From: Mycobacterium branderi
GTDB taxonomy: Bacteria; Actinomycetota; Actinomycetes; Mycobacteriales; Mycobacteriaceae
Assembly: GCF_010728725.1 (NCBI RefSeq)
Contig: NZ_AP022606.1
Coordinates: 4,278,001-4,342,000 of the forward strand
Length of the DNA stretch: 64,000 bases
Direction of reading: 5' to 3'
The first letter of the stretch is position 1. The number at the start of each line of letters is the position of its first letter. The position numbers and the translations under genes were made by a program. Positions 1 through 64,000 of this stretch are shown piece by piece. A model generated the notes under the pieces. It saw nothing but the letters and a program-made list of their open reading frames with translations, was not told where the DNA came from and ran no database searches.

Positions 1-789
1 TTCGAGGCGATCGGTCCGCTTCCGGCTGCCGCGGTCCAGTTGACCCGGTCACGGCTCGCGGCGCGGCGGCTTCTCGGCCTGATACCTGCCAAGCCGCCCG
101 CAGCGATTCAATCGCCGCAACCGGTTACGAGCTGGCGGCTGCGAGCCGGCGACATCGATCTGCCGCCCGGTTCCAGGCTGGCGGTGACCGGTCCCAGCGG
201 CTCCGGCAAGACCACGTTGCTGATGACTCTTGCGGGGCTGCTGCCGCCGATGAACGGCGCGGTCACACTCGGTGCCACGGCAGTGGGCCGGCTCAATGAA
301 AGCGAATTACGCAGCGTTGTAACATTTTTCGCGGAGGATGCGCACATATTCGCGACCACCGTTCGGGACAATTTGCTGGTAGCTCGCGGCGACTGCAGCG
401 ACGACGAGCTGGTGGCGGCGCTGCGGCGGGTGGGTCTCGGCGAGTGGCTGGCCGGTCTTCCCGACGGCCTGGCAACGGTGTTGTCCGGCGGCGCGCACGC
501 ACTGTCGGCCGGTCAGCGCAGACGCCTGCTGCTGGCGCGGGCGATGATCTCCCCTGCGCGGATCGTGCTGCTCGACGAACCGACCGAGCACCTCGATGCC
601 GCTGATGCCGAGCCCATTTTGCGCGCTCTGCTCGACCCCGACGGTGGGCTGATCAGTGCCGAGCGAACGGTCGTGGTGGCTACCCATCACCTGCCCAACG
701 ACATTCGCTGTCGACAACTGCGTATCGAGGCAGGCAGGTACCCTGGCTGGCAGGCGTCCACGGCGCCCGATCTGGAGAGCAACCCATGA
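1..789 (+). CDS. cydC: Thiol reductant ABC exporter, CydC subunit (5' truncated)
   Basis: The frame is open from the first base, so the window cuts into the gene; only the last ~262 residues, mainly the nucleotide-binding domain, are present. Visible are a Walker A (GPSGSGKTT), the ABC signature region (LSAGQRRRL), a Walker B followed by the D-loop (IVLLDEPTEHLD) and an H-loop histidine (ATHH). CydCD is an inner-membrane ABC exporter of glutathione/cysteine-type reductants needed for cytochrome bd assembly. I assign CydC rather than CydD because the neighbouring MprF-like, tesB and pykA genes reproduce the M. tuberculosis order around Rv1620c. It overlaps the next gene by an ATGA. Confidence 0.88.
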   Translation, partial: FEAIGPLPAAAVQLTRSRLAARRLLGLIPAKPPAAIQSPQPVTSWRLRAGDIDLPPGSRLAVTGPSGSGKTTLLMTLAGLLPPMNGAVTLGATAVGRLNESELRSVVTFFAEDAHIFATTVRDNLLVARGDCSDDELVAALRRVGLGEWLAGLPDGLATVLSGGAHALSAGQRRRLLLARAMISPARIVLLDEPTEHLDAADAEPILRALLDPDGGLISAERTVVVATHHLPNDIRCRQLRIEAGRYPGWQASTAPDLESNP

Positions 790-1283
790 CTGAATCCCCC
801 GACAAACCGCCTGAAAACCCCCCACCGCCATACCCGTATCCATACCCCGGCTATCCACCGCCTGCTCCTCCGCACTACTACGGTTATCCCCCGCCAGCCG
901 CCATCCCCAGGAACGGGATCGGCATCGCGTCGCTGGTACTGGCGATCGTTGGTCTGCTGTTCGTGTGGTCGGTAGCCGGCGGCGTCGTCATCGGAATCGT
1001 CGCGATCGTGCTGGGGTTCGTCGGGTGGGCGCGAGTCAAACGCGGCGAAGCCAACAACGGTGGGGTGGCCATCGCCGGCATCGTGCTGGGCATCGTGGCC
1101 ATCCTCGTCGGGCTTGCGTTCGCCGCCATATGGATAGCGCTGTGGAAAGACGTCGGCGGCGACAACTATTTCGACTGCCTGGACCGGGCCGGCTCGAACC
1201 GCATCCGCCAGCAGCAGTGCGCGGATCAGTTCCGCGAAAACGTCCAGGACCGATTAAGCGTCACGCTGACGCCCACACCTTAG
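786..1283 (+). CDS. DUF4190-type membrane protein with proline/tyrosine-rich N-terminus
   Basis: This is a 165-residue protein whose start overlaps the cydC stop by four bases (ATGA). Residues ~7-42 are rich in Pro and Tyr (repeated PYP/PPP). Two glycine-rich hydrophobic segments follow (about 45-75 and 93-120) with a basic link (RVKRGEANNG), the usual DUF4190 layout. The C-terminal tail contains two cysteines (FDCLDRA and QQCADQF) about 16 residues apart, probably outside the cytoplasm. Function unknown. Coupling to cydC suggests co-expression, but nothing ties it to respiration directly. Its end overlaps the convergent gene by four bases. Confidence 0.75.
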   Translation: MTESPDKPPENPPPPYPYPYPGYPPPAPPHYYGYPPPAAIPRNGIGIASLVLAIVGLLFVWSVAGGVVIGIVAIVLGFVGWARVKRGEANNGGVAIAGIVLGIVAILVGLAFAAIWIALWKDVGGDNYFDCLDRAGSNRIRQQQCADQFRENVQDRLSVTLTPTP

Positions 1284-2677
1284 AGCCGGCGACGCCGCGG
1301 CATGAATTCCAGCGTCAACAGCACGTACAGTAGAGGAACCACCTGGGTCAATCTGACCAGCACGTAGCGCCGGTCGCCCAGCGCGTGGAACTTACGCAGA
1401 TAGCGATACAGCGACTCGAGCGCAATCAGCGGATCGCCCAAGTGGATCAGCCGGTAGAAGACACTCTGCATCCGCCCCCGATGCTTTTCGTCGAAAATCT
1501 CCGGGAACGCTGCGAATGCCAGTGACAAACGCTGTGCCCCAGCATCTTTGGCGGCGTAGACCATGTCGACACTGAGTCGCTCGTCGATCCCGTTGGGGGA
1601 TCCGCGACGACGCCAGGGCACGTCGAGGCTGATGTCCTTGCCCCCGCCAGCGACTGCATACCGGTGAAAGCCCTGCACCCGGCCGGAGGCGTCCCTGGCC
1701 AGGATCAGCTGCACACCCGGATAGCGGCCTTCCAGAGCGCCGTCCAGGGCCATCGAGAACCCGCGTTCGGTGTGCGCACCTTTGGGAGATGCCCGCAGTG
1801 CCTCGGTCAGCTCGGCGAGCAGCTCCTCGTCGAGTTCCTGTTCGGCCACGATCTCGGTGGTGATGCCGAAATTGTGGGTGCGTTTGACGGCTTGACGCAG
1901 GTTGCGGAACTTGCGGCCGACCATCTCGAAATTCCGCACATCGATGACGACGTCGCGACCGATCGGCACAGCCCGCAGCGACTGGCCCAGCACCGCCGGG
2001 TCACTCCAGAGCGCAAGCCTTCGCTCACTGCAACACAACACGACGATCCGCCAGCCGCGGGTGTGACACATGGCCGCGAAATCGGCTACCAGTTGCGGGA
2101 ATTGGCGTTCGTTACCGATTGGATCTCCGCTGACGACCGCATACCCCATCCGGGTGCAGTAGGCCAGCGCCGCGGTGCCGTCGTCGCTGAAGTGATAGCA
2201 CTTGTTGACCTGCATGGCGAACGGCGCCAACGGATCGCCTTCGGTGGCGTTGATCAGCGCCCACACTCTGGGCAGATCCTCGGGACTCGAGCGCGCCGAC
2301 GTCGGCCACATCAGCGCCAGCCCTGTCCCCGCGATCAGCAGGTCGCCCAACAGATCGAAGGACAAGACGTGTGCGGCTATCCCGGCGAACAGCACGAGAG
2401 CCGCGACGATCGCATGCTTGGCCGTAACCGGGCGGCCCAGGAAGATGCCGCGCGCAATCAACGCCACCGCGGCCAGCACCGTCAGCGACCATGCCAGCCT
2501 GCCGGCCGGCTCCCAGTCGGGGTGCCGGTGGTCGCGCGCGACAAGGCTGATCAGCCAGCATGCCGCACACAGCAGGGCCAGCGCGCTGATCCACCGGGCC
2601 GCCGGGGAATTGACGTGGACGACGACCCGCTCGCTGGCCCGGAGTCTGGGTTGGACGTCGACCGACGACTCGCTCAC
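1280..2677 (-). CDS. Membrane protein with MprF-like C-terminal (DUF2156) domain
   Basis: The 465-residue product has three or four hydrophobic segments in the first ~115 residues, then a long soluble domain resembling the phosphatidylglycerol lysyltransferase C-terminal (GNAT-like, DUF2156) domain, e.g. GYAVVSGDPIG, RNLRQAVKRT and FHRYAVAGGGKDISLDVPWRR. A hydrophobic C-terminal stretch precedes RRRRL. It corresponds by position to M. tuberculosis Rv1619. The frame stays open upstream across tesB, but the GTG at 2677 is preferred because GGAGG lies five bases before it. The family either aminoacylates lipids or has an unknown acyl/aminoacyl-transfer role; substrate cannot be told from sequence. 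Confidence 0.78.
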   Translation of the reverse strand: MSESSVDVQPRLRASERVVVHVNSPAARWISALALLCAACWLISLVARDHRHPDWEPAGRLAWSLTVLAAVALIARGIFLGRPVTAKHAIVAALVLFAGIAAHVLSFDLLGDLLIAGTGLALMWPTSARSSPEDLPRVWALINATEGDPLAPFAMQVNKCYHFSDDGTAALAYCTRMGYAVVSGDPIGNERQFPQLVADFAAMCHTRGWRIVVLCCSERRLALWSDPAVLGQSLRAVPIGRDVVIDVRNFEMVGRKFRNLRQAVKRTHNFGITTEIVAEQELDEELLAELTEALRASPKGAHTERGFSMALDGALEGRYPGVQLILARDASGRVQGFHRYAVAGGGKDISLDVPWRRRGSPNGIDERLSVDMVYAAKDAGAQRLSLAFAAFPEIFDEKHRGRMQSVFYRLIHLGDPLIALESLYRYLRKFHALGDRRYVLVRLTQVVPLLYVLLTLEFMPRRRRL

Positions 2678-2795
2678 ACCCACCTCCGGTTTGCTCTCTC
2701 GTCGTCGTTCCGTTCTTCGTTCTCCGGTACCCAGAAGATTACGCTTCGACCCTGGGCGCTGTGTTGCTGTCGCGCGCGTCGCAACCGGATCGTTG

Positions 2796-3659
2796 CTATG
2801 GCCGTGAGCTGGGAAAATACTTGACGACGCCTTCTTGGACCACGGTGGCGACCGGTCGGCCGGAACGGTCGAAGAAATGGCCGGTGCCCAGCCCGCGGGA
2901 ATCCGCCGCCACCGGCGACGACGTCGAGTACAGCACCCAGTCGTCGAAGCCGACCTGGCGGTGAAACCACACCGAGTGATTGACGGTGGCGGCGAAGATC
3001 CGGTCGAAACCCCACGACAGCCCGTGTGTGGTGATGATCGAGTCCAACACTGTGGTGTCCGAGCAGTACAACATCGTCGCGGTGTGCAGCACGGGATCGT
3101 CGGGCAGCACACCATCGGCTTTCACCCACACCCGGTTGTAGTCCAGCCGCTCGCCTTTGTCCCGCATCACCCAGGAGGGGTCGTTCGTGTAGCGCCACTC
3201 GATCGGTTGCAGCGCGCTGACGAACAACGGGACGGTGTCCTCGTAGCCGCGCAGGAGCTCCTTGATGGGCGGCAACGTGTCCGGGTCGGCGACGTCGGGC
3301 GGTTCGATGTTGTGCTCGAGTCCGCGACCGCCGGCCAGATACGAGATCATCCCTGTGGCCAACAGCGTTCCGTCCTGCATCACGTCGATCCGCCGATTGG
3401 CGAAGCGACGTTCGTCGCGCAACCGCACCACGCGGAATTCGATGTCTTTGGCAGTGTCACCGCCGTTGATGAAATGCACGGAGAACGCGTTGGGCGGCAG
3501 GTCGCGAGTCAGGGTGCGGCTGCCCGCGACAAACGATTGCGCCATCATCAGTCCGCCGAACGTGCGCGGCGGGTTCTTGCTGGGATGGGATCCGATGAAG
3601 ACGTCGTCGCCCATGGGATGAAGGTCGAGCACTTTCATCAGCTCGTCGAAATCGGACAC
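2796..3659 (-). CDS. tesB1: Acyl-CoA thioesterase II (TesB family)
   Basis: The 287-residue protein has the double-hotdog TesB layout; it hydrolyses acyl-CoA to free fatty acid and CoA. Landmarks are TFGGLMMAQSFVAG near residue 35 and a C-terminal block with VNHSVWFHRQ, SSPVAADSRGL and TVVQEGV. In E. coli TesB the equivalent residues form an Asp-Thr-Gln triad; here the Gln is present and a Ser/Thr is available, but the position of the Asp (DHSMWFH in E. coli) is Asn. It follows pykA with a seven-base gap, as in M. tuberculosis Rv1617-Rv1618. Annotation as thioesterase is firm by family; activity is less certain because of the Asp to Asn change. Confidence 0.88.
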   Translation of the reverse strand: MSDFDELMKVLDLHPMGDDVFIGSHPSKNPPRTFGGLMMAQSFVAGSRTLTRDLPPNAFSVHFINGGDTAKDIEFRVVRLRDERRFANRRIDVMQDGTLLATGMISYLAGGRGLEHNIEPPDVADPDTLPPIKELLRGYEDTVPLFVSALQPIEWRYTNDPSWVMRDKGERLDYNRVWVKADGVLPDDPVLHTATMLYCSDTTVLDSIITTHGLSWGFDRIFAATVNHSVWFHRQVGFDDWVLYSTSSPVAADSRGLGTGHFFDRSGRPVATVVQEGVVKYFPSSRP

Positions 3660-3666
3660 TGGGTGC

Positions 3667-5085
3667 TTAGACGTCTTCCTCGCCGATGCGGTGCACGTGA
3701 ATCAGGTTGGTCGACCCGACTGTCCCGGGCGGTGCACCGGCCACGATGACGACCAGATCGCCGCGCTTGTAGCGGCCAAGCTCCAACAGCGATTTGTCGA
3801 CTTGGCGGATCATGCCGTCGGTGGACTGCATGTGCGGAACGATGAACGTCTCGGTACCCCACGTCATCGCCAGCTGGCTACGCACTTCCGGCAGATCGGT
3901 GAAGGCCAGCAGCGGCAGCGGCGTATGCAGGCGCGCCAGACGCCGCACGGTGTCACCGGATTGGGTGAACGCGACCAGCGCCTTGGCGTCGAGCCGTTCG
4001 CCGATGTCGCGGGCGGCGTAGGAGATTACGCCCCGCTTTGTGCGGGGCACATGGGTCAGCGGCGGAGCGGCCGTCGAATTCTCTTCCACCGCACAGATGA
4101 TTCGCGACATCGTCTGAACGGCCGCCAATGCGTGTTTTCCGACCGCGGTTTCCCCCGACAGCATCAGCGCGTCGGCGCCGTCGAGCACCGCGTTGGCGAC
4201 GTCGGAGGCCTCGGCACGCGTCGGTCGCGAGTTCTCGATCATCGAGTCGAGCATCTGGGTCGCGACGATGACGGGTTTGGCGTTCTCCCGGGCCATTTGG
4301 ATGGCCCGCTTCTGCACCAGCGGAACCTCTTCCAGCGGAAGCTCGACGCCCAGATCGCCGCGAGCCACCATCACGGCGTCGAAGGCCAGCACGACCGCTT
4401 CGAGATTGTCGATCGCTTCGGGTTTCTCGAGTTTCGCGATCACCGGAACCCGGCGGCCAACCCGATCCATCACCTCGTGGACCAGCTCCACGTCGGACGG
4501 CGATCGCACGAACGAAAGCGCCACCATGTCGACGCCCAAATCCAGTGCGAATTCGAGGTCCTCGATGTCCTTGTCCGACAAGGCCGGAGCCGACACGTTC
4601 ATGCCCGGCAGCGACATTCCCTTGTTGTTGCTGACCGGACCACCCTCGGTGACGGTGCACACCACGTCGTCGCCTTCGATCTCTTCGACCACCAGACCGA
4701 TGTTGCCGTCGTCGACAAGAACACGGTCACCGGGCGCGGCATCCTTGGACAACTGCTTGTAGGTGGTCGACACCCGGTCATGGGTGCCTGCGCAGTCGGC
4801 GACGGTGATCCGCACCGTTTCGCCGTTGGCCCAATAGGTGGGGCCGTCGGCGAAGCGTCCCAATCTGATCTTGGGGCCCTGCAGATCGGCGAGCACGCCC
4901 ACAGCGCGACCGGTGGCGTCCGAGGCGGCACGGACGCGTTCGTAGGCGGCTTTGTGGTCGCTGTAGTCGCCGTGGCTGAAGTTCATTCTGGCGACGTCCA
5001 TTCCGGCCTCGACCAGCGCCCTGACTTGCTCGTCGGTGTTACTGGCCGGGCCGAGAGTACAGACAATCTTGCCGCGTCTCGCCAC
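3667..5085 (-). CDS. pykA: Pyruvate kinase
   Basis: This enzyme converts phosphoenolpyruvate and ADP to pyruvate and ATP in glycolysis. The GTG at 5085 gives 472 residues, the M. tuberculosis PykA length, and begins ARRGKIVCTLGPAS, the normal N-terminus; the longer upstream reading lacks homology. Family motifs are NFSHGD, the catalytic-lysine segment IAKLEKPEAIDN, the metal-binding MVARGDLGVELP, and ATQMLDSMIENSRPTRAE. The B domain lies around residues 70-165 and the C-terminal regulatory domain after ~345. It lies 29 bases after a DUF2752 gene and seven bases before tesB, suggesting a shared transcript. Confidence 0.97.
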   Translation of the reverse strand: MARRGKIVCTLGPASNTDEQVRALVEAGMDVARMNFSHGDYSDHKAAYERVRAASDATGRAVGVLADLQGPKIRLGRFADGPTYWANGETVRITVADCAGTHDRVSTTYKQLSKDAAPGDRVLVDDGNIGLVVEEIEGDDVVCTVTEGGPVSNNKGMSLPGMNVSAPALSDKDIEDLEFALDLGVDMVALSFVRSPSDVELVHEVMDRVGRRVPVIAKLEKPEAIDNLEAVVLAFDAVMVARGDLGVELPLEEVPLVQKRAIQMARENAKPVIVATQMLDSMIENSRPTRAEASDVANAVLDGADALMLSGETAVGKHALAAVQTMSRIICAVEENSTAAPPLTHVPRTKRGVISYAARDIGERLDAKALVAFTQSGDTVRRLARLHTPLPLLAFTDLPEVRSQLAMTWGTETFIVPHMQSTDGMIRQVDKSLLELGRYKRGDLVVIVAGAPPGTVGSTNLIHVHRIGEEDV

Positions 5086-5114
5086 GACGACAAAGCATAG
5101 TCGTGGTGCCTGAG

Positions 5115-5531
5115 CTACCCGGTGAATAGCGTCGGAACCAGTGGGAAACCGGGCAGATTCCGCAGCACCGTCCAGGCCAGTGTTGTGCTGACGATCGTGA
5201 GGATCGCCGGCCAGGGCATCAAGGCTTCTCGGCGTGCTCGGCGCGCCAGGATCCATGCCGCGAGGATCGGGATCCCGACAAGCAGGAACACGTTGTCGGT
5301 GACGGCCTGGACGAGGTTGCCGTGCAGTAGGTCATGGGTCATGCGAAGCCCGCCGCATGCGGGGCAGTTCCAGCCGGTCAGCAGCCGGAACGGGCAGGCG
5401 GGGAAGACGGAGTTTTCGTTGTGCGGGTCGACCAGTCCGACGTAGCCAATAGCACCCGCCAGCAGTACGCCCGCGCCCATCGCGACGTAGATGCGGCGCC
5501 GCTTCGGCAGCGCCGGGCTATGTTCCATCGC
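5115..5531 (-). CDS. DUF2752 membrane protein
   Basis: This is a small integral membrane protein of 138 residues. The DUF2752 hallmark is the block FPACPFRLLTGWNCPACGGLRMTHDLLHG, which holds three conserved cysteines and a conserved His-Asp pair between two transmembrane helices. A third helix pair follows (NVFLLVGIPILAAWIL and a C-terminal segment). Function is unknown. The ATG at 5531 overlaps the end of the TM2-domain gene by 14 bases, so the two are likely translationally coupled; a longer start 24 bases upstream is possible. It corresponds by position to M. tuberculosis Rv1616. Confidence 0.8.
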   Translation of the reverse strand, partial: AMEHSPALPKRRRIYVAMGAGVLLAGAIGYVGLVDPHNENSVFPACPFRLLTGWNCPACGGLRMTHDLLHGNLVQAVTDNVFLLVGIPILAAWILARRARREALMPWPAILTIVSTTLAWTVLRNLPGFPLVPTLFTG

Positions 5532-5862
5532 GTAACGGGCGGCCCTGCGGGTCACGCACTTTGTCGGTGAGTATCAGCACGGCATCGACGACACCCCAGA
5601 CCGCGGCGCCAAGCCCGAAGGTGACCAAACCCACAAGCAACTGCGCGATTCCGAGGCCAACCTGGCCAAGGTAGATGCGGCCGATTCCGGCGATCCCGAG
5701 CAGGCCGATCAGCTGGAGAAGACCGGCAACCACCTTCGACTTGTCCGACAGCGGCTCGCCGGTGACGGGGTGTCGACCGTAGGGCGCTGCTGGGTCCACG
5801 TAGTAAGCCGGCGGATACGGGGGTTGCGCTCCGGCAGATGGATCGGTCACGCCCTTCAGCAT
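5518..5862 (-). CDS. TM2-domain membrane protein
   Basis: The protein has 114 residues. A proline/tyrosine-rich N-terminus (QPPYPPAYYVDPAAPYG) precedes a TM2 domain: two helices of the type KSKVVAGLLQLIGLLGIAGIGRIYLGQVGLGIAQLL and FGLGAAVWGVVDAVLILTD. The central G-hydrophobic-G-R-x-Y-L-G pattern is diagnostic. TM2 proteins are small membrane proteins of unknown biochemical role. The gene lies 35 bases downstream of lgt and overlaps the DUF2752 gene by 14 bases. It matches the position of M. tuberculosis Rv1615. The start could also be a GTG four codons further in. Confidence 0.8.
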   Translation of the reverse strand: MLKGVTDPSAGAQPPYPPAYYVDPAAPYGRHPVTGEPLSDKSKVVAGLLQLIGLLGIAGIGRIYLGQVGLGIAQLLVGLVTFGLGAAVWGVVDAVLILTDKVRDPQGRPLRDGT

Positions 5863-5897
5863 GCCAGTTGTGCACGCGAGCTGGCCGGTTACCGCTC

Positions 5898-7673
5898 CTA
5901 CCTGCGCCGAAGCCTGTTCAGCCGTGACCGCCAGCCCCGCGCGGTCGGCTCAGCCACTTGCGGCTGCGGTTTCTCGGCTTCGGACTCGTCCGCCTCAGCC
6001 TCCGGCTCGGGTTCTTCGGCCTCGGGTTCTTCGGCCTCGACGTCCTCGGCCTCGACGTCCTCGGCCTGAGCCTCGGGTTCCTCAGGCTCTTCGGCTTCTT
6101 GTTCCTCCGCCGCAGCCTCTTCGGCTTCGTGTTCCTCAGGCTCTTCCTCTACGGCAGTCTCGGGCGCTGCAGGCTCCGTTTCCTCAGGCTCTTCGGCTTC
6201 TTGTTCCTCCGCCACAGCCTCTTCGGCTTCGTGTTCCTCAGGCTCTTCCTCTACGGCAGTCTCGGGCGCTGCAGCCTCCGGTTCCTCGGCCTCAGCCTCA
6301 GGCTCCTCAAGTTCCGGTTCTTCAGCCTCAGGCTCTTCCTCTACGGCAGCCTCGGACGCTGCAGCCTCGGGCTCCTCGGCTTCCTCCTCAGGCTCGCCCG
6401 GCTCAGCCTCAGGCTCCTCTACTGCCGATTCCTCAGCCTCTGGCTCCTCCGCCTCGGCAGGCGCTTCTGGCTCGGACTCCTCGACCTCAGCGCCGGCTGT
6501 CTCGAGCTCGGATTCCTCGGCTGCTTCCTCCGCCACTTCTGGCTCAACCTCACCCGACTCGACTTCGGGCTCCACCACTTCTGCTTCCGGCTCAGCTTCA
6601 GCCTCGGGTCCTACCGGGACCACTTCGGTTTCCGCGTCGGCCGTCTCCTCGGTCGACACCTCCGGCTCCGCCACTGCTTCGGCCTCGGCGGCCAGCGACG
6701 GCTCGCCGGAATCAACAGCCGCGGCTGTTGTGTCTTCGTCGGCGGCGGACACCGCACCAACCGGAGCGAGCTCCGGTGCCGGCTCCGGCTCGACCTCGCG
6801 GACAGCCGTCCCGCCGAGCGTCGCCGGGTCTTCACGACCCTTGGGAGCCAGGATGAGATAGACCACCGCGCCGATGAAGACGAAAGTCGATGTGAATGAG
6901 TTGATTCGGATCCCTGCAATATGGGTGGCGGCGTCGTCGCGCAGCAACTCGATGCAGAACCGCCCGACGCAATAGCCGGCGACGTACAGCGCGAACAGCC
7001 GCCCGTGCCCGATCCTGAAGCGTCGGTCCAGCCAGATCAGCGCCACGAATACCAGGACATCCCAAAGCAATTCGTACAGGAACGTCGGCTGTACAACCAT
7101 TGCGAGCTGCCCGGTCGACACCCCGTCCAGAGAATGCACGTCGACGAATCCGGCTGGGTCACGCCGGTAGAAAATCTCCAGGCCCCAGGGCATCGTCGTC
7201 TCACGGCCGAAAAGCTCTTGGTTGAAGTAGTTCCCGAGCCGCCCGATCCCCTGCGCCAGCACGATCCCGGGAGCGACGGCGTCACCGAAGGCGGGAAGTG
7301 GGATCCCGCGACGGCGGCAGCCCAGCCATGCACCGACACCGCCGAGGGCGACGGCGCCCCAGATCCCCAAACCGCCGTCCCAGATGCGCAGCGCCGCGCC
7401 GAGTCCCGCACCGCCCTCGCCGAAATACGTCCGCCAATCGGTGGCCAGGTGATACAGCCGTCCGCCGAGAAGACCGAACGGCACGGCCCACAGCGCGATG
7501 TCATAGATGACCCCGCGCTCGCCGCCGCGGGCCTCCCAGCGTCGATCACCGATGACCAGCGCGACCACGATGCCGATGATGATGAACAACGCGTAGGCGC
7601 GGATCGGGACAGGCCCGAGGTGCCACACCCCACGTGGCGGGCTGGGAAAGTAGGCGAGCACAGTCGTCGTCAT
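5898..7673 (-). CDS. lgt: Prolipoprotein diacylglyceryl transferase with long Glu-rich repeat tail
   Basis: Lgt transfers diacylglycerol from phosphatidylglycerol to the lipobox cysteine of prolipoproteins in the inner membrane. Residues 1 to ~270 are the seven-helix enzyme: SPPRGVWHLGPVPIRAYAL at the start, GGRLYHLATDW with the conserved His, and the Lgt signature around GIGRLGNYFNQELFGRET. Residues ~290-575 are almost entirely Glu, Ala, Pro and Val in imperfect repeats, ending in a basic tail (RGWRSRLNRLRRR). M. tuberculosis Lgt also has an acidic extension but is shorter (468 aa recalled, against 591 here). The tail is predicted disordered and cytoplasmic. The ATG overlaps the trpA stop (ATGA), so lgt is coupled to the trp genes. 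Confidence 0.95.
   Translation of the reverse strand: MTTTVLAYFPSPPRGVWHLGPVPIRAYALFIIIGIVVALVIGDRRWEARGGERGVIYDIALWAVPFGLLGGRLYHLATDWRTYFGEGGAGLGAALRIWDGGLGIWGAVALGGVGAWLGCRRRGIPLPAFGDAVAPGIVLAQGIGRLGNYFNQELFGRETTMPWGLEIFYRRDPAGFVDVHSLDGVSTGQLAMVVQPTFLYELLWDVLVFVALIWLDRRFRIGHGRLFALYVAGYCVGRFCIELLRDDAATHIAGIRINSFTSTFVFIGAVVYLILAPKGREDPATLGGTAVREVEPEPAPELAPVGAVSAADEDTTAAAVDSGEPSLAAEAEAVAEPEVSTEETADAETEVVPVGPEAEAEPEAEVVEPEVESGEVEPEVAEEAAEESELETAGAEVEESEPEAPAEAEEPEAEESAVEEPEAEPGEPEEEAEEPEAAASEAAVEEEPEAEEPELEEPEAEAEEPEAAAPETAVEEEPEEHEAEEAVAEEQEAEEPEETEPAAPETAVEEEPEEHEAEEAAAEEQEAEEPEEPEAQAEDVEAEDVEAEEPEAEEPEPEAEADESEAEKPQPQVAEPTARGWRSRLNRLRRR
6078..6274. repeat. Two 95-bp near-identical direct repeats inside lgt
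   Basis: Copies at 6078-6172 and 6180-6274 differ, by my reading, at a single base, with a 102-base period (34 codons). They encode the Glu-rich block APETAVEEEPEEHEAEE and following residues twice; the one mismatch changes Val to Ala. A shorter related block lies at about 6329-6364. The period is a multiple of three, so gain or loss of copies would keep the lgt frame. This is a candidate length-polymorphic coding repeat. Confidence 0.85.
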
Positions 7674-8482
7674 GGCGAGGAAATCCTTTGCCGCACACCG
7701 GCGGCGAGTTCTTCGGTGAGGGCACGCAGCGCGGGGATGCCGTCGGTCAGCGTCGAGACCAGCGCCGAGCCGACGATGACGCCGTCGGCGTAGCCGGCAA
7801 TCTGTGCCGCCTGGTCGCGCGAGCGCACACCCAGACCGACCCCAACCGGGATGTCGGAAACTGCCCGAATCCGACCCACCAGCTCCGGCGCAGCCCGTGA
7901 CACCACGTCACGCGCACCGGTGACCCCCATGATCGATGCGGCGTAGACGAACCCACGCGACGCCTCGACTGTCGCCGCCAGCCGCTGCGGGGTCGACGAC
8001 GGCGCGACCAGAAAGATGCGGTCCAGCCGGTGCTTGTCGGAGGCCGCCAGCCACTCCTCGGCCTCGTCGGGAATGAGGTCGGGCGTGATCAGGCCATGCC
8101 CCCCGGCCGCCGCGAGGTCTCGCGCGAATGCGTCAACTCCGTAGTGCAGCACCGGATTCCAGTAGGTCATCACGACAGCACGGCCGCCCGCCGCGCTGAT
8201 CGCCTCGACGGCAGCCAGCGTGTCGCGGACGCGGACCCCGCCGCGCAGCGCGGCCTCCGAGGCGGTCGCGATAGTCGGCCCGTCCATCCCCGGGTCTGAA
8301 TACGGAATGCCGACTTCGATGAGGTCACAACCGGATTCGACGAGTGCGGTCATCGCATTCACCGAAGTGGGCACATCCGGGTATCCGGTCGGCAGGTAAC
8401 CGATCAAGGCCGCCCGATTGTCCTGCCTGCACGAGCCGAAGAGATCGGCCAGCCGGCTTGTTTCGCTCTGCTCCACGATCAT
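7670..8482 (-). CDS. trpA: Tryptophan synthase alpha subunit
   Basis: This subunit cleaves indole-3-glycerol phosphate to indole and glyceraldehyde 3-phosphate; indole then channels to TrpB. The 270 residues form a TIM barrel with the catalytic Glu in [18 protein letters not shown] (which also carries the catalytic Asp region) and a phosphate-binding C-terminal block ([29 protein letters not shown]). The start overlaps the trpB stop and its own stop overlaps the lgt start, each by four bases, which indicates one translationally coupled unit trpB-trpA-lgt. Confidence 0.97.
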
Positions 8483-9759
8483 GCGTGGTCCTTGTCATCG
8501 AGCAGGCCGAACCACTTCGCCGCGGTTTCGACGTCCTTGTCACCACGACCGGACAAATTCACGACTATCACTGCGCCACTGCCTATCTCGATACCCAGCT
8601 GGAGGGCGCCGGCCACCGCGTGCGCCGACTCGATGGCCGGGATGATGCCCTCCGTGCGGCACAGCAGGCGGAACGCGTCCATCGCCTCGGCATCGGTGAT
8701 CGGCCGGTACTCGGCGCGCCCGGTCTCTCTGAGCCAGGCATGCTCCGGGCCGACGCCGGGATAGTCCAGGCCGGCCGAAATCGAATGTGACTCGATGGTC
8801 TGGCCGTCCTCGTCTTGCAGCAGATACGAGAACGAGCCTTGGAATGCGCCGGGCGACCCGCCGGTGAATGTCGCTGCATGCCGGCCGGTTTCGACGCCGT
8901 CACCGGCCGCCTCGAATCCGACCAGCCGAACACCGGGGTCGTCGAGGAACGCATGGAATATCCCGATGGCGTTGGATCCTCCGCCGATGCACGCGGTGAC
9001 GGCGTCGGGCAGCCGTCCCGCCTGATCCTGGATCTGCACCCGGGTTTCGAGTCCGATGACCCGCTGAAAGTCGCGCACCATGGTCGGGAACGGATGCGGT
9101 CCGGCGGCCGTGCCGAAGCAGTAGTAGGTGTTGTCGGCGTTGGTGACCCAATCCCGGAATGCCTCGTTGATGGCGTCTTTGAGTGTTCTCGAACCGGACT
9201 CGACTGAAACCACCTCGGCGCCGAGGAGCTGCATGCGGGCGACGTTGAGCGCCTGTCGCGCGGTGTCCACAGCACCCATGTAGACGACGCAGTCCAGTCC
9301 CAGCAGCGCACAGGCGGTCGCGGTGGCCACCCCGTGCTGGCCGGCGCCGGTCTCGGCGATCACGCGCGTCTTGCCCATCTGCCGGGCCAACAGTGCTTGG
9401 CCGAGCACATTGTTGATCTTGTGAGAACCGGTGTGATTCAGGTCTTCTCGCTTGAGGAAGATCCGCGCGCCGCCCGCGTGCTCACGCAGTCGCGCCGCCT
9501 CGTACAACGGAGATGGCCGACCGGTGTAGCGGGCCTGCAGCTTGTCGAGAGTGTCCAGGAAACCCTGATCGTTGCGGATCTTGTCGTAGGCGGTGGTGAC
9601 CTCTTCGATCACCGCCATCAGCGCCTCGGCGACGAACCGGCCGCCGTACGCCCCGAAGTGGCCGCGCGAATCAGGGTCGTAACGGGTCGGTTCGGCGATG
9701 GCCGCGCTGGAACGGGGAAGTTCCGGGCCGTGCATACCTAGCGGGCTGGCTTGGGACAA
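8479..9759 (-). CDS. trpB: Tryptophan synthase beta subunit
   Basis: This is the PLP-dependent enzyme that joins indole and serine to make tryptophan. The 426-residue protein carries the PLP lysine in HTGSHKINN (K114), the catalytic glutamate in AETGAGQHG (E136), and the phosphate-binding GGGSNAIG loop. The N-terminal segment [20 protein letters not shown] is typical. It overlaps the end of trpC by 22 bases and the start of trpA by four. The first ~20 residues are poorly conserved in the family, so the exact start is slightly uncertain. Confidence 0.97.
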
Positions 9760-10556
9760 GACGGATGCCTCCCCGCGGTGACAAGGTCGGCGACGGCCGC
9801 GCGAGGATCACCGCTGGTGACCAGGCCCTCACCCACCAGCACCGCGTCAGCGCCGGCACCGGCGTAGGCGAGCAGATCAGCGGTGCCGCGCACTCCGGAC
9901 TCGGCGATCCTGATCACGTCGGTCGGAAGCCCAGGTGCGATGCGCGCAAAGCAATCCCGGTCGACTTTCAGCGTTTTGAGATCGCGGGCGTTGACACCGA
10001 TGACCCGCGCGCCCGCTTTCAGGGCCCGGTCGGCTTCTTCCTCGGTGTGCACCTCGACCAGGGCGGTCATGCCAAGCGACTCGATGCGCTCCAACATCGA
10101 CTCCAGCACCGGCTGGTCGAGCGCCGCAACGATCAGCAGCAGCATGTCGGCGCCGTGCGCGCGGGCCTCGTGGATCTGATACGGCCCCACCACAAAGTCT
10201 TTGCGCAACACCGGCACATTGACTGCGGCGCGCACCGAGTCGAGATCGTCGAGTGTGCCGTTGAAACGCCGCTGCTCGGTGACCACGCTGATGATGCGCG
10301 CGCCGCCGTCTTCGTAGGCGCGGGCCAATTTCGCCGGGTCCGAAATCGACGCCAGCCGGCCCGCCGACGGACTGGCTCGCTTGACTTCGGCGATGACGCC
10401 GATTCCGGGCTCGCGCAGCGCCGCCATTACATCCAGCGGCGCCGGCATCGCCTCGGCGGCGGCCTTCACTTTGGCCAGTGGAACGACGGCTTCACGGGCG
10501 GCAACATCGGCGCGAACTCCCTCGATGATGGAGTCGAGCACGGTTGCCGAACTCAT
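9738..10556 (-). CDS. trpC: Indole-3-glycerol phosphate synthase
   Basis: The enzyme closes the indole ring of carboxyphenylaminodeoxyribulose phosphate, the step before tryptophan synthase. At 272 residues it is a monofunctional TrpC; there is no fused TrpF domain. Motifs are [12 protein letters not shown] with the catalytic lysine, [35 protein letters not shown], and IAESGVRG. It lies 90 bases after the Trp-associated membrane protein gene and overlaps trpB by 22 bases. Phosphoribosylanthranilate isomerase is not encoded nearby; in mycobacteria the HisA homologue PriA, also in this window, fills that role. Confidence 0.97.
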
Positions 10557-10646
10557 CCTTGCCGGTTCCTTCCCGCGTTTGCCCCCGCCGTGACCGTCAA
10601 TTTGACGATGTCCATCGAAGGGTAGCGACCGTCGGCGCGCGCTTCG

Positions 10647-11249
10647 TCACCGACCCTCGGTGTCGGACTCGGATTGTGATCGATCCGTTGGATCGCGGCC
10701 TTCGTCGAGCGCATCCCAGATCATCCGCTCGGACGTGGCGCCGTCTTCGGCGTGGGCTTGCGCCCGTCGGGCCGCGGGTGCGACGTATTTAGTGGCGTCG
10801 CCAGACGCGGCCGATCGCATCAGCAGCACGGCGCCGACGAGCGTGCACACGGCGGCCACCAGGGCGATCGCGGCGCCGGCGTGATACCGCTGACTGCCGA
10901 CCAGCGTCAGCAGCGACACATGCGCCAGGTCGGCCCCTCGGACCGCGACGTCCCGGACCACCCACAGGCTGACGGCCAGATATCCAATCGCCAGGCTGAC
11001 GGCCGCCACCAGGACCGCCAACAGGCGCAGCGGCCACCCGCGGACCGCCACCGCTGCGACGGCTGCGGCCAGCAGCAAGATCGCCAGCGGCAGCAGCGCC
11101 GTCGACCAGGACGCGCCGGAGAGGGTGACGGTCTTCGGCTGGCCCAGCCCGTCGAACGACTGGATCGCAACCCACGGCAACCGGGACGCGGCCCATAGGC
11201 CGGCCACGGCAACTACCAGCAGAACTTGAGCCAGTCGCCGCTTAACCAT
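10647..11249 (-). CDS. Trp-operon-associated membrane protein (TIGR02234 type)
   Basis: This ~200-residue protein has four predicted transmembrane segments: one after the start ([17 protein letters not shown]), two adjacent central ones ([18 protein letters not shown] and [20 protein letters not shown]), and one near the end ([20 protein letters not shown]). A hydrophilic C-terminus follows. Placed between trpE and trpC, it matches M. tuberculosis Rv1610 and the actinobacterial Trp-associated membrane family of unknown function. The ATG at 11249 overlaps the trpE stop by eight bases, which favours it over a start 12 codons upstream. The position suggests a role in tryptophan metabolism or transport, but this is context only. 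Confidence 0.82.
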
Positions 11250-12771
11250 GGGTTTCCGGGGCGCCCAGGGTCTCGGCGGCGGCAATTGCGTTGAGCACGG
11301 CGCGAGCCTTGTTCGTCGCCTCGGTGTGCTCGTAGGGACCGTTGGAGTCGGCCACTACCCCGCCGCCGGCCTGTACGTAGGCGGTGCCGTCGCGCATCAA
11401 TGCGGTGCGGATCGCGATCGCAAAATCGGCGTTGCCGGCGAAGTCGAGGTAGCCGATCACGCCGCCGTAGAGGCCGCGCCGGGTCATTTCCACCTCTTCG
11501 ATCAGCTCCATCGCCCGCACCTTCGGCGCGCCGGACAACGTGCCGGCCGGAAAACACGCCGTCACCGCGTCCAGTGCGGTGCGGCCCTCGGCGAGCATCC
11601 CGGTCACTGTGGACACCAAATGCATGACGTGGCTGTAGCGCTCGATGTGGCTGTAGTCCTCGACGCGCACGGTGCCCGGCACGCAGACCCGGCCAAGGTC
11701 GTTGCGGCCCAAGTCGACCAGCATCAGGTGCTCGGCGCGTTCCTTCTCGTCGTGCATCAGTTCCTTTTCCAGCAAGACGTCTTCTTCGTCGGTCTGCCCG
11801 CGCCACCGCGTCCCGGCGATCGGATGCGTTGTGGCCCACTGGTCGTGCACCGTGACCAGCGCCTCAGGACTGGAGCCGACAATCGAAAAGGCCGTTCCCC
11901 CAGCATCGTTCGGGACGTGCAACAGATACATGTACGGGCTCGGGTTCGACACCCGCAGCATGCGGTAGACGTCGATCGGTTCGACGTCGGTGTCCATCTC
12001 GAAACGCTGCGACGGCACCACCTGAAACGCTTCGCCGCGCTCGATTTCGTGGACCAGACGCTCGACGATCGCACCGTATTCCTCGACGGTGCGCTGAGCG
12101 CGGTGCTTGGGTTCGGGACGGCTGAAGGTGGCCACGGTCGACGGCAGCGGCTGGCTCAGCGCGGTGGTCATCACGTCAAGCCGGGCGACGGCGTCGTCGT
12201 AAGCCTCGTCGACTCGCTCGTCGGTGCCGTTCCAGTTCACCGCGTTGGCAATCAGCGTGATGGTGCCCTCGTGGTGGTCGACGGCCGCCAAGTCGGTGGC
12301 CAGCAGCAGCAGCATGTCAGGCAATTGCAGGTCGTCGATGGCCAATTCGGGCAGCCGCTCCAGCCGTCGCACCAGGTCGTAGGCGAAGAAGCCGACCATG
12401 CCGCCCGACAACGGCGGAAGGTCCGGGAGCGCCGCGGTGGCCAGCAGGTCCAGCGTGTCACGCAGCGCTTGCAGCGGGTCGCCGCCGGTGGGCGCGTCCT
12501 GCGGCACGGTGCCGAGCCACGCCGCCTGGCCGTCGCGCACGGTCAGCGCCGACGGCGCGCCGGCGCCGATGAACGACCACCGTGACCACGAACGACCGTT
12601 TTCGGCCGACTCCAGCAGGAAGGTGCCGGGCCGGTTGGCAGCCAGCTTGCGGTAGGCCGACAGCGGAGTCTCGGCGTCGGCCAATACCTTGCGCGTGACC
12701 GGGACGACCCGGTGCTCGGCGGCAAGCACGCGGAAGTCCTCGCGCGAGGTGGTGGCGAGGCCGGCGGGCAT
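11242..12771 (-). CDS. trpE: Anthranilate synthase component I
   Basis: TrpE converts chorismate plus ammonia (from a glutaminase partner encoded elsewhere) to anthranilate. With the ATG at 12771 the protein has 509 residues and begins close to the known mycobacterial N-terminus ([14 protein letters not shown]). The C-terminal chorismate-binding domain shows [22 protein letters not shown], and the [21 protein letters not shown] block. The LLES motif (residues ~48-51) is the tryptophan feedback site in this family. Purine-rich GGAGGG lies immediately before this ATG, unusually close, so the exact start is less certain. It is the first trp gene; no leader peptide with Trp codons was recognised upstream. 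Confidence 0.95.
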
Positions 12772-12833
12772 CCCTCCATCTTCCAAGGCATCTTCTCCGG
12801 CGCCGCATCGACCCCCGGCGTAGCGTGACGCCC
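12772..12833. promoter_or_regulatory. Divergent trpE / peroxiredoxin intergenic region
   Basis: These 62 bases separate the start of trpE (-) and the peroxiredoxin gene (+) and must hold or overlap the promoters of both. No convincing -10 element, attenuator hairpin or Trp-codon leader was seen. A GTG nine bases upstream of the peroxiredoxin ATG is an alternative start. Confidence 0.4.
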
Positions 12834-13292
12834 ATGAAAACCGGTGACACCGCGCCTGACTTCGAGCTTCCCGACCAGAACGGAACGCCACGCAAGCTGA
12901 GCACGCTGCTGGCCGACGGCCCGGTCGCGCTGTTCTTCTACCCGGCGGCGATGACGCCCGGCTGTACGCGCGAGGCGTGCCACTTCCGCGATGTCGCCGG
13001 CGAGTTCGCCGCCGTCGGCGCGCAACGCGTGGGTATCAGCACCGATGCCGTGGACAAGCAGGCCAAGTTCGCCAGCATGAACAGCTTCGACTACCCGTTG
13101 CTGTCCGACGCCGACGGGACCGTTGCCGCGCAGTTCGGAGTCAAACGCGGACTGCTCGGCAAGCTGATGCCGGTCAAGCGCACGACGTTCGTGATCGACA
13201 CCGACCGCAAGGTGCTCGACGTGATCGGCAGCGAGTTCAACTTCAACTCGCACGCGGACAAGGCGTTGGCGACGTTGCGGGCGCGGTCGTAG
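12834..13292 (+). CDS. bcpB: Bacterioferritin comigratory protein / atypical 2-Cys peroxiredoxin
   Basis: The 152-residue thiol peroxidase reduces hydroperoxides. The peroxidatic cysteine lies in [18 protein letters not shown] (C43) with a second cysteine five residues on (C48), the usual BCP/PrxQ arrangement for an intramolecular disulphide. The N-terminus [17 protein letters not shown] is typical. It matches M. tuberculosis Rv1608c in position next to trpE. It is cytoplasmic. The stop is four bases from the end of the convergent MFS gene. Confidence 0.93.
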
Positions 13293-13295
13293 GTC

Positions 13296-14576
13296 TTACA
13301 CGGCTACCGATTCAGCGCGCCGTGCGCGGATGGGCAGCATTGCCAGCAGTCCCGCCGTCAGTACGACCAACAGGCCGCCCAGGCCGGCCCGGTCGGCGCC
13401 GAAGAGATCGATGAACGCGAAGAACATCGACGGCGCGAGGAAGGCGGCGGCTCGCCCGGTTGTGGTGTAAAGCCCGAAGGCCAACCCCTCCTTGCCGTCG
13501 GCGGTCATCTGCAGCAGCAGAGCGCGCGCCGACGACTGCGTGGGGCCGATGAACAGGCACAGCAGCAGGCCGCACACCCAAAACGCCAGCGGCCCAGACA
13601 GTGTGAGCAGTGTCAGCCCGACGGCGATCATCGACCCAAGTGAGCCGAGGATGACGGCCTTGGAACCAATACGCTGATCGAGCAGACCACCGAGCACTGC
13701 GCCGACGGCGGCGACAGTGCAGGCCATCACACCGAACAGCAGCACATTAGCCGCCGAGATGCGATACACGTTGACACCCAACACTGCCCCGAACGCGAAC
13801 ACACCTGACAGCCCGTCCCGGAACACGGCGCTGGCCAGCAGGTAGTAGACGACATTGCGGTCTCGGCGCCATTCGGCGACCAGGTCGGCCCAGAGCTGGC
13901 GAGCGGCGCCCATCGCCGCCGGGCGGCCAGGCATGGCGGGTGGTTTCGGCGCCCAGATCAGCAAAGGGAGCGCGAAAAACAGGAACCAGGCTGCGGTCAG
14001 CAGCATCGCCATCCGCACATTCAGCCCGTCGGCGGTCGAAATGCCCAGCGCACCCGCGGTGGATCCGCCGCCTGCGATGAAGCCGACATAGACGGCCAAC
14101 AGCAACGCCACGCTTCCGACATAGCCTGAGGCCAAGCCGAACCCGGAGATTCTGCCGGACGTCTCCGGAGTGGAGATCAGTCGCAGCGTCGCGTTGTAGG
14201 GGACGGATGCCAGGTCGCCACAGGCCGCCGTGGCGGCCAGCAGTACCAGGCCCGGCAACAGGTAGCGGGGGTTGTCGCGGATCAAACTCATCGTCGCGGT
14301 CAGCACCACGACCGTCACGGTGAGGGCGGTCAGCACGTGGCGGCGTCGCCGCGGGTCGGTGATCCAGCTTCCGGTCATCGGTGCGCACAAGGCGACGATG
14401 ATGCCGGCAACCGTCATCGCCCGGCCCAGCCAACTCGTCGGCGACGTGTCGCCCCCGGCTCCCACCGAAGCCGTCAAGTACACCGGGAAAACGAACGTGA
14501 TGACAAGCGCATTCAGGCCCGTCGCCCCGCAATCCCAGAGCGCCCATGCCAGCAACGGGGACTTTCGCACGGGCAC
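13296..14576 (-). CDS. MFS transporter, UMF1/Atg22-like
   Basis: The 426-residue protein has about 12 hydrophobic helices. The N-terminal WALWDCGATGLNALVITFVFPVYL resembles the WALYDFAN start of the UMF1 (Atg22-like) family of major facilitators, and a charged loop of about 40 residues separates the two halves (PAMPGRPAAMGAARQLWADLVAEWRRDRN). The substrate is unknown; some relatives export amino acids. It follows hisI by 41 bases on the same strand and may be read with the his genes. In M. tuberculosis this slot is occupied by chaA (Rv1607, from memory), so the gene is a local difference. Confidence 0.82.
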   Translation of the reverse strand: MPVRKSPLLAWALWDCGATGLNALVITFVFPVYLTASVGAGGDTSPTSWLGRAMTVAGIIVALCAPMTGSWITDPRRRRHVLTALTVTVVVLTATMSLIRDNPRYLLPGLVLLAATAACGDLASVPYNATLRLISTPETSGRISGFGLASGYVGSVALLLAVYVGFIAGGGSTAGALGISTADGLNVRMAMLLTAAWFLFFALPLLIWAPKPPAMPGRPAAMGAARQLWADLVAEWRRDRNVVYYLLASAVFRDGLSGVFAFGAVLGVNVYRISAANVLLFGVMACTVAAVGAVLGGLLDQRIGSKAVILGSLGSMIAVGLTLLTLSGPLAFWVCGLLLCLFIGPTQSSARALLLQMTADGKEGLAFGLYTTTGRAAAFLAPSMFFAFIDLFGADRAGLGGLLVVLTAGLLAMLPIRARRAESVAV

Positions 14577-14617
14577 AACCCTATAGTTGCCGCACTAGGC
14601 GGCTAGAAGGGTGGCGG

Positions 14618-14965
14618 TCAGTCCTCTGGTTGCAGCAACACGTCGGCGTCGAAGCAGCTGTGATCACCGGTGTGGCACGCGCCGCCGACCTGGTCGACCA
14701 CCAGCAGCACGGTGTCGCCGTCGCAGTCCAGGCGCACCGAGTGCACGTGCTGGGTGTGGCCCGAGGTGGCGCCCTTGATCCACTGCTCACCACGGGAGCG
14801 CGAAAAGTATGTCGCCTCACGGGTTTCCAGCGTCCGGGCCAGCGCGTCGTCGTCCATCCAGGCGACCATCAACACGTCGCCACTGCCGCGCTCCTGCACG
14901 ACGGCGGTGAACAATCCGTCGGCGTTGCGCTTCAACCGCGCGGCGATCTTCGGGTCGAGGCTCAT
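14618..14965 (-). CDS. hisI: Phosphoribosyl-AMP cyclohydrolase
   Basis: HisI opens the purine ring of phosphoribosyl-AMP in histidine synthesis. The 115-residue protein is the single-domain form (no fused HisE). Motifs are [36 protein letters not shown], the metal-binding [13 protein letters not shown] and the Zn cysteines in [10 protein letters not shown]. Its ATG overlaps the hisF stop by four bases. The frame is open upstream into hisF, but homology begins at this ATG. Confidence 0.97.
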
Positions 14966-15735
14966 CGCACGGTGATCCCTTCGGCGGCCATCGCCGCCTT
15001 CACCTGCCCGATGGTCAACTGCCGGAAGTGAAAGACGCTGGCCGCCAACACCGCATCGGCGCCTGCCAAAACCGCCGGCGCGAAGTGCTCGGCCGCACCC
15101 GCGCCGCCGCTGGCGATCACCGGCACCGTCACCGCCGCGCGCACTGCCCGCAGCATCGCCAGGTCGAAACCCGCTTGCGTGCCGTCGGCGTCCATCGAAT
15201 TCAGCAGGATCTCCCCCACGCCCAATTCGGCGCCGCGGACGGCCCATTCGACGGCGTCGATGCCAGTGCCGCGCCGCCCGCCATGTGTGGTAACCTCCCA
15301 GCCCGACGGCGTGGGGGGCGAACCGGGGGGCACGGTGCGCGCGTCGACGGACAACACGATGCATTGCGATCCGAAAGCCCGTGCCATTTCGGCCAGCAAG
15401 TCGGGTCGCGCTATCGCTGCGGTGTTGACCGACACCTTGTCGGCGCCCGCCCGAAGCAGCACGTCGACGTCGGCTACCGAACGCACTCCGCCGCCGACCG
15501 TGAGCGGGATGAATACCTGTTCGGCGGTGCGGCGCACCACATCCAGCATGGTGGCGCGCCCTGACGACGACGCGGTCACGTCGAGAAAGGTCAGCTCGTC
15601 GGCGCCCTCGGTGTCGTAGGCCGCTGCCAGTTCGACGGGATCACCGGCGTCCCTGAGATTCTCGAAGTTGACCCCCTTGACCACTCGGCCGTCGTCGACG
15701 TCCAGACAGGGAATCACGCGGACCGCCAAGCTCAT
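14962..15735 (-). CDS. hisF: Imidazole glycerol phosphate synthase, cyclase subunit
   Basis: With HisH it converts PRFAR and ammonia to imidazole glycerol phosphate and AICAR. The 257-residue TIM barrel starts [24 protein letters not shown] (catalytic Asp in CLDV) and carries [27 protein letters not shown] with the second catalytic Asp, and IASGGAG phosphate loops. A short loop rich in Pro and Ser ([10 protein letters not shown]) lies near residue 140. The gene starts one base after impA and overlaps hisI by four bases. Confidence 0.97.
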
Positions 15736-15736
15736 C

Positions 15737-16537
15737 TCAGTAGTCCTCGGGATTGCCGGTGCGGCGCAGGATGTCGAGCATCTCGGCGTGCACGCCGGGT
15801 GCTGCTGCGAGCGCCGAGCGCGATTCGGGCGTCCACTGCTCGCCGGCCAGGTTGGTGACGATTCCGCCGGCGGCACGCACCAGGGCCACGCCGGCGGCGT
15901 GGTCCCACACATGGTCGCCGAAACTGATTGCACCGCCGAGGATTCCGTCGGCCACATAGGCCAGGTCGATGCCGGTGGCGCCGTGCATGCGCAACCGCGA
16001 CGACACCCGGCTCAGGTTCTCCAGCACCGCCAACCGGTAGCGGCCAGGGAATCTTCCCCGCGAGTCGATGTTGAAGGTGCCGATGCCGATGACCGACTCC
16101 GCTAGCTCCGTGTGCTCCAGCGGCGGCTGCGGCACACCGTTTTTCATCAACGGACCGCCCGCCACCGCGGTGTAGCGCTGGCCGGTGAACGGCAGCCAGG
16201 TGAGCCCCGCAACCGGATCGCCGTCGTGCAACAGCCCCAGCAGGATCGCGGCCAACGGGGATCCGGCCGCGTAGTTGAATGTCCCGTCGACCGGGTCGAG
16301 CACCCACACCCACGGCGAATCGACGTCCGCGCCGCCGAATTCCTCGCCGTGTACCTCGATTCCGGTGGCTTTAGTCAGCGCGTCGACGACCTGCCGCTCG
16401 ATGGCCAGGTCCACCTTGGTGGCGAAGTCGTCGCCCTTCTTGCTGACCGCCGAATCGGCGCGATGCCCCTCGAGGAAAGGCTCGGCAGCGGCATCGAGGA
16501 TCTCCGATGCCTGAGCCACCAACGCGTCGAGGTCCAT
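15737..16537 (-). CDS. impA: Inositol monophosphatase-family protein in the his operon
   Basis: The 266-residue member of the Mg-dependent, Li-sensitive phosphatase family shows the metal site (HGEEFGG followed by [18 protein letters not shown]) and the C-terminal [15 protein letters not shown]. It corresponds to M. tuberculosis Rv1604 (impA). Its lodging between hisA and hisF raises the possibility of histidinol-phosphate phosphatase activity, as shown for some IMPase-fold proteins in actinobacteria; inositol-1-phosphatase is the alternative. The ATG at 16537 lies five bases after hisA; the frame is open further upstream but without homology. Confidence 0.9.
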
Positions 16538-16542
16538 CGCCG

Positions 16543-17268
16543 CTACTCCGCCACCGCCGCCAGCGCCTGCGGCAGGCTGAATCGTCCCGCGTAGAGGGCT
16601 TTTCCGACGATGGCTCCCTCGACGCATCCCAGGCCGGCGATCGCACGCAGGTCGTCCAGGCTGGACACCCCCCCGGACGCGATCACCGGCGCATCGGTGC
16701 GCTCGGTGACCGCTCGCAGCAAGTCCAGATTGGGACCCATCAACGTGCCGTCCTTGGTGACATCGGTGACGACGAATCGCGAACACCCTTGACTGTCAAG
16801 GCGTTCCAGAACATCCCAGAGGTCGCCGCCGTCGGTTTCCCAGCCGCGGCCGCGCAGCCGGTGTTCGCCGTCGATGATCTGCACGTCCAGCCCGACGGCC
16901 ACCCGCTCGCCGTACTCGGCGATCGCTGCGGCGCACCACTGCGGATTTTCCAGCGCCGCGGTGCCGAGGTTGACCCGGGCACATCCGGTTGCCAGCGCGG
17001 CGGCCAACGAATCGTCGTCGCGGATCCCGCCGGACAGTTCGACGTTCACGTCGAGCTTGCCGACCACCTCGGCGAGCAATTCGCGGTTGGAGCCACGGCC
17101 GAATGCCGCGTCGAGATCGACCAGGTGTACCCATTCGGCGCCGTCGCGCTGCCAGCCCAGCGCGGCATCAAGCGCCGAGCCGTATTCGGTCTCACTGCCG
17201 GCACGGCCCTGCACCAGTCGCACGGCGCGCCCGTCGACTACGTCGACGGCGGGCAACAAAATCAACAC
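16543..17268 (-). CDS. priA: Phosphoribosyl isomerase A (bifunctional HisA/TrpF)
   Basis: PriA isomerises ProFAR in histidine synthesis and PRA in tryptophan synthesis. The protein of ~241 residues opens [20 protein letters not shown] (catalytic Asp) and continues with [45 protein letters not shown] and [15 protein letters not shown] with the second catalytic Asp. The Arg/Trp-containing loop RGRGWETDG is typical of PriA. GGAGGG lies three to six bases before GTG 17268 or TTG 17265. No trpF is present near trpCBA, which fits a dual role. A strong hairpin sits just upstream, between hisH and this gene. Confidence 0.95.
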
Positions 17269-17281
17269 AGTCCCTCCTGCG

Positions 17282-17344
17282 CCGCGAAAGTGCATCTACC
17301 GACACCGGCACTCGGCGTTTGTGTAGTGGAATGCACTTTCGCGG
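17282..17344. repeat. 63-nt palindromic element between hisH and priA
   Basis: Perfect 14-base arms CCGCGAAAGTGCAT (17282-17295) and ATGCACTTTCGCGG (17331-17344) flank a 35-base centre that itself has partial complementarity (CTAC with GTAG, ACAC with GTGT). It lies inside the his gene run. A second element of the same length and outline is at 51604-51666. Candidate functions are an mRNA stem-loop that partly terminates or protects transcripts, or a dispersed repetitive palindrome. Confidence 0.8.
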
Positions 17345-17350
17345 AACTCC

Positions 17351-17961
17351 TCATAGCCCCTCAACCCAATTGCTCAAGACGGCCGCCCCGGCGTCCCCGC
17401 TCTTCTCCGGGTGGAATTGGGTGGCGGCCAGGGCTCCGTCCTCCACAGCGGCCAAAAACGGCACCTGATGGGTGGCCCACGTCAGCAGCGCATCGGACCC
17501 GCCTTCCCACTGCTGTGCGGCATAGGAGTGCACGAAATAAAAACGGGCGTCGGCACTCAGCCCCTTGAACAGCGCCGTACCGGGCGCGGCGGTTACCACG
17601 TTCCAGCCCATGTGCGGGATCACCGGCGCATCCAGACGGGTGACGGCCCCCGGCCATTGCCCGCAGCCCGCCGACTCCACCCCGAATTCCACGCCGCGAG
17701 CGAACAGGATCTGCATCCCCACACAAACACCCAGCACCGGCCGGCCGGCGGCGACGCGGTCGGCGATCACCCGATCGCCGCCAATTCCCCGCAATCCGGA
17801 CATGCATGCCTCGAACGCACCCACGCCGGGGACGACCAAGCCGTCGGCCGTCGCGGCGGCGCCCAGATCGCTCGTGACCTCTACTGCGGCACCGACTCGC
17901 TCAAGGGCACGCTGCGCCGATCGCAGGTTGCCCGAGCCATAGTCAAGGACCACAACCGATT

Positions 17962-17965
<4 letters not shown>
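17351..17965 (-). CDS. hisH: Imidazole glycerol phosphate synthase, glutaminase subunit
   Basis: HisH is the class I glutamine amidotransferase that feeds ammonia to HisF. The 204 residues hold the catalytic triad: nucleophile Cys in [12 protein letters not shown] (C81), and His/Glu in [11 protein letters not shown] (H185, E187). The oxyanion region is [12 protein letters not shown]. It starts at GTG 17965, overlapping the hisB stop by four bases (GTGA). The frame is open far upstream through hisB, but that part has no family similarity. Confidence 0.96.
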
Positions 17966-21004
<3,039 letters not shown>

Positions 21005-21038
21005 TGTCCCAGAGCAGGCCAAATGGTTATTGGACCGG

Positions 21039-21044
21039 TACAGT
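21039..21044 (+). promoter_or_regulatory. Putative -10 element for a leaderless transcript
   Basis: TACAGT fits the mycobacterial TANNNT -10 pattern and ends seven bases before the ATG at 21052. Transcription would thus start at or next to the start codon, giving a leaderless mRNA; no Shine-Dalgarno is seen. Position and pattern only. Confidence 0.5.
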
Positions 21045-21051
21045 GACGCCC

Positions 21052-21462
21052 ATGTCCGTACAGGATCGCCCCAACAGTGCGCCGGGCGTGCCGATGATCT
21101 TCCCGCCCTGGCTGGAACGTTTTCAGGTCAAGTACTTCAACCCCGCCATCAGGCCGTTCGCCCGCTATCTGCCGGGCATGGCGACCATCACCCACCGGGG
21201 CCGCAAGTCGGGTAAGCCGTACGAGACGATCGTGACCGCTTACCGCAAAGGCAACGTGCTGGTGATCGTGCTCGGGCACGGCAAGACCGACTGGGTCAAG
21301 AACGTGCTGGCCGCCGGCGAGGCCGACGTGCGGTTCATCCGCAAAACGGTGCACATCACCAATCCGCGGATCGTGCCCGCCGGCTCCAATGCTGAGCACT
21401 TGCCGTGGGCGGCGCGGTTGCAGGCCCGCCGAGTCGGCGTCTTCGTCGCCGACATCGCTTAA
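21052..21462 (+). CDS. Deazaflavin (F420)-dependent nitroreductase-family protein
   Basis: The 136-residue protein has the Ddn/PF04075 split-barrel pattern: [61 protein letters not shown], where the HRGRKSGK...T segment is a typical F420 phosphate-binding region. It matches M. tuberculosis Rv1598c in length and position. The substrate is unknown. It is transcribed divergently from hisD with a very short shared promoter region, probably as a leaderless mRNA. A palindromic hairpin follows 15 bases after its stop. Confidence 0.85.
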
Positions 21463-21477
21463 GGAGGCCGCGAAACC

Positions 21478-21520
21478 GAAGCTAGGGCTGTTGTCCGCGC
21501 TAGATCACGACCCTAGCTTC
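21478..21520. terminator. Hairpin between convergent genes, family-2 palindrome
   Basis: Perfect 10-base arms GAAGCTAGGG (21478-21487) and CCCTAGCTTC (21511-21520) enclose 23 bases. It lies between the convergent 21052 gene and the SRPBCC gene, overlapping the last codons and stop of the latter. Read on the minus strand it contains AGGGTCGTGATC, also found in the 57715-57771 hairpin. A bidirectional terminator is the simplest reading, though it lacks a U-tract. Confidence 0.65.
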
Positions 21521-21930
21521 TGACTCGCGACGTCGCTTTCCAGCGTGCGCTTGATGATCGGCGCGGCGTTCGTCATCGCGGCTTGTAGCGGCGCGGCCAG
21601 TTCGTCGGGCAGCACGTCGCGCGACCAGACGAACCGGCAACGCCCGTCGCCGTCCGGCACGATCTGCATGACGGCGTTGTCGTGCTCTGGCCGCATGGTG
21701 TCGCCAATCAGGGAGTAGACGATCCGGCGCGCGGTGTCGTCGCGCGCGACCAGACGCTCCCGGGCCACGGTGCCGCTGGCGAACGTGACCACCCGCAGCC
21801 CGCCATCGGCCTTCGATGAGACGACGTGCCCGCGCGCCATGCGAACCGGGCCGTCGGCCCAGTCGCCGATCACCTCCCAGGCCCGGTCGGCGTCGACGTC
21901 GAGGTCGATCTGGGTGTGTATCGATGCCAT
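21505..21930 (-). CDS. SRPBCC-family (polyketide cyclase-like) protein
   Basis: This 141-residue protein begins MASIHTQIDLDVDADRAWEVIGDWADGP, the classic START/SRPBCC opening, and shows the alternating pattern GGLRVVTFASGTVARERLVARDDTARRIVYSL expected of the helix-grip fold. Family members bind hydrophobic ligands or act as cyclases or aromatases; no catalytic assignment is possible. It is divergent from an AraC regulator with an 82-base spacer, so it may be that regulator's target. Its last four codons form part of the palindrome at 21478-21520. Confidence 0.75.
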   Translation of the reverse strand: MASIHTQIDLDVDADRAWEVIGDWADGPVRMARGHVVSSKADGGLRVVTFASGTVARERLVARDDTARRIVYSLIGDTMRPEHDNAVMQIVPDGDGRCRFVWSRDVLPDELAAPLQAAMTNAAPIIKRTLESDVASQKLGS

Positions 21931-22000
21931 GGGCCCAGTCTCTGGCCACGCAGCCGCCGAGTCTTGAAGATTCTTGCGTTCTGTTGTCGGACCGGCGCGT

Positions 22001-22006
22001 TAACCT
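22001..22006 (+). promoter_or_regulatory. Putative -10 element for leaderless AraC transcript
   Basis: TAACCT (TANNNT) ends seven bases before the GTG at 22013, the spacing expected if transcription begins on the start codon. No Shine-Dalgarno precedes the GTG. The nearby ATG at 22022 is an alternative start. Confidence 0.45.
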
Positions 22007-22797
22007 CGCGCCGTGCTGTCGATGGTGACTCTCGTGGCCCGGCCGCAGTTCAGCCTGCACACCTGGACCTGCCGGCCCGACGGTGCAGGCTGGTCACCGA
22101 TGGAGTCACCGGTTGACGGGCGGCTGGTGTTGGTGCGATCGGGCCGGTTCCGGCGGCGTGGCGCCGACGGGCCGGCCGACCTCGACGCGACGGTCGGATA
22201 TCTCGGTGCGCCTGGAGAAGCCGACCAATTCGCCCATCCACACGGCGGCGATGTCTGCACCTCGGTGCAATTGAGCCCGCCGTTGTGGTGCGCGTTAGTC
22301 GGTGAGCCCGCGCGGCCGCGCCGCTCGACGATCTACGTCGACGCTCGGTTGGAACTCGCGCATCGACGGCTGTTGGCTTCTCCACGCCAGGACGTCGACT
22401 ACCAGCTCGCCGAGGAACTCCTGGCGTTGACGGCTGCCGCGCTGCGGCAGACGACCGACGGCCCGGCGCCCGCCGATGCGCGTCTGGTGGAGCAAGCGCG
22501 CGCGGCCATCCACGACGACCATCCCGCCGCAGATGGGTTGTTTCCGCTCGCGACGCTGCTCGGCGCGTCACCCTATCGATTGAGCAGAGCCTTTCCCCGG
22601 CAGCTGGGCGTGTCGCTGACCCGATATCGCAACCGCGTGCGGGTCGGCCGAGCTCTGCAGCTTCTGCAGCGTGACGCGGGCTCGCTGGCCGACGTGGCCG
22701 CGTGGCTCGGTTTCGCCGATCAGGCGCACTTCACCCGTGTGGTGCGCGAGCACGTCGGCCAGACGCCCAGGGCGCTGCGCGCCGCGCTGCAGTCGGC

Positions 22798-23654
<857 letters not shown>

Positions 23655-23655
<1 letters not shown>

Positions 23656-25223
23656 CAGCACACCGGCACCGGTGTCTCGACAGACACGGTGTTGTCCTCG
23701 CTGGCGCGGACGACGATGCTGCGCGCCTGGGCCGGGTCGGTGTCGGGGCACTCCGCGCGGTGATGGCAGCCGCGGCTTTCGTCGCGGGCCAGCGCAGCCG
23801 CAGCCACCGCCCGCGCGGTCATGGTCAGCGCGACGTCTTCGAGGTCCGCCCGACGCGCCACGTTCCGCACCGGCGCCGTCGAGAGCGCGCAGGTCAGCAG
23901 CCGCAGGCCCTCGGCGTCGCGGACCACCGACGCGTCGCGGGTCATGCGATACTGTAAGTCGTTGCGCGCCAAGGCCGTAGCGGGCAGCAGGGCGGGAAGC
24001 GTAGCGTGCGGATATCCGGCCGCGGCCGCGTGCGCGGCTGCGGCCTTTCCGGCACGGCCCCCGACCACCAACCCTTCCAGCAGGCTGTTGGACGCCAACC
24101 GGTTGGCGCCGTGCATTCCCGTGCGCGCCACCTCGCCCGCCGCGTACAGCCCGGGCAGATCGGTCTGCCCTTCGACATCGGTGACGACGCCACCGCAGCT
24201 GTAGTGTGCGCCCGGTACAACCGGAATCGGTTGGCGCACAGGGTCAATTCCGGCATCCCGACATGCCGCGGTGACCGTCGGGAACCGGGTCGCCAAGTCG
24301 CTGACGCCGCGGGCATCGAGGTAGACGCAGGGGTCGCCGGTCAGCCGCAGCCGCGCGTCGATGGCAGCCGCGACGACGTCGCGCGGAGCCAGATCGCCCA
24401 TCGGGTGCACACCTGCGGTCACCGAATCGCCTTGTGCGTCAACCAGAACGGCGCCCTCGCCGCGAAGCGCCTCGGTCACCAGCGGGCGTCGTCCCCCGGC
24501 CTGGCCGTTGAACAGCATCGTGGGATGGAACTGGATGAATTCGATGTCGCTCACCGCGACGCCGGCCCACAGCGCCAGGGCAATACCGTCACCGGTGGAG
24601 CCGTCGGGGTTGGTGGTCGCGCTGTAGAGATGCCCCAGCCCGCCGGTCGCCAGAATCACCGACGGCGCATGAATGACGCCGGGGCCGTCGGCATTGCTCG
24701 CCAGCACACCGGTGACCGCAACCCCGTCGTGCAGCACCCGCAGCGCGACGTGGTTGGTGCGGATGTCCAGCGCGGCCGCCGCGTGGTCGAGCACTCGCTG
24801 CACCTCGGCGCCGGTGGCGTCGCCGCCGGCGTGCACGATCCGCCGCCGCGAGTGCCCGCCCTCCCGCGTCAGCGCCCATCGACCGGGCTGTGATTCGTCG
24901 AATCGTGCTCCGTCGCCGACCAATTCGGCCACCGCGCGATAGCCGTCAGCGACGATCGAAGCGACCGCGTCGGGATCGCACAGGCCCGCCCCGGCGGCCA
25001 GCGTGTCGGCGACGTGCGCGTCCACCGAGTCGTCGGTGTCGGGCAGCACCACCGCGATGCCGCCCTGCGCGTAGTGGGTGGCCGTCACGCCGGGTCTGCG
25101 ATCGGCCTTGCTCAGCACCACAACCCGGCGCCCGGCCCGATGGACGGCCAAAGCGGCGGCCAGCCCGGCCACCCCGGTGCCGACGACGACGACGTCGGCC
25201 CGCTGCTGCCAGAGCGCCGTCAT
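23655..25223 (-). CDS. nadB: L-aspartate oxidase
   Basis: This flavoenzyme oxidises aspartate to iminoaspartate for NAD synthesis. The 522 residues begin with an FAD Rossmann motif ([15 protein letters not shown]), followed by [30 protein letters not shown] with the substrate-binding residues, [26 protein letters not shown], and [10 protein letters not shown] with [27 protein letters not shown]. The ATG overlaps the nadA stop by four bases. Confidence 0.97.
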
Positions 25224-26272
25224 TCGCCGCCGCCCGGCTGTCCGATCGCGATCATCCGCTGCACACTGCGCCGCGCCGCCGCGGCCGTTTCCGGGTCGAC
25301 GTCGACTTCGTCGGCGCCCTCGACGAGGCACCGCAGCAGCGCCGCCGGAGTGATCATCTTCATGAACTTGCACGACGCCCGATCGTTGACCGCCTGAAAG
25401 TCGGTGCCGGGCGCCGCATTACGCAGCTGATAGAGCATCCCGACCTCGGTGGCCACCAGCACCTCGCGCGCGCGGGTGGCACGGGCGGCGTCGAGCATCC
25501 CGCCGGTGGACAAGATCTTCACCCGGTCCGCCGGGAACGCGCCCTCGCCGGCGAGATACAGAGCCGAAGTGGCGCAACCACATTCGGGGTGGACGAACAG
25601 TTCGGCGTCGGGATGTGCGCGGGCCTGCTCGGCCAGCTCGTCGCCGTTGATCCCGGCGTGCACATGGCATTCGCCGGCCCACACGTGCAGGTTTTCGCGA
25701 CCGGTCACTCGTCGCACGTGTGCGCCGAGAAACTGGTCGGGGCAGAACAACACCTCGCGGTCCTCGGGAATCGATGCGACGACGTCGACGGCGTTCGACG
25801 ACGTACAGCAGATATCGGTGAGCGCCTTCACCGCCGCGGTGGTGTTGACGTAGGAGACCACGACGGCGCCGGGGTGTTCGTCCTTCCAGGCCTGCAGGTC
25901 CGCAGGGGTGATCGAGTCGGCCAGCGAGCAGCCGGCCCGCTGGTCCGGGATCAGCACGGTCTTGTCCGGGCTCAGGATTTTGGCGGTCTCGGCCATGAAG
26001 TGCACGCCGCAGAACACGATGGTGTCCTCGGGCGCGGCGGCGGCGATTCGCGACAGCGCCAGCGAGTCGCCGACGTGGTCGGCGACGTCCTGAATCGCGG
26101 GCAGCTGGTAGTTGTGCGCCAGGATGGTTGCGCCACGCAACTCGGCGAGCCGGCGGATTTCCGCCGCCCACTGCTCGTCGCCATCGACGCCGGTGTAACC
26201 CGTGGATGAGTCGCTGATACGCGCGATCAGATCGTCCGCCGGCGCATCCGTGCGATTCAGGACTTCGGTCAT
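25220..26272 (-). CDS. nadA: Quinolinate synthase (4Fe-4S)
   Basis: NadA condenses iminoaspartate with dihydroxyacetone phosphate to quinolinate. The 350-residue protein contains [36 protein letters not shown] with the first cluster cysteine, [14 protein letters not shown] with the second cluster cysteine and STGGML. The C-terminal [13 protein letters not shown] supplies the third. It is the first gene of nadABC and faces nrtR across a palindromic site at 26299-26321. The cluster links its activity to iron supply and oxidative stress. Confidence 0.97.
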
Positions 26273-26298
26273 GAGCGCCGTTCCTTTCGCCCCGGAGG

Positions 26299-26321
26299 GT
26301 TTTCGACTTACAATCGAAAAC
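26299..26321. promoter_or_regulatory. NrtR operator between nadA and nrtR
   Basis: A perfect inverted repeat GTTTTCGA-N7-TCGAAAAC lies 26 bases upstream of the nadA start and directly before the GTG of the NrtR-like repressor. Mycobacterial NrtR is known to repress nadABC from a palindrome in this intergenic region. Its position could control both directions, including autoregulation. Confidence 0.8.
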
Positions 26322-27014
26322 GTGATTCATGGTAGCACCGCTCACGAGGTGCTCGCCGTCGTGTTCCAGGTTCGCGAGCTCGAGAGCGGAAAACCGCAGC
26401 TCAGCGTGCTGTTGTGGCAGCGCGCCCGCGATCCGTTCCGCGACGCCTGGTCGCTGCCGGGCGGACGGCTGCGCCACGACGAGGACATGACCACCTCGGT
26501 TCGGCGGCAGCTGGCCGAGAAGGTGGACCTGCGTGAGGTCGCTCACCTCGAGCAGCTCGCTGTGTTCTCCGACCCGGCGCGCGTGCCCGGCATCCGCACG
26601 ATCGCCTCGACCTTCCTGGGGCTGGTGCCCTCCCCCGCCACCCCCGAGCTACCGCCCGACACGCGCTGGCATCCGGTGACCGCACTGCCAGCGATGGCCT
26701 TCGACCACGGCCCGATGGTGACACATGCCCGGACCCGGCTGGTCGCCAAGATGTCCTACACCAACATCGGATTCGCGCTTGCGCCAAGGGAATTCGCTGT
26801 GTCGACGCTGCGCGACATCTACAGCGCCACACTCGGCTACCAGGTCGACGCGACCAATCTGCAGCGGGTGCTGGCCCGTCGCCGCGTCATCACCCAGACC
26901 GGCACCATTGCGCAATCCGGGCGCAGCGGCGGGCGCCCGGCGGCGCTGTACCGCTTCACCGACTCGCAGCTGCGGGTCACCGACGAGTTCGCCGCGCTGC
27001 GACCGCCCGGGTGA
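26322..27014 (+). CDS. nrtR: NrtR-type Nudix-related repressor of NAD synthesis
   Basis: The 230-residue protein has an N-terminal Nudix-like domain (residues ~10-140) and a C-terminal winged helix ([23 protein letters not shown]). The Nudix box region [24 protein letters not shown] keeps the first Gly and a Glu, but the REUXEE core is broken (RRQLAEK), consistent with ligand sensing rather than hydrolysis. This is the NrtR architecture that senses ADP-ribose or NAD-related ligands and controls nadABC. GTG 26322 is chosen because the operator ends one base before it; an ATG at 26271 would make the operator coding and overlap the nadA start. Confidence 0.85.
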
Positions 27015-27056
27015 GTCGACTGGATTCTTAGGGCCCTCTTAAGTAACAATGCCCCG

Positions 27057-28394
27057 ATGGACGTTGCCAGCCTCGCGAGTACCAGAACCGGCGCCGAGTG
27101 GATCGGTCGCCCACCTCATGAGGAACTGCAACGCAAGGCCCGCCCCGTCCTGCCGTCGGAGGATCCGTTCTATCAACCGCCGCCCGGCTTCGAGCACGCC
27201 GTCCCGGGAACCGTGCTGCGGTCCCGCGACGTCGAGCTGGCATACCTGGGCCTGGTCCCCCAACGAGTCACCGCGACGCAGCTGCTGTACCGCACGACGG
27301 ACATGAACGGGCAGCCCGAGGCGACGGTGACGACGGTGATCGTGCCGCCAGACGCGGACCCTAAGGCGTGTCCACTGCTGTCGTACCAGTGCGCCATCGA
27401 TGCCGTCGCATCCCGCTGCTTCCCGTCCTACGCGCTGCGGCGCGGCGCAAAGGCCGTCGGCGCACTGGCCCAGCTGGAGTTCCTGCTGGTCAACGCTGCC
27501 CTCGCCGAAGGCTGGGCGGTCTCGGTGCCCGACCACGAAGGCCCGCACGGCATCTGGGGCGCCCCGTACCAGCCCGGCTACTGCATCCTCGACGGCGTCC
27601 GGGCAGCGTTGAACTCCGAGCGCCTCGGGTTGTCCTCGTCGACCCCGGTCGGGCTGTGGGGCTATTCCGGCGGCGGGCTCGCCAGCGCGTGGGCCGCCGA
27701 GGTGTGCGCCGACTACGCACCCGAGCTGGACGTCGTCGGCGCGGTGCTCGGCTCACCCGTGGGCGACCTGGGCAGTACCTTCCGCAAGCTCAACGGCAGT
27801 TTGTTCTCCGGTTTGCCCGCGCTGGTGGTGGCCGCCCTGGCACACCTCTACCCCGACCTGGACCGGGTGATCAAACAGCACACCAACGACGAGGGCCGCG
27901 CGCTGCTGTGCGAGCTGGAGACCATGACGACCGCGGGCGCGGTGATCCGGATGGCCCGCAAAGACATGGGCGACTATCTCGACCGCCCGCTGGACGAAGT
28001 CCTGGCGATGCCGGAGGTCCAGTACGTCTTCGACAACATCAAGCTGGGCACCACGGTGCCGACTCCGCCGGTCCTGATCGTCCAGGCGGTCCATGACTAC
28101 CTGATCGCCGTCGAGGACATCGACGAGCTGGCTGACGCCTATTCGGCCGGCGGCGCCGATGTCACCTATCACCGCGACGCGTTCTGCGAGCACCTGCTGC
28201 TGCATCCGCTCTCGGCGCCGATGACGCTGCGCTGGCTTCAGGACCGGTTTGCGGGTCGCCCGCTGAGCACGCGTCGGGCCAGGACCAAATGGCCGACCAT
28301 GTTCAACCCAGCGACCTACACCGGCATGGCCCGGCTTGCCGTGATCGCGGCAAAGGTGATCACCGGGCGGACGGTGCACCGACGTCCGCTGTGA
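27057..28394 (+). CDS. Secretory-lipase-family alpha/beta hydrolase (Rv1592c-like)
   Basis: The 445-residue protein belongs to the LIP/triacylglycerol lipase family (PF03583 type). The nucleophile elbow is [13 protein letters not shown]; candidate acid and His lie in [22 protein letters not shown] and the C-terminal [15 protein letters not shown]. Upstream [13 protein letters not shown] and [27 protein letters not shown] are also typical. No clear signal peptide is seen. It corresponds to M. tuberculosis Rv1592c, a lipid esterase by family. Its end overlaps the convergent DUF2567 gene by 35 bases. Confidence 0.88.
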
Positions 28395-28986
28395 CCGACT
28401 CGGACGCAGGCGGTTCGACAGTGGGATGCCCGCCGAGATCGTCGCGCGCGGTTGCCGCCGCCAGGACCGCGTAGACCAGCGCAGCGGTGCCAACCGGCAG
28501 CAGAAGAGTGCAGGCAGCCTGCAGCGGCGCCTGACCGAAGAAGACCGGCGGCGCCTCGGTGAAGTAGTACACCCGGTTCTGCTCGGTCACCGGTGCCGCA
28601 TCGAAATCCACTGTGCCGTAATGCCAATGCACCAATAGTGCGCCCACCACCGCGGCGACGCACGCGGCGCCCGCGATACCGATGCAGATCCCCACAACCA
28701 CGGCCGGCCCGCGGTGGGCGCGCCACTGCCACACGAGAACCGCCCCCACCACGGCAACCACATTCAGCAAGCCCAGCATCAGGAACGCGGCGACGAAGAA
28801 GTGCTCGGATTCGTTGCCGAGGTAGTCGTGCACCCGGTCGCCGTCGCGGGTCAGCGCCACCACGCCGTGTACCGCCGGCGCCAGCCACGCCCACAGTGCG
28901 CCCACCGGCACGCCCGTGGCGACCAGGCCCGCGATCACCGCGATGGTCGCCCGTCCGCGGGAGAAGCGCGGGGTGTCCGCGGTCAT
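28360..28986 (-). CDS. DUF2567 membrane protein
   Basis: The 208-residue protein has four predicted helices: [72 protein letters not shown] and [20 protein letters not shown] ~30-residue extracytoplasmic loop ([31 protein letters not shown]) lies before the last helix. Function unknown; matches Rv1591 next to Rv1590 and bioB. The ATG at 28986 overlaps the bsaP stop by four bases, so it is probably the last gene of a bioB-bsaP-DUF2567 unit. Confidence 0.8.
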
Positions 28987-29210
28987 CGCTGCGCCTCCAG
29001 ATCGGCCGAATCCACCCGCCCGTGTCGGGAACATTTGGCCCACCAGCCGTCCGGGCGGACCTGCACCACCATGCGGCGGCCGCATTCGGCACAGAACCGC
29101 GGCGGCTCGAGACCCAACTGGGCAGCCGTCGGCGACGACGAGCCCGCCGGCGCGCCGGTGTAGACGTTGTACACAGCGGCTCCGATCGGGGCCGGCAGGT
29201 CGGCGACCAT
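28983..29210 (-). CDS. bsaP: Biotin synthase auxiliary protein (Rv1590-like)
   Basis: The 75-residue protein has a C-x2-C-x16-C-x2-H pattern (C40, C43, C60, H63) in [12 protein letters not shown] and [12 protein letters not shown], suited to binding an iron-sulphur cluster or zinc. It lies 13 bases after bioB. In M. tuberculosis the gene at this position, Rv1590, was reported as an auxiliary protein that mycobacterial BioB needs to convert dethiobiotin to biotin; I rely on memory for that. A GTG one codon upstream (29213) is an equally possible start. Confidence 0.8.
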
Positions 29211-29223
29211 CACACCAGTGTTT

Positions 29224-30258
29224 CTACAGGCTGGCGTTGAGCGCCTTGATCGGCATCTGCAGATCGTCGAGCAATTCCAGGTCCACCTCGGCCGGGCGGC
29301 CCAGCGTGGTCAGGTAGTTGCCGACGATCACGGCGTTGATCCCGCCCAGGATGCCCTGTTTTGCCCCCAGGTCGCCCAGCGTGATCTCCCGGCCACCGGC
29401 GAAGCGAAGCATGGTGCGCGGCAACGCCAGCCGGAACGCAGCGACTGCCTTGAGCGCCTCGCTGGCCGGCAGCACCTCCAGATCACCGAACGGTGTGCCC
29501 GGCCGCGGGTTCAGGAAATTCAGCGGCACCTCGTCCGGATTCAGCTCGGCTAGGTTGGCGGCGAATTCCGCCCGCTGCTCGAGGGTTTCGCCCATCCCGA
29601 GGATGCCGCCGCAGCACACCTCCATCCCGGCGTCGCGCACCATCGACAACGTCTCCCAGCGCTCCTCCCAGGTGTGGGTAGTGACCACGTTGGGGAAGAA
29701 CGAACGCGCGGTCTCCAGGTTGTGGTTGTAGCGGTGCACCCCCATCGCCGAGAGCCGCTCCACCTGCTCGGCGGTCAGCATGCCCAGCGAGCAGGCGATC
29801 TGGATGTCGACCTCGTCGCGGATGGCCTCGATGCCCGCCGCGACCTGGGCCAGCAACCGCTCGTCGGGCCCGCGCACCGCGGCCACGATGCAGAACTCGG
29901 TGGCGCCGGTCTTGGCGGTCTGCTTGGCCGCCTCCACCAGGCTGGGAATGTCGAGCCAGGCGCTGCGCACGGGCGAGGCGAACAGCCCCGACTGCGAACA
30001 GAAGTGGCAGTCCTCCGGACAGCCGCCCGTTTTGAGGCTGATGATGCCCTCGACCTCGACCTCGGGCCCACACCAGGCCATCCGCACCTCGTGGGCAAGC
30101 GCCAATAGTTCCTCGAGCCGGTCGTCGGGCAGCTGCAGCACAGCCAGCACCTGGTCCTGGTTCAGTCCCTCGCCGCGCTCCAGCACCTGCTGACGGGCGA
30201 CGGCCAGGATGTCCGTGCTGTCCGTGTCGGTGCTGGGCCGAGTCGCCGCCTGAGTCAC
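29224..30258 (-). CDS. bioB: Biotin synthase (radical SAM)
   Basis: BioB inserts sulphur into dethiobiotin, the last biotin step. The 344 residues have the radical-SAM triad [14 protein letters not shown] (C80, C84, C87), [18 protein letters not shown] before it, [14 protein letters not shown] [14 protein letters not shown], and the second-cluster cysteine/arginine regions [11 protein letters not shown] and [20 protein letters not shown] 30258 is preceded by AAGGGAG at seven bases. Expression is probably controlled by the adjacent BioQ-type repressor through the operator at 30274-30286. Confidence 0.97.
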
Positions 30259-30273
30259 GTGGTGCTCCCTTCT

Positions 30274-30286
30274 TGAACGGTGTTCA
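30274..30286. promoter_or_regulatory. BioQ operator
   Basis: TGAAC-GGT-GTTCA is a perfect 5-base inverted repeat with a 3-base spacer, 15 bases upstream of bioB and 15 upstream of the TetR gene. It closely fits the TGAAC-N3-GTTAC motif described for the TetR-family biotin repressor BioQ in corynebacteria. The placement would block both divergent promoters. Confidence 0.8.
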
Positions 30287-30289
30287 GGT

Positions 30290-30295
30290 TAGGGT
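30290..30295 (+). promoter_or_regulatory. Putative -10 element of the bioQ gene
   Basis: TAGGGT (TANNNT) ends seven bases before GTG 30302, predicting a leaderless bioQ mRNA. It lies four bases beyond the BioQ palindrome, so the operator sits in the promoter spacer and would allow autorepression. Confidence 0.5.
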
Positions 30296-30301
30296 AACGG
30301 C

Positions 30302-30919
30302 GTGCAACTGCACAAACCGGACATCGTCGAAGCGGCCGCCGCGATCCTGGACCAATACGGGATCGCCGACCTGACCATGCGCCGGCTCGCGCGCGAGCTG
30401 GGAATCACGCCCGGCGCGCTGTACTGGCATTTCCCGAACAAACAAGAGCTGCTCGGGGCCGTCGCCGACCGGGTATTGCAGCCGACCGGCACCGACGCGG
30501 GGCCCGAAGTCGGGTGGCCGCTGCGCGTGCGCACGATCTGCGCACGCCTGCGCGACGCTCTCCTGTCGCACACCGACGGGGCCGAACTGGTCTCGGCGAG
30601 TTTCGCCGCCGGGCAATCCCGCGCGGTTACTCACATCTTGACGTCGCTGGCCGCGGCGGCCGCCGAAGCCGGGCTGCCCCCGCAACAGTCGGAGCTGGCG
30701 GCCCGCACGATCGTCTACTACGTGCTGGGCGCCACCGTGGACGAGCAGTCCCGCATGCAGTGGGACGCCGCGGGCGCGATACCCGAAAGGCAGTCGGTGA
30801 TCGAGCCGTCCGCCGACCCCGGCAGCGGATTCCACTTCGGACTGCAGTTGCTCATCGACGGCATAGCAGCCCAATCGGCCCGCCCGCGTCAGCCAGGCCG
30901 GGTACGGGTGTCGGGGTAG
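30302..30919 (+). CDS. bioQ: TetR-family biotin repressor BioQ
   Basis: The 205-residue protein has an N-terminal TetR helix-turn-helix (residues ~8-55: IVEAAAAILDQYGIADLTMRRLARELGITPGALYWHFPNKQELLGAVAD) and a TetR C-terminal ligand domain with an HxxR-free, mostly helical body. Divergent placement from bioB with a TGAAC-N3-GTTCA operator between them supports BioQ, the biotin regulator of corynebacteria and M. smegmatis. A general TetR regulator is the alternative. The start GTG has no Shine-Dalgarno and is probably leaderless. Confidence 0.82.
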   Translation: MQLHKPDIVEAAAAILDQYGIADLTMRRLARELGITPGALYWHFPNKQELLGAVADRVLQPTGTDAGPEVGWPLRVRTICARLRDALLSHTDGAELVSASFAAGQSRAVTHILTSLAAAAAEAGLPPQQSELAARTIVYYVLGATVDEQSRMQWDAAGAIPERQSVIEPSADPGSGFHFGLQLLIDGIAAQSARPRQPGRVRVSG

Positions 30920-30936
30920 CTTGAGTGGTAGCGGAC

Positions 30937-31113
30937 ATGACCACACTCAGCACGGCACACATCGACTATGTGGCGCACCACTATCTACTACTGGCGCTGC
31001 CGGCGTTCTTGCCGGCTGTGATCGTCGCCGCAGTCGTCTTCTACGTCGCAGTGCGGGACCGGCGTAGCGCCGCCCAGGGCGAGCACACGCCGGTCGGTGA
31101 TAAGCGGGATTGA
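30937..31113 (+). CDS. Small single-helix membrane protein
   Basis: A 58-residue product (62 if the GTG at 30925 is used) has one strong transmembrane segment, YLLLALPAFLPAVIVAAVVFYVAV, preceded by TAHIDYVAHHY and followed by a basic, hydrophilic tail (RDRRSAAQGEHTPVGDKRD). It starts 17 bases after bioQ on the same strand. No recognised family. The codon use resembles its neighbours and the single helix with a charged flank looks real, but it could be a chance frame. Confidence 0.5.
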   Translation: MTTLSTAHIDYVAHHYLLLALPAFLPAVIVAAVVFYVAVRDRRSAAQGEHTPVGDKRD

Positions 31114-31215
31114 CAGTTCCGCAACGAATTCAGGCGAAGTTTCAACTCGTCCCCGATCGGCAACCTACTGTGAAGTAAGTTGACGCTCGCGTCTCCCGGC
31201 TGGGAGGGGATAACT
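31114..31215 (+). promoter_or_regulatory. Leader region before the membrane cassette
   Basis: About 100 non-coding bases precede the GTG at 31216. A TACTGT (about 31166-31171) could be a -10 element, and GGGAGGGG at about 31202-31209 is a strong Shine-Dalgarno seven bases before the GTG. A TTG at 31180 in the same frame is a weaker alternative start. No palindrome was recognised here. Confidence 0.4.
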
Positions 31216-33069
31216 GTGGGACTGTCGGTTGTTGCGGAGCCCCCGGCGCGTGGTGCCGGGCTGGGCCAGGTGATCGGCCTGTCGATCGCCGCAGCGGTAA
31301 TCGCCCTGCTCATGCTGTGGGTGGGCTATGCGCATCGCACGCATCGGATCAGTTGGCTGACCCGGGTCTCGGACCGGTTGGCCGACAAGTTCAACCGGCC
31401 GTCGTGGGTGGCGTTGCCGGTGTTGGTGTTCACCACATCGATCATCTGTGCGTTGTTCGGGTTCATCTGGGATGTCAGCTGGCATATCGGCAACGGCCGC
31501 GACCCCGGCCCGCTGGCCAACCCCGCGCACTACTTCATCGTGATCGGCCTGTTCGGCATCTTCTTGGCCGGCGCGATCGCCGTGGTCCTGCCGTTCGACA
31601 AACCCGGTCCGGCAGCGGTGCGCATCACCCGCGACTGGTATGCGCCGGTCGGCGGGGTGCTGATGGCCGGCTGCGGGCTGTATGCGCTTATCGGTTTCCC
31701 GCTCGACGACATCTGGCATCGCATCTTCGGCCAAGACGTAACACTGTGGGGCCCAACGCATCTGATGATGATCGGCGGCGCCGGGTTCTCCCTGTTCGCG
31801 GTGTTGATGCTGGAGTACGAAGGCGGACGGGCGTTGCCGGACACGCCGGCCGAAGGTACCTACGCGCGAGATGAGCGCCCGCTGATCAACTTGCTGCGGT
31901 ATTTGTCCTTCGGCGGGTTGTTGATCGGGATGTCGGTGTGGCAGATCGAGTTCGACTTCGGTGTGCCGCAATTCCGGCTGGTGTTTCAGCCGATGCTGAT
32001 CGCGGCGGCGGCAGCGGTCGGTACCGTGGCCGCGCGGTTGACGATGGGCCGGGGCGCGGCGATCATCGCGGCGCTGTTCGCCATTGCGCTGCGCGGTACG
32101 GTGGCGCTGCTGGTCGGCCCGATTCTGGGTGCGCCGATCAACTGGTTCCCGCTGTATCTGGGTCCGGCAGTGATAGTCGAATTGCTCGCCCTCACCCCGC
32201 TTCTGCGCCGCCCGATGCTGTTCGGCGCCGTCGGCGGTGCGCTGGTGGCCACCATCGGGCTGTGGCTGGAGTCCCTGTGGATCGGCGCGGTCTACCACTA
32301 CCCGTGGCCGGTCAGCCTGTGGGGCCAAGCCCTGGCGATGGCGTTGCCGGCGACGGTGCTGACGGGAATCTGCGGAGCCATGTTGGGCATGGTGCTGACC
32401 GGCCAACGCCTGCCCGGGCGTGGAATCGGCATCGCGGTGGTGGCGCTGACCGTGCTGGTGATCGGCGGTGCGGTGGCCAACGGGCTGCATATCCGGGTGC
32501 CCAAACACGACACGGCCACCATCACGTTGACCGATGTGCCCAGCCCGCCCGGACAACGCATGGTGGCCGCCGACGTGCAGATCAATCCGCCCACCCTCGT
32601 CAGCGACCACCCGGATTGGCTGACGATCCTGTCCTGGCAGGGGCGCATGCAACACCACCGCGGCCTGTACATCGACCGGCTCGACAAAGTCGGGCCCGGG
32701 CACTACACCACCACCGAGCCCGTCCCGGTGTGGGGCAGCTGGAAAACCCTGCTGCGCGTGCAGGACGGCTACACCATGACCGCGGTGCCGATCTACGCCC
32801 CGGCCGACGACGCCATCCCCGCACCGGAAATTCCGGCGCTGGCATCCAGTACGCGGCCATTCGTGCTCGAGGTGTCGATCCTGCAGCGCGAACGCGACCC
32901 CAACGTACCGGCGTGGCTGTTCACCGCCGGCGGCATCGTCGTGCTGATCTTCACCCTGATGGTCATCTCGGCGCTGACCTGGGGTGCGGGGCGCATCAAC
33001 GCTGCCGACACCGCCCCCACCCATCCCGAAGAAGCGGCAGCCGACCGCTCCCCACCGCAAGCCGCGTAA
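31216..33069 (+). CDS. Polytopic membrane protein of unknown function, first gene of cassette
   Basis: I do not recognise a named family. The 617-residue protein has about ten transmembrane helices in residues ~15-410, then a ~140-residue extracytoplasmic segment (MVAADVQINPPTLVSDHPDWLTILSWQG onward, beta-rich) and a final helix (WLFTAGGIVVLIFTLMVISALTW). Clusters of possible metal-ligand residues lie near helix ends: DVSWHIGNGRD, ANPAHYFI, DDIWHRIF and GPTHLMMIGG. The start at GTG 31216 is set by GGGAGGGG seven bases upstream. It shares one base with the cupredoxin-like lipoprotein gene (TAATG), so membrane metal handling or a copper-linked enzyme is a reasonable guess from context only. Confidence 0.8.
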   Translation: MGLSVVAEPPARGAGLGQVIGLSIAAAVIALLMLWVGYAHRTHRISWLTRVSDRLADKFNRPSWVALPVLVFTTSIICALFGFIWDVSWHIGNGRDPGPLANPAHYFIVIGLFGIFLAGAIAVVLPFDKPGPAAVRITRDWYAPVGGVLMAGCGLYALIGFPLDDIWHRIFGQDVTLWGPTHLMMIGGAGFSLFAVLMLEYEGGRALPDTPAEGTYARDERPLINLLRYLSFGGLLIGMSVWQIEFDFGVPQFRLVFQPMLIAAAAAVGTVAARLTMGRGAAIIAALFAIALRGTVALLVGPILGAPINWFPLYLGPAVIVELLALTPLLRRPMLFGAVGGALVATIGLWLESLWIGAVYHYPWPVSLWGQALAMALPATVLTGICGAMLGMVLTGQRLPGRGIGIAVVALTVLVIGGAVANGLHIRVPKHDTATITLTDVPSPPGQRMVAADVQINPPTLVSDHPDWLTILSWQGRMQHHRGLYIDRLDKVGPGHYTTTEPVPVWGSWKTLLRVQDGYTMTAVPIYAPADDAIPAPEIPALASSTRPFVLEVSILQRERDPNVPAWLFTAGGIVVLIFTLMVISALTWGAGRINAADTAPTHPEEAAADRSPPQAA

Positions 33070-33428
33070 TGGTTCGTTGCACGCTGATCGCGGCTGCAGC
33101 GGTGCTGACCTGCGGTCTCGTCGGCTGCGGCGGTTCTCCGGACAAGGGCGCCTCGACGAACGCCCTCGTCGTCGACGTCACGATCGCCCACGGCCAGGTC
33201 ACCCCGGCTAACGCCACACTGCAGGCCAAGGTCCACCAGCCGATCACGTTCCGGGTCACCAGCGACTCCGCCGACGAGTTGCACGTGCACTCGGTGCCGG
33301 ACCACGAGTTCCAGGTTGCGGCCTCGCCCAACCAGACGTTCCAGTTCAGCGTCGACGTCCCCGGCAACGTCGACGTGGAGCTACATCACCTGGACCGGAC
33401 GATCGCGACCATCCAAGTTCGGCCGTGA
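33069..33428 (+). CDS. Cupredoxin-like lipoprotein
   Basis: The 119-residue protein has a lipoprotein signal peptide (VRCTLIAAAAVLTCGLVGC with lipobox LVGC, Cys at residue 20) and then one small beta domain. The layout matches cupredoxin-like domains: HQPITFRVTSDSADELHVHSVPDHEFQV, PNQTFQFSVDVPGNVDVELHHLDRTIATIQV. Histidines at HVH and ELHH are the candidate metal ligands; the classical Cys ligand is absent, so it is not a typical blue copper protein. It is expected to be anchored outside the cytoplasmic membrane. Overlaps of one and four bases with its neighbours show strong coupling to two polytopic proteins. Confidence 0.82.
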   Translation: MVRCTLIAAAAVLTCGLVGCGGSPDKGASTNALVVDVTIAHGQVTPANATLQAKVHQPITFRVTSDSADELHVHSVPDHEFQVAASPNQTFQFSVDVPGNVDVELHHLDRTIATIQVRP

Positions 33429-34759
33429 CGTCCTCGGTCCTGGCGCACGGCCTCGGCGGCTCGAGCGACCTGCCGGTCCCCTACGCCTATGCGATGGTCG
33501 GCGCCGCCTGGGCGTTGACGTTCACCTTCGCGTTGGTCGCATTCGCCTGGCGCAAACCAAGATTCGATCCGGACAAGCCCGGACACCCGTTGCCGGAAGT
33601 GCTCACCGCGCTGGTGGATGCCCGGGTGACGCGGGCGTTAGCGGCCGGGGCGGCGCTGCTGTTCACCGCCTGGGTGGTGATGGCCGGGCTGTGGGGGCCA
33701 CAAAACCCCAACAACGCGCTGCTCGGGGTGTTTTACGTGCTGCTGTGGGTCGGCTTGGTGGCGGTTTCGCTGCTGTTCGGTCCGGTGTGGCGAGTGATCT
33801 CGCCGGTGCGCACGCTGTATCTACTGCTGCGGCGTGTCACGCCGGAACGGCTCGGCCGACCGCGGCTGTCCTATCCCGAAAGCTGGGGTTATCGGCTCGC
33901 CGCGGCCGGGTTGTTCGCGTTCGTCTGGATGGAATTGGCCAGCCCTAACCCAGCCTCGCTGCCGTGGGTCCGGCGGTGGCTGCTGATCTATGCCGTGGTG
34001 TTGCTGGGCGGCGCCTGGGTGTGCGGCCAGCGCTGGCTGGCCCGGGTCGACCCGTTCGGGGTGTACAGCATGGCGGTGTCGCGGCTTTCGCCGTTTCGCC
34101 GAAACACGGTCTCGGGGCAGATCGTGATCGGCAACCCGTTCGACCATCTGCCGTCGCTGCCGGTTCGGCCCGGCGTGGTCGCCATGGTGGCGGTGCTGCT
34201 CGGATCGACGGCGTTCGACAGCTACTCGGCGTCGCCGACGTGGCGCAATTTCGCCGACCGGCTCGCGCCGACGGTGCCGTCACCGGCGTTGCGAACCCTC
34301 GGGCTTGTAGTCTTCATCTGCGTTGTGGCGCTGACATTTTCGCTCGCCGCGAGGGCAACCGGAGGGGTCGACCGTGACCAGCGACGCGCGCTGCCCGGCC
34401 AGATGGCGCACTCGCTGATCCCGATCGTGGTGGGCTACATCTTCGCCCACTACCTGTCCTATCTCGTGGAGCGCGGCCAGCAGGCTGTCTTCGCGCTAGC
34501 GGACCCACTTGGCCGGGGCTGGAACTTGTTGGGGCTGGCCCATTTACACGTGGCCTACGTGCTGTCGATGCATCCCTCGGTGCTGGCTGCGGTCAAGGTG
34601 ATCTGCGTGGTGACCGGCCACATCGTTGCGGTGATCGCGGCCCACGACAAAGCGTTGCGGCTGCTGCCGGCCGGCCATCAGCTCACCGGGCAGCTCACCA
34701 TGATGCTGGTCATGGTTGGCTATACGTTCACCGGTCTATATCTGCTGTTCGGCGGGTAG
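33425..34759 (+). CDS. Polytopic membrane protein, AHGLGG-type, partner of cupredoxin-like lipoprotein
   Basis: The 444-residue protein has roughly nine to eleven hydrophobic helices. The N-terminus VLAHGLGGSSDLPVPYAYAMVGAAWALTF and internal PVWRVISPVRTLYLLLRR, WARVDPFGVYSMAVSRLSPFRR-like and ...HYLSYLVERGQQAVFALADPLGRGWNLLG segments are conserved-looking. From memory, actinobacterial relatives next to cupredoxin genes are sometimes labelled fenitrothion hydrolase (FedA-like) on weak similarity; I would not transfer that function. Histidines in AHGLGG, FAHYLSYLV, LAHLHVAYVLSMHPS and VTGHIVAVIAAHDK could bind metal in the membrane. The GTG overlaps the lipoprotein stop by four bases (GTGA). 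Confidence 0.78.
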   Translation: MTSSVLAHGLGGSSDLPVPYAYAMVGAAWALTFTFALVAFAWRKPRFDPDKPGHPLPEVLTALVDARVTRALAAGAALLFTAWVVMAGLWGPQNPNNALLGVFYVLLWVGLVAVSLLFGPVWRVISPVRTLYLLLRRVTPERLGRPRLSYPESWGYRLAAAGLFAFVWMELASPNPASLPWVRRWLLIYAVVLLGGAWVCGQRWLARVDPFGVYSMAVSRLSPFRRNTVSGQIVIGNPFDHLPSLPVRPGVVAMVAVLLGSTAFDSYSASPTWRNFADRLAPTVPSPALRTLGLVVFICVVALTFSLAARATGGVDRDQRRALPGQMAHSLIPIVVGYIFAHYLSYLVERGQQAVFALADPLGRGWNLLGLAHLHVAYVLSMHPSVLAAVKVICVVTGHIVAVIAAHDKALRLLPAGHQLTGQLTMMLVMVGYTFTGLYLLFGG

Positions 34760-34799
34760 GCGTAGCCGCCGGCACGCGGACCTGGCGAAAGGAAGCGAA

Positions 34800-36947
34800 T
34801 TGACGTCGCATTCGACCGAACCGGCCCGCAAGCGTAAGCGTCCACGGACGCTGTCTCGGATCAGCATCCAGTCCAAGATCATGCTGATGCTGCTGGTGGC
34901 CAGCCTCGCGTCATTGGGTGTGATCGGAGTGGTCGAGTACGTCGCCGCCCGTAACGCACTGCTGCCCACCGCCTCCGAGCGGATGACGCAATTGCGCGAG
35001 GCGCAAAAGCGAGCGGTGGAGACGCTGTTCGCCGACCTGACCAATTCATTGGTCGTTTACAGCCGCGGGTCCACCGCACTGGACGCCGTCCGGGCGTTCA
35101 CCGCCGGCTTCGACCAACTGTCCAACGCGACGATCGATCCAGGGCAACAGCAGGCGCTGGTGAACTATTACACCGACAAGGTGATCAAACCCGTCGAACG
35201 CGACACCGGCACCACGCTCGATCTCAATGCGCTGTTGCCCAACAGTAATTCGCAGAAATACCTGCAGGCGCACTACACCGTCACGGGCGCGTCATCCCCA
35301 CCGGACGACGCCGGCGACGGCAGCGCTTGGTCGGCAGCAAACGCCCGATTCGACGACTACTTCCGCGAGATCGCGGTCCGCTTCGAATATCGCGACGCCC
35401 TGCTCCTCGACACCCGCGGCAACGTGGTGTACAGCGTGCGCAAAAGCCCCTCGCTGGGCACCAACATCCTCACCGGCCCCTACCGACAGTCCAACCTGCG
35501 TGACGCCTACCAGAAGGCGATGGCCACGAACTCTACAGATTTCGTGTGGATCACCGACTTTCAGCCGTACCAGCCTCAGCTCGGCGCGCCCGTCGCATGG
35601 CTGGTCGCACCGATCGGCCCGCCCGGCAAAGTAGCCGGAGTCCTGGCACTGCCGTTGCCGATCGCCAAGGTCAACCGCATCATGACGGCCGACCGGCGCT
35701 GGGAGGCCGCCGGTATGGGCCGGACCGCCGAGACTTATCTGGCCGGACCCGACAATCTGATGCGTTCCGATTCGCGACTGTTCCTCGAAGACCCACAGCG
35801 ATACAAGCGTGAGGCGGTCGCGGCGGGCACCCGGCCCGATACCGCCGACAAGGCGATCAAGTGGGGCGGCACCACGCTGGTGCAGCCTGTCGCGACCGCA
35901 GCGGTGGGCGCCGCGCAACGCGGCCACACCGGAACCGTCATCGACACCAGCTATCTCGGCCGTCGCGAGCTGGTGGCTTACGCTCCGCTGAGCGTGCCGA
36001 ATTCCGACCTGCACTGGTCGATCGTGGCGACCAGGGAAACGGACGAGGCCAATGCCCGGATAGACGCACTCACCCGGACACTCGTGGTGACCACTACGGC
36101 AATGGTTTTCCTCATCTGCGTGGGCGCGTTGCTGGTGGCGCAGATATTCGTGCGGCCCATCCGGCGGCTACAGGCCGGCACGCACCAGATCAGCGCCGGA
36201 AACTACGACGTCACGATCCCGGTGACCTCACGCGATGAAATCGGTGAACTGACCACCGCTTTCAACGAGATGAGCCGCAATCTGCAGATCAAAGAAGATC
36301 TGCTGACCGAACAGCGCAAGGAAAACGACCGGTTGCTTGCGTCGTTGATGCCCGAGCCGGTCGCGCAGCGTTACCGCGAGGGCGAGCAGATTGCCCAGGA
36401 ACACCAAGACGTCACCGTCATCTTCGCCGACATCGTGGGCCTGGACGAGATGTCGAACCGGCTAGCGGGCCACGAACTGGTAGGGATCGTCGACGAGCTG
36501 ATCCAGGAACTCGATTCCGCCGCGGAAGCGCTTGGCGTCGAGCCGGTTCGCACACTGCACAACGGTTACCTCGCCAGCTGCGGGCTGAACGTGCCGCGCC
36601 TGGACAGCATCCACCGCACCGTCGAATTCGCCGTGGAGATGCAGGGAATCATCAGCCGTTTCAACAGCCGCACGGGCTATCACCTGGCCGTCCGGGCGGG
36701 TATCAACACCGGCAACGTGATCAGCGGCCTGGTCGGACGGACCAGCATGGTCTACGACATGTGGGGCGCAGCGGTCAATTTGGCAAACCAGATGTGTAGC
36801 GGCACAACACAATCGGGGCAGTCAGGGATTTATGTCACCGCCGGGGTCTACGAGGCGATGCGCGACATCCGCCAATTCGTGCCGGCGGGCACCGTCGCCG
36901 TCGGCGGCACGGAACAGCAGATCTGGCGTTTGTCGGAGGAACAGTGA
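34800..36947 (+). CDS. Receptor-type class III nucleotide cyclase homologue with altered active site
   Basis: The 715-residue protein has a first transmembrane helix (~residues 27-50), a ~370-residue extracytoplasmic sensor region that looks Cache-like, a second helix (~425-447), a HAMP domain (RPIRRLQAGTHQISAGNYDVTI to NEMSRNL) and a C-terminal class III cyclase domain (~530-700). The first metal Asp is kept (D544 in IFADIVG), but the second, exactly 44 residues on, is Asn (N588), the purine-site Lys is Arg (R584), and the transition-state Arg is Gln (Q664, ANQM); D653 and N660 remain. TTG 34800 is chosen for AAAGGAAG upstream; an ATG at 34716 would overlap the previous gene. It resembles M. 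tuberculosis Rv2435c. Catalysis is doubtful. Confidence 0.85.
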   Translation: MTSHSTEPARKRKRPRTLSRISIQSKIMLMLLVASLASLGVIGVVEYVAARNALLPTASERMTQLREAQKRAVETLFADLTNSLVVYSRGSTALDAVRAFTAGFDQLSNATIDPGQQQALVNYYTDKVIKPVERDTGTTLDLNALLPNSNSQKYLQAHYTVTGASSPPDDAGDGSAWSAANARFDDYFREIAVRFEYRDALLLDTRGNVVYSVRKSPSLGTNILTGPYRQSNLRDAYQKAMATNSTDFVWITDFQPYQPQLGAPVAWLVAPIGPPGKVAGVLALPLPIAKVNRIMTADRRWEAAGMGRTAETYLAGPDNLMRSDSRLFLEDPQRYKREAVAAGTRPDTADKAIKWGGTTLVQPVATAAVGAAQRGHTGTVIDTSYLGRRELVAYAPLSVPNSDLHWSIVATRETDEANARIDALTRTLVVTTTAMVFLICVGALLVAQIFVRPIRRLQAGTHQISAGNYDVTIPVTSRDEIGELTTAFNEMSRNLQIKEDLLTEQRKENDRLLASLMPEPVAQRYREGEQIAQEHQDVTVIFADIVGLDEMSNRLAGHELVGIVDELIQELDSAAEALGVEPVRTLHNGYLASCGLNVPRLDSIHRTVEFAVEMQGIISRFNSRTGYHLAVRAGINTGNVISGLVGRTSMVYDMWGAAVNLANQMCSGTTQSGQSGIYVTAGVYEAMRDIRQFVPAGTVAVGGTEQQIWRLSEEQ

Positions 36948-38338
36948 ACGGCATTGGCGCGTCGACGCTTTACTGGGCCGCGAGCGTGGTATTCGGCTTG
37001 CCGCTGCTGCTGATCGGCCTCACCGAGTGGCACCAGAGCCTCGTCCGCAAGAACAGTCATCTCGCTCGGCCCGTCATGCTGCTGCGCAGTTACCTGGTGC
37101 CGCTTGGTGCACTTCTGGTGCTGCTCGTGCAGGTGGCGAAGATGCCCGCCGCGTTCACGTCGGTGCGCGTTCTTGCGACGGTGTTCGGCTTTGTGGTGCT
37201 TGTGCTGTTGCTGTCCGGGCTGAACGCAACGGTGTTCGAGGGCGCGCCGCAGGGGTCCTGGCGGCAGCGGATTCCCGGCATCTTCCTCGACGTGACCCGG
37301 TTCTTGCTGATCGGCGTGGGACTGGCGGTCATCTTGTCATACGTCTGGGGTGTGCGGGTCGGCGGCCTTTTCACCGCGCTGGGCGTCACCTCGGTGGTCA
37401 TCGGCTTGATGCTGCAAAACTCCGTGGGCCAGATCGTCTCGGGCCTGTTCATGTTGTTCGAGCAGCCGTTCCGGATCGGAGACTGGCTGGACACGCCGGC
37501 AGCCCGGGGTCAGATCGTGGAGGCGAACTGGCGTTCCGTGCATATCCAGACGGGCCGCGGACTGCAGATCACCCCGAACTCGGTGCTGGCCACCACCTCG
37601 TTCACGAATCTCAGCCGTCCCCCCGGTGGGCACCACCTGGTGATCACGACCACGTTCTCCGAAGCCGACCCGCCCGACCGAGTGTGCGCGCTGCTGGACC
37701 GCGTCGCTGATGCGTTGCCGCAGCGCAGAACCGACGTAGCAGCCACGTCGATGCCGGTGGGAGGCGCCGAATATCGCGTCACCGTCGGGTTGAAGTCGCC
37801 GGCGGACGACTCCGCCGCGCAGGCCACGTTTCTGCGGTGGCTCTGGTATGCCTCACGCCGGGAGGGCCTCCATCTCGACGGCGCCGACGACGACATCTCG
37901 ACGACCGAGCGCATCGAACAGGCGCTGCGCACAGTGGTGGCTCCGGCGTTGCGGCTCAACCAAACTGATCAGCAGGCGCTGCGGTCGCACGCGAAAGTCG
38001 TCCGCTACGGAGAAGGTGAGATCGTCGAGCAGGCCGGTCGCGTGCCCGCCAAGATGACGTTCTTGATCGCCGGAAGCGTCCGGTTGACCGCGGTCGCTCA
38101 GGACGAATCGGTCGTCGTGGTCGGCACTTTGGACGACGGCTCGTTCCTCGGCGTGACGGCGCTGACCCGCCAACCCAACCTGGCCGATGCGCATGCAGTG
38201 GTTGAGGTGACGGCGCTCGAAATCGACCGCGATCACCTCGTCGAGTTGGTCATGCACAAACCGCTGCTGTTGCAGGACCTGGGTCGCACGATCGACGAGC
38301 GCCGCGCCTGGGTGCAACAGGCGCGAGTGCCCGCTTAG
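36944..38338 (+). CDS. MscS-type mechanosensitive channel with C-terminal cNMP-binding-like domain
   Basis: The 464-residue protein has four N-terminal helices, the MscS pore and beta domain (~residues 115-225: GLFTALGVTSVVIGLMLQNSVGQIVSGLFMLFEQPFRIGDWLD and QITPNSVLATTSFTN), a cytoplasmic MscS C-region, and a cyclic-nucleotide-binding fold (~330-455). The phosphate-binding cassette at residues ~401-415 reads FLGVTALTRQPNLADA, lacking the Glu and Arg of the usual FGE...PRxA motif. The GTG overlaps the cyclase stop by four bases (GTGA). The pair resembles M. tuberculosis Rv2435c-Rv2434c. The gene would couple membrane tension to the sensor protein upstream; the ligand is uncertain. The stop overlaps the convergent 2H gene by three bases. 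Confidence 0.87.
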   Translation: MNGIGASTLYWAASVVFGLPLLLIGLTEWHQSLVRKNSHLARPVMLLRSYLVPLGALLVLLVQVAKMPAAFTSVRVLATVFGFVVLVLLLSGLNATVFEGAPQGSWRQRIPGIFLDVTRFLLIGVGLAVILSYVWGVRVGGLFTALGVTSVVIGLMLQNSVGQIVSGLFMLFEQPFRIGDWLDTPAARGQIVEANWRSVHIQTGRGLQITPNSVLATTSFTNLSRPPGGHHLVITTTFSEADPPDRVCALLDRVADALPQRRTDVAATSMPVGGAEYRVTVGLKSPADDSAAQATFLRWLWYASRREGLHLDGADDDISTTERIEQALRTVVAPALRLNQTDQQALRSHAKVVRYGEGEIVEQAGRVPAKMTFLIAGSVRLTAVAQDESVVVVGTLDDGSFLGVTALTRQPNLADAHAVVEVTALEIDRDHLVELVMHKPLLLQDLGRTIDERRAWVQQARVPA

Positions 38339-38844
38339 CCGATCAGATATTCGGCGCGTTGCTTGCCGTCCCAGCGGCGCAGCGCGACGAAGCGGCCGTC
38401 GAATTGCGCCGGGCGCCCCGCGATGCGCAGGGCCCGGCCCAGTTGATGCCCGCCGACCCGGCGGGCCAGCGTGGTGTGCGCGGTCCACTGCCCGGGCAGG
38501 CAGTTGGGCATGGGCGCCGGCGCCATGTGCGGAAGGCAGCGCCGGTACACCTCGGCATGCAGGGCCAGCAGCTCGGCTGTCGGCACGACGAGCCGCGTCA
38601 GAATCGCATTGCTCTTGCCGAACAGCAGCGACGCCCCAACGGTGCACGCGAGCGGGAGCCGCTGCGCGAGAGGCGCTAGTAGCGCGTCGACGTCCGGCGC
38701 GATGTGGTCGGCCACCACCAGCGTCACGTGCGGGCGCGACGCTGGCGCCTGGCTGGGTATCCCGGCGTGCGCCAACTCTTCCCAGATCCGGCGGATGGCC
38801 GTCTCGCTGTCGGGGTCGAAGACCAGCTCGATCGAATGAACCAT
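38335..38844 (-). CDS. 2H phosphoesterase / 2'-5' RNA ligase-family protein
   Basis: The 169-residue protein, the same length as M. tuberculosis Rv1571, has the two histidine motifs that define the 2H superfamily: RPHVTLVV (residues ~41-48) and WTAHTTLAR (~121-129). Members act on 2'-5' linkages, cyclic phosphates or nucleotide-derived ligands. It shares one base with the bioD stop (TGATG) and so is likely read with bioA-bioF-bioD; no biotin role is known to me. The frame is open upstream through bioD but homology begins at this ATG. Confidence 0.82.
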   Translation of the reverse strand: MVHSIELVFDPDSETAIRRIWEELAHAGIPSQAPASRPHVTLVVADHIAPDVDALLAPLAQRLPLACTVGASLLFGKSNAILTRLVVPTAELLALHAEVYRRCLPHMAPAPMPNCLPGQWTAHTTLARRVGGHQLGRALRIAGRPAQFDGRFVALRRWDGKQRAEYLIG

Positions 38845-39524
38845 CAGCCGACCAACGACGTCACCCAGTGAGGGTCGAACGCCTGCACGCTCATTGCGGA
38901 GAATTCCGGTGGCTTCATGGATCCGGCCCCCGCGGGCAGCGCCGCCCGCACCGTGGCCAACCGTTCCAGCGCTTGCCGGTTCGACGCCTCCACCACGCCG
39001 GGTTGCGCCGGCCAGCTGCCGATCACCAGCCCGGCACACGAAACGCCATGTGTGGCAAGGGCTTCCAGCGTGAGTGCGGTGTGGTTGAGGGTGCCCAGCT
39101 CGGCGGTCGCCACCACGAGCACCGCCGCGTCGAGGCCAACGGCGATGTCGCGCAACGTGGTTCCGTCTTGCGCCAACTCGACCAGTAAACCGCCCGCGCC
39201 CTCGACGAGCGTCAATCGGCCCGCCCGGTCGATGCAACGGATCGCGCCCACCACGTCGTCACGGGTGGGCAGGCTCATCCCGGCCAGCTCGGCGGCGGCC
39301 ACCGGCGCCATCGGCTGCGGATAGCGCGCCAGCCCAACGACTTTGGCGACTCCCGACAACCGGGCCACGTCGGCGAGGTCGTCGTCGCCGGCGTCGGTGC
39401 CGGTCTGCACCGGTTTGCACACCGCGACGTCCAGGCCGGCCTGGCGGGCATGGCAGGCCAGCGCCGCGGTGGCGATCGTCTTGCCTACTCCGGTCCCGGT
39501 GCCGGTGACGACCAGGACCGTCAA
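38844..39524 (-). CDS. bioD: Dethiobiotin synthetase
   Basis: BioD closes the ureido ring of diaminopelargonate using CO2 and ATP. The start TTG at 39524 gives 226 residues, matching M. tuberculosis BioD, and opens [22 protein letters not shown] with the P-loop. Other motifs are [10 protein letters not shown] (active-site lysine), [13 protein letters not shown] and [13 protein letters not shown]. The TTG overlaps the bioF stop by four bases. The same frame is open upstream for hundreds of codons because of GC bias; that part is not coding for BioD. Confidence 0.95.
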
Positions 39525-40663
39525 CGGCCCGACAGCACGTCGGTCAGCACTTTGCGGGCCAGCTCGAGCTCGTCGGCGTCCAGCGACGCCCGCGCGGTCA
39601 GCCGCAGCCGCGAGGTGCCGGCGGGCACCGTCGGCGGGCGGAAACAGCCGACCCGCACGCCGGCGTCCAGGCAGGCGGTGGCGGCCGCCAGCGCCACCTC
39701 GGGGTCGCCGAGGATCACCGAGACGACGGCCGACTCGGGCACCTCGGGAACGTCGCAGATCTGCGCCAGCGTGCCCGCGTGCTGCAGCACCGCCTTCGGC
39801 CGCCACGGCTCGGCGGCCAGCACCCGCAGCGCCGCCAGCGCCGCGCCCACCGCCGCGGGCGCCAGACCGGTGTCGAAGATGAACGGCCGGGCGGCGTCGA
39901 TCAGGTGGTCGCGCACGGCGGTCGAGCCGAGCACCGCGCCGCCCTGGCTGCCGAGCGCCTTGGACAGCGTCGTCGTCATCACCACGTCCGGGGCGCCGGC
40001 CAGGCCGAGCTCGTGCAGCAGCCCGCGGCCGTCGCCGCCGCGCACGCCGAGGCCGTGCGCCTCGTCGACGATCAGCAGCGCACGGTGCCGCCGGCACGCC
40101 TCGTGCAACTGCCGCAGCGGAGCCAGCGCGCCGTCTGCAGAGAACACCGAGTCGGTGACGACGACGGCGCGCTCCTCGTCGCGCGCCGCCAACGCCGCCT
40201 CGACGGCGTCGACGTCGCGGTGCGGAGTGACCACCACCCGGGCCCGCGACAGCCGGCACGCGTCGACCAGCGACGCGTGCGAGTAGGCGTCCGACACCAA
40301 GAGCGATCCCGGACCGGACAGCCCGACCACGGCACCGAGGTTGGCGGTGTATCCCGACGAAAACACCAAACCCGCTGCGGCGCCGACGAATTCGGCAAGC
40401 GTTGCCTCGAATTCCTGGTGCAGCTCGGTGTCGCCGGTCACCAACCGCGACCCGGTGGCGCCGGTTCCCCAGGTCCGCAGCGCGTCCACGCCGCCCTCGA
40501 TGACGTCGGGATGCTGAGACAGACCCAGATAGTCGTTGGACGCCAGGTCCAGTTCGGTGGCCACCGGCGGGCGCGGCCGCAGCGAGCGCCGCAACCCGGC
40601 CGCGCGGCGCTGCTGTTCCACCGCCTCCAGCCACGCCAGCGGCGACACGTCGATCTGCGTCAT
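39521..40663 (-). CDS. bioF: 8-amino-7-oxononanoate synthase
   Basis: BioF is a PLP enzyme that condenses pimeloyl thioester with alanine. The 380-residue protein has [38 protein letters not shown], the Asp of [15 protein letters not shown], and the PLP lysine in [13 protein letters not shown]. It starts six bases after bioA and overlaps the bioD start by four bases, so bioA-bioF-bioD-2H form one unit. Matches bioF1 (Rv1569) by position. Confidence 0.97.
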
Positions 40664-40669
40664 CGGCGT

Positions 40670-41962
40670 TCAGCCTACGAGGCCCGCGACGTCGACCATC
40701 GCCGAGGTGACCTGCGCGATCTCGTCGGGTGTGCAGATGAACGGGGGCATGGCGTAGATCAGGTTGCGAAACGGCCGCAGCCACACCCCGCGGTCCAGCG
40801 CGGCCGGGGTGGCCACGGCCAGGTCGACGGGCCGGTCGCATTCGATGACGCCGATCGCGCCGCACACCCGGACGTCGGTCACCGCGGGCAAACCGCGGGC
40901 GGCCTCCAAGCCCGCCCCGAGCCCGGCACTGATGTCGGCCACCGTGCCCTGCCAGTCCTGCCCGAGCAGCAGTTCGACGCTGGCCACCGACACCGCACAC
41001 GCCAGCGCGTTGGCCATGAACGTCGGCCCATGCATCAGTGCGCCGGCCGCCCCGGAGCTGACCGTCTGTGCGATCTCGGCGGTGCACAGCGTGGCCGCCA
41101 GGCTGAGGTAGCCGCCGGTCAGCGCCTTGCCGACGCACATGATGTCCGGGCTGACCCCGGCGTGGTCGGCCGCGAACAACTCGCCGGTGCGGCCGAAGCC
41201 GGTGGCGATCTCGTCGAAAACCAACAACACCCCGTGCCGGTTGCAGATGTCGCGCAGGTCGGTCAGGTAGCGCGGGTCGTGGAAGCGCATCCCGCCGGCG
41301 CCCTGCACGACGGGCTCGACGACGACTGCGGCCAGCTCGGCCGCGTGCTCGGCCAATTGGGCCTCGAACGCGGCGCTGTAGTCCGGGTGGTAGTCGCGGG
41401 GCACCTGCGGGGCGAACACCTGGCTGGCCAGCACGTCGGTCCACAGCGAATGCATGCCGCCGTCGGGGTCGCAGATGCTCATCGGGGTGAAGGTGTCGCC
41501 GTGGTAGCCGCCGCGCCAGGTCATCAGCCGCCGTTTGGCGTACTCGCCGCGGCTGCGCCAGTACTGCAACGCCATCTTGACCGCGACCTCCACCGACACC
41601 GACCCCGAGTCGGAAAAGAACACCGTCTCCAGCCCGGCCGGGGTCAGGTCGACCAGCAGCTGGGCCAGTCGGGCGGCGGGCTCGTGGGTCAGCCCGCCGA
41701 ACATGACGTGGTTCATCGTGTCCAGCTGGGTGGCGAGCGCCTTGTCCAGCACGGGGTGGCCGTGGCCGTGGATCGCGGTCCACCAGGAGCTCATCGCGTC
41801 CAGCGCTTCGACCGGCCCCTCGTCGCGGATGAGTGTCAACCATGCCCCGCGGGCCCCGACCGCCACCACCGGGGCCACCGCTTCCGCGCCGATCGTGCTG
41901 TAGGGATGCCACAGATGCGCGGCGTCGATCGCGCTGATCTGCTGAGGCGTCAACGCGGGCAT
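40670..41962 (-). CDS. bioA: Adenosylmethionine-8-amino-7-oxononanoate aminotransferase
   Basis: BioA uses S-adenosylmethionine as amino donor to make 7,8-diaminopelargonate. The 430-residue class III aminotransferase has [81 protein letters not shown] and the PLP lysine in [18 protein letters not shown]. It starts the bioA-F-D run. A TACTCT eight bases before the ATG could be a -10 box for a nearly leaderless mRNA. Confidence 0.97.
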
Positions 41963-42020
41963 GGTGACCGAGAGTAACTCCGGTCGCCGGATCCTCGGCT
42001 ATCCGGGAGCATGGGACACC

Positions 42021-42386
42021 ATGACATCGCCGAGGCCCCGGGTGCGCCTGGCCGTCTGGGACCTGCTCTGCACCGCCGCGATATGGGTGGTTGTCGTGGT
42101 CGTGGCCGTCACGACGGATTTGCCGTCCGTTCTGTTCGGCTTCCTCGCACAGGTGTGTCCGGCCGACAATTGCCCGCCGGTGCCATTCGGGATCGACCAG
42201 TGGATCTACCCGGTGGTGTGGGGCGGAATCGGCGCGGCGGCGGCCGCGGCGGTGATCGGCCCGTTCGTGTCCCTCGTCAAGGGCTGGTACCTGTTCTTCT
42301 GGCCGCTGCTGGCGGTTGCCATCGTCATGCTCAGCTCGCTGGCCGGCTCGGCGATAACCGCCTTCAGCGAACCCTATTGGCGCTGA
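42021..42386 (+). CDS. Small multi-helix membrane protein (Rv1567c-like)
   Basis: The 121-residue product has three transmembrane segments: [51 protein letters not shown] and [23 protein letters not shown]. The first loop has two cysteines ([15 protein letters not shown]) that may pair outside the cell. Function unknown. ATG 42021 is preferred because GGGAG lies about 12 bases upstream; an in-frame ATG at 41961 would overlap the bioA start. It is divergent from bioA. Confidence 0.7.
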
Positions 42387-42479
42387 CGCACTGAGAGCCA
42401 AATCACAACGGGCCGCACAGGATTCGGGTTTCGGCGCCGAGCGGTCACCGTTGGGTCACGGTCCGACAAATTTCTCCCC

Positions 42480-42494
42480 GCCGGCTTAGCCGGC
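42480..42494. terminator. Short GC-rich perfect hairpin
   Basis: GCCGGC-TTA-GCCGGC is a perfect 6-base stem with a 3-base loop about 95 bases after the 42386 stop. It lacks a following T-run. It may end or slow transcripts entering the ripD region, or just be compositional. Confidence 0.35.
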
Positions 42495-42516
42495 ACGTCC
42501 GCTGGCGGTACCCTCT

Positions 42517-42540
42517 GTTACAAGAGTGACTTAAGTGACT
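42517..42540 (+). promoter_or_regulatory. Three tandem 9-bp repeats upstream of ripD
   Basis: GTTACA at 42517, GTGACT at 42526 and GTGACT at 42535 lie on an exact 9-base period, about 36-59 bases before the ripD ATG. Direct repeats of GTNAC type on a 9-base step resemble the motif reported for the essential response regulator MtrA, which controls cell-wall hydrolase genes in mycobacteria. Two more GTCAC copies lie at about 42444 and 42455. Confidence 0.45.
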
Positions 42541-42575
42541 GCTGTGAATACAGTGGTCGAGAGGGGTGGAATCCC

Positions 42576-43157
42576 ATGAAACGCGTCTACGCCGTCGCGG
42601 CCAGCCTGGCAGTGTTGGCTGCGCCCGCGGTCGTCAACCCGGGCGTCGCGGCCGCCGACCAGCGAACAGGGTATGGGCAACCCATCGATGTCGTGATCCA
42701 GCGCGCCCTGTCCCAGCGCGGAGTGCCATACGTCTACGGCGGTGGCAACGCGTCCGGGCCCACCAACGGCGTCCGCCAGAGCGCAAACTCCGTCCCGGGT
42801 GTCAGCACCGTTCCACGTGCCGGCACCTACCCGGGTACGCCCACCCTGCCGGGCGCTGCGACCGTCCCCAACGCGGGAACCGTCGGGTTCGACGCCTCCG
42901 GTCTGGTCCAGTACGCCTTCGCCGGCGCCGGGATCAAGATGCCCCGGACCTCCGGCCAGCAATGCAACGTCGGGCGCAAGGTCCCGCCCGCGCAGGCCCG
43001 TCGCGGCGACCTGATCTGCTACGGGCCCGGCGGCAGCCAGAGCGTCGCGATCTACCTGGGCAACGGGCAGATGATCGAAGCGACCGAGCCCGCCGTCACA
43101 GTCTCGGCCGCCCGTACCACCAACATGACGCCCTATCTGACCCGGATCATCGAGTAA
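42576..43157 (+). CDS. ripD: RipD-like secreted NlpC/P60 protein lacking catalytic residues
   Basis: The 193-residue protein has a Sec signal peptide (MKRVYAVAASLAVLAAPAVVNPGVAAA) and one NlpC/P60 domain. The nucleophile cysteine is Ala (A107 in GFDASGL, normally DCSGL) and the usual catalytic His is Ser (S156, SQSVAIYLGNG), so it should bind rather than cut peptidoglycan, as reported for M. tuberculosis RipD. Unlike that protein it has no Pro/Gln-rich C-terminal tail, but carries a ~35-residue insert (residues ~66-100) of PGVSTVP/PGTPTLPG type before the active-site segment. GAGAGGGGTGG precedes the ATG. Confidence 0.88.
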   Translation: MKRVYAVAASLAVLAAPAVVNPGVAAADQRTGYGQPIDVVIQRALSQRGVPYVYGGGNASGPTNGVRQSANSVPGVSTVPRAGTYPGTPTLPGAATVPNAGTVGFDASGLVQYAFAGAGIKMPRTSGQQCNVGRKVPPAQARRGDLICYGPGGSQSVAIYLGNGQMIEATEPAVTVSAARTTNMTPYLTRIIE

Positions 43158-43214
43158 TCGGCGCTACGAGCGCGCCGGGAGCGGTCGAGCAGTTAGGTAA
43201 ATTGACTGTCGACC

Positions 43215-45380
43215 ATGATTGCCCTGTCCCCTACCCGCCCGGCGCCCGCAGCCCGCGCGGATTCTGCACCGGCCGCGATGGGAACCCGCAAGACAGGCTT
43301 CTACCGGCACGACCTCGACGGCTTGCGCGGCATTGCGATCGCCTTGGTCGCGATGTTCCACGTCTGGTTCGGACGGGTCTCCGGCGGCGTCGACGTTTTC
43401 CTTGCCCTGTCCGGATTCTTCTTCGGCGGCAAGGTACTTCGCACGGCGCTGAACCCGGCGTCGTCGCTGTCGCTGCTGCCCGAAATCACCCGGCTGGTCC
43501 GCCGGCTGCTGCCGGCGCTGGTGGTGGTGCTCGCCGGATGCGCGGTGCTGACCATTCTGGTGCAGCCGCAGACCCGCTGGGAGACATTCGCCAACCAGAG
43601 CCTGGCCAGCCTGGGCTACTACCAGAACTGGGAACTGGCCCACACCGTGGCCGACTATCTGCGCGCCGGCGAGGCGGTCAGCCCGCTGCAGCACATCTGG
43701 TCGATGTCGGTGCAGGGCCAGTTCTACATCGCGTTTCTGGCGCTGGTGTTCGGCGTGGCGTCTGTGTGCCGGCGCCGGTTCGGTCACCGGCTGCGGTCCG
43801 TGTTCATCGTGGTGCTGAGCGCGTTGACGACGGCGTCGTTCGTGTTCGCGATCTTCGCGCACCAGGCCAACCAGGCGACGGCCTACTACAACAGCTTCGC
43901 CCGCGGCTGGGAACTGCTCCTGGGGGCGCTGGCCGGCGCGCTGGTCCCCTACATCCGCTGGCCGATGTGGCTGCGGACGCTCGTCGCAACCGTCGCCCTG
44001 GCGGCGATCGTGTCGTGCGGTGCGCTCATCGACGGCGTCCGCGAGTTCCCGGGGCCGTGGACGCTGGTTCCGGTCGGCGCGACGGTCCTGTTCATCCTGG
44101 CCGGGGCCAACCGCCAGTCGGATCCGGGCACGCGCGACCGGCTGCCGCTGCCCAACCGGATTCTGGCGACGGGCCCGCTGGTGACCCTCGGGGCGATGGC
44201 CTACTCGCTGTACCTCTGGCACTGGCCGCTGCTCATCTTCTGGCTGTCCTATACCGGCCACCGGCGGGCCAACTTCCTCGAGGGCAGCGCGGTGTTGCTG
44301 ATCTCCGGCGTGCTGGCCTACCTGACCATGCGGCATGTCGAGGATCCGCTGCGATACCGGGCGCCCGCCAACCCCGCGCCGCAGCCCGTGATTCCGTGGC
44401 GGCAACGGCTGCGCCGGCCGACGATCGCGCTGGGCTCGGTGGTGGCACTACTCGGCGTGACGCTGACCGCCACATCGTTCACGTGGCGCGAGCATGTCAC
44501 CGTGCAGCGCGCGGACGGCAAGGAGCTCAGCGGGCTTTCCTCGCGCGACTATCCGGGGGCGCGGGCGCTGGTCAAGCACGTGCGGGTGCCCAAGCTGCGG
44601 ATGCGGCCGACGGTGTTGGAGGCCGAGAACGACCTGCCGCCGTCGACGCGGGACGGCTGCATCAGTGACTTCAACAACCCCGCGCTGATCAACTGCACCT
44701 ACGGCGACCACGACGCCACCCGCACCATCGCACTGGCCGGCGGCTCGCACGCCGAACACTGGCTCACCGCGCTCGACTTGCTGGGCCGCATGCACCACTT
44801 CAAGGTGGTGACCTATCTGAAGATGGGTTGCCCGCTGTCCACCGAGGAAGTCCCGTTGATCATGGGCAACAACGAGGCGTACCCGCAGTGCCATGAGTGG
44901 GTACAAAAGACCATGGCCAAGGTGATCGCGGACCGTCCCGACTACGTATTCACCACATCCACCCGGCCGTGGAACATCAAACCCGGCGACGTGATGCCGG
45001 GAACCTACATCGGCATCTGGCAGGCGTTCTCCGACAACAACATTCCGGTTCTGGCCATGCGGGACACGCCGTGGCTGGTCAAGGACGGCAACCCGTTCCA
45101 GCCGGCCGACTGCCTGGCCAAGGGCGGCAATGCACAGTCGTGCGGGATCAAGCGCTCCGAAGTGCTCTCCGACCGCAACCCGACGCTCGATTTCGTCGGC
45201 CAGTTTCCGATCCTCAAGCCACTGGACTTAAGCGATGCGATCTGCCGGGCCGACATGTGCCGTGCGGTCGAGGGAAACGTGCTGATCTACCACGACGCCC
45301 ATCACATTTCCGCCACCTACATGCGCACGCTGGCGGGCGAGCTCGGCCGGCAGATCGCCGCGGCGACCGGCTGGTGGTGA
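43215..45380 (+). CDS. Membrane acyltransferase 3 with C-terminal SGNH domain (OafA/YrhL type)
   Basis: The 721-residue protein has about ten helices of the acyltransferase-3 fold in residues ~30-385, with RHDLDGLRGIAIALVAMFHVW (catalytic His region) and SGGVDVFLALSGFFFGG, then a helix and an extracytoplasmic SGNH domain from ~430. The SGNH block I reads ALAGGSHAEHW (Gly where GDS is usual) and the C-terminal block reads IYHDAHHISATYM with the Asp-His pair. It O-acylates an unknown cell-envelope glycan or lipid and corresponds to Rv1565c. It lies 57 bases after ripD. Confidence 0.88.
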   Translation: MIALSPTRPAPAARADSAPAAMGTRKTGFYRHDLDGLRGIAIALVAMFHVWFGRVSGGVDVFLALSGFFFGGKVLRTALNPASSLSLLPEITRLVRRLLPALVVVLAGCAVLTILVQPQTRWETFANQSLASLGYYQNWELAHTVADYLRAGEAVSPLQHIWSMSVQGQFYIAFLALVFGVASVCRRRFGHRLRSVFIVVLSALTTASFVFAIFAHQANQATAYYNSFARGWELLLGALAGALVPYIRWPMWLRTLVATVALAAIVSCGALIDGVREFPGPWTLVPVGATVLFILAGANRQSDPGTRDRLPLPNRILATGPLVTLGAMAYSLYLWHWPLLIFWLSYTGHRRANFLEGSAVLLISGVLAYLTMRHVEDPLRYRAPANPAPQPVIPWRQRLRRPTIALGSVVALLGVTLTATSFTWREHVTVQRADGKELSGLSSRDYPGARALVKHVRVPKLRMRPTVLEAENDLPPSTRDGCISDFNNPALINCTYGDHDATRTIALAGGSHAEHWLTALDLLGRMHHFKVVTYLKMGCPLSTEEVPLIMGNNEAYPQCHEWVQKTMAKVIADRPDYVFTTSTRPWNIKPGDVMPGTYIGIWQAFSDNNIPVLAMRDTPWLVKDGNPFQPADCLAKGGNAQSCGIKRSEVLSDRNPTLDFVGQFPILKPLDLSDAICRADMCRAVEGNVLIYHDAHHISATYMRTLAGELGRQIAAATGWW

Positions 45381-45398
45381 CCTCGTCTGCGGCACGGA

Positions 45399-45404
45399 TA
45401 GGTT
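45399..45404 (+). promoter_or_regulatory. Putative -10 element of treX
   Basis: TAGGTT (TANNNT) ends seven bases before the treX ATG at 45411, with no Shine-Dalgarno, so treX is probably leaderless. It lies in the 30-base gap after the acyltransferase gene. Confidence 0.45.
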
Positions 45405-45410
45405 TGACTG

Positions 45411-47588
<2,178 letters not shown>

Positions 47589-47591
47589 CGC

Positions 47592-49889
47592 ATGGCTTAT
47601 CCGGTACTGGCGACCTACCGGTTGCAGCTGCGCGGTGCATCCAGTGGGTTCGGGTTCACGTTCGCCGACGCCGAGAACCTGCTGGACTACCTCGACGACC
47701 TCGGGGTGTCGCACGTGTACCTCTCGCCGATCATGACCGCCGTCAGCGGGTCCACGCACGGGTACGACGTCACCGATCCGACGACAGTGTCCGCAGAACT
47801 CGGCGGCGCGGAAGGGTTGGCCCGGCTCTCGGCGGCGGCGCGCAAGCGTGGCATGGGCCTGGTTGTGGACATCGTGCCCAACCACGTCGGCATCGACCAG
47901 CCGCAGCAGAACCCGTGGTGGTGGGATGTGCTGCGGCATGGCCGGTCGTCGGCCTACGCGTCGTTCTTCGACATCGACTGGGATCTGGGTGACGGCCGAA
48001 TCATCTTGCCGGTCTTGGGTTCCGACGACGACGTCGCCGACCTGACCGTGGACGGCGACGTGCTGCGACTCGGCGACCTGGCGTTCCCGATTGCCCCGGG
48101 CACGGGCACCGGTACCGGGACCGAGGTGCACGACCGCCAGCATTACCGGCTGGTTGGCTGGCGCAACGGCGTCTGCGGCTACCGCCGGTTCTTTTCGATC
48201 ACCTCGCTGGCCGGGCTTCGTCAGGAAGACCGTACGGTGTTCGACGCGTGGCACGCCGAAGTGGCCCGCTGGGTGTCGGACGGGCTCGTCGACGGCATTC
48301 GGATCGACCACCCCGACGGATTGTCCGATCCGAGCGGCTATTTGGAATGGCTGCGCGAGCTGCTGGGCCCGCAGCCGTGGATCGTGATCGAGAAGATTCT
48401 GGCCGTCGACGAGGCACTGGAGCCGACCCTGCCGGTGGCCGGCACCACCGGCTACGACGTATTGCGGGAAATCGGCGGGCTTTTCGTGGATCCCTCCGGG
48501 GCGCCGGCGTTGACGGCGTTGTTCGAATCCGCCGGCGTCGACTACCAGGCGATGCCGGCGCTGTTGCGTGAACTCAAAGGTGTCGCGACCACCGTCACAC
48601 TGGCCAGCGAGCTTGCCCGGCTGCGGCGCTGCATTGTCGCGGCCGCCGGCGCCGACCATCCGGCACTGCCCGAGGCGGTGGCGGCGCTGCTCGGCCACAT
48701 CGGCGTATACCGCAGCGACTACCGCGGGCTGGCCGCGTTGTTGCCGGCAGCTTTCGCCGAAACCCAGGCCGGCGCACCGGAACTCGGTCCGCCGCTGCAG
48801 CTGATCGCCGCCGCAGTGGCCGGTGGCGGCGAGCCGGCGGTGCGGCTGCAGCAGCTGTGCGGCGCGGTGACGGCCAAGGCGGTCGAGGACTGCCTGTTCT
48901 ACCGCGATGCCCGGCTGGTGTCGCTCAACGAGGTCGGCGGCGACCCGCAGCGGTTCGGCGTCGGCGCGGCGGAGTTCCACCACAGCGCCGCCACCCGGGC
49001 CCGGCTGTGGCCGCACACGATGACGACCCTGACCACCCATGACACCAAACGCGGCGAAGACGTGCGCGCGCGTATCGGGGTGCTCTCGCAGGTGCCGTCG
49101 CTGTGGGCCGAATTCGTCGCCCGCTGGGAAACCAGAACGCCCTCGCCTGACCCGGCAACCGGATTGTTCCTGTGGCAGAACATCTTCGGCGTCTGGCCGC
49201 TCGACGGTGAGGTCACCGCTGAGTTGCGCGAGCGACTGCACGGCTACGCCGAAAAGGCAATCCGCGAAGCGGCATGGCACACCTCGTGGCACGACCCGGA
49301 CAGCGACTTCGAGGGCGCCGTACATCGCTGGCTCGACACGGTGCTCGACGGGCCGGCGGCCCGCGAGCTGACCAATCTGGTGGCCCAACTGAATCCGCAT
49401 GCCGAAAGCGACGCGCTCGGCCAGAAGCTCCTGGCGTTGACAGTCCCGGGCATCCCGGACATCTATCAGGGCACCGAGCTGTGGGACGACAGCCTGGTGG
49501 ACCCGGACAACCGGCGCCCGGTCGACTACACCGTCCGCCGCGAGGCGCTGAAAACGGTGCAGCACCCCAAGATCCGGGTGGTTGCGGCGGCGCTGCGGCT
49601 GCGTCGCGCCCACCCCGATACCTTCCTGCACGGCGGTTATCATCCTGTGCTCGCCACCGGCAACGGGGCCGATCACGTGGTGGCGTTCCAACGCGGCGGC
49701 GACGTCGTGGTAGCGGTCACCCGGTGGACCGTGCATCTGCAGGACAGCGGCTGGGGCGACACCGCGGTACCGCTGCCTGCCGGCTCGTGGACCGACACGC
49801 TGACCGGCAAACGCTGGAGCGCGTCGACGGCCGCGGCCGACTTGTTCGCCGAGTTGCCCGTCGTGTTGCTGGAACGCGCCGATGACTGA
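47592..49889 (+). CDS. treY: Maltooligosyl trehalose synthase
   Basis: TreY rearranges the reducing-end alpha-1,4 bond of maltodextrin to alpha,alpha-1,1 to give maltooligosyltrehalose. The 765-residue GH13 protein opens YPVLATYRLQLRGASSGFGFTFADA and shows LVVDIVPNHVGID, DGIRIDHPDGLSDP (nucleophile), WIVIEKILAVDE (Glu) and TTHDTKRGEDVRARI. It follows treX by three bases and overlaps treZ by eight. The cytoplasmic TreY-TreZ route is one of the trehalose pathways of mycobacteria. Confidence 0.97.
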   Translation: MAYPVLATYRLQLRGASSGFGFTFADAENLLDYLDDLGVSHVYLSPIMTAVSGSTHGYDVTDPTTVSAELGGAEGLARLSAAARKRGMGLVVDIVPNHVGIDQPQQNPWWWDVLRHGRSSAYASFFDIDWDLGDGRIILPVLGSDDDVADLTVDGDVLRLGDLAFPIAPGTGTGTGTEVHDRQHYRLVGWRNGVCGYRRFFSITSLAGLRQEDRTVFDAWHAEVARWVSDGLVDGIRIDHPDGLSDPSGYLEWLRELLGPQPWIVIEKILAVDEALEPTLPVAGTTGYDVLREIGGLFVDPSGAPALTALFESAGVDYQAMPALLRELKGVATTVTLASELARLRRCIVAAAGADHPALPEAVAALLGHIGVYRSDYRGLAALLPAAFAETQAGAPELGPPLQLIAAAVAGGGEPAVRLQQLCGAVTAKAVEDCLFYRDARLVSLNEVGGDPQRFGVGAAEFHHSAATRARLWPHTMTTLTTHDTKRGEDVRARIGVLSQVPSLWAEFVARWETRTPSPDPATGLFLWQNIFGVWPLDGEVTAELRERLHGYAEKAIREAAWHTSWHDPDSDFEGAVHRWLDTVLDGPAARELTNLVAQLNPHAESDALGQKLLALTVPGIPDIYQGTELWDDSLVDPDNRRPVDYTVRREALKTVQHPKIRVVAAALRLRRAHPDTFLHGGYHPVLATGNGADHVVAFQRGGDVVVAVTRWTVHLQDSGWGDTAVPLPAGSWTDTLTGKRWSASTAAADLFAELPVVLLERADD

Positions 49890-51603
49890 ATTCGCAGTGT
49901 GGGCGCCGAAGCCCGAACAGGTACGCCTCGACGTCGACGGGACGGTGCACGCGATGACCCGCTCGGCCGACGGGTGGTGGCGCGCCACCGTCGACACCGC
50001 ACCAAACGCCCGCTACGGATACCTGCTCGACGACGACCCGAAGGTGCTGCCGGACCCCCGCTCGGCCCGCCAGCCCGAAGGCGTACACGAACGCTCGCAA
50101 CTGTGGGACCCGTCGGCGGCGGCTTGGACCGACGGAGACTGGGCCGGCCGGTCGGTCGAGGGTGCGGTGATCTATGAACTGCATCTCGGAACCTTCACGC
50201 CGGGCGGCACTTTCGACTCGGCCGTCGAAAAACTGGACTATTTGGTCGATCTCGGGGTCGACTTCGTCGAGCTGATGCCGGTGAACGCGTTCTCCGGGAC
50301 GCACGGCTGGGGTTACGACGGCGTGCTGTGGTATGCGGTGCACGAGCCTTACGGCGGGCCGGACGGGCTGGTGCGGTTCGTCGACGCCTGCCATCGTCGC
50401 GGTCTTGGGGTGTTGATCGATGCGGTGTTCAATCACCTCGGGCCGTCGGGCAACTACCTGCCGCGGTTCGGCCCATACTTGTCGTCGGGCAGCAACCCGT
50501 GGGGTGAGGGCATCAACATCGCCGACGCCGACTCCGACGAGGTGCGACGCTACATCATCGGCTGCGCGCTGCGCTGGATGCGCGACTTCCACGCCGACGG
50601 GCTGCGGCTCGACGCCGTGCACGCCCTGGTGGACACCACCGCGATCCACATCCTCGAGGAGCTTGCATCCGAAACCGATGCGCTCGCAGCGCAACTCGGC
50701 CGACCGCTGTCGCTGGTTGCCGAAAGCGATCTGAACGACCCGCGTCTGATCACGCCCCGCGACCAAGGCGGTTACGGGCTCACCGCACAGTGGGACGACG
50801 ACATCCACCACGCAATCCACACCGCGGTCTCGGGCGAACGGCAGGGCTACTACGCCGATTTCGGCTCGATGGCCACCTTGGCCACGACACTGCGCAATGG
50901 TTTCTTCCACGCCGGCACCTATTCGTCGTTTCGGCGCCGCCGCCACGGCCGGCCACTGGACACGTCGAAAATTCCGGCCACCCGGCTGCTGGCCTACACC
51001 TGCACTCACGACCAAGTCGGCAACCGAGCCGTCGGGGATCGCCCGTCGCAGAACCTCTCTCCCGGTCAGCTCGCCGTCAAAGCCGCACTGGTGCTCGGAT
51101 CACCTTACACTGCAATGCTTTTCATGGGAGAGGAGTGGGGAGCGTCCACCCCGTTCCAGTTCTTCAGCTCGCATCCCGAACCCGAACTGGCCCGCGCCAC
51201 CGCCGAGGGCCGCAAGCGCGAGTTCGCCGAGCACGGCTGGGACGCCGAGGACATCCCCGACCCGCAGGATCCGCAGACCTTCGCCCGCTCAAAACTCGAC
51301 TGGGACGAGGCTGACACCAACGAACACGCGCGACTGCTCGAGGCGTATCGAGACCTGATCACGTTGCGGCGCAACGAGCCTGACTTGGCCGACCCGTGGC
51401 TTGACGACCTGGGCATCGACTACGACGAAGACCAGCGCTGGATTGTGCTGCGCCGCGGCGGGATCGCCATCGCCTGCAACCTGGGCGCCGACGCCACACG
51501 GATTCCGGCCGGCGGCGAGGTGGTGCTGGCATGGGACCCGCCGCACGTCGGCGACACGTCGACCGAACTGCCCGGCCATTCTTTCGCGATCCTGCGGGCC
51601 TGA
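49882..51603 (+). CDS. treZ: Maltooligosyl trehalose trehalohydrolase
   Basis: TreZ releases free trehalose from maltooligosyltrehalose. The 573-residue GH13 protein has an N-terminal CBM48-like domain (MTEFAVWAPKPEQVRLDVDG) and catalytic motifs VLIDAVFNHLGPSGNYL, ADGLRLDAVHAL (nucleophile), LVAESDLNDPR (acid/base) and TCTHDQVGNRAVGDR. It overlaps treY by eight bases. A palindromic element begins directly at its stop and may end the operon. Confidence 0.97.
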   Translation: MTEFAVWAPKPEQVRLDVDGTVHAMTRSADGWWRATVDTAPNARYGYLLDDDPKVLPDPRSARQPEGVHERSQLWDPSAAAWTDGDWAGRSVEGAVIYELHLGTFTPGGTFDSAVEKLDYLVDLGVDFVELMPVNAFSGTHGWGYDGVLWYAVHEPYGGPDGLVRFVDACHRRGLGVLIDAVFNHLGPSGNYLPRFGPYLSSGSNPWGEGINIADADSDEVRRYIIGCALRWMRDFHADGLRLDAVHALVDTTAIHILEELASETDALAAQLGRPLSLVAESDLNDPRLITPRDQGGYGLTAQWDDDIHHAIHTAVSGERQGYYADFGSMATLATTLRNGFFHAGTYSSFRRRRHGRPLDTSKIPATRLLAYTCTHDQVGNRAVGDRPSQNLSPGQLAVKAALVLGSPYTAMLFMGEEWGASTPFQFFSSHPEPELARATAEGRKREFAEHGWDAEDIPDPQDPQTFARSKLDWDEADTNEHARLLEAYRDLITLRRNEPDLADPWLDDLGIDYDEDQRWIVLRRGGIAIACNLGADATRIPAGGEVVLAWDPPHVGDTSTELPGHSFAILRA

Positions 51604-51666
51604 CCGCGAGCGTGTGTGTTGCACGCCGACACGCCGCAAATCGTGTCCAACTGTGCACGCTCGCGG
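51604..51666. repeat. 63-nt palindromic element after treZ
   Basis: Perfect 11-base arms CCGCGAGCGTG (51604-51614) and CACGCTCGCGG (51656-51666) enclose two nested stems: GTTG/CAAC and GACACG/CGTGTC around an 8-base loop. It has the same length and outline as the element at 17282-17344 (shared CCGCGA ends, internal CCGACAC). It lies between convergent treZ and ilvA and could act as a bidirectional terminator. Confidence 0.8.
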
Positions 51667-51674
51667 AGTGACGG

Positions 51675-52964
51675 CTACAGCAAATAGCGGTAGGCGGGCG
51701 AGCCCGGCTCCAGAGCCTCGACATGAATCTCGGTGGCGCGCATTCGCTCCAGCAGGCCGTCCAGATCGGCCGCCGAGCCCAGCTCGATGCCCACCAGCGC
51801 TTCGCCCGTCTCGCGGTTGTTGCGTTTGACGTATTCGAACAGCGTGATGTCGTCGTTGGGTCCGAGCACGTCGTCGAGGAATCGGCGCAATGCGCCCGGC
51901 TCCTGCGGGAAGTCGACGAGGAAATAGTGCTTGAGGCCGAGATGAACCAGCGACCGCTCCAGCACTTCCCCGTAGCGGGACACGTCGTTGTTGCCGCCCG
52001 AAATCAGGCAAACCACAGTCGAATCCGGCTCAACGTCGGTCTCCAGCAGTCCGGCCACCGACAGCGCGCCGGCCGGCTCGGCGATGATGCCCTCGTGCTG
52101 GTACAGGTCGAGCATCGCGGTGCAGACCGCGCCCTCGTCGACCGCTGTGATCGACACCATGTCCCCGGCGGCGGCCAGCGCCGCGTACGTCAGCGTCCCG
52201 GCCCGGTTCACCGCGGCGCCGTCGACGAACTGGTCGACGTAGTCCAGCGTGACCGGCTCGCCGGCGGCCAGCGCGGCCATCATCGCCGCCGCGCCCGCGG
52301 GTTCGACGCCCAGCACCGAGGTGTTCGTCGTCCGCTCGGCCAGATAGGTGGTGATACCTGCGATGCAGCCGCCGCCGCCGACCGGCACCACCACCAGATC
52401 CGGCTCGGCGCCGAGCTGGTCGAGCAGTTCGACGGCGATGGTGCCCTGCCCGGCAATGGTCCGCACGTCGTCGAACGGTGGGACCAGGGTGGCGCCGGAC
52501 CTGGCCACATCGTCGAGCGCCGCCTGGGCGGCCAGGTCGTAGGTCGTGCCGCCCACGATCAGCTCGATGAAGTCCCCGCCGTGGTAGCGGATGCGATCAC
52601 GTTTCTGCTTGGGCGTCTTGGCCGGCACGTAGACCCGCCCGTGGATTCCCAGTGCGCGGCAGGCGAACGCGAAGCCCTGCGCATGGTTGCCAGCCGACGA
52701 GCACACCACGCCCGCGGCGACCTCTTCCGGCGACAGCTGCACCAGCAGGTTGTAGGCGCCGCGCAGCTTGTAGGAACGAACCGACTGCAGGTCTTCTCGT
52801 TTGAGGTAGACCCGGGCGCCGGTGATCGCCGACAGCCGGTCACAGAGCTGCAGCGGTGTCGGCGTGACCACCCCGGCAATTCGGTCGGCCGCCGCGTCGA
52901 TGTCGGCCGCGGTCAGCGGCCCGGTGACCGGGGTGCTCGGCGTCTGGCTCGGTTCGGCGGACAC
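51675..52964 (-). CDS. ilvA: Threonine dehydratase, biosynthetic
   Basis: IlvA deaminates threonine to 2-oxobutyrate for isoleucine. The 429-residue length equals that of M. tuberculosis IlvA. PLP lysine is K66 in LKREDLQSVRSYKLRGAYN; the phosphate loop is VPVGGGGCIAG. The C-terminal ~90 residues (LVHLGLKHYFLVDFPQEPGALRRFLDDVLGPNDDITLFEYVKRNNRETGEALVGIEL) are a single ACT-like regulatory domain, expected to sense isoleucine/valine. The start is a GTG. Confidence 0.95.
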   Translation of the reverse strand: MSAEPSQTPSTPVTGPLTAADIDAAADRIAGVVTPTPLQLCDRLSAITGARVYLKREDLQSVRSYKLRGAYNLLVQLSPEEVAAGVVCSSAGNHAQGFAFACRALGIHGRVYVPAKTPKQKRDRIRYHGGDFIELIVGGTTYDLAAQAALDDVARSGATLVPPFDDVRTIAGQGTIAVELLDQLGAEPDLVVVPVGGGGCIAGITTYLAERTTNTSVLGVEPAGAAAMMAALAAGEPVTLDYVDQFVDGAAVNRAGTLTYAALAAAGDMVSITAVDEGAVCTAMLDLYQHEGIIAEPAGALSVAGLLETDVEPDSTVVCLISGGNNDVSRYGEVLERSLVHLGLKHYFLVDFPQEPGALRRFLDDVLGPNDDITLFEYVKRNNRETGEALVGIELGSAADLDGLLERMRATEIHVEALEPGSPAYRYLL

Positions 52965-52992
52965 CGATCAATGGTGCCACCCAACAGGCAGT

Positions 52993-53430
52993 TCAGTGCA
53001 CAGGGGTCAGCACGAACACCGGAATTTGCCGGTCGGTCTTGGCCTGGTATTTGGCGTAGTCCGGCCACGCCTCGACGGCCCGCTGCCACCAGACGGCTTT
53101 CTCGTCGCCGAAGACCTCGCGCGCCTCGTAGTCCCCGCTGACCGGGCCGTCCTGCAACTCGACCCGCGGGTTCTTCTTGACGTTGTAGTACCAGACCGGG
53201 TTTTTCGGGGCGCCGCCCAACGACGCGACGATCGCGTACTCGCCGTTGTGCTCGACCCGCATCAGCGGCGTCTTGCGGAGTTTGCCGGTTTTGGCTCCCA
53301 CCGTGGTCAGCAGGATGACGGGTTTTCCCTGCATCTCGGTGCCCTCGGTCCCGCCGGAGGCGGCGTACTTCTCGGCCTGCTCACGAGACCACTCCAGCGG
53401 ACTGGGCGCGTATTCACCTGATAGCGGCAT
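52993..53430 (-). CDS. Deazaflavin (F420)-dependent nitroreductase-family protein (Rv1558-like)
   Basis: The 145-residue protein shows the Ddn/PF04075 signature [58 protein letters not shown], the split-barrel segment that binds F420 phosphate and the deazaflavin ring. It is very close to M. tuberculosis Rv1558, 148 residues. Such enzymes reduce quinones, nitro compounds or other small substrates with F420H2. ATG 53430 is chosen because the conserved N-terminus [18 protein letters not shown] begins there. Confidence 0.9.
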
Positions 53431-53520
53431 GCCACCCACCTTAGAAGGCACCCAACCCAGGCGGCCCGGATCCGATGTTTCGGCTGGCCGAAAACTCGAG
53501 TGCCCGGTATCCTGAACCTC

Positions 53521-53712
53521 GTGACAGCGCCGCAACCCGTACTGCTCGCCGGTGTGCCGTGGCCGCGCTACAAGCTGGTCGCGTTGCTCGCCGGCCTGGT
53601 CACTTTCACGGTCGTCGGGCTGCTGACCACCAGCGCCGCGCCGTCGGTTCTCGCCGCCGCGGCGGTGGCAGTCGTGTCCGGGCTGACGTTCAAGACGCTT
53701 TCCCGCAACTAA
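53521..53712 (+). CDS. Small two-helix membrane protein
   Basis: From GTG 53521 the product has 63 residues (70 from an in-frame GTG at 53500). Two hydrophobic segments, [21 protein letters not shown] and [17 protein letters not shown], are joined by a short loop; the N-terminus is [15 protein letters not shown]. No family recognised. It is divergent from the 52993-53430 gene and its stop overlaps the convergent acyl-CoA synthetase gene by three bases. Codon positions look coding-like. Confidence 0.6.
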
Positions 53713-55523
53713 GCCGGTTGCGCCGTCGTGGCGGCCCTGGGTTCGTGCACGTCGGGTCCCGGCTCGCTGGCGTAAAGCTCTTCGATCTCAGCGGCGTACT
53801 TCTCGGCGATCGGACGTCGTTTGAGCTTCATCGTCAGCGTGATCTCGTCGCCGCCCGGCTCCCACAACGTCGGCAGGATCCGGAACCGCTTGATCTGCTC
53901 GACCCGCGACAGTTTGGCGTTGCCCTCGGCCACTCCCGCCGCGATCCGCGCGATCACCTCCGGGTCGGCCGCCAGCGCCGCCGCCGACGGGTCGAGACCG
54001 TGCTGGGCGGCATACGGCGCCACCGAGTCGGCGTCGAAGACCAGCAACGCGGTGTTGAACGGCCGGCCGTCACCGATCGTGACCATGGCACCGATCATCG
54101 GGCAGGCCGCCATGATCGCGTTCTCGATGTTGGCCGGGGACATGTTCTTGCCGGCCGCGTTGATGATCAGTTCCTTCTTGCGGTCGACCACCCGCAGGTA
54201 GCCGTCTTCGTCGACGTCGAGGATGTCGCCGGTGTGCAGCCAGCCGTCGGGGTCGATCGCGTCGGCCGTCTTCGCCGGCTCCTTGCGGTAGCCCTTCATC
54301 ACCAGCGGCCCGCGCACCAAAAACTCGCCGTCGTCGGCGATTTTGCACTCCAGGCCGGGCAGCAATTTTCCGACCGTCCCGAGCCGTCCCTCGCGTGGAT
54401 GGACCACGCTGGCAACGCAACTGAGCTCCGACATGCCCCACACCTCGGAGATCGGGATACCGATGCCGGCGAAGAAGCCGAGAGTTTCCTTGGGAATCGG
54501 GGCCGCCCCGGACACCGCCCACCGCAGCTGGTCCAGCCCCAGCCTGGCGCGGAGCTTGGACAGCACCAGCTCGTCCGCCGTCGCCCATTCCGCCGCCACG
54601 TCGTCGGGCGCCGGCTCGCCGGCGATCAACGCGTCGGCGCGTTTCCTTGCGAGCGTCAGCGCCCACTGCAACGCGAGACGACGCTCCTCGTCCGGCTCGT
54701 TCGCCACCGCGAATTCGATTGCAGCCTTGAGCTTTTCCCACACCCGGGGTACCGCACCCCAAATGGTGGGCCGCACGTCGGGCAACGCAGCCGCGATGGC
54801 ACGCGCGTCTGACACCACCGTAACCTGCGTTCCGAAGACTTCCTGGTTGTACAACGCCATCATCCGGTCGGCGATGTGCGCCGAGGGAAGGAAAGAGGTT
54901 ATCCGGTCGCCGAATTCGACGCCGAGGACGGCGTCGAGAGCTTCCGCCTCGAACAGCAGGTTGGCGTGCGTCATCTCCACACCCTTGGGGTTACCGGTGG
55001 TACCCGACGTGTAGATGAGCGTGACGACGTCATCGGGTTGCACTGCGCGCCAAGTGGATTCGAAGTCGAAGTCGTCGTGGGCGGCGGCATACAGATCCTC
55101 AACCGAGAGCGTGCCCGGCGGTGAACCGTCGATGCACACGATGTGCTCGATCGGCGCACCGCTTGCGCGGATCCGGTCGACGTAGGCGGCCTCGCACATC
55201 ACCACCTTGGTGCCGGCATTGCCGAACAGGTAGGTCAGTTGCTCGGCGGGCAGCGTGTTGTACACGGAGAACGACGTGGCGCCGACGTGTTGTGCGCCCA
55301 CCTCGAGTGGGTAGAACTCGATCCGGTTGGCCATCATCAGCGACACGGTGTCGCCGCGACGCACCCCGAGCCCGGCCAGCCCGGCTGCGACCCGGTGCAC
55401 TTGCGCCGCGTAGTCGCGCCACGTCAGCGTCTGCGTGTCGCCGGGCGTGCGCAGCGCCACGGCGTCCGGATCGATCGCCGCGGTGCGCTGGAATGCCTCG
55501 GGCAAGGTTCGGGCGGTGGTCAT
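53709..55523 (-). CDS. fadD11: Long-chain fatty acid-CoA/AMP ligase, FadD11-like
   Basis: This adenylating enzyme activates fatty acids to acyl-CoA or acyl-AMP. The 604-residue protein has the AMP-binding P-loop [78 protein letters not shown] and a C-terminal lysine region ([12 protein letters not shown]). It is of the long (ACSBG/FAA-like) class. Assignment as FadD11 (Rv1550) rests on its place between the ilvA and dnaE1 blocks. AAGGGAG lies seven bases before the ATG. Confidence 0.85.
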
Positions 55524-55589
55524 GTCCGTCTCCCTTCGGTACTCCGATCAGAGCACAAACGGGATCGTCGCAGGAGTAGGTTCGCCGAC

Positions 55590-56828
55590 ATGGCGGCGAC
55601 GCTGATCACCGGTGCCAACGTATGGGACGGGATGTCGGACTTCGCCGCTCCGCGGCAAGTGCTCGTCGTCGACGACCGGATCCAGCGGATCGGCACCGCC
55701 ATCGAGCCGCCAGCCGACGCGCGGGTCGTCGATCTGTCCGGACACACGGTGACGCCGGGGTTCATCGATTGCCACACCCATGTGACGGTGGCGCCGCCGC
55801 TGGGCCCGCAACTGGCCAGGCACTCGAGCACCGCCAAGGCGCTGATGTCCCTGCCGGTGTTGCGGGCCTTGCTCAGCAACGGGTTCACCACTATCCGCGA
55901 CTTGGGTTGCGGCGACGTCGACTACCCGACGATCGACCTGCGCGACGCGGTGGCGGCCCGCCTGATCGAGGGACCGCGAATGGTGGTGGCGCCGCACATG
56001 ATTTCCGCGCGTGGCGGGCACGGCGACTTCAGCGGATTCCTCGCCGACGAATATCAGGGAGCGACGCGGCCGCTCGAGCTGGCCGCGGCCGACGGCGGTG
56101 ACGAGATCCGCTCGCGCGTCAGGCAGGAGATCCGGGCCGGCGCCGACTGGATCAAGTTCGCGGCGACCGGCGGGTTCGCCTCGCCGTCCGACGATCCCGG
56201 CCGCCCCACCTACAGCCAGGAGGAGATGGACATCCTGGTCGCCACGGCCACCGACCTCGACATCCCGGTCACCCCGCACAGCTACGGCGACGAAGGCATC
56301 CAGCGCGCCGTGCGCGCCGGCGTGCGCAGCATCGAGCACGGCAACCTCGCCTCTGCCGAGACATTGCGAATGATGGAGGACGCCGGGGTTTTCATGGTCC
56401 CGACGCAGTACGCCATCCTCTCCGGCGCCCGGCGCCCCGCCGACGACCCGTTTCTGGCCGACGTTCCCGAGTACGCGCTGCGCAAGTTCCGCAAGTACCG
56501 CGGGCCGTTGCTGGACGCCGCCGAGCGGCTGGCCGACAGCAACGTGCGCATCGCGTTCGGCACCGACGCAGGCATGTTTCCCCATCACGAGAATTGGCGC
56601 GAATTCCCGATGATGGTGTCCACCGGCATCAGCCCGTTGCGGGCCCTGCAAGCCGCCACCAGCGTGGCCGCCGAACTGCTGCGGCTCGACGACCTCGGCG
56701 TGATTGCCGAGGGCAAGGTCGCCGATCTGGTCGCGATGCCCGGTGATCCGTTCGCCGACATCGAGGTCACCGGACAGGTGGACTTCGTGATGAAAGAGGG
56801 CGTCGTCTACAAGGGCAAGGCGGCATGA
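55590..56828 (+). CDS. Amidohydrolase-family metal-dependent hydrolase (imidazolonepropionase/prolidase-like)
   Basis: The 412-residue protein has the amidohydrolase layout: an N-terminal beta part (TLITGANVWDG...VVDLSGHTVTPGFIDCHTHV with the metal HxH), then WIKFAATGG with the possible metal-bridging lysine, VTPHSYGDEGI, RSIEHGN and IAFGTDAGMFPH with the final Asp. The end (LGVIAEGKVADLVAMPGDPFADI) is the usual return to the small domain. Substrate unknown; relatives include carboxypeptidase-like and cyclic-imide enzymes. GGAG lies ~14 bases before ATG 55590. It overlaps the convergent MerR gene by 22 bases. Confidence 0.85.
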   Translation: MAATLITGANVWDGMSDFAAPRQVLVVDDRIQRIGTAIEPPADARVVDLSGHTVTPGFIDCHTHVTVAPPLGPQLARHSSTAKALMSLPVLRALLSNGFTTIRDLGCGDVDYPTIDLRDAVAARLIEGPRMVVAPHMISARGGHGDFSGFLADEYQGATRPLELAAADGGDEIRSRVRQEIRAGADWIKFAATGGFASPSDDPGRPTYSQEEMDILVATATDLDIPVTPHSYGDEGIQRAVRAGVRSIEHGNLASAETLRMMEDAGVFMVPTQYAILSGARRPADDPFLADVPEYALRKFRKYRGPLLDAAERLADSNVRIAFGTDAGMFPHHENWREFPMMVSTGISPLRALQAATSVAAELLRLDDLGVIAEGKVADLVAMPGDPFADIEVTGQVDFVMKEGVVYKGKAA

Positions 56829-57190
56829 ATGCCACACGTGCAGGCGTCGATTGACGGACAGGTGCAGCGCATTCCCCACTCGATCACCGCGCGGGCGCGC
56901 GCCAGCGACGCCATCTGGGCGTCGATCTCGGCGAGTTTGGCCTCGGCGAGGGCCCGGCTGACCGGGCGCCCAGGCGCGTCGTCGGCGAACAACACCTGGA
57001 TTTCGTCCAGCGCGAAGCCGGCCGATTTGCAGAGCCGGATGACTTCCAGCCGGGCCAGCACGGCGTCGTCGTAGCGGCGCTGACCGCCGATCCTCGCCGG
57101 CGCCGGCACCAGGCCGATCTTCTCGTAGTAGCGCAGCGCGGTCGGGGCGACGCCCGATTCGCGGGCAACGTCACCGATCGTCAGGGCCAT
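56807..57190 (-). CDS. MerR-family regulator with C-terminal CxC-x5-CxC motif
   Basis: The 127-residue protein has the MerR winged HTH at residues 1-70 (LTIGDVARESGVAPTALRYYEKIGLVPAPARIGGQRRYDDAVLARLEVIRLCKSAGFALDEIQ), a dimerisation helix and the tail RCTCPSIDACTCG. The four cysteines (CxC-x5-CxC) recall the SoxR cluster-binding motif, but with altered spacing, so a metal or redox signal is plausible. GGGAGG before ATG 57190 sets the start. A perfect palindrome lies between it and the PPOX gene, the probable target. Confidence 0.85.
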   Translation of the reverse strand: MALTIGDVARESGVAPTALRYYEKIGLVPAPARIGGQRRYDDAVLARLEVIRLCKSAGFALDEIQVLFADDAPGRPVSRALAEAKLAEIDAQMASLARARAVIEWGMRCTCPSIDACTCGIHAALPL

Positions 57191-57204
57191 CGCAACCTCC
57201 CCGC

Positions 57205-57235
57205 TTGACTTAGAGCCAACTCTAAGTCGTTGACT
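57205..57235 (+). promoter_or_regulatory. MerR-type promoter with 19-bp spacer and palindromic operator
   Basis: TTGACT (57205-57210) and TTGACT (57230-57235, a weak -10) are 19 bases apart, the long spacer characteristic of MerR-controlled promoters. The perfect dyad ACTTAGAG-CCAA-CTCTAAGT (57208-57227) lies in the spacer and overlaps the -35. The second hexamer ends seven bases before ATG 57242, predicting a leaderless mRNA. Confidence 0.75.
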
Positions 57236-57241
57236 GTGGCC

Positions 57242-57688
57242 ATGCACGTGTTCCCCGACCTGAGCCGTTCTCGCTATGCCCTGCTCCGAACATTCCGGCG
57301 CGATGGCACGCCGGTTGACACGCCGATCTGGTTCGCCCTCGACCGAAACGCGCTGCTATTTCGAACCAAGGTGGGCCCGAAGACACGCCGCCTGACGGCG
57401 CACCCCCACGTCGAGCTCACCGCCTGCGACTACCGCGGCCGGATCCGTCCGGGCGCGACGACGGTCACCGGCCATGCCGCCGTCTTGTCCGGTGCCGACG
57501 CGGAAGCCGGCAACCGCGTACTGCATCAGCGGTATGGCTGGCAGTGGAACACCGTGCCGATGATCAAAGTCCCGGGCGTCACCAACGTGCACCAGGATCT
57601 GTGCTGGCGTGAGAAACTACGGCGCAGTCGCCAGCGCACCGTGTGGCCCGACAGTGTCATCGTCCGGGTGGAGTTGTCTCATGCCTGA
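57242..57688 (+). CDS. PPOX-class (F420/FMN-dependent) oxidoreductase
   Basis: The 148-residue split-barrel protein begins HVFPDLSRSRYALLRTFRRDGTPVDTPIWFALDRNALLFRTKVGPKTRRLTAHPHVELTACDYRGRIRPGATTVTGHAAVL, the standard PPOX pattern of mycobacterial F420-binding enzymes. Substrate unknown. It is divergent from a MerR regulator with a shared operator, so likely induced by that regulator's signal. Start ATG 57242 is favoured by its position seven bases after the predicted -10 element; GTG 57236 and TTG 57230 are alternatives. Confidence 0.82.
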   Translation: MHVFPDLSRSRYALLRTFRRDGTPVDTPIWFALDRNALLFRTKVGPKTRRLTAHPHVELTACDYRGRIRPGATTVTGHAAVLSGADAEAGNRVLHQRYGWQWNTVPMIKVPGVTNVHQDLCWREKLRRSRQRTVWPDSVIVRVELSHA

Positions 57689-57714
57689 TCTGATCCGCTC
57701 ACCAACTATTGCCG

Positions 57715-57771
57715 TGAGATTGCGTTGAGGGTCGTGATCCCGTCAAAATCACAACCCTGAGCGCAATCTCA
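57715..57771. terminator. Long imperfect hairpin between convergent PPOX gene and dnaE1
   Basis: Outer arms TGAGATTGCG (57715-57724) and CGCAATCTCA (57762-57771) are perfect; pairing continues inward through AGGGT/ACCCT and GTGAT/ATCAC to a loop of about nine bases, about 24 paired positions with few mismatches. It sits between two convergent gene ends, so a bidirectional terminator is likely. It shares AGGGTCGTGATC with the hairpin at 21478-21520. Confidence 0.8.
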
Positions 57772-57781
57772 ATGCAAAAGT

Positions 57782-60700
57782 TCAGCCGCCCAGGCAGCCG
57801 GGGCCCAATAGCGCCTTGAGATCGCCCATCAGCGCCGGCGACGGCGTCACCCGCAGCGACGAGTCGAGTTCCAGGGTGGTGATCCTGTCGCCGCTGATCA
57901 GCCGCAGGTGTACTTGCGACGTGCCGGGGTGCCGGGCCAGTACCTGCTTGAGCGCGGTGACCTTGTCGATAGTGCATTGCCGGGTGGGCAGGCTGACCGC
58001 CAGCGGCCGGTCCACCTGGGCGCCGGAAAAGTCCGGCACCACAAGCTCGTTGGCTATCAGGCAGATCCTGTCGTCGGAGATCTTCACCCGCGCGCCGACT
58101 AGCACCACCGCGTCGTCGACGATGTCGGCGCCGTACGCGGAATAGGTCTGCGGGAAGAACATCACCTCGATCCCACCGGTGAGGTCTTCCAATTGCGCTG
58201 ACGCCCACGGCATCCCGTTCTTGTTGACCCGGCGGTTGACCGAGGCCAGGATCCCGCCCACCTTGACCGGAGCGTCGTTGGGAATGTCGCCGTCGAGGAT
58301 CGCCGGGATGGGCGTGTCGACCTGGGTGGCCAGCAGATGGGCCACGCCGTTGAGCGGGTGCCCGGACACGTACAGGCCCAGCATCTCGCGCTCCAGGGCG
58401 AGCTTGTGCTTGTCGTCCCACTCCTCGTCGGGCACCTTGATCGTGAAAACCGCGTTGGCGCCGGCATCTTCGCCGCCGAACAGGTCGAACTGGCCCATCG
58501 CCTCGGCCTTCTTGGTGCCCAGCACCGAGTCCACGGCGTCGGTGTGCACCAGGAACAGCCCCTTGCGCGGATGGCCCAGCGAGTCGAACGCGCCGGCTTT
58601 GATCAGCGACTCGGTGACCCTCCTGTTGCAGGCCGCGATGTCGATTTTGTTCAGGTAGTCGGAGAAGTCGGTGAACTTTCCCTTCTCGGTACGGGTATTG
58701 ATCAGCGACGCAACGACGTTGGCGCCGACGTTGCGCACCGCGCCAAGCCCGTAGCGGATGTCGGCGCCGACGGAGGCGAAGTTGAGCCCGGACTCGTTGA
58801 CGTCAGGCGGCAACACGGTGATGCCGAGCTTGCGGCAGTCGGCCAGGTACACCGCGGCCTTGTCCTTGTCGTCGCCCACCGACGTCAAAAGCCCCGCCAT
58901 GTATTCGGCGGGATAGTTCGCCTTCAGGTACGCGGTCCAGTACGACACCATGCCGTAGCCGGCGGCGTGCGACTTGTTGAACGCATAGTCGGCGAACGGC
59001 AGGATGGTGTTCCACAGCGCCTTGATGGCAGCGGCCGAGAAACCGTTGGATTGCATTCCCGCCGAAAAGCTTTCGTACTCGGCGGCCAGCACGTCGGCCT
59101 TTTTCTTACCCATCGCCTTGCGCAGAATGTCGGCTTGGGCCAGCGAGTAGCCGGCCACCTTCTGGGCAATGCGCATGATCTGCTCTTGGTAGACGATCAG
59201 GCCGTAGGTCTCGGCGAGGATCTCCTCGAGCGGCTCGGCCAGCTCGGGGTGGATCGGCTTGATCGGTTGGCGGCCGTTCTTGCGGTCGGCGTACTCGTTG
59301 TGGGCGTTCTGTCCCATCGGCCCGGGCCGGTACAGCGCGATGACCGCGACGACGTCTTCGAATCCGGTGGGCTGCATGCGGCGCAGCAGGTCGCGCATCG
59401 GCCCGCCGTCGAGCTGGAACACCCCGAGCGTGTCGCCGCGGCCCAGCAGCTCGTAGGTCGCTTTGTCGTCCAGCGGCACCGATTCAAGGTCGAGGTCAAT
59501 TCCCCTGTTGGCCTTGATGTTTTCGATCGCGTCGCCGATGATCGTCAGGTTGCGCAGGCCCAGGAAGTCCATCTTCAGCAGGCCGATGGCCTCACAGGCC
59601 GGGTAGTCCCAGCCGGTGATGATGGCGCCGTCCTGCGGCCGCTTCCACAGCGGAATGGCCTCCGTCAACGGCTCGCTGCTCATGATCACCGCGCAGGCGT
59701 GCACGCCCGCGTTGCGGATCAGGCCCTCCAGGCCGCGGGCAGTCTGGTAGATGGTGCGCACATCGGGGTCGGTGTCGATCAGGCCGCGGACCTCGGCGGC
59801 TTCCTTGTAGCGCTCGTGGTTGGGGTCGGTGATGCCGGCCAGCGGAATGTCTTTGGCCATGATCGCCGGCGGCAGCGCCTTGGTGATCCGGTCGGCGATC
59901 GCAAAGCCCGGCTGCCCGTAGTGGATGCGTGCCGAATCCTTCAGCGCCGCTTTGGTTTTGATGGTGCCGAAGGTGATGACCTGGGCGACCCGGTCCTGCC
60001 CCCATTTCTCGGCGGCGTAGCGGACCATCTCACCGCGGCGGCGGTCGTCGAAGTCGATGTCGATGTCGGGCATCGAGGTGCGTTCCGGGTTGAGGAAGCG
60101 CTCGAACAGCAGCCCGTGCGGGATGGGGTCGATGTCGGTGATGCCGAGCGCGTAGGCCACCAGCGAGCCGGCCGCCGAGCCGCGGCCCGGCCCGACCCGG
60201 ATGTCGACCGAGCGGGCGTAGTTGATCAGGTCGGCGACGATCAGGAAGTACGACGGAAATCCCTTGTCGCAGATGACTTCGATCTCGTAGGCGGCGCGCT
60301 GCGCGTAGCCGTCGGGCAGCCCGTCGGGGAAGCGTCGCCGCAGCCCGGCGTCCACCTCGTGACGCAGCCAGGACGCCTGGTCGTGGCCTTCGGGCACCGG
60401 GAAGACCGGCATCCGGTTGCGCGGCGCCCACACGTCGGCGTAAGAGCCCACCCGCTCGGCGATCAGCAGCGTCGCGTCACACGCGCCGGGCACCTCGCCG
60501 TCCCAGATCTCGCGCATCTCGGCCGCGGACTTGAGGTAGTAGCCGTCGCCGTCGAACTTGAACCGGTTGGGGTCCGACAGCGTCTTGCCGGTCTGCACGC
60601 ACAGCAGCGCCTCGTGGTTGTGGGCGGCGTCGCGGGTGACGTAGTGGCAGTCGTTGGTGGCCAGCGGCGGGATGTTCAGCGTGCGGCCGATCTCGAGCAG

Positions 60701-61369
60701 CCCGTCGCGGACCCGGCGTTCGATATCGAGACCATGGTCCATCAGCTCGAGGAAGTAGTTCTCCGGGCCGAAGATCTCGCGCCACTTGGCGGCCGCTTCC
60801 AGCGCTTCGCGGCGTTGCCCGAGCCGCAGCCGGGTCTGCACCTCACCGGACGGGCAGCCGGTGGTGGCGATGATGCCGGCAGCGTGCTCGGCGACCAGTT
60901 CGGCATCCATCCGCGACCACTTGCCCAGCTGGCCTTCGAAGGACGCCAGCGACGACAGCTTGAACAAATTGCGCAGGCCGGTGGCGTTCTCGGCGACCAT
61001 GGTCAGGTGGGTGTAGGAGCCCGAGCCGGAGACGTCGTCGCTCTTCTGGCCCGGGTCGCCCCAGAGGATGCGCCGGGTATCGAACCGCGAGCCGGGCGCG
61101 ATATACGCCTCGACGCCGATGATCGGCTTGATCCCCGCCTTGGTGGCCGCGTTGTAGAACTCGCTGGCCCCGAACATGTTTCCGTGGTCGGTCATCCCGA
61201 TCGCGGGCATTTCCAGCCGCTCGGCCTCGGCGAGCATCGGCGTGATCTTCGCGGCACCGTCCAACATCGAATACTCGGTGTGGTTATGCAGGTGCACGAA
61301 GGACGCGCGGTGTGGGGGCACCTCCCGCTTGCGGGGGACGCTTGCGCGAAGAGCGGACGGATCGGTCAT
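57782..61369 (-). CDS. dnaE1: DNA polymerase III alpha subunit
   Basis: This is the replicative polymerase. The 1195-residue protein has an N-terminal PHP domain ([24 protein letters not shown], used for proofreading in mycobacteria), the polymerase domain with catalytic aspartates in [17 protein letters not shown] and [13 protein letters not shown] (~residue 430), and a C-terminal HhH, OB-fold ([13 protein letters not shown]) and tau-binding region. The N-terminus has about 15 more residues than M. tuberculosis DnaE1, encoded by a short palindromic element. Start ATG 61369 lacks a Shine-Dalgarno; TAGACT at 61384-61379 on the minus strand could be the -10. Confidence 0.97.
61311..61350. repeat. 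Palindrome-rich element in the dnaE1 5' end
   Basis: This GC-rich stretch includes the perfect hairpin CCCGCTTGCGGG (61324-61335) flanked by GGGGGCACCT and CTTGCGCGAAG. Similar motifs recur between mycobacterial genes, as I recall. Here it lies in frame within dnaE1, encoding [12 protein letters not shown], just where the protein is longer than its M. tuberculosis counterpart. Confidence 0.5.
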
Positions 61370-61389
61370 AGAGACGCCAGTCTATGACC
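61364..61389. promoter_or_regulatory. 26-bp palindrome over the dnaE1 start
   Basis: GGTCATAGA-N8-TCTATGACC is a perfect 9-base inverted repeat. One arm contains the dnaE1 ATG and its first codons; the other contains the TAGACT-like -10. A repressor bound here would block dnaE1 transcription. It does not look like a LexA box. Confidence 0.5.
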
Positions 61390-61479
61390 GGGCACCGACG
61401 GGTCTCGGCGTGTCGCAACCCGTGTCTGAAAAGTCCCGTTTTCGCCACAGTTGCCGGTGCCTGCTCTAGCTTGACAGGC

Positions 61480-61695
61480 ATGAGCGTGTACCGGGTCACC
61501 GACTTGATCGGGACGAGCACCGTGTCTTGGGAGGACGCCGCGGCGGAAGCGGTGCGCCGGGCGCAGGAGACCATCGACGACATCCGGGTCGCCGAGGTCG
61601 TCGAGCAGGACCTGGCCCTGGACTCCAGTGGGGGGATCACCTACCGCACGAAGCTCCGGATCTCGTTCAAGATCAGGCCGCGCCAGAAGGCCTAG
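61480..61695 (+). CDS. Dodecin (flavin-binding)
   Basis: The 71-residue protein reads MSVYRVTDLIGTSTVSWEDAAAEAVRRAQETIDDIRVAEVVEQDLAL, the beta-alpha-beta-beta pattern of dodecins, which form hollow dodecamers that store FMN or riboflavin, with the conserved aromatic Trp (W18) that stacks on the flavin and a Gln near residue 43. Start ATG 61480 fits family length; the frame extends upstream without homology. It is divergent from dnaE1 with a 110-base spacer. Confidence 0.9.
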   Translation: MSVYRVTDLIGTSTVSWEDAAAEAVRRAQETIDDIRVAEVVEQDLALDSSGGITYRTKLRISFKIRPRQKA

Positions 61696-61813
61696 CGACG
61701 ATCTGTGCTGCACCACAGTGGGTGAATCGCGGGCAATCGGCTTGTTACATCGAGTAATCCGTCCGTGACGACGGTCTAACTGACGTGCAACCGGCCAATG
61801 ATGCGCTAGACGC

Positions 61814-62221
61814 ATGGGAATGCTTTCACTGTTTCGCAAGAGCAAAGCGACCAGCATCTACGACAAGATCGGCGGCCACGAGGCGCTCGAAATGGTTGTC
61901 GAGGACTTCTACATGCGGGTGCTCGACGATGACGAACTGGCGGGCTTCTTCGCTGGAACGAACATGCACCGGCTCAAGGGCAAGCAGGCCGCGTTCCTGG
62001 CCGCGGCGCTGGGCGGCCCCGAGCCGTACACCGGCGCGTCGATGAAGCAGGTGCATCAGGGCCGCGGCATCACCATGCACCACTTCAACCTGGTGGCCGG
62101 GCATCTGACGGACTCCCTGGCAGCCGCCGGAGTGCCGTCCGAGACGATCGACGAGATACTCGCCGTGGTGGCGCCGCTCGCCGGCGACATCGCATCGGAC
62201 GCCGAGACAGCGCGAGTCTGA
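61814..62221 (+). CDS. glbN: Group I truncated haemoglobin N
   Basis: The 135-residue protein is close to M. tuberculosis GlbN (Rv1542c), which oxidises nitric oxide to nitrate. It has the charged pre-F/N-terminal extension ([14 protein letters not shown]), the B10 tyrosine (Y33), the GGP motif ([10 protein letters not shown]) and the proximal haem histidine (H81 in QVHQGRG). The N-terminal extension is needed for fast NO dioxygenation in the M. tuberculosis protein. In that organism lprI follows it; here it is replaced by a methyltransferase gene. Confidence 0.95.
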
Positions 62222-62255
62222 CGCGCCACGTGACGTCGAACGCGACAATGCATGC

Positions 62256-63014
62256 ATGTCGCGCACGTTCGACGAGCTCGTCGCAGAAGCCGCCGCCGCA
62301 CCCGTCGACGGCTGGGACTTCTCCTGGCTGGACGGCAGGGCTACCGAGGAACGCCCGTCGTGGGGCTATCAGCGGCTGATGAGCCAACGCCTGGCGGAGG
62401 CGTCGGCCGCCTGCGACATCGATACCGGCGGCGGTGAGGTACTGGCCGAGGCCCCGACGTTTCCGCCCACGATGGCCGCGACGGAGTCCTGGCCGCCCAA
62501 TGCGGCGTTGGCGACCAAGCTGTTGCATCCGCGCGGCGTGGTGGTCGTCGCGACCACCGACGAGGCGCGGTTGCCGTTCGCTGATGCGGCGTTCGACCTG
62601 GTGACCAGCCGCCATGCCGTGCCGGTGCGATGGGGTGAGATTGCCCGGGTGCTGCGGCCGGGCGGCACCTACTTCGCCCAACAGATCGGCCCCGCAACCA
62701 TGTGCGAGCTCTACGAGTACTTCATGGGGCCGCAGCCGCAGAAATGGGACGAGTTTCACCCCGACGTCCAGCGCGCGCAGGCACAAGCCGCCGGGTTGGA
62801 CATCGTGGATATCCGGATGGAACGGCTACGGGCCGAATTCTTCGACGTCGGTGCGGTTATCTACTTCTTGCGCAAGGTGATTTGGACGGTGCCCGATTTC
62901 ACGGTCGAGCGCTACCGGGAGCGGTTGCACGAGCTGCATGAACAGATCACGCGCGACGGGCCCTTCGTCGCCCACGCCACCCGGGTCCTCGTCGAGGCCC
63001 GCAAGCCGGCATGA
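62256..63014 (+). CDS. Putative SAM-dependent methyltransferase
   Basis: The 252-residue protein resembles class I methyltransferases: DIDTGGGEVL at the place of motif I (VLDxGxGxG), VVVVATTDEARLPFADAAFDLVTSRHAVPVRWGEIARVLRPGGTYFAQQIGP covering motifs II-IV. Motif I is degenerate at its start but keeps the Gly-rich turn. The C-terminal part (FFDVGAVIYFLRKVIWTVPDFTVERYRERLHELHEQI) is typical of small-molecule or YxxB-like methyltransferases. Substrate unknown. It follows glbN by 34 bases and abuts the convergent rluD-type gene. Confidence 0.78.
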   Translation: MSRTFDELVAEAAAAPVDGWDFSWLDGRATEERPSWGYQRLMSQRLAEASAACDIDTGGGEVLAEAPTFPPTMAATESWPPNAALATKLLHPRGVVVVATTDEARLPFADAAFDLVTSRHAVPVRWGEIARVLRPGGTYFAQQIGPATMCELYEYFMGPQPQKWDEFHPDVQRAQAQAAGLDIVDIRMERLRAEFFDVGAVIYFLRKVIWTVPDFTVERYRERLHELHEQITRDGPFVAHATRVLVEARKPA

Positions 63015-63941
63015 TCAGCCCTCGGCCCGCAGCACATCCAGCGCGTGCTGCAGATCCTCGGGGTACGGGCTGACGATCTCGATGCGCCGGCCGTCCGCCG
63101 GATGAGCGAATGCCAGCGACCGCGCATGCAGCCATTGCCGTTCCAGCCCAAGCTTTTTCGCCAGTTTCGGGTTGGCGCCATAGGTGAGGTCACCGCAGCA
63201 GGGGTGGTGCAGCGCGGCGAAATGCACCCGAATCTGGTGCGTGCGACCGGTTTCCAGGTGCACGTCGAGCAGGCTGGCCGCCACGAACGCCTCGATGGTG
63301 TCGTAATGGGTCAAGCTGTGCCGGCCATTCGCGGTGACGGCAAACTTCCAGTCGTGGCCCCGATGGCGGCCGATCGGCGCGTCGATGGTGCCGCTGGAGG
63401 GATCCGGATGTCCTTGCACCAGCGCGTGATACCGCTTGTCGACGGTGCGCTGCTTGAATGCCCGCTTGAGGACGGTGTAGGCCCGCTCGGAGATGGCCAC
63501 CACCATCACCCCGGACGTTCCGACGTCCAGACGGTGCACGATGCCCTGGCGCTCGTGCACACCCGACGTGGTGATCCGGAAGCCGGCGCCGGCCAGTCCG
63601 CCCAGCACCGTCGGCCCGGTCCAGCCCACCGATGCGTGCGCGGCCACCCCGGCGGGCTTGTCGACCGCGACGATGTCGTCGTCGGCGTAGAGCACCGTCA
63701 TGCCCTCGATCTCGACGGGCGTGTTCTCCAGCGGGGCCGGCGCATCGGGCAGCCGCACATGCAGCAGGGCACCGGGGGTCAGTCGATCGGACTTGCCGGC
63801 CGGCGCGCCGTCCAGCTCGACGTCGCCGCCTTCGGCCAGCGCCGCGGCGGCGGTGCGCGACAGGCCCAGTAGCCGCGCCAGCCCCGCGTCCACGCGCATG
63901 CCCGCCAAGCCCTCTGGGACAGGCATCGAACGGTCGGGCAT
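63015..63941 (-). CDS. RluD-family 23S rRNA pseudouridine synthase
   Basis: The 308-residue protein has an N-terminal S4-like RNA-binding domain ([46 protein letters not shown]) and the RluA/RluD catalytic domain with [14 protein letters not shown] (catalytic Asp), [13 protein letters not shown] and [18 protein letters not shown]. It modifies uridines in 23S rRNA helix 69 by family. Corresponds to Rv1540. The ATG overlaps the lspA stop (TGATG), as in the lspA-rluD pair of many bacteria. Confidence 0.95.
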
Positions 63942-64000
63942 CAGCGCTCGGGCTTGCCGGCGGTCTCCACCAGTTCGCCGCCTGGTTTCCGCCGGCCGAC
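63941..64000 (-). CDS. lspA: Lipoprotein signal peptidase, C-terminal end (truncated by window)
   Basis: Nineteen codons and a stop are present, reading [19 protein letters not shown]. The VGRRK segment matches the C-terminal tail of M. tuberculosis LspA, and lspA precedes the rluD-type gene there (Rv1539-Rv1540). The stop overlaps the following ATG (TGATG). Too short for functional comment; assignment rests on the tail and on gene order. Confidence 0.75.

What the first reader, a model, noticed from the sequence alone, without database searches (positions are those of the whole stretch)
34800..38338. Receptor cyclase with lost catalytic residues fused by overlap to a channel with a degenerate cNMP pocket
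The cyclase homologue keeps the first metal Asp (D544) but has Asn at the second (N588, the canonical 44-residue spacing) and Gln for the transition-state Arg (Q664). The downstream MscS channel, overlapping by GTGA, ends in a cNMP-binding fold whose phosphate cassette lacks the usual Glu and Arg. Both halves of what should be a cAMP maker/cAMP reader pair have lost their signature chemistry together. This suggests the pair works by protein contact or with another ligand: an envelope sensor (Cache-like domain, HAMP) gating a mechanosensitive channel. A similar pair, Rv2435c-Rv2434c, is known to me only as uncharacterised.
Basis: partly seen in the sequence, partly recalled or inferred. Interest (0 to 1): 0.78.

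Follow-up and report, generated by a model that had tools for sequence, protein, structure and literature searches.

The report
Non-catalytic cyclase receptor wired to channel
Two neighbouring genes, found together in mycobacteria, other actinobacteria and cyanobacteria, encode a predicted membrane sensor whose cAMP-making site lacks key residues and an ion channel whose cAMP-binding pocket lacks its phosphate-holding residues, so the sensor likely controls the channel by touching it rather than by making a messenger.

Summary
The receptor (34800-36947) keeps the first metal Asp (D544) but has Arg for the base-contacting Lys (R584), Asn for the second metal Asp (N588) and Gln for the transition-state Arg (Q664). 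The channel (36944-38338, GTGA overlap) has Val and Asn where the cAMP pocket needs Glu and Arg. These changes are kept, not decay: N588 in 77 of 80 receptor rows, dN/dS about 0.1. The genes travel together: of 198 genomes of the genus, 158 have the receptor and 160 the channel, two of them channel only. The pair also occurs in other actinobacteria and in cyanobacteria. All six catalytic residues are canonical in 2 of 124 receptor rows of this family, against 14 of 15 nearest unpaired cyclases. Best reading: an old sensor-channel unit in which a cyclase fold relays the signal, probably by contact. No complex was modelled and nothing was measured; another ligand or residual catalysis remains possible. 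A 2004 survey naming both M. tuberculosis genes could not be read in full.

The parts
34800..36947 (+). Receptor, 715 aa: TM - dCache-like sensor - TM - HAMP - transducer helix - class III cyclase-fold domain without key catalytic residues (start codon not proven)
   Evidence: dCache_1 match is below Pfam's cut-off (34.2 of 45 bits)
34935..36053 (+). Predicted extracytoplasmic dCache-like sensor (residues 46-418, 52% of the length); holds 12 of the 17 columns invariant in a 57-row alignment that spans both phyla
36135..36287 (+). HAMP domain (residues 446-496)
   Evidence: PF00672, 62.1 bits
36288..36389 (+). Transducer helix between HAMP and cyclase fold (residues 497-530; pLDDT under 50 at 509-530); L512, L513, P518, R524, G528 conserved in the family
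   Evidence: the name 'transducer' is recalled
36390..36932 (+). Class III cyclase-fold domain (residues 531-711)
36429..36431 (+). D544, first metal Asp, kept
36549..36551 (+). R584 at the base-specifying Lys position
36561..36563 (+). N588 at the second metal Asp position
36789..36791 (+). Q664 at the transition-state Arg position
36944..36947 (+). GTGA: start codon of the channel overlapping the stop of the receptor
36944..38338 (+). Channel, 464 aa: MscS-type pore with extra N-terminal helices, MscS beta domain, C-terminal cyclic-nucleotide-binding fold
37292..37618 (+). MscS pore helices and beta domain (residues 117-225)
   Evidence: PF21088 and PF00924 above cut-off
37961..38308 (+). 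Cyclic-nucleotide-binding fold (residues 340-455)
38153..38155 (+). V404 at the pocket Glu position
   Evidence: (SthK alignment)
38177..38179 (+). N412 at the pocket Arg position
   Evidence: (SthK alignment)

Best explanation
This is a two-gene sensor-channel unit in which a receptor with a dCache-like domain, HAMP and a class III cyclase domain lacking key catalytic residues is predicted to gate, probably by direct protein contact, an MscS-type channel whose cyclic-nucleotide domain lacks the pocket Glu and Arg. Inferred chain: an unknown signal outside the membrane binds the dCache-like domain; the second transmembrane helix, HAMP and the transducer helix pass the change to a dimer of cyclase folds; that dimer, unlikely to make cAMP by the standard mechanism, likely touches the channel's CNB fold or cytoplasmic vestibule and shifts its tension threshold or opens it. 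Shown: gene order, overlap, residue losses, co-inheritance, purifying selection. Predicted: the fold of each protein alone. Inferred: dimer, contact, gating, signal.
For: Co-inheritance: 158 of 198 genomes of the genus have the receptor (E 1e-100) and 160 the channel (E 1e-50); the two row lists differ only by G956 and G1008, which have a channel alone. In the family sample 23 receptors and 23 channels lie side by side in the same 21 of 251 genomes. Relaxed catalytic selection: all six residues canonical in 0 of 80 rows and 2 of 44 wide rows, against 14 of 15 nearest unpaired cyclases. Within the paired family five of the six catalytic columns are middling or poorly conserved (42-78% of domain columns are more conserved; D653 18%), while the transducer's L512, P518, R524 and G528 hold. 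Yet the fold is kept: median dN/dS 0.083 in the cyclase domain, 0.125 in the CNB fold, 51 pairs. The sensor, 52% of the length, holds 12 of 17 invariant columns. None of 76 and 20 cyanobacterial channel rows of the family has the pocket Arg, the partners of canonical L134 and L139 included; 22 of 31 other cyanobacterial MscS-CNB channels keep it. Both half-sites of the window's cyclase are damaged (N588; Q664), so pairing with another cyclase would not give an intact site.
Against: No complex was predicted. Inter-protein mutual information on 109 pairs (effective number 57) did not favour cyclase fold x CNB: 19 of the top 300 pairs against 23.4 expected; the extracytoplasmic sensor was over-represented, which I take for a phylogenetic artefact. 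Two cyanobacterial receptors look catalytically complete and five more differ only at the Arg, so catalysis mattered, or still matters, in part of the family. Six of 80 mycobacterial rows have Arg at 664. In one cyanobacterial genome the two genes lie on different contigs (G107); one channel of the family (L199) has no receptor in the 9 kb held; one mycobacterial MAG contig (L055) has the receptor without the channel. Arg loss is not unique to the family: 9 of the 31 control channels also lack it. Paired rows form one clade, so the contrast with unpaired rows may rest on few events. Co-inheritance and the distance correlation (r 0.981) fit any functional partnership, not contact in particular.
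Confidence: 0.48

Rival explanations
1. The unit still runs on a small molecule, but not on cAMP: the cyclase fold binds ATP/GTP or another nucleotide without cyclising it, or the CNB fold binds a different ligand such as a nucleoside, and ligand occupancy gates the channel.
Against: The window's channel has neither the pocket Glu (V404) nor the second, nucleoside-specific Glu (A406 stands there by the SthK alignment), so both ribose contacts of the trypanosomatid type are missing. The Glu column differs between actinobacterial lineages (Q, M, L, H, S, V, I, P), which does not look like one fixed ligand site.
Confidence: 0.22
2. The receptor is a weak or unusual cyclase: residual activity, or activity as a heterodimer with a canonical cyclase of the cell, makes cAMP that acts elsewhere or on the channel.
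For: The first metal Asp is D in 67 and E in 11 of 80 rows; D653 is kept in 80 of 80. Of 20 cyanobacterial receptor rows two are canonical (L134, L139) and five differ only at the transition-state Arg. The genome has canonical cyclases that could partner (L001, L002).
Against: Second metal Asp and transition-state Arg are both replaced in the window, so a heterodimer with a canonical partner leaves each of the two sites with a defect. Five of six catalytic columns are not under special constraint in the family. In deep actinobacteria with two receptors around one channel (L165, L166, L167) neither of the two has the first metal Asp as aligned.
Confidence: 0.15
3. The channel is an ordinary tension-gated safety valve; its CNB fold is only a structural cap, and the receptor is a separate signalling protein or assembly factor that is merely co-transcribed.
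For: One bCNG channel, Ss-bCNGa, was reported to gate by tension (title only, in the reference list of PMC4560390). Contact is unproven and coevolution gave nothing.
Against: Near-complete co-inheritance in the genus and adjacency over two phyla, and two tandem pairs in five mycobacterial loci, are more than co-transcription needs; neighbouring genes do not travel with the pair beyond seven near loci.
Confidence: 0.13

Closest known systems
Rv2435c-Rv2434c of Mycobacterium tuberculosis
   Different: I did not compare its sequence; the window pair sits in a bio-gene neighbourhood shared, among the loci, only with L009-L013, L039 and L067, and two strains carry a near form (79-80%) plus a more distant one (61-64%) (L011/L079, L067/L057).
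bCNG channels (MscS pore plus CNB domain)
   Same: Domain architecture.
   Different: Pocket Glu and Arg absent; a receptor gene is attached. The bCNG papers were seen only as titles in a reference list.
Class III adenylate/guanylate cyclases (mammalian-type domain, e.g. Rv1625c)
   Different: Lys, second metal Asp and transition-state Arg replaced; dCache-HAMP input.
Trypanosomatid cAMP-independent PKA regulatory subunits
   Same: CNB fold with the pocket Arg replaced, by Asn in one site of T. brucei (PMC10959531, passages).
   Different: They have a ribose-binding Glu that the window channel lacks.
LapD-like receptors with degenerate output domains (recalled, no call)
   Same: Envelope sensor plus HAMP plus an enzyme fold used for contact instead of catalysis.
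   Different: Cyclase fold and ion channel instead of GGDEF/EAL and a protease.

Membership tests
Class III nucleotide cyclase | Catalytic-domain fold (PF00211) | tested here: met
Class III nucleotide cyclase | Six catalytic residues D-K-D-D-N-R (pattern recalled; seen in L001, L002) | tested here: not met
   D-R-N-D-N-Q in the window
Class III nucleotide cyclase | Cyclase activity | not testable with these tools
   needs an assay
MscS superfamily | MscS beta domain and pore helices | tested here: met
   PF00924 64.2 bits, PF21088 27.7 bits, both over cut-off
bCNG channel | MscS pore fused to a CNB domain | tested here: met
bCNG channel | Phosphate-binding cassette with Glu and Arg | tested here: not met
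   V404 and N412 aligned to SthK
bCNG channel | Gating by a cyclic nucleotide | not testable with these tools
   needs electrophysiology
dCache_1 receptor | dCache_1 sensor domain | tested here: inconclusive
   34.2 bits, below the cut-off of 45, in the window; 55.2 bits, above it, in the homologue L134; the fold list was filled by the cyclase domain
Nucleoside-binding CNB (trypanosomatid type) | Pocket Arg replaced by a polar residue | tested here: met
   N412
Nucleoside-binding CNB (trypanosomatid type) | Extra ribose-binding Glu two residues after the pocket Glu | tested here: not met
   A406; the pocket Glu itself is V404

The most novel reading that the evidence does not exclude
Bacteria assembled a receptor-operated ion channel from two proteins: an outside-sensing receptor uses a retired cyclase domain as a mechanical arm that opens or closes an MscS channel through its retired cyclic-nucleotide domain. 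The arrangement predates the divergence, or the gene exchange, between the actinobacterial and cyanobacterial forms, and the cyclase lost its catalytic residues several times while the sensor and the channel stayed.
Probability: 0.4. Interest if true: 0.85.

Novelty: new variant of a known kind. Interest (0 to 1): 0.62.

Why it matters
cAMP signalling in mycobacteria is inferred partly by counting cyclase and CNB genes; this pair would be counted as one maker and one reader although neither has the standard residues. If the contact model holds, it is a bacterial counterpart of receptor-operated channels and a case where enzyme folds outlived their reactions as signal-relay parts, with cyanobacterial relatives that still show intermediate states. 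It turns an annotation question into a testable one: does the receptor gate the channel without a messenger?

Tried and rejected
Coevolution between the two proteins: 109 pairs, effective number 57; no enrichment of cyclase fold x CNB; uninformative. Decay: rejected because of dN/dS near 0.1 and recurring replacement residues. Frameshift or assembly error: rejected, same residues in independent genomes. A larger operon: upstream membrane and cupredoxin-like genes follow the pair only in 7 bio-locus loci of the set. Complementary half-sites in the receptor-channel-receptor loci: rejected, neither receptor has the first metal Asp as aligned. A dCache relative from the fold lists: not obtained, the cyclase domain filled them. 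Pocket geometry from model coordinates: coordinates are not in the Python box. Phyla other than Actinobacteria and Cyanobacteria were not searched with the wide tools; one search scanned all species genomes but with patterns from the window's own receptor and kept 80 matches. Literature; no paper on this pair's mechanism was listed, but PMC2447327 holds Rv2435c ten times and Rv2434c three times in the search index while paper reading held only its abstract and references, so the neighbourhood and odd residues may already be in print there.

Rows dropped before counts: one search took receptor rows of at least 800 bits (set, 80 rows from 75 loci including L003) or 400/200 bits (wide set, 44 rows), so broken copies and L147 were left out; L144 is a partial row, and L082, L128 and L055 have no channel beside them. 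The comparison '14 of 15 unpaired' uses the nearest cyclase domains; five more distant cyclases of the same genome (L004-L008) were aligned but left out of the tree: none reads D-K-D-D-N-R exactly, all five keep both metal Asps and the Arg, so with them 14 of 20 are canonical and 19 of 20 keep Asp, Asp and Arg, against 0 of 80 and 2 of 44 in the family. One search left out channel rows of L003, L010, L017, L045, L067, L086. Searches left out broken copies and, the receptor-channel-receptor loci.
Full report

The residues. The six class III positions (pattern recalled; positions fixed by alignment with two canonical cyclases of the same genome, L001 and L002) read D544, R584, N588, D653, N660, Q664 in the window, against D-K-D-D-N-R. 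In the channel, alignment with the SthK CNB domain puts V404 at the pocket Glu and N412 at the pocket Arg.

Mycobacteria. A scan of species genomes gave 78 loci. A channel relative lies in 76 of 78; the exceptions are L055, a mycobacterial MAG contig with room for one, and the cyanobacterial L082. In 74 of 78 the channel start projects within 60 bases of the receptor end (L066, a broken receptor, and L085, 591 bases, are the others). Over 80 receptor rows (75 loci, one of them the window's own copy) none is canonical at all six sites; N588 is Asn in 77, R584 Arg in 79, Q664 Gln in 73 and Arg in 6, N660 Ser in 63 and Asn in 16, D544 Asp in 67 and Glu in 11, D653 Asp in 80. In 76 channel rows the Glu column is Leu (61) or Val (15) and the Arg column Asn (72) or Ser (4). 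In 51 close pairs the median dN/dS is 0.083 for the cyclase fold and 0.125 for the CNB fold, like the sensor (0.122) and the pore (0.114). These domains are maintained.

Co-inheritance. Among 198 genomes of the genus the receptor is in 158 (E 1e-100) and the channel in 160 (E 1e-50); the two channel-only genomes are G956 and G1008. Among 251 genomes of the family both are in the same 21, as 23 receptors beside 23 channels. Five loci carry two pairs in tandem, and in each the first channel has Val and the second Leu at the Glu column, consistent with duplication as a unit. Neighbouring genes of the window follow the pair only in 7 loci of the same bio-gene neighbourhood. Distances of receptors and channels over 113 pairs correlate at r 0.981 (largest of 500 permutations 0.236), as for any co-inherited genes.

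Beyond mycobacteria. In the phylum sample long receptor matches (E 1e-50) occur in 13 of 346 genomes. In 59 of 292 cyanobacterial genomes something matched at E 1e-30, mostly isolated cyclase domains; I fetched the 20 longest matches. Of these 20, 18 have a channel relative beside the receptor on the same strand (L129, one of them, is the same place as L085); L128 (G107) has its channel on another contig, and L147 shares only the first two thirds of the receptor and has no channel relative in the stretch. In two deep actinobacterial families the order is receptor-channel-receptor (L165, L166, L167), and L168 shows channel then receptor at a contig end. In the wide set of 44 receptor rows 2 are canonical (L134, L139). 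Of the 20 cyanobacterial rows among them five differ only at the Arg (L133, L135, L136, L138, L140), three read NSTNK(F/Y) (L082, L085, L128), and one (L144) is partial. Other actinobacteria read ERNDDR, EREDNR, ERGDNR or DRQDNR. Other phyla were not searched with these tools.

History. In a tree of 72 cyclase domains without the six columns, the 57 rows of the paired family form one side of a branch with SH-aLRT 100, the 15 nearest unpaired rows the other; the canonical state needs 3 changes by parsimony, single sites 4 to 11 (several long branches, placements there unsure). Unpaired rows are canonical in 14 of 15; five more distant cyclases of the window's genome, left out of the tree, are not exactly canonical but keep both metal Asps and the Arg. 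In the family the share of domain columns that are more conserved than the catalytic column is 71, 42, 56, 18, 77 and 78% for sites 544, 584, 588, 653, 660 and 664; in the unpaired rows it is 0% for five and 28% for the sixth. The transducer helix (L512, P518, R524, G528) stays conserved. In an alignment of 57 receptors across both phyla, 12 of 17 invariant columns lie in the sensor region (residues 46-418, 52% of the length), two in HAMP and three, all Gly, in the cyclase fold.

The channel pocket. The 20 cyanobacterial channel rows of the family (18 beside a receptor; L218 and L199 not) keep the Glu in 19 and have Ser at the Arg column in 20, including the partners of the two canonical cyclases. 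Of 20 further actinobacterial rows none has the Glu and one has an Arg at the column, in a poorly aligned deep lineage (L165-L167 are ambiguous there). One cyanobacterial channel (L133) has an Arg one residue further on. As a control, of 31 MscS-CNB channels from cyanobacterial genomes that are not of this family, 31 keep the Glu and 22 the Arg. No receptor relative lies in the stretches held for them (1.5 kb flanks for 13, roughly 1-4 kb for the rest), except a weak 26-bit match beside L200. So Arg loss marks the family's channels, though it is not unique to them, and it is present even where the cyclase looks complete.

Reading. A standard cAMP maker/reader pair is unlikely in mycobacteria. 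The pattern - sensor, relay helix and pore conserved, catalytic and pocket residues free to change - suggests that the two proteins communicate by a route that does not need the messenger. I commit to direct contact between the cyclase-fold dimer and the channel's cytoplasmic part, at 0.48. The pair was not modelled as a complex, and a mutual-information test on 109 pairs found no preferred domain contact. The chief rival is another ligand: trypanosomatid PKA regulatory subunits lack the same Arg and bind nucleosides (PMC10959531, passages read). The window's channel, however, also lacks both ribose-binding Glu positions (V404, A406). Residual or heterodimeric catalysis is the next rival; both half-sites of the window's cyclase carry a defect.

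What is known. bCNG channels are a named family (titles in the reference list of PMC4560390). Rv2435c is described as a mammalian-type cyclase (PMC3961136), with a double Cache domain and called part of the cAMP network (PMC4822843), and its transcript was measured (PMC3938503) (passages). The 2004 actinobacterial survey PMC2447327 names both Rv2435c and Rv2434c (search listings), but only its abstract and a reference list were held (I read the abstract and outline); it may already note the pair and its residues. I found no listed paper on the two-phylum pair or on coupling of the two proteins. Hence: new variant of a known kind.

Noticed in passing
window 31180-34759 (+): Upstream block of two membrane proteins without a Pfam match (629 and 444 aa) around a cupredoxin-like protein (33075-33428, weak PF13473, below cut-off); it follows the pair only in the 7 loci of the same bio-gene neighbourhood.
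   Followed up: partly
L165, L166, L167: Deep actinobacteria carry receptor-channel-receptor, with two different degenerate cyclase receptors around one channel.
   Followed up: partly
L020, L022, L024, L027, L060: Two tandem copies of the receptor-channel pair; the channel copies differ consistently (Val against Leu) at the pocket Glu column.
   Followed up: partly
L086 (Mycobacterium lepraemurium), L079, L045, L010, L067, L017: Receptor or channel reading frames that are interrupted: the unit can apparently be lost in some lineages, or the assemblies err. Described only.
   Followed up: no
L128 and L218 (G107): A cyanobacterium with the receptor and the channel on different contigs, so the pair can persist unlinked.
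   Followed up: partly
L055: Mycobacterial MAG contig with the receptor and 6 kb downstream but no channel.
   Followed up: partly
L001, L002 (same genome; L002 lies about 41 kb upstream of the pair): Two canonical DKDDNR cyclases in the window's genome, useful as intact references.
   Followed up: partly
L206, L207, L209, L210, L213-L216, L089: A second group of cyanobacterial MscS-CNB channels, not of the paired family, that also lack the pocket Arg (Cys or Tyr there) while keeping the Glu.
   Followed up: no
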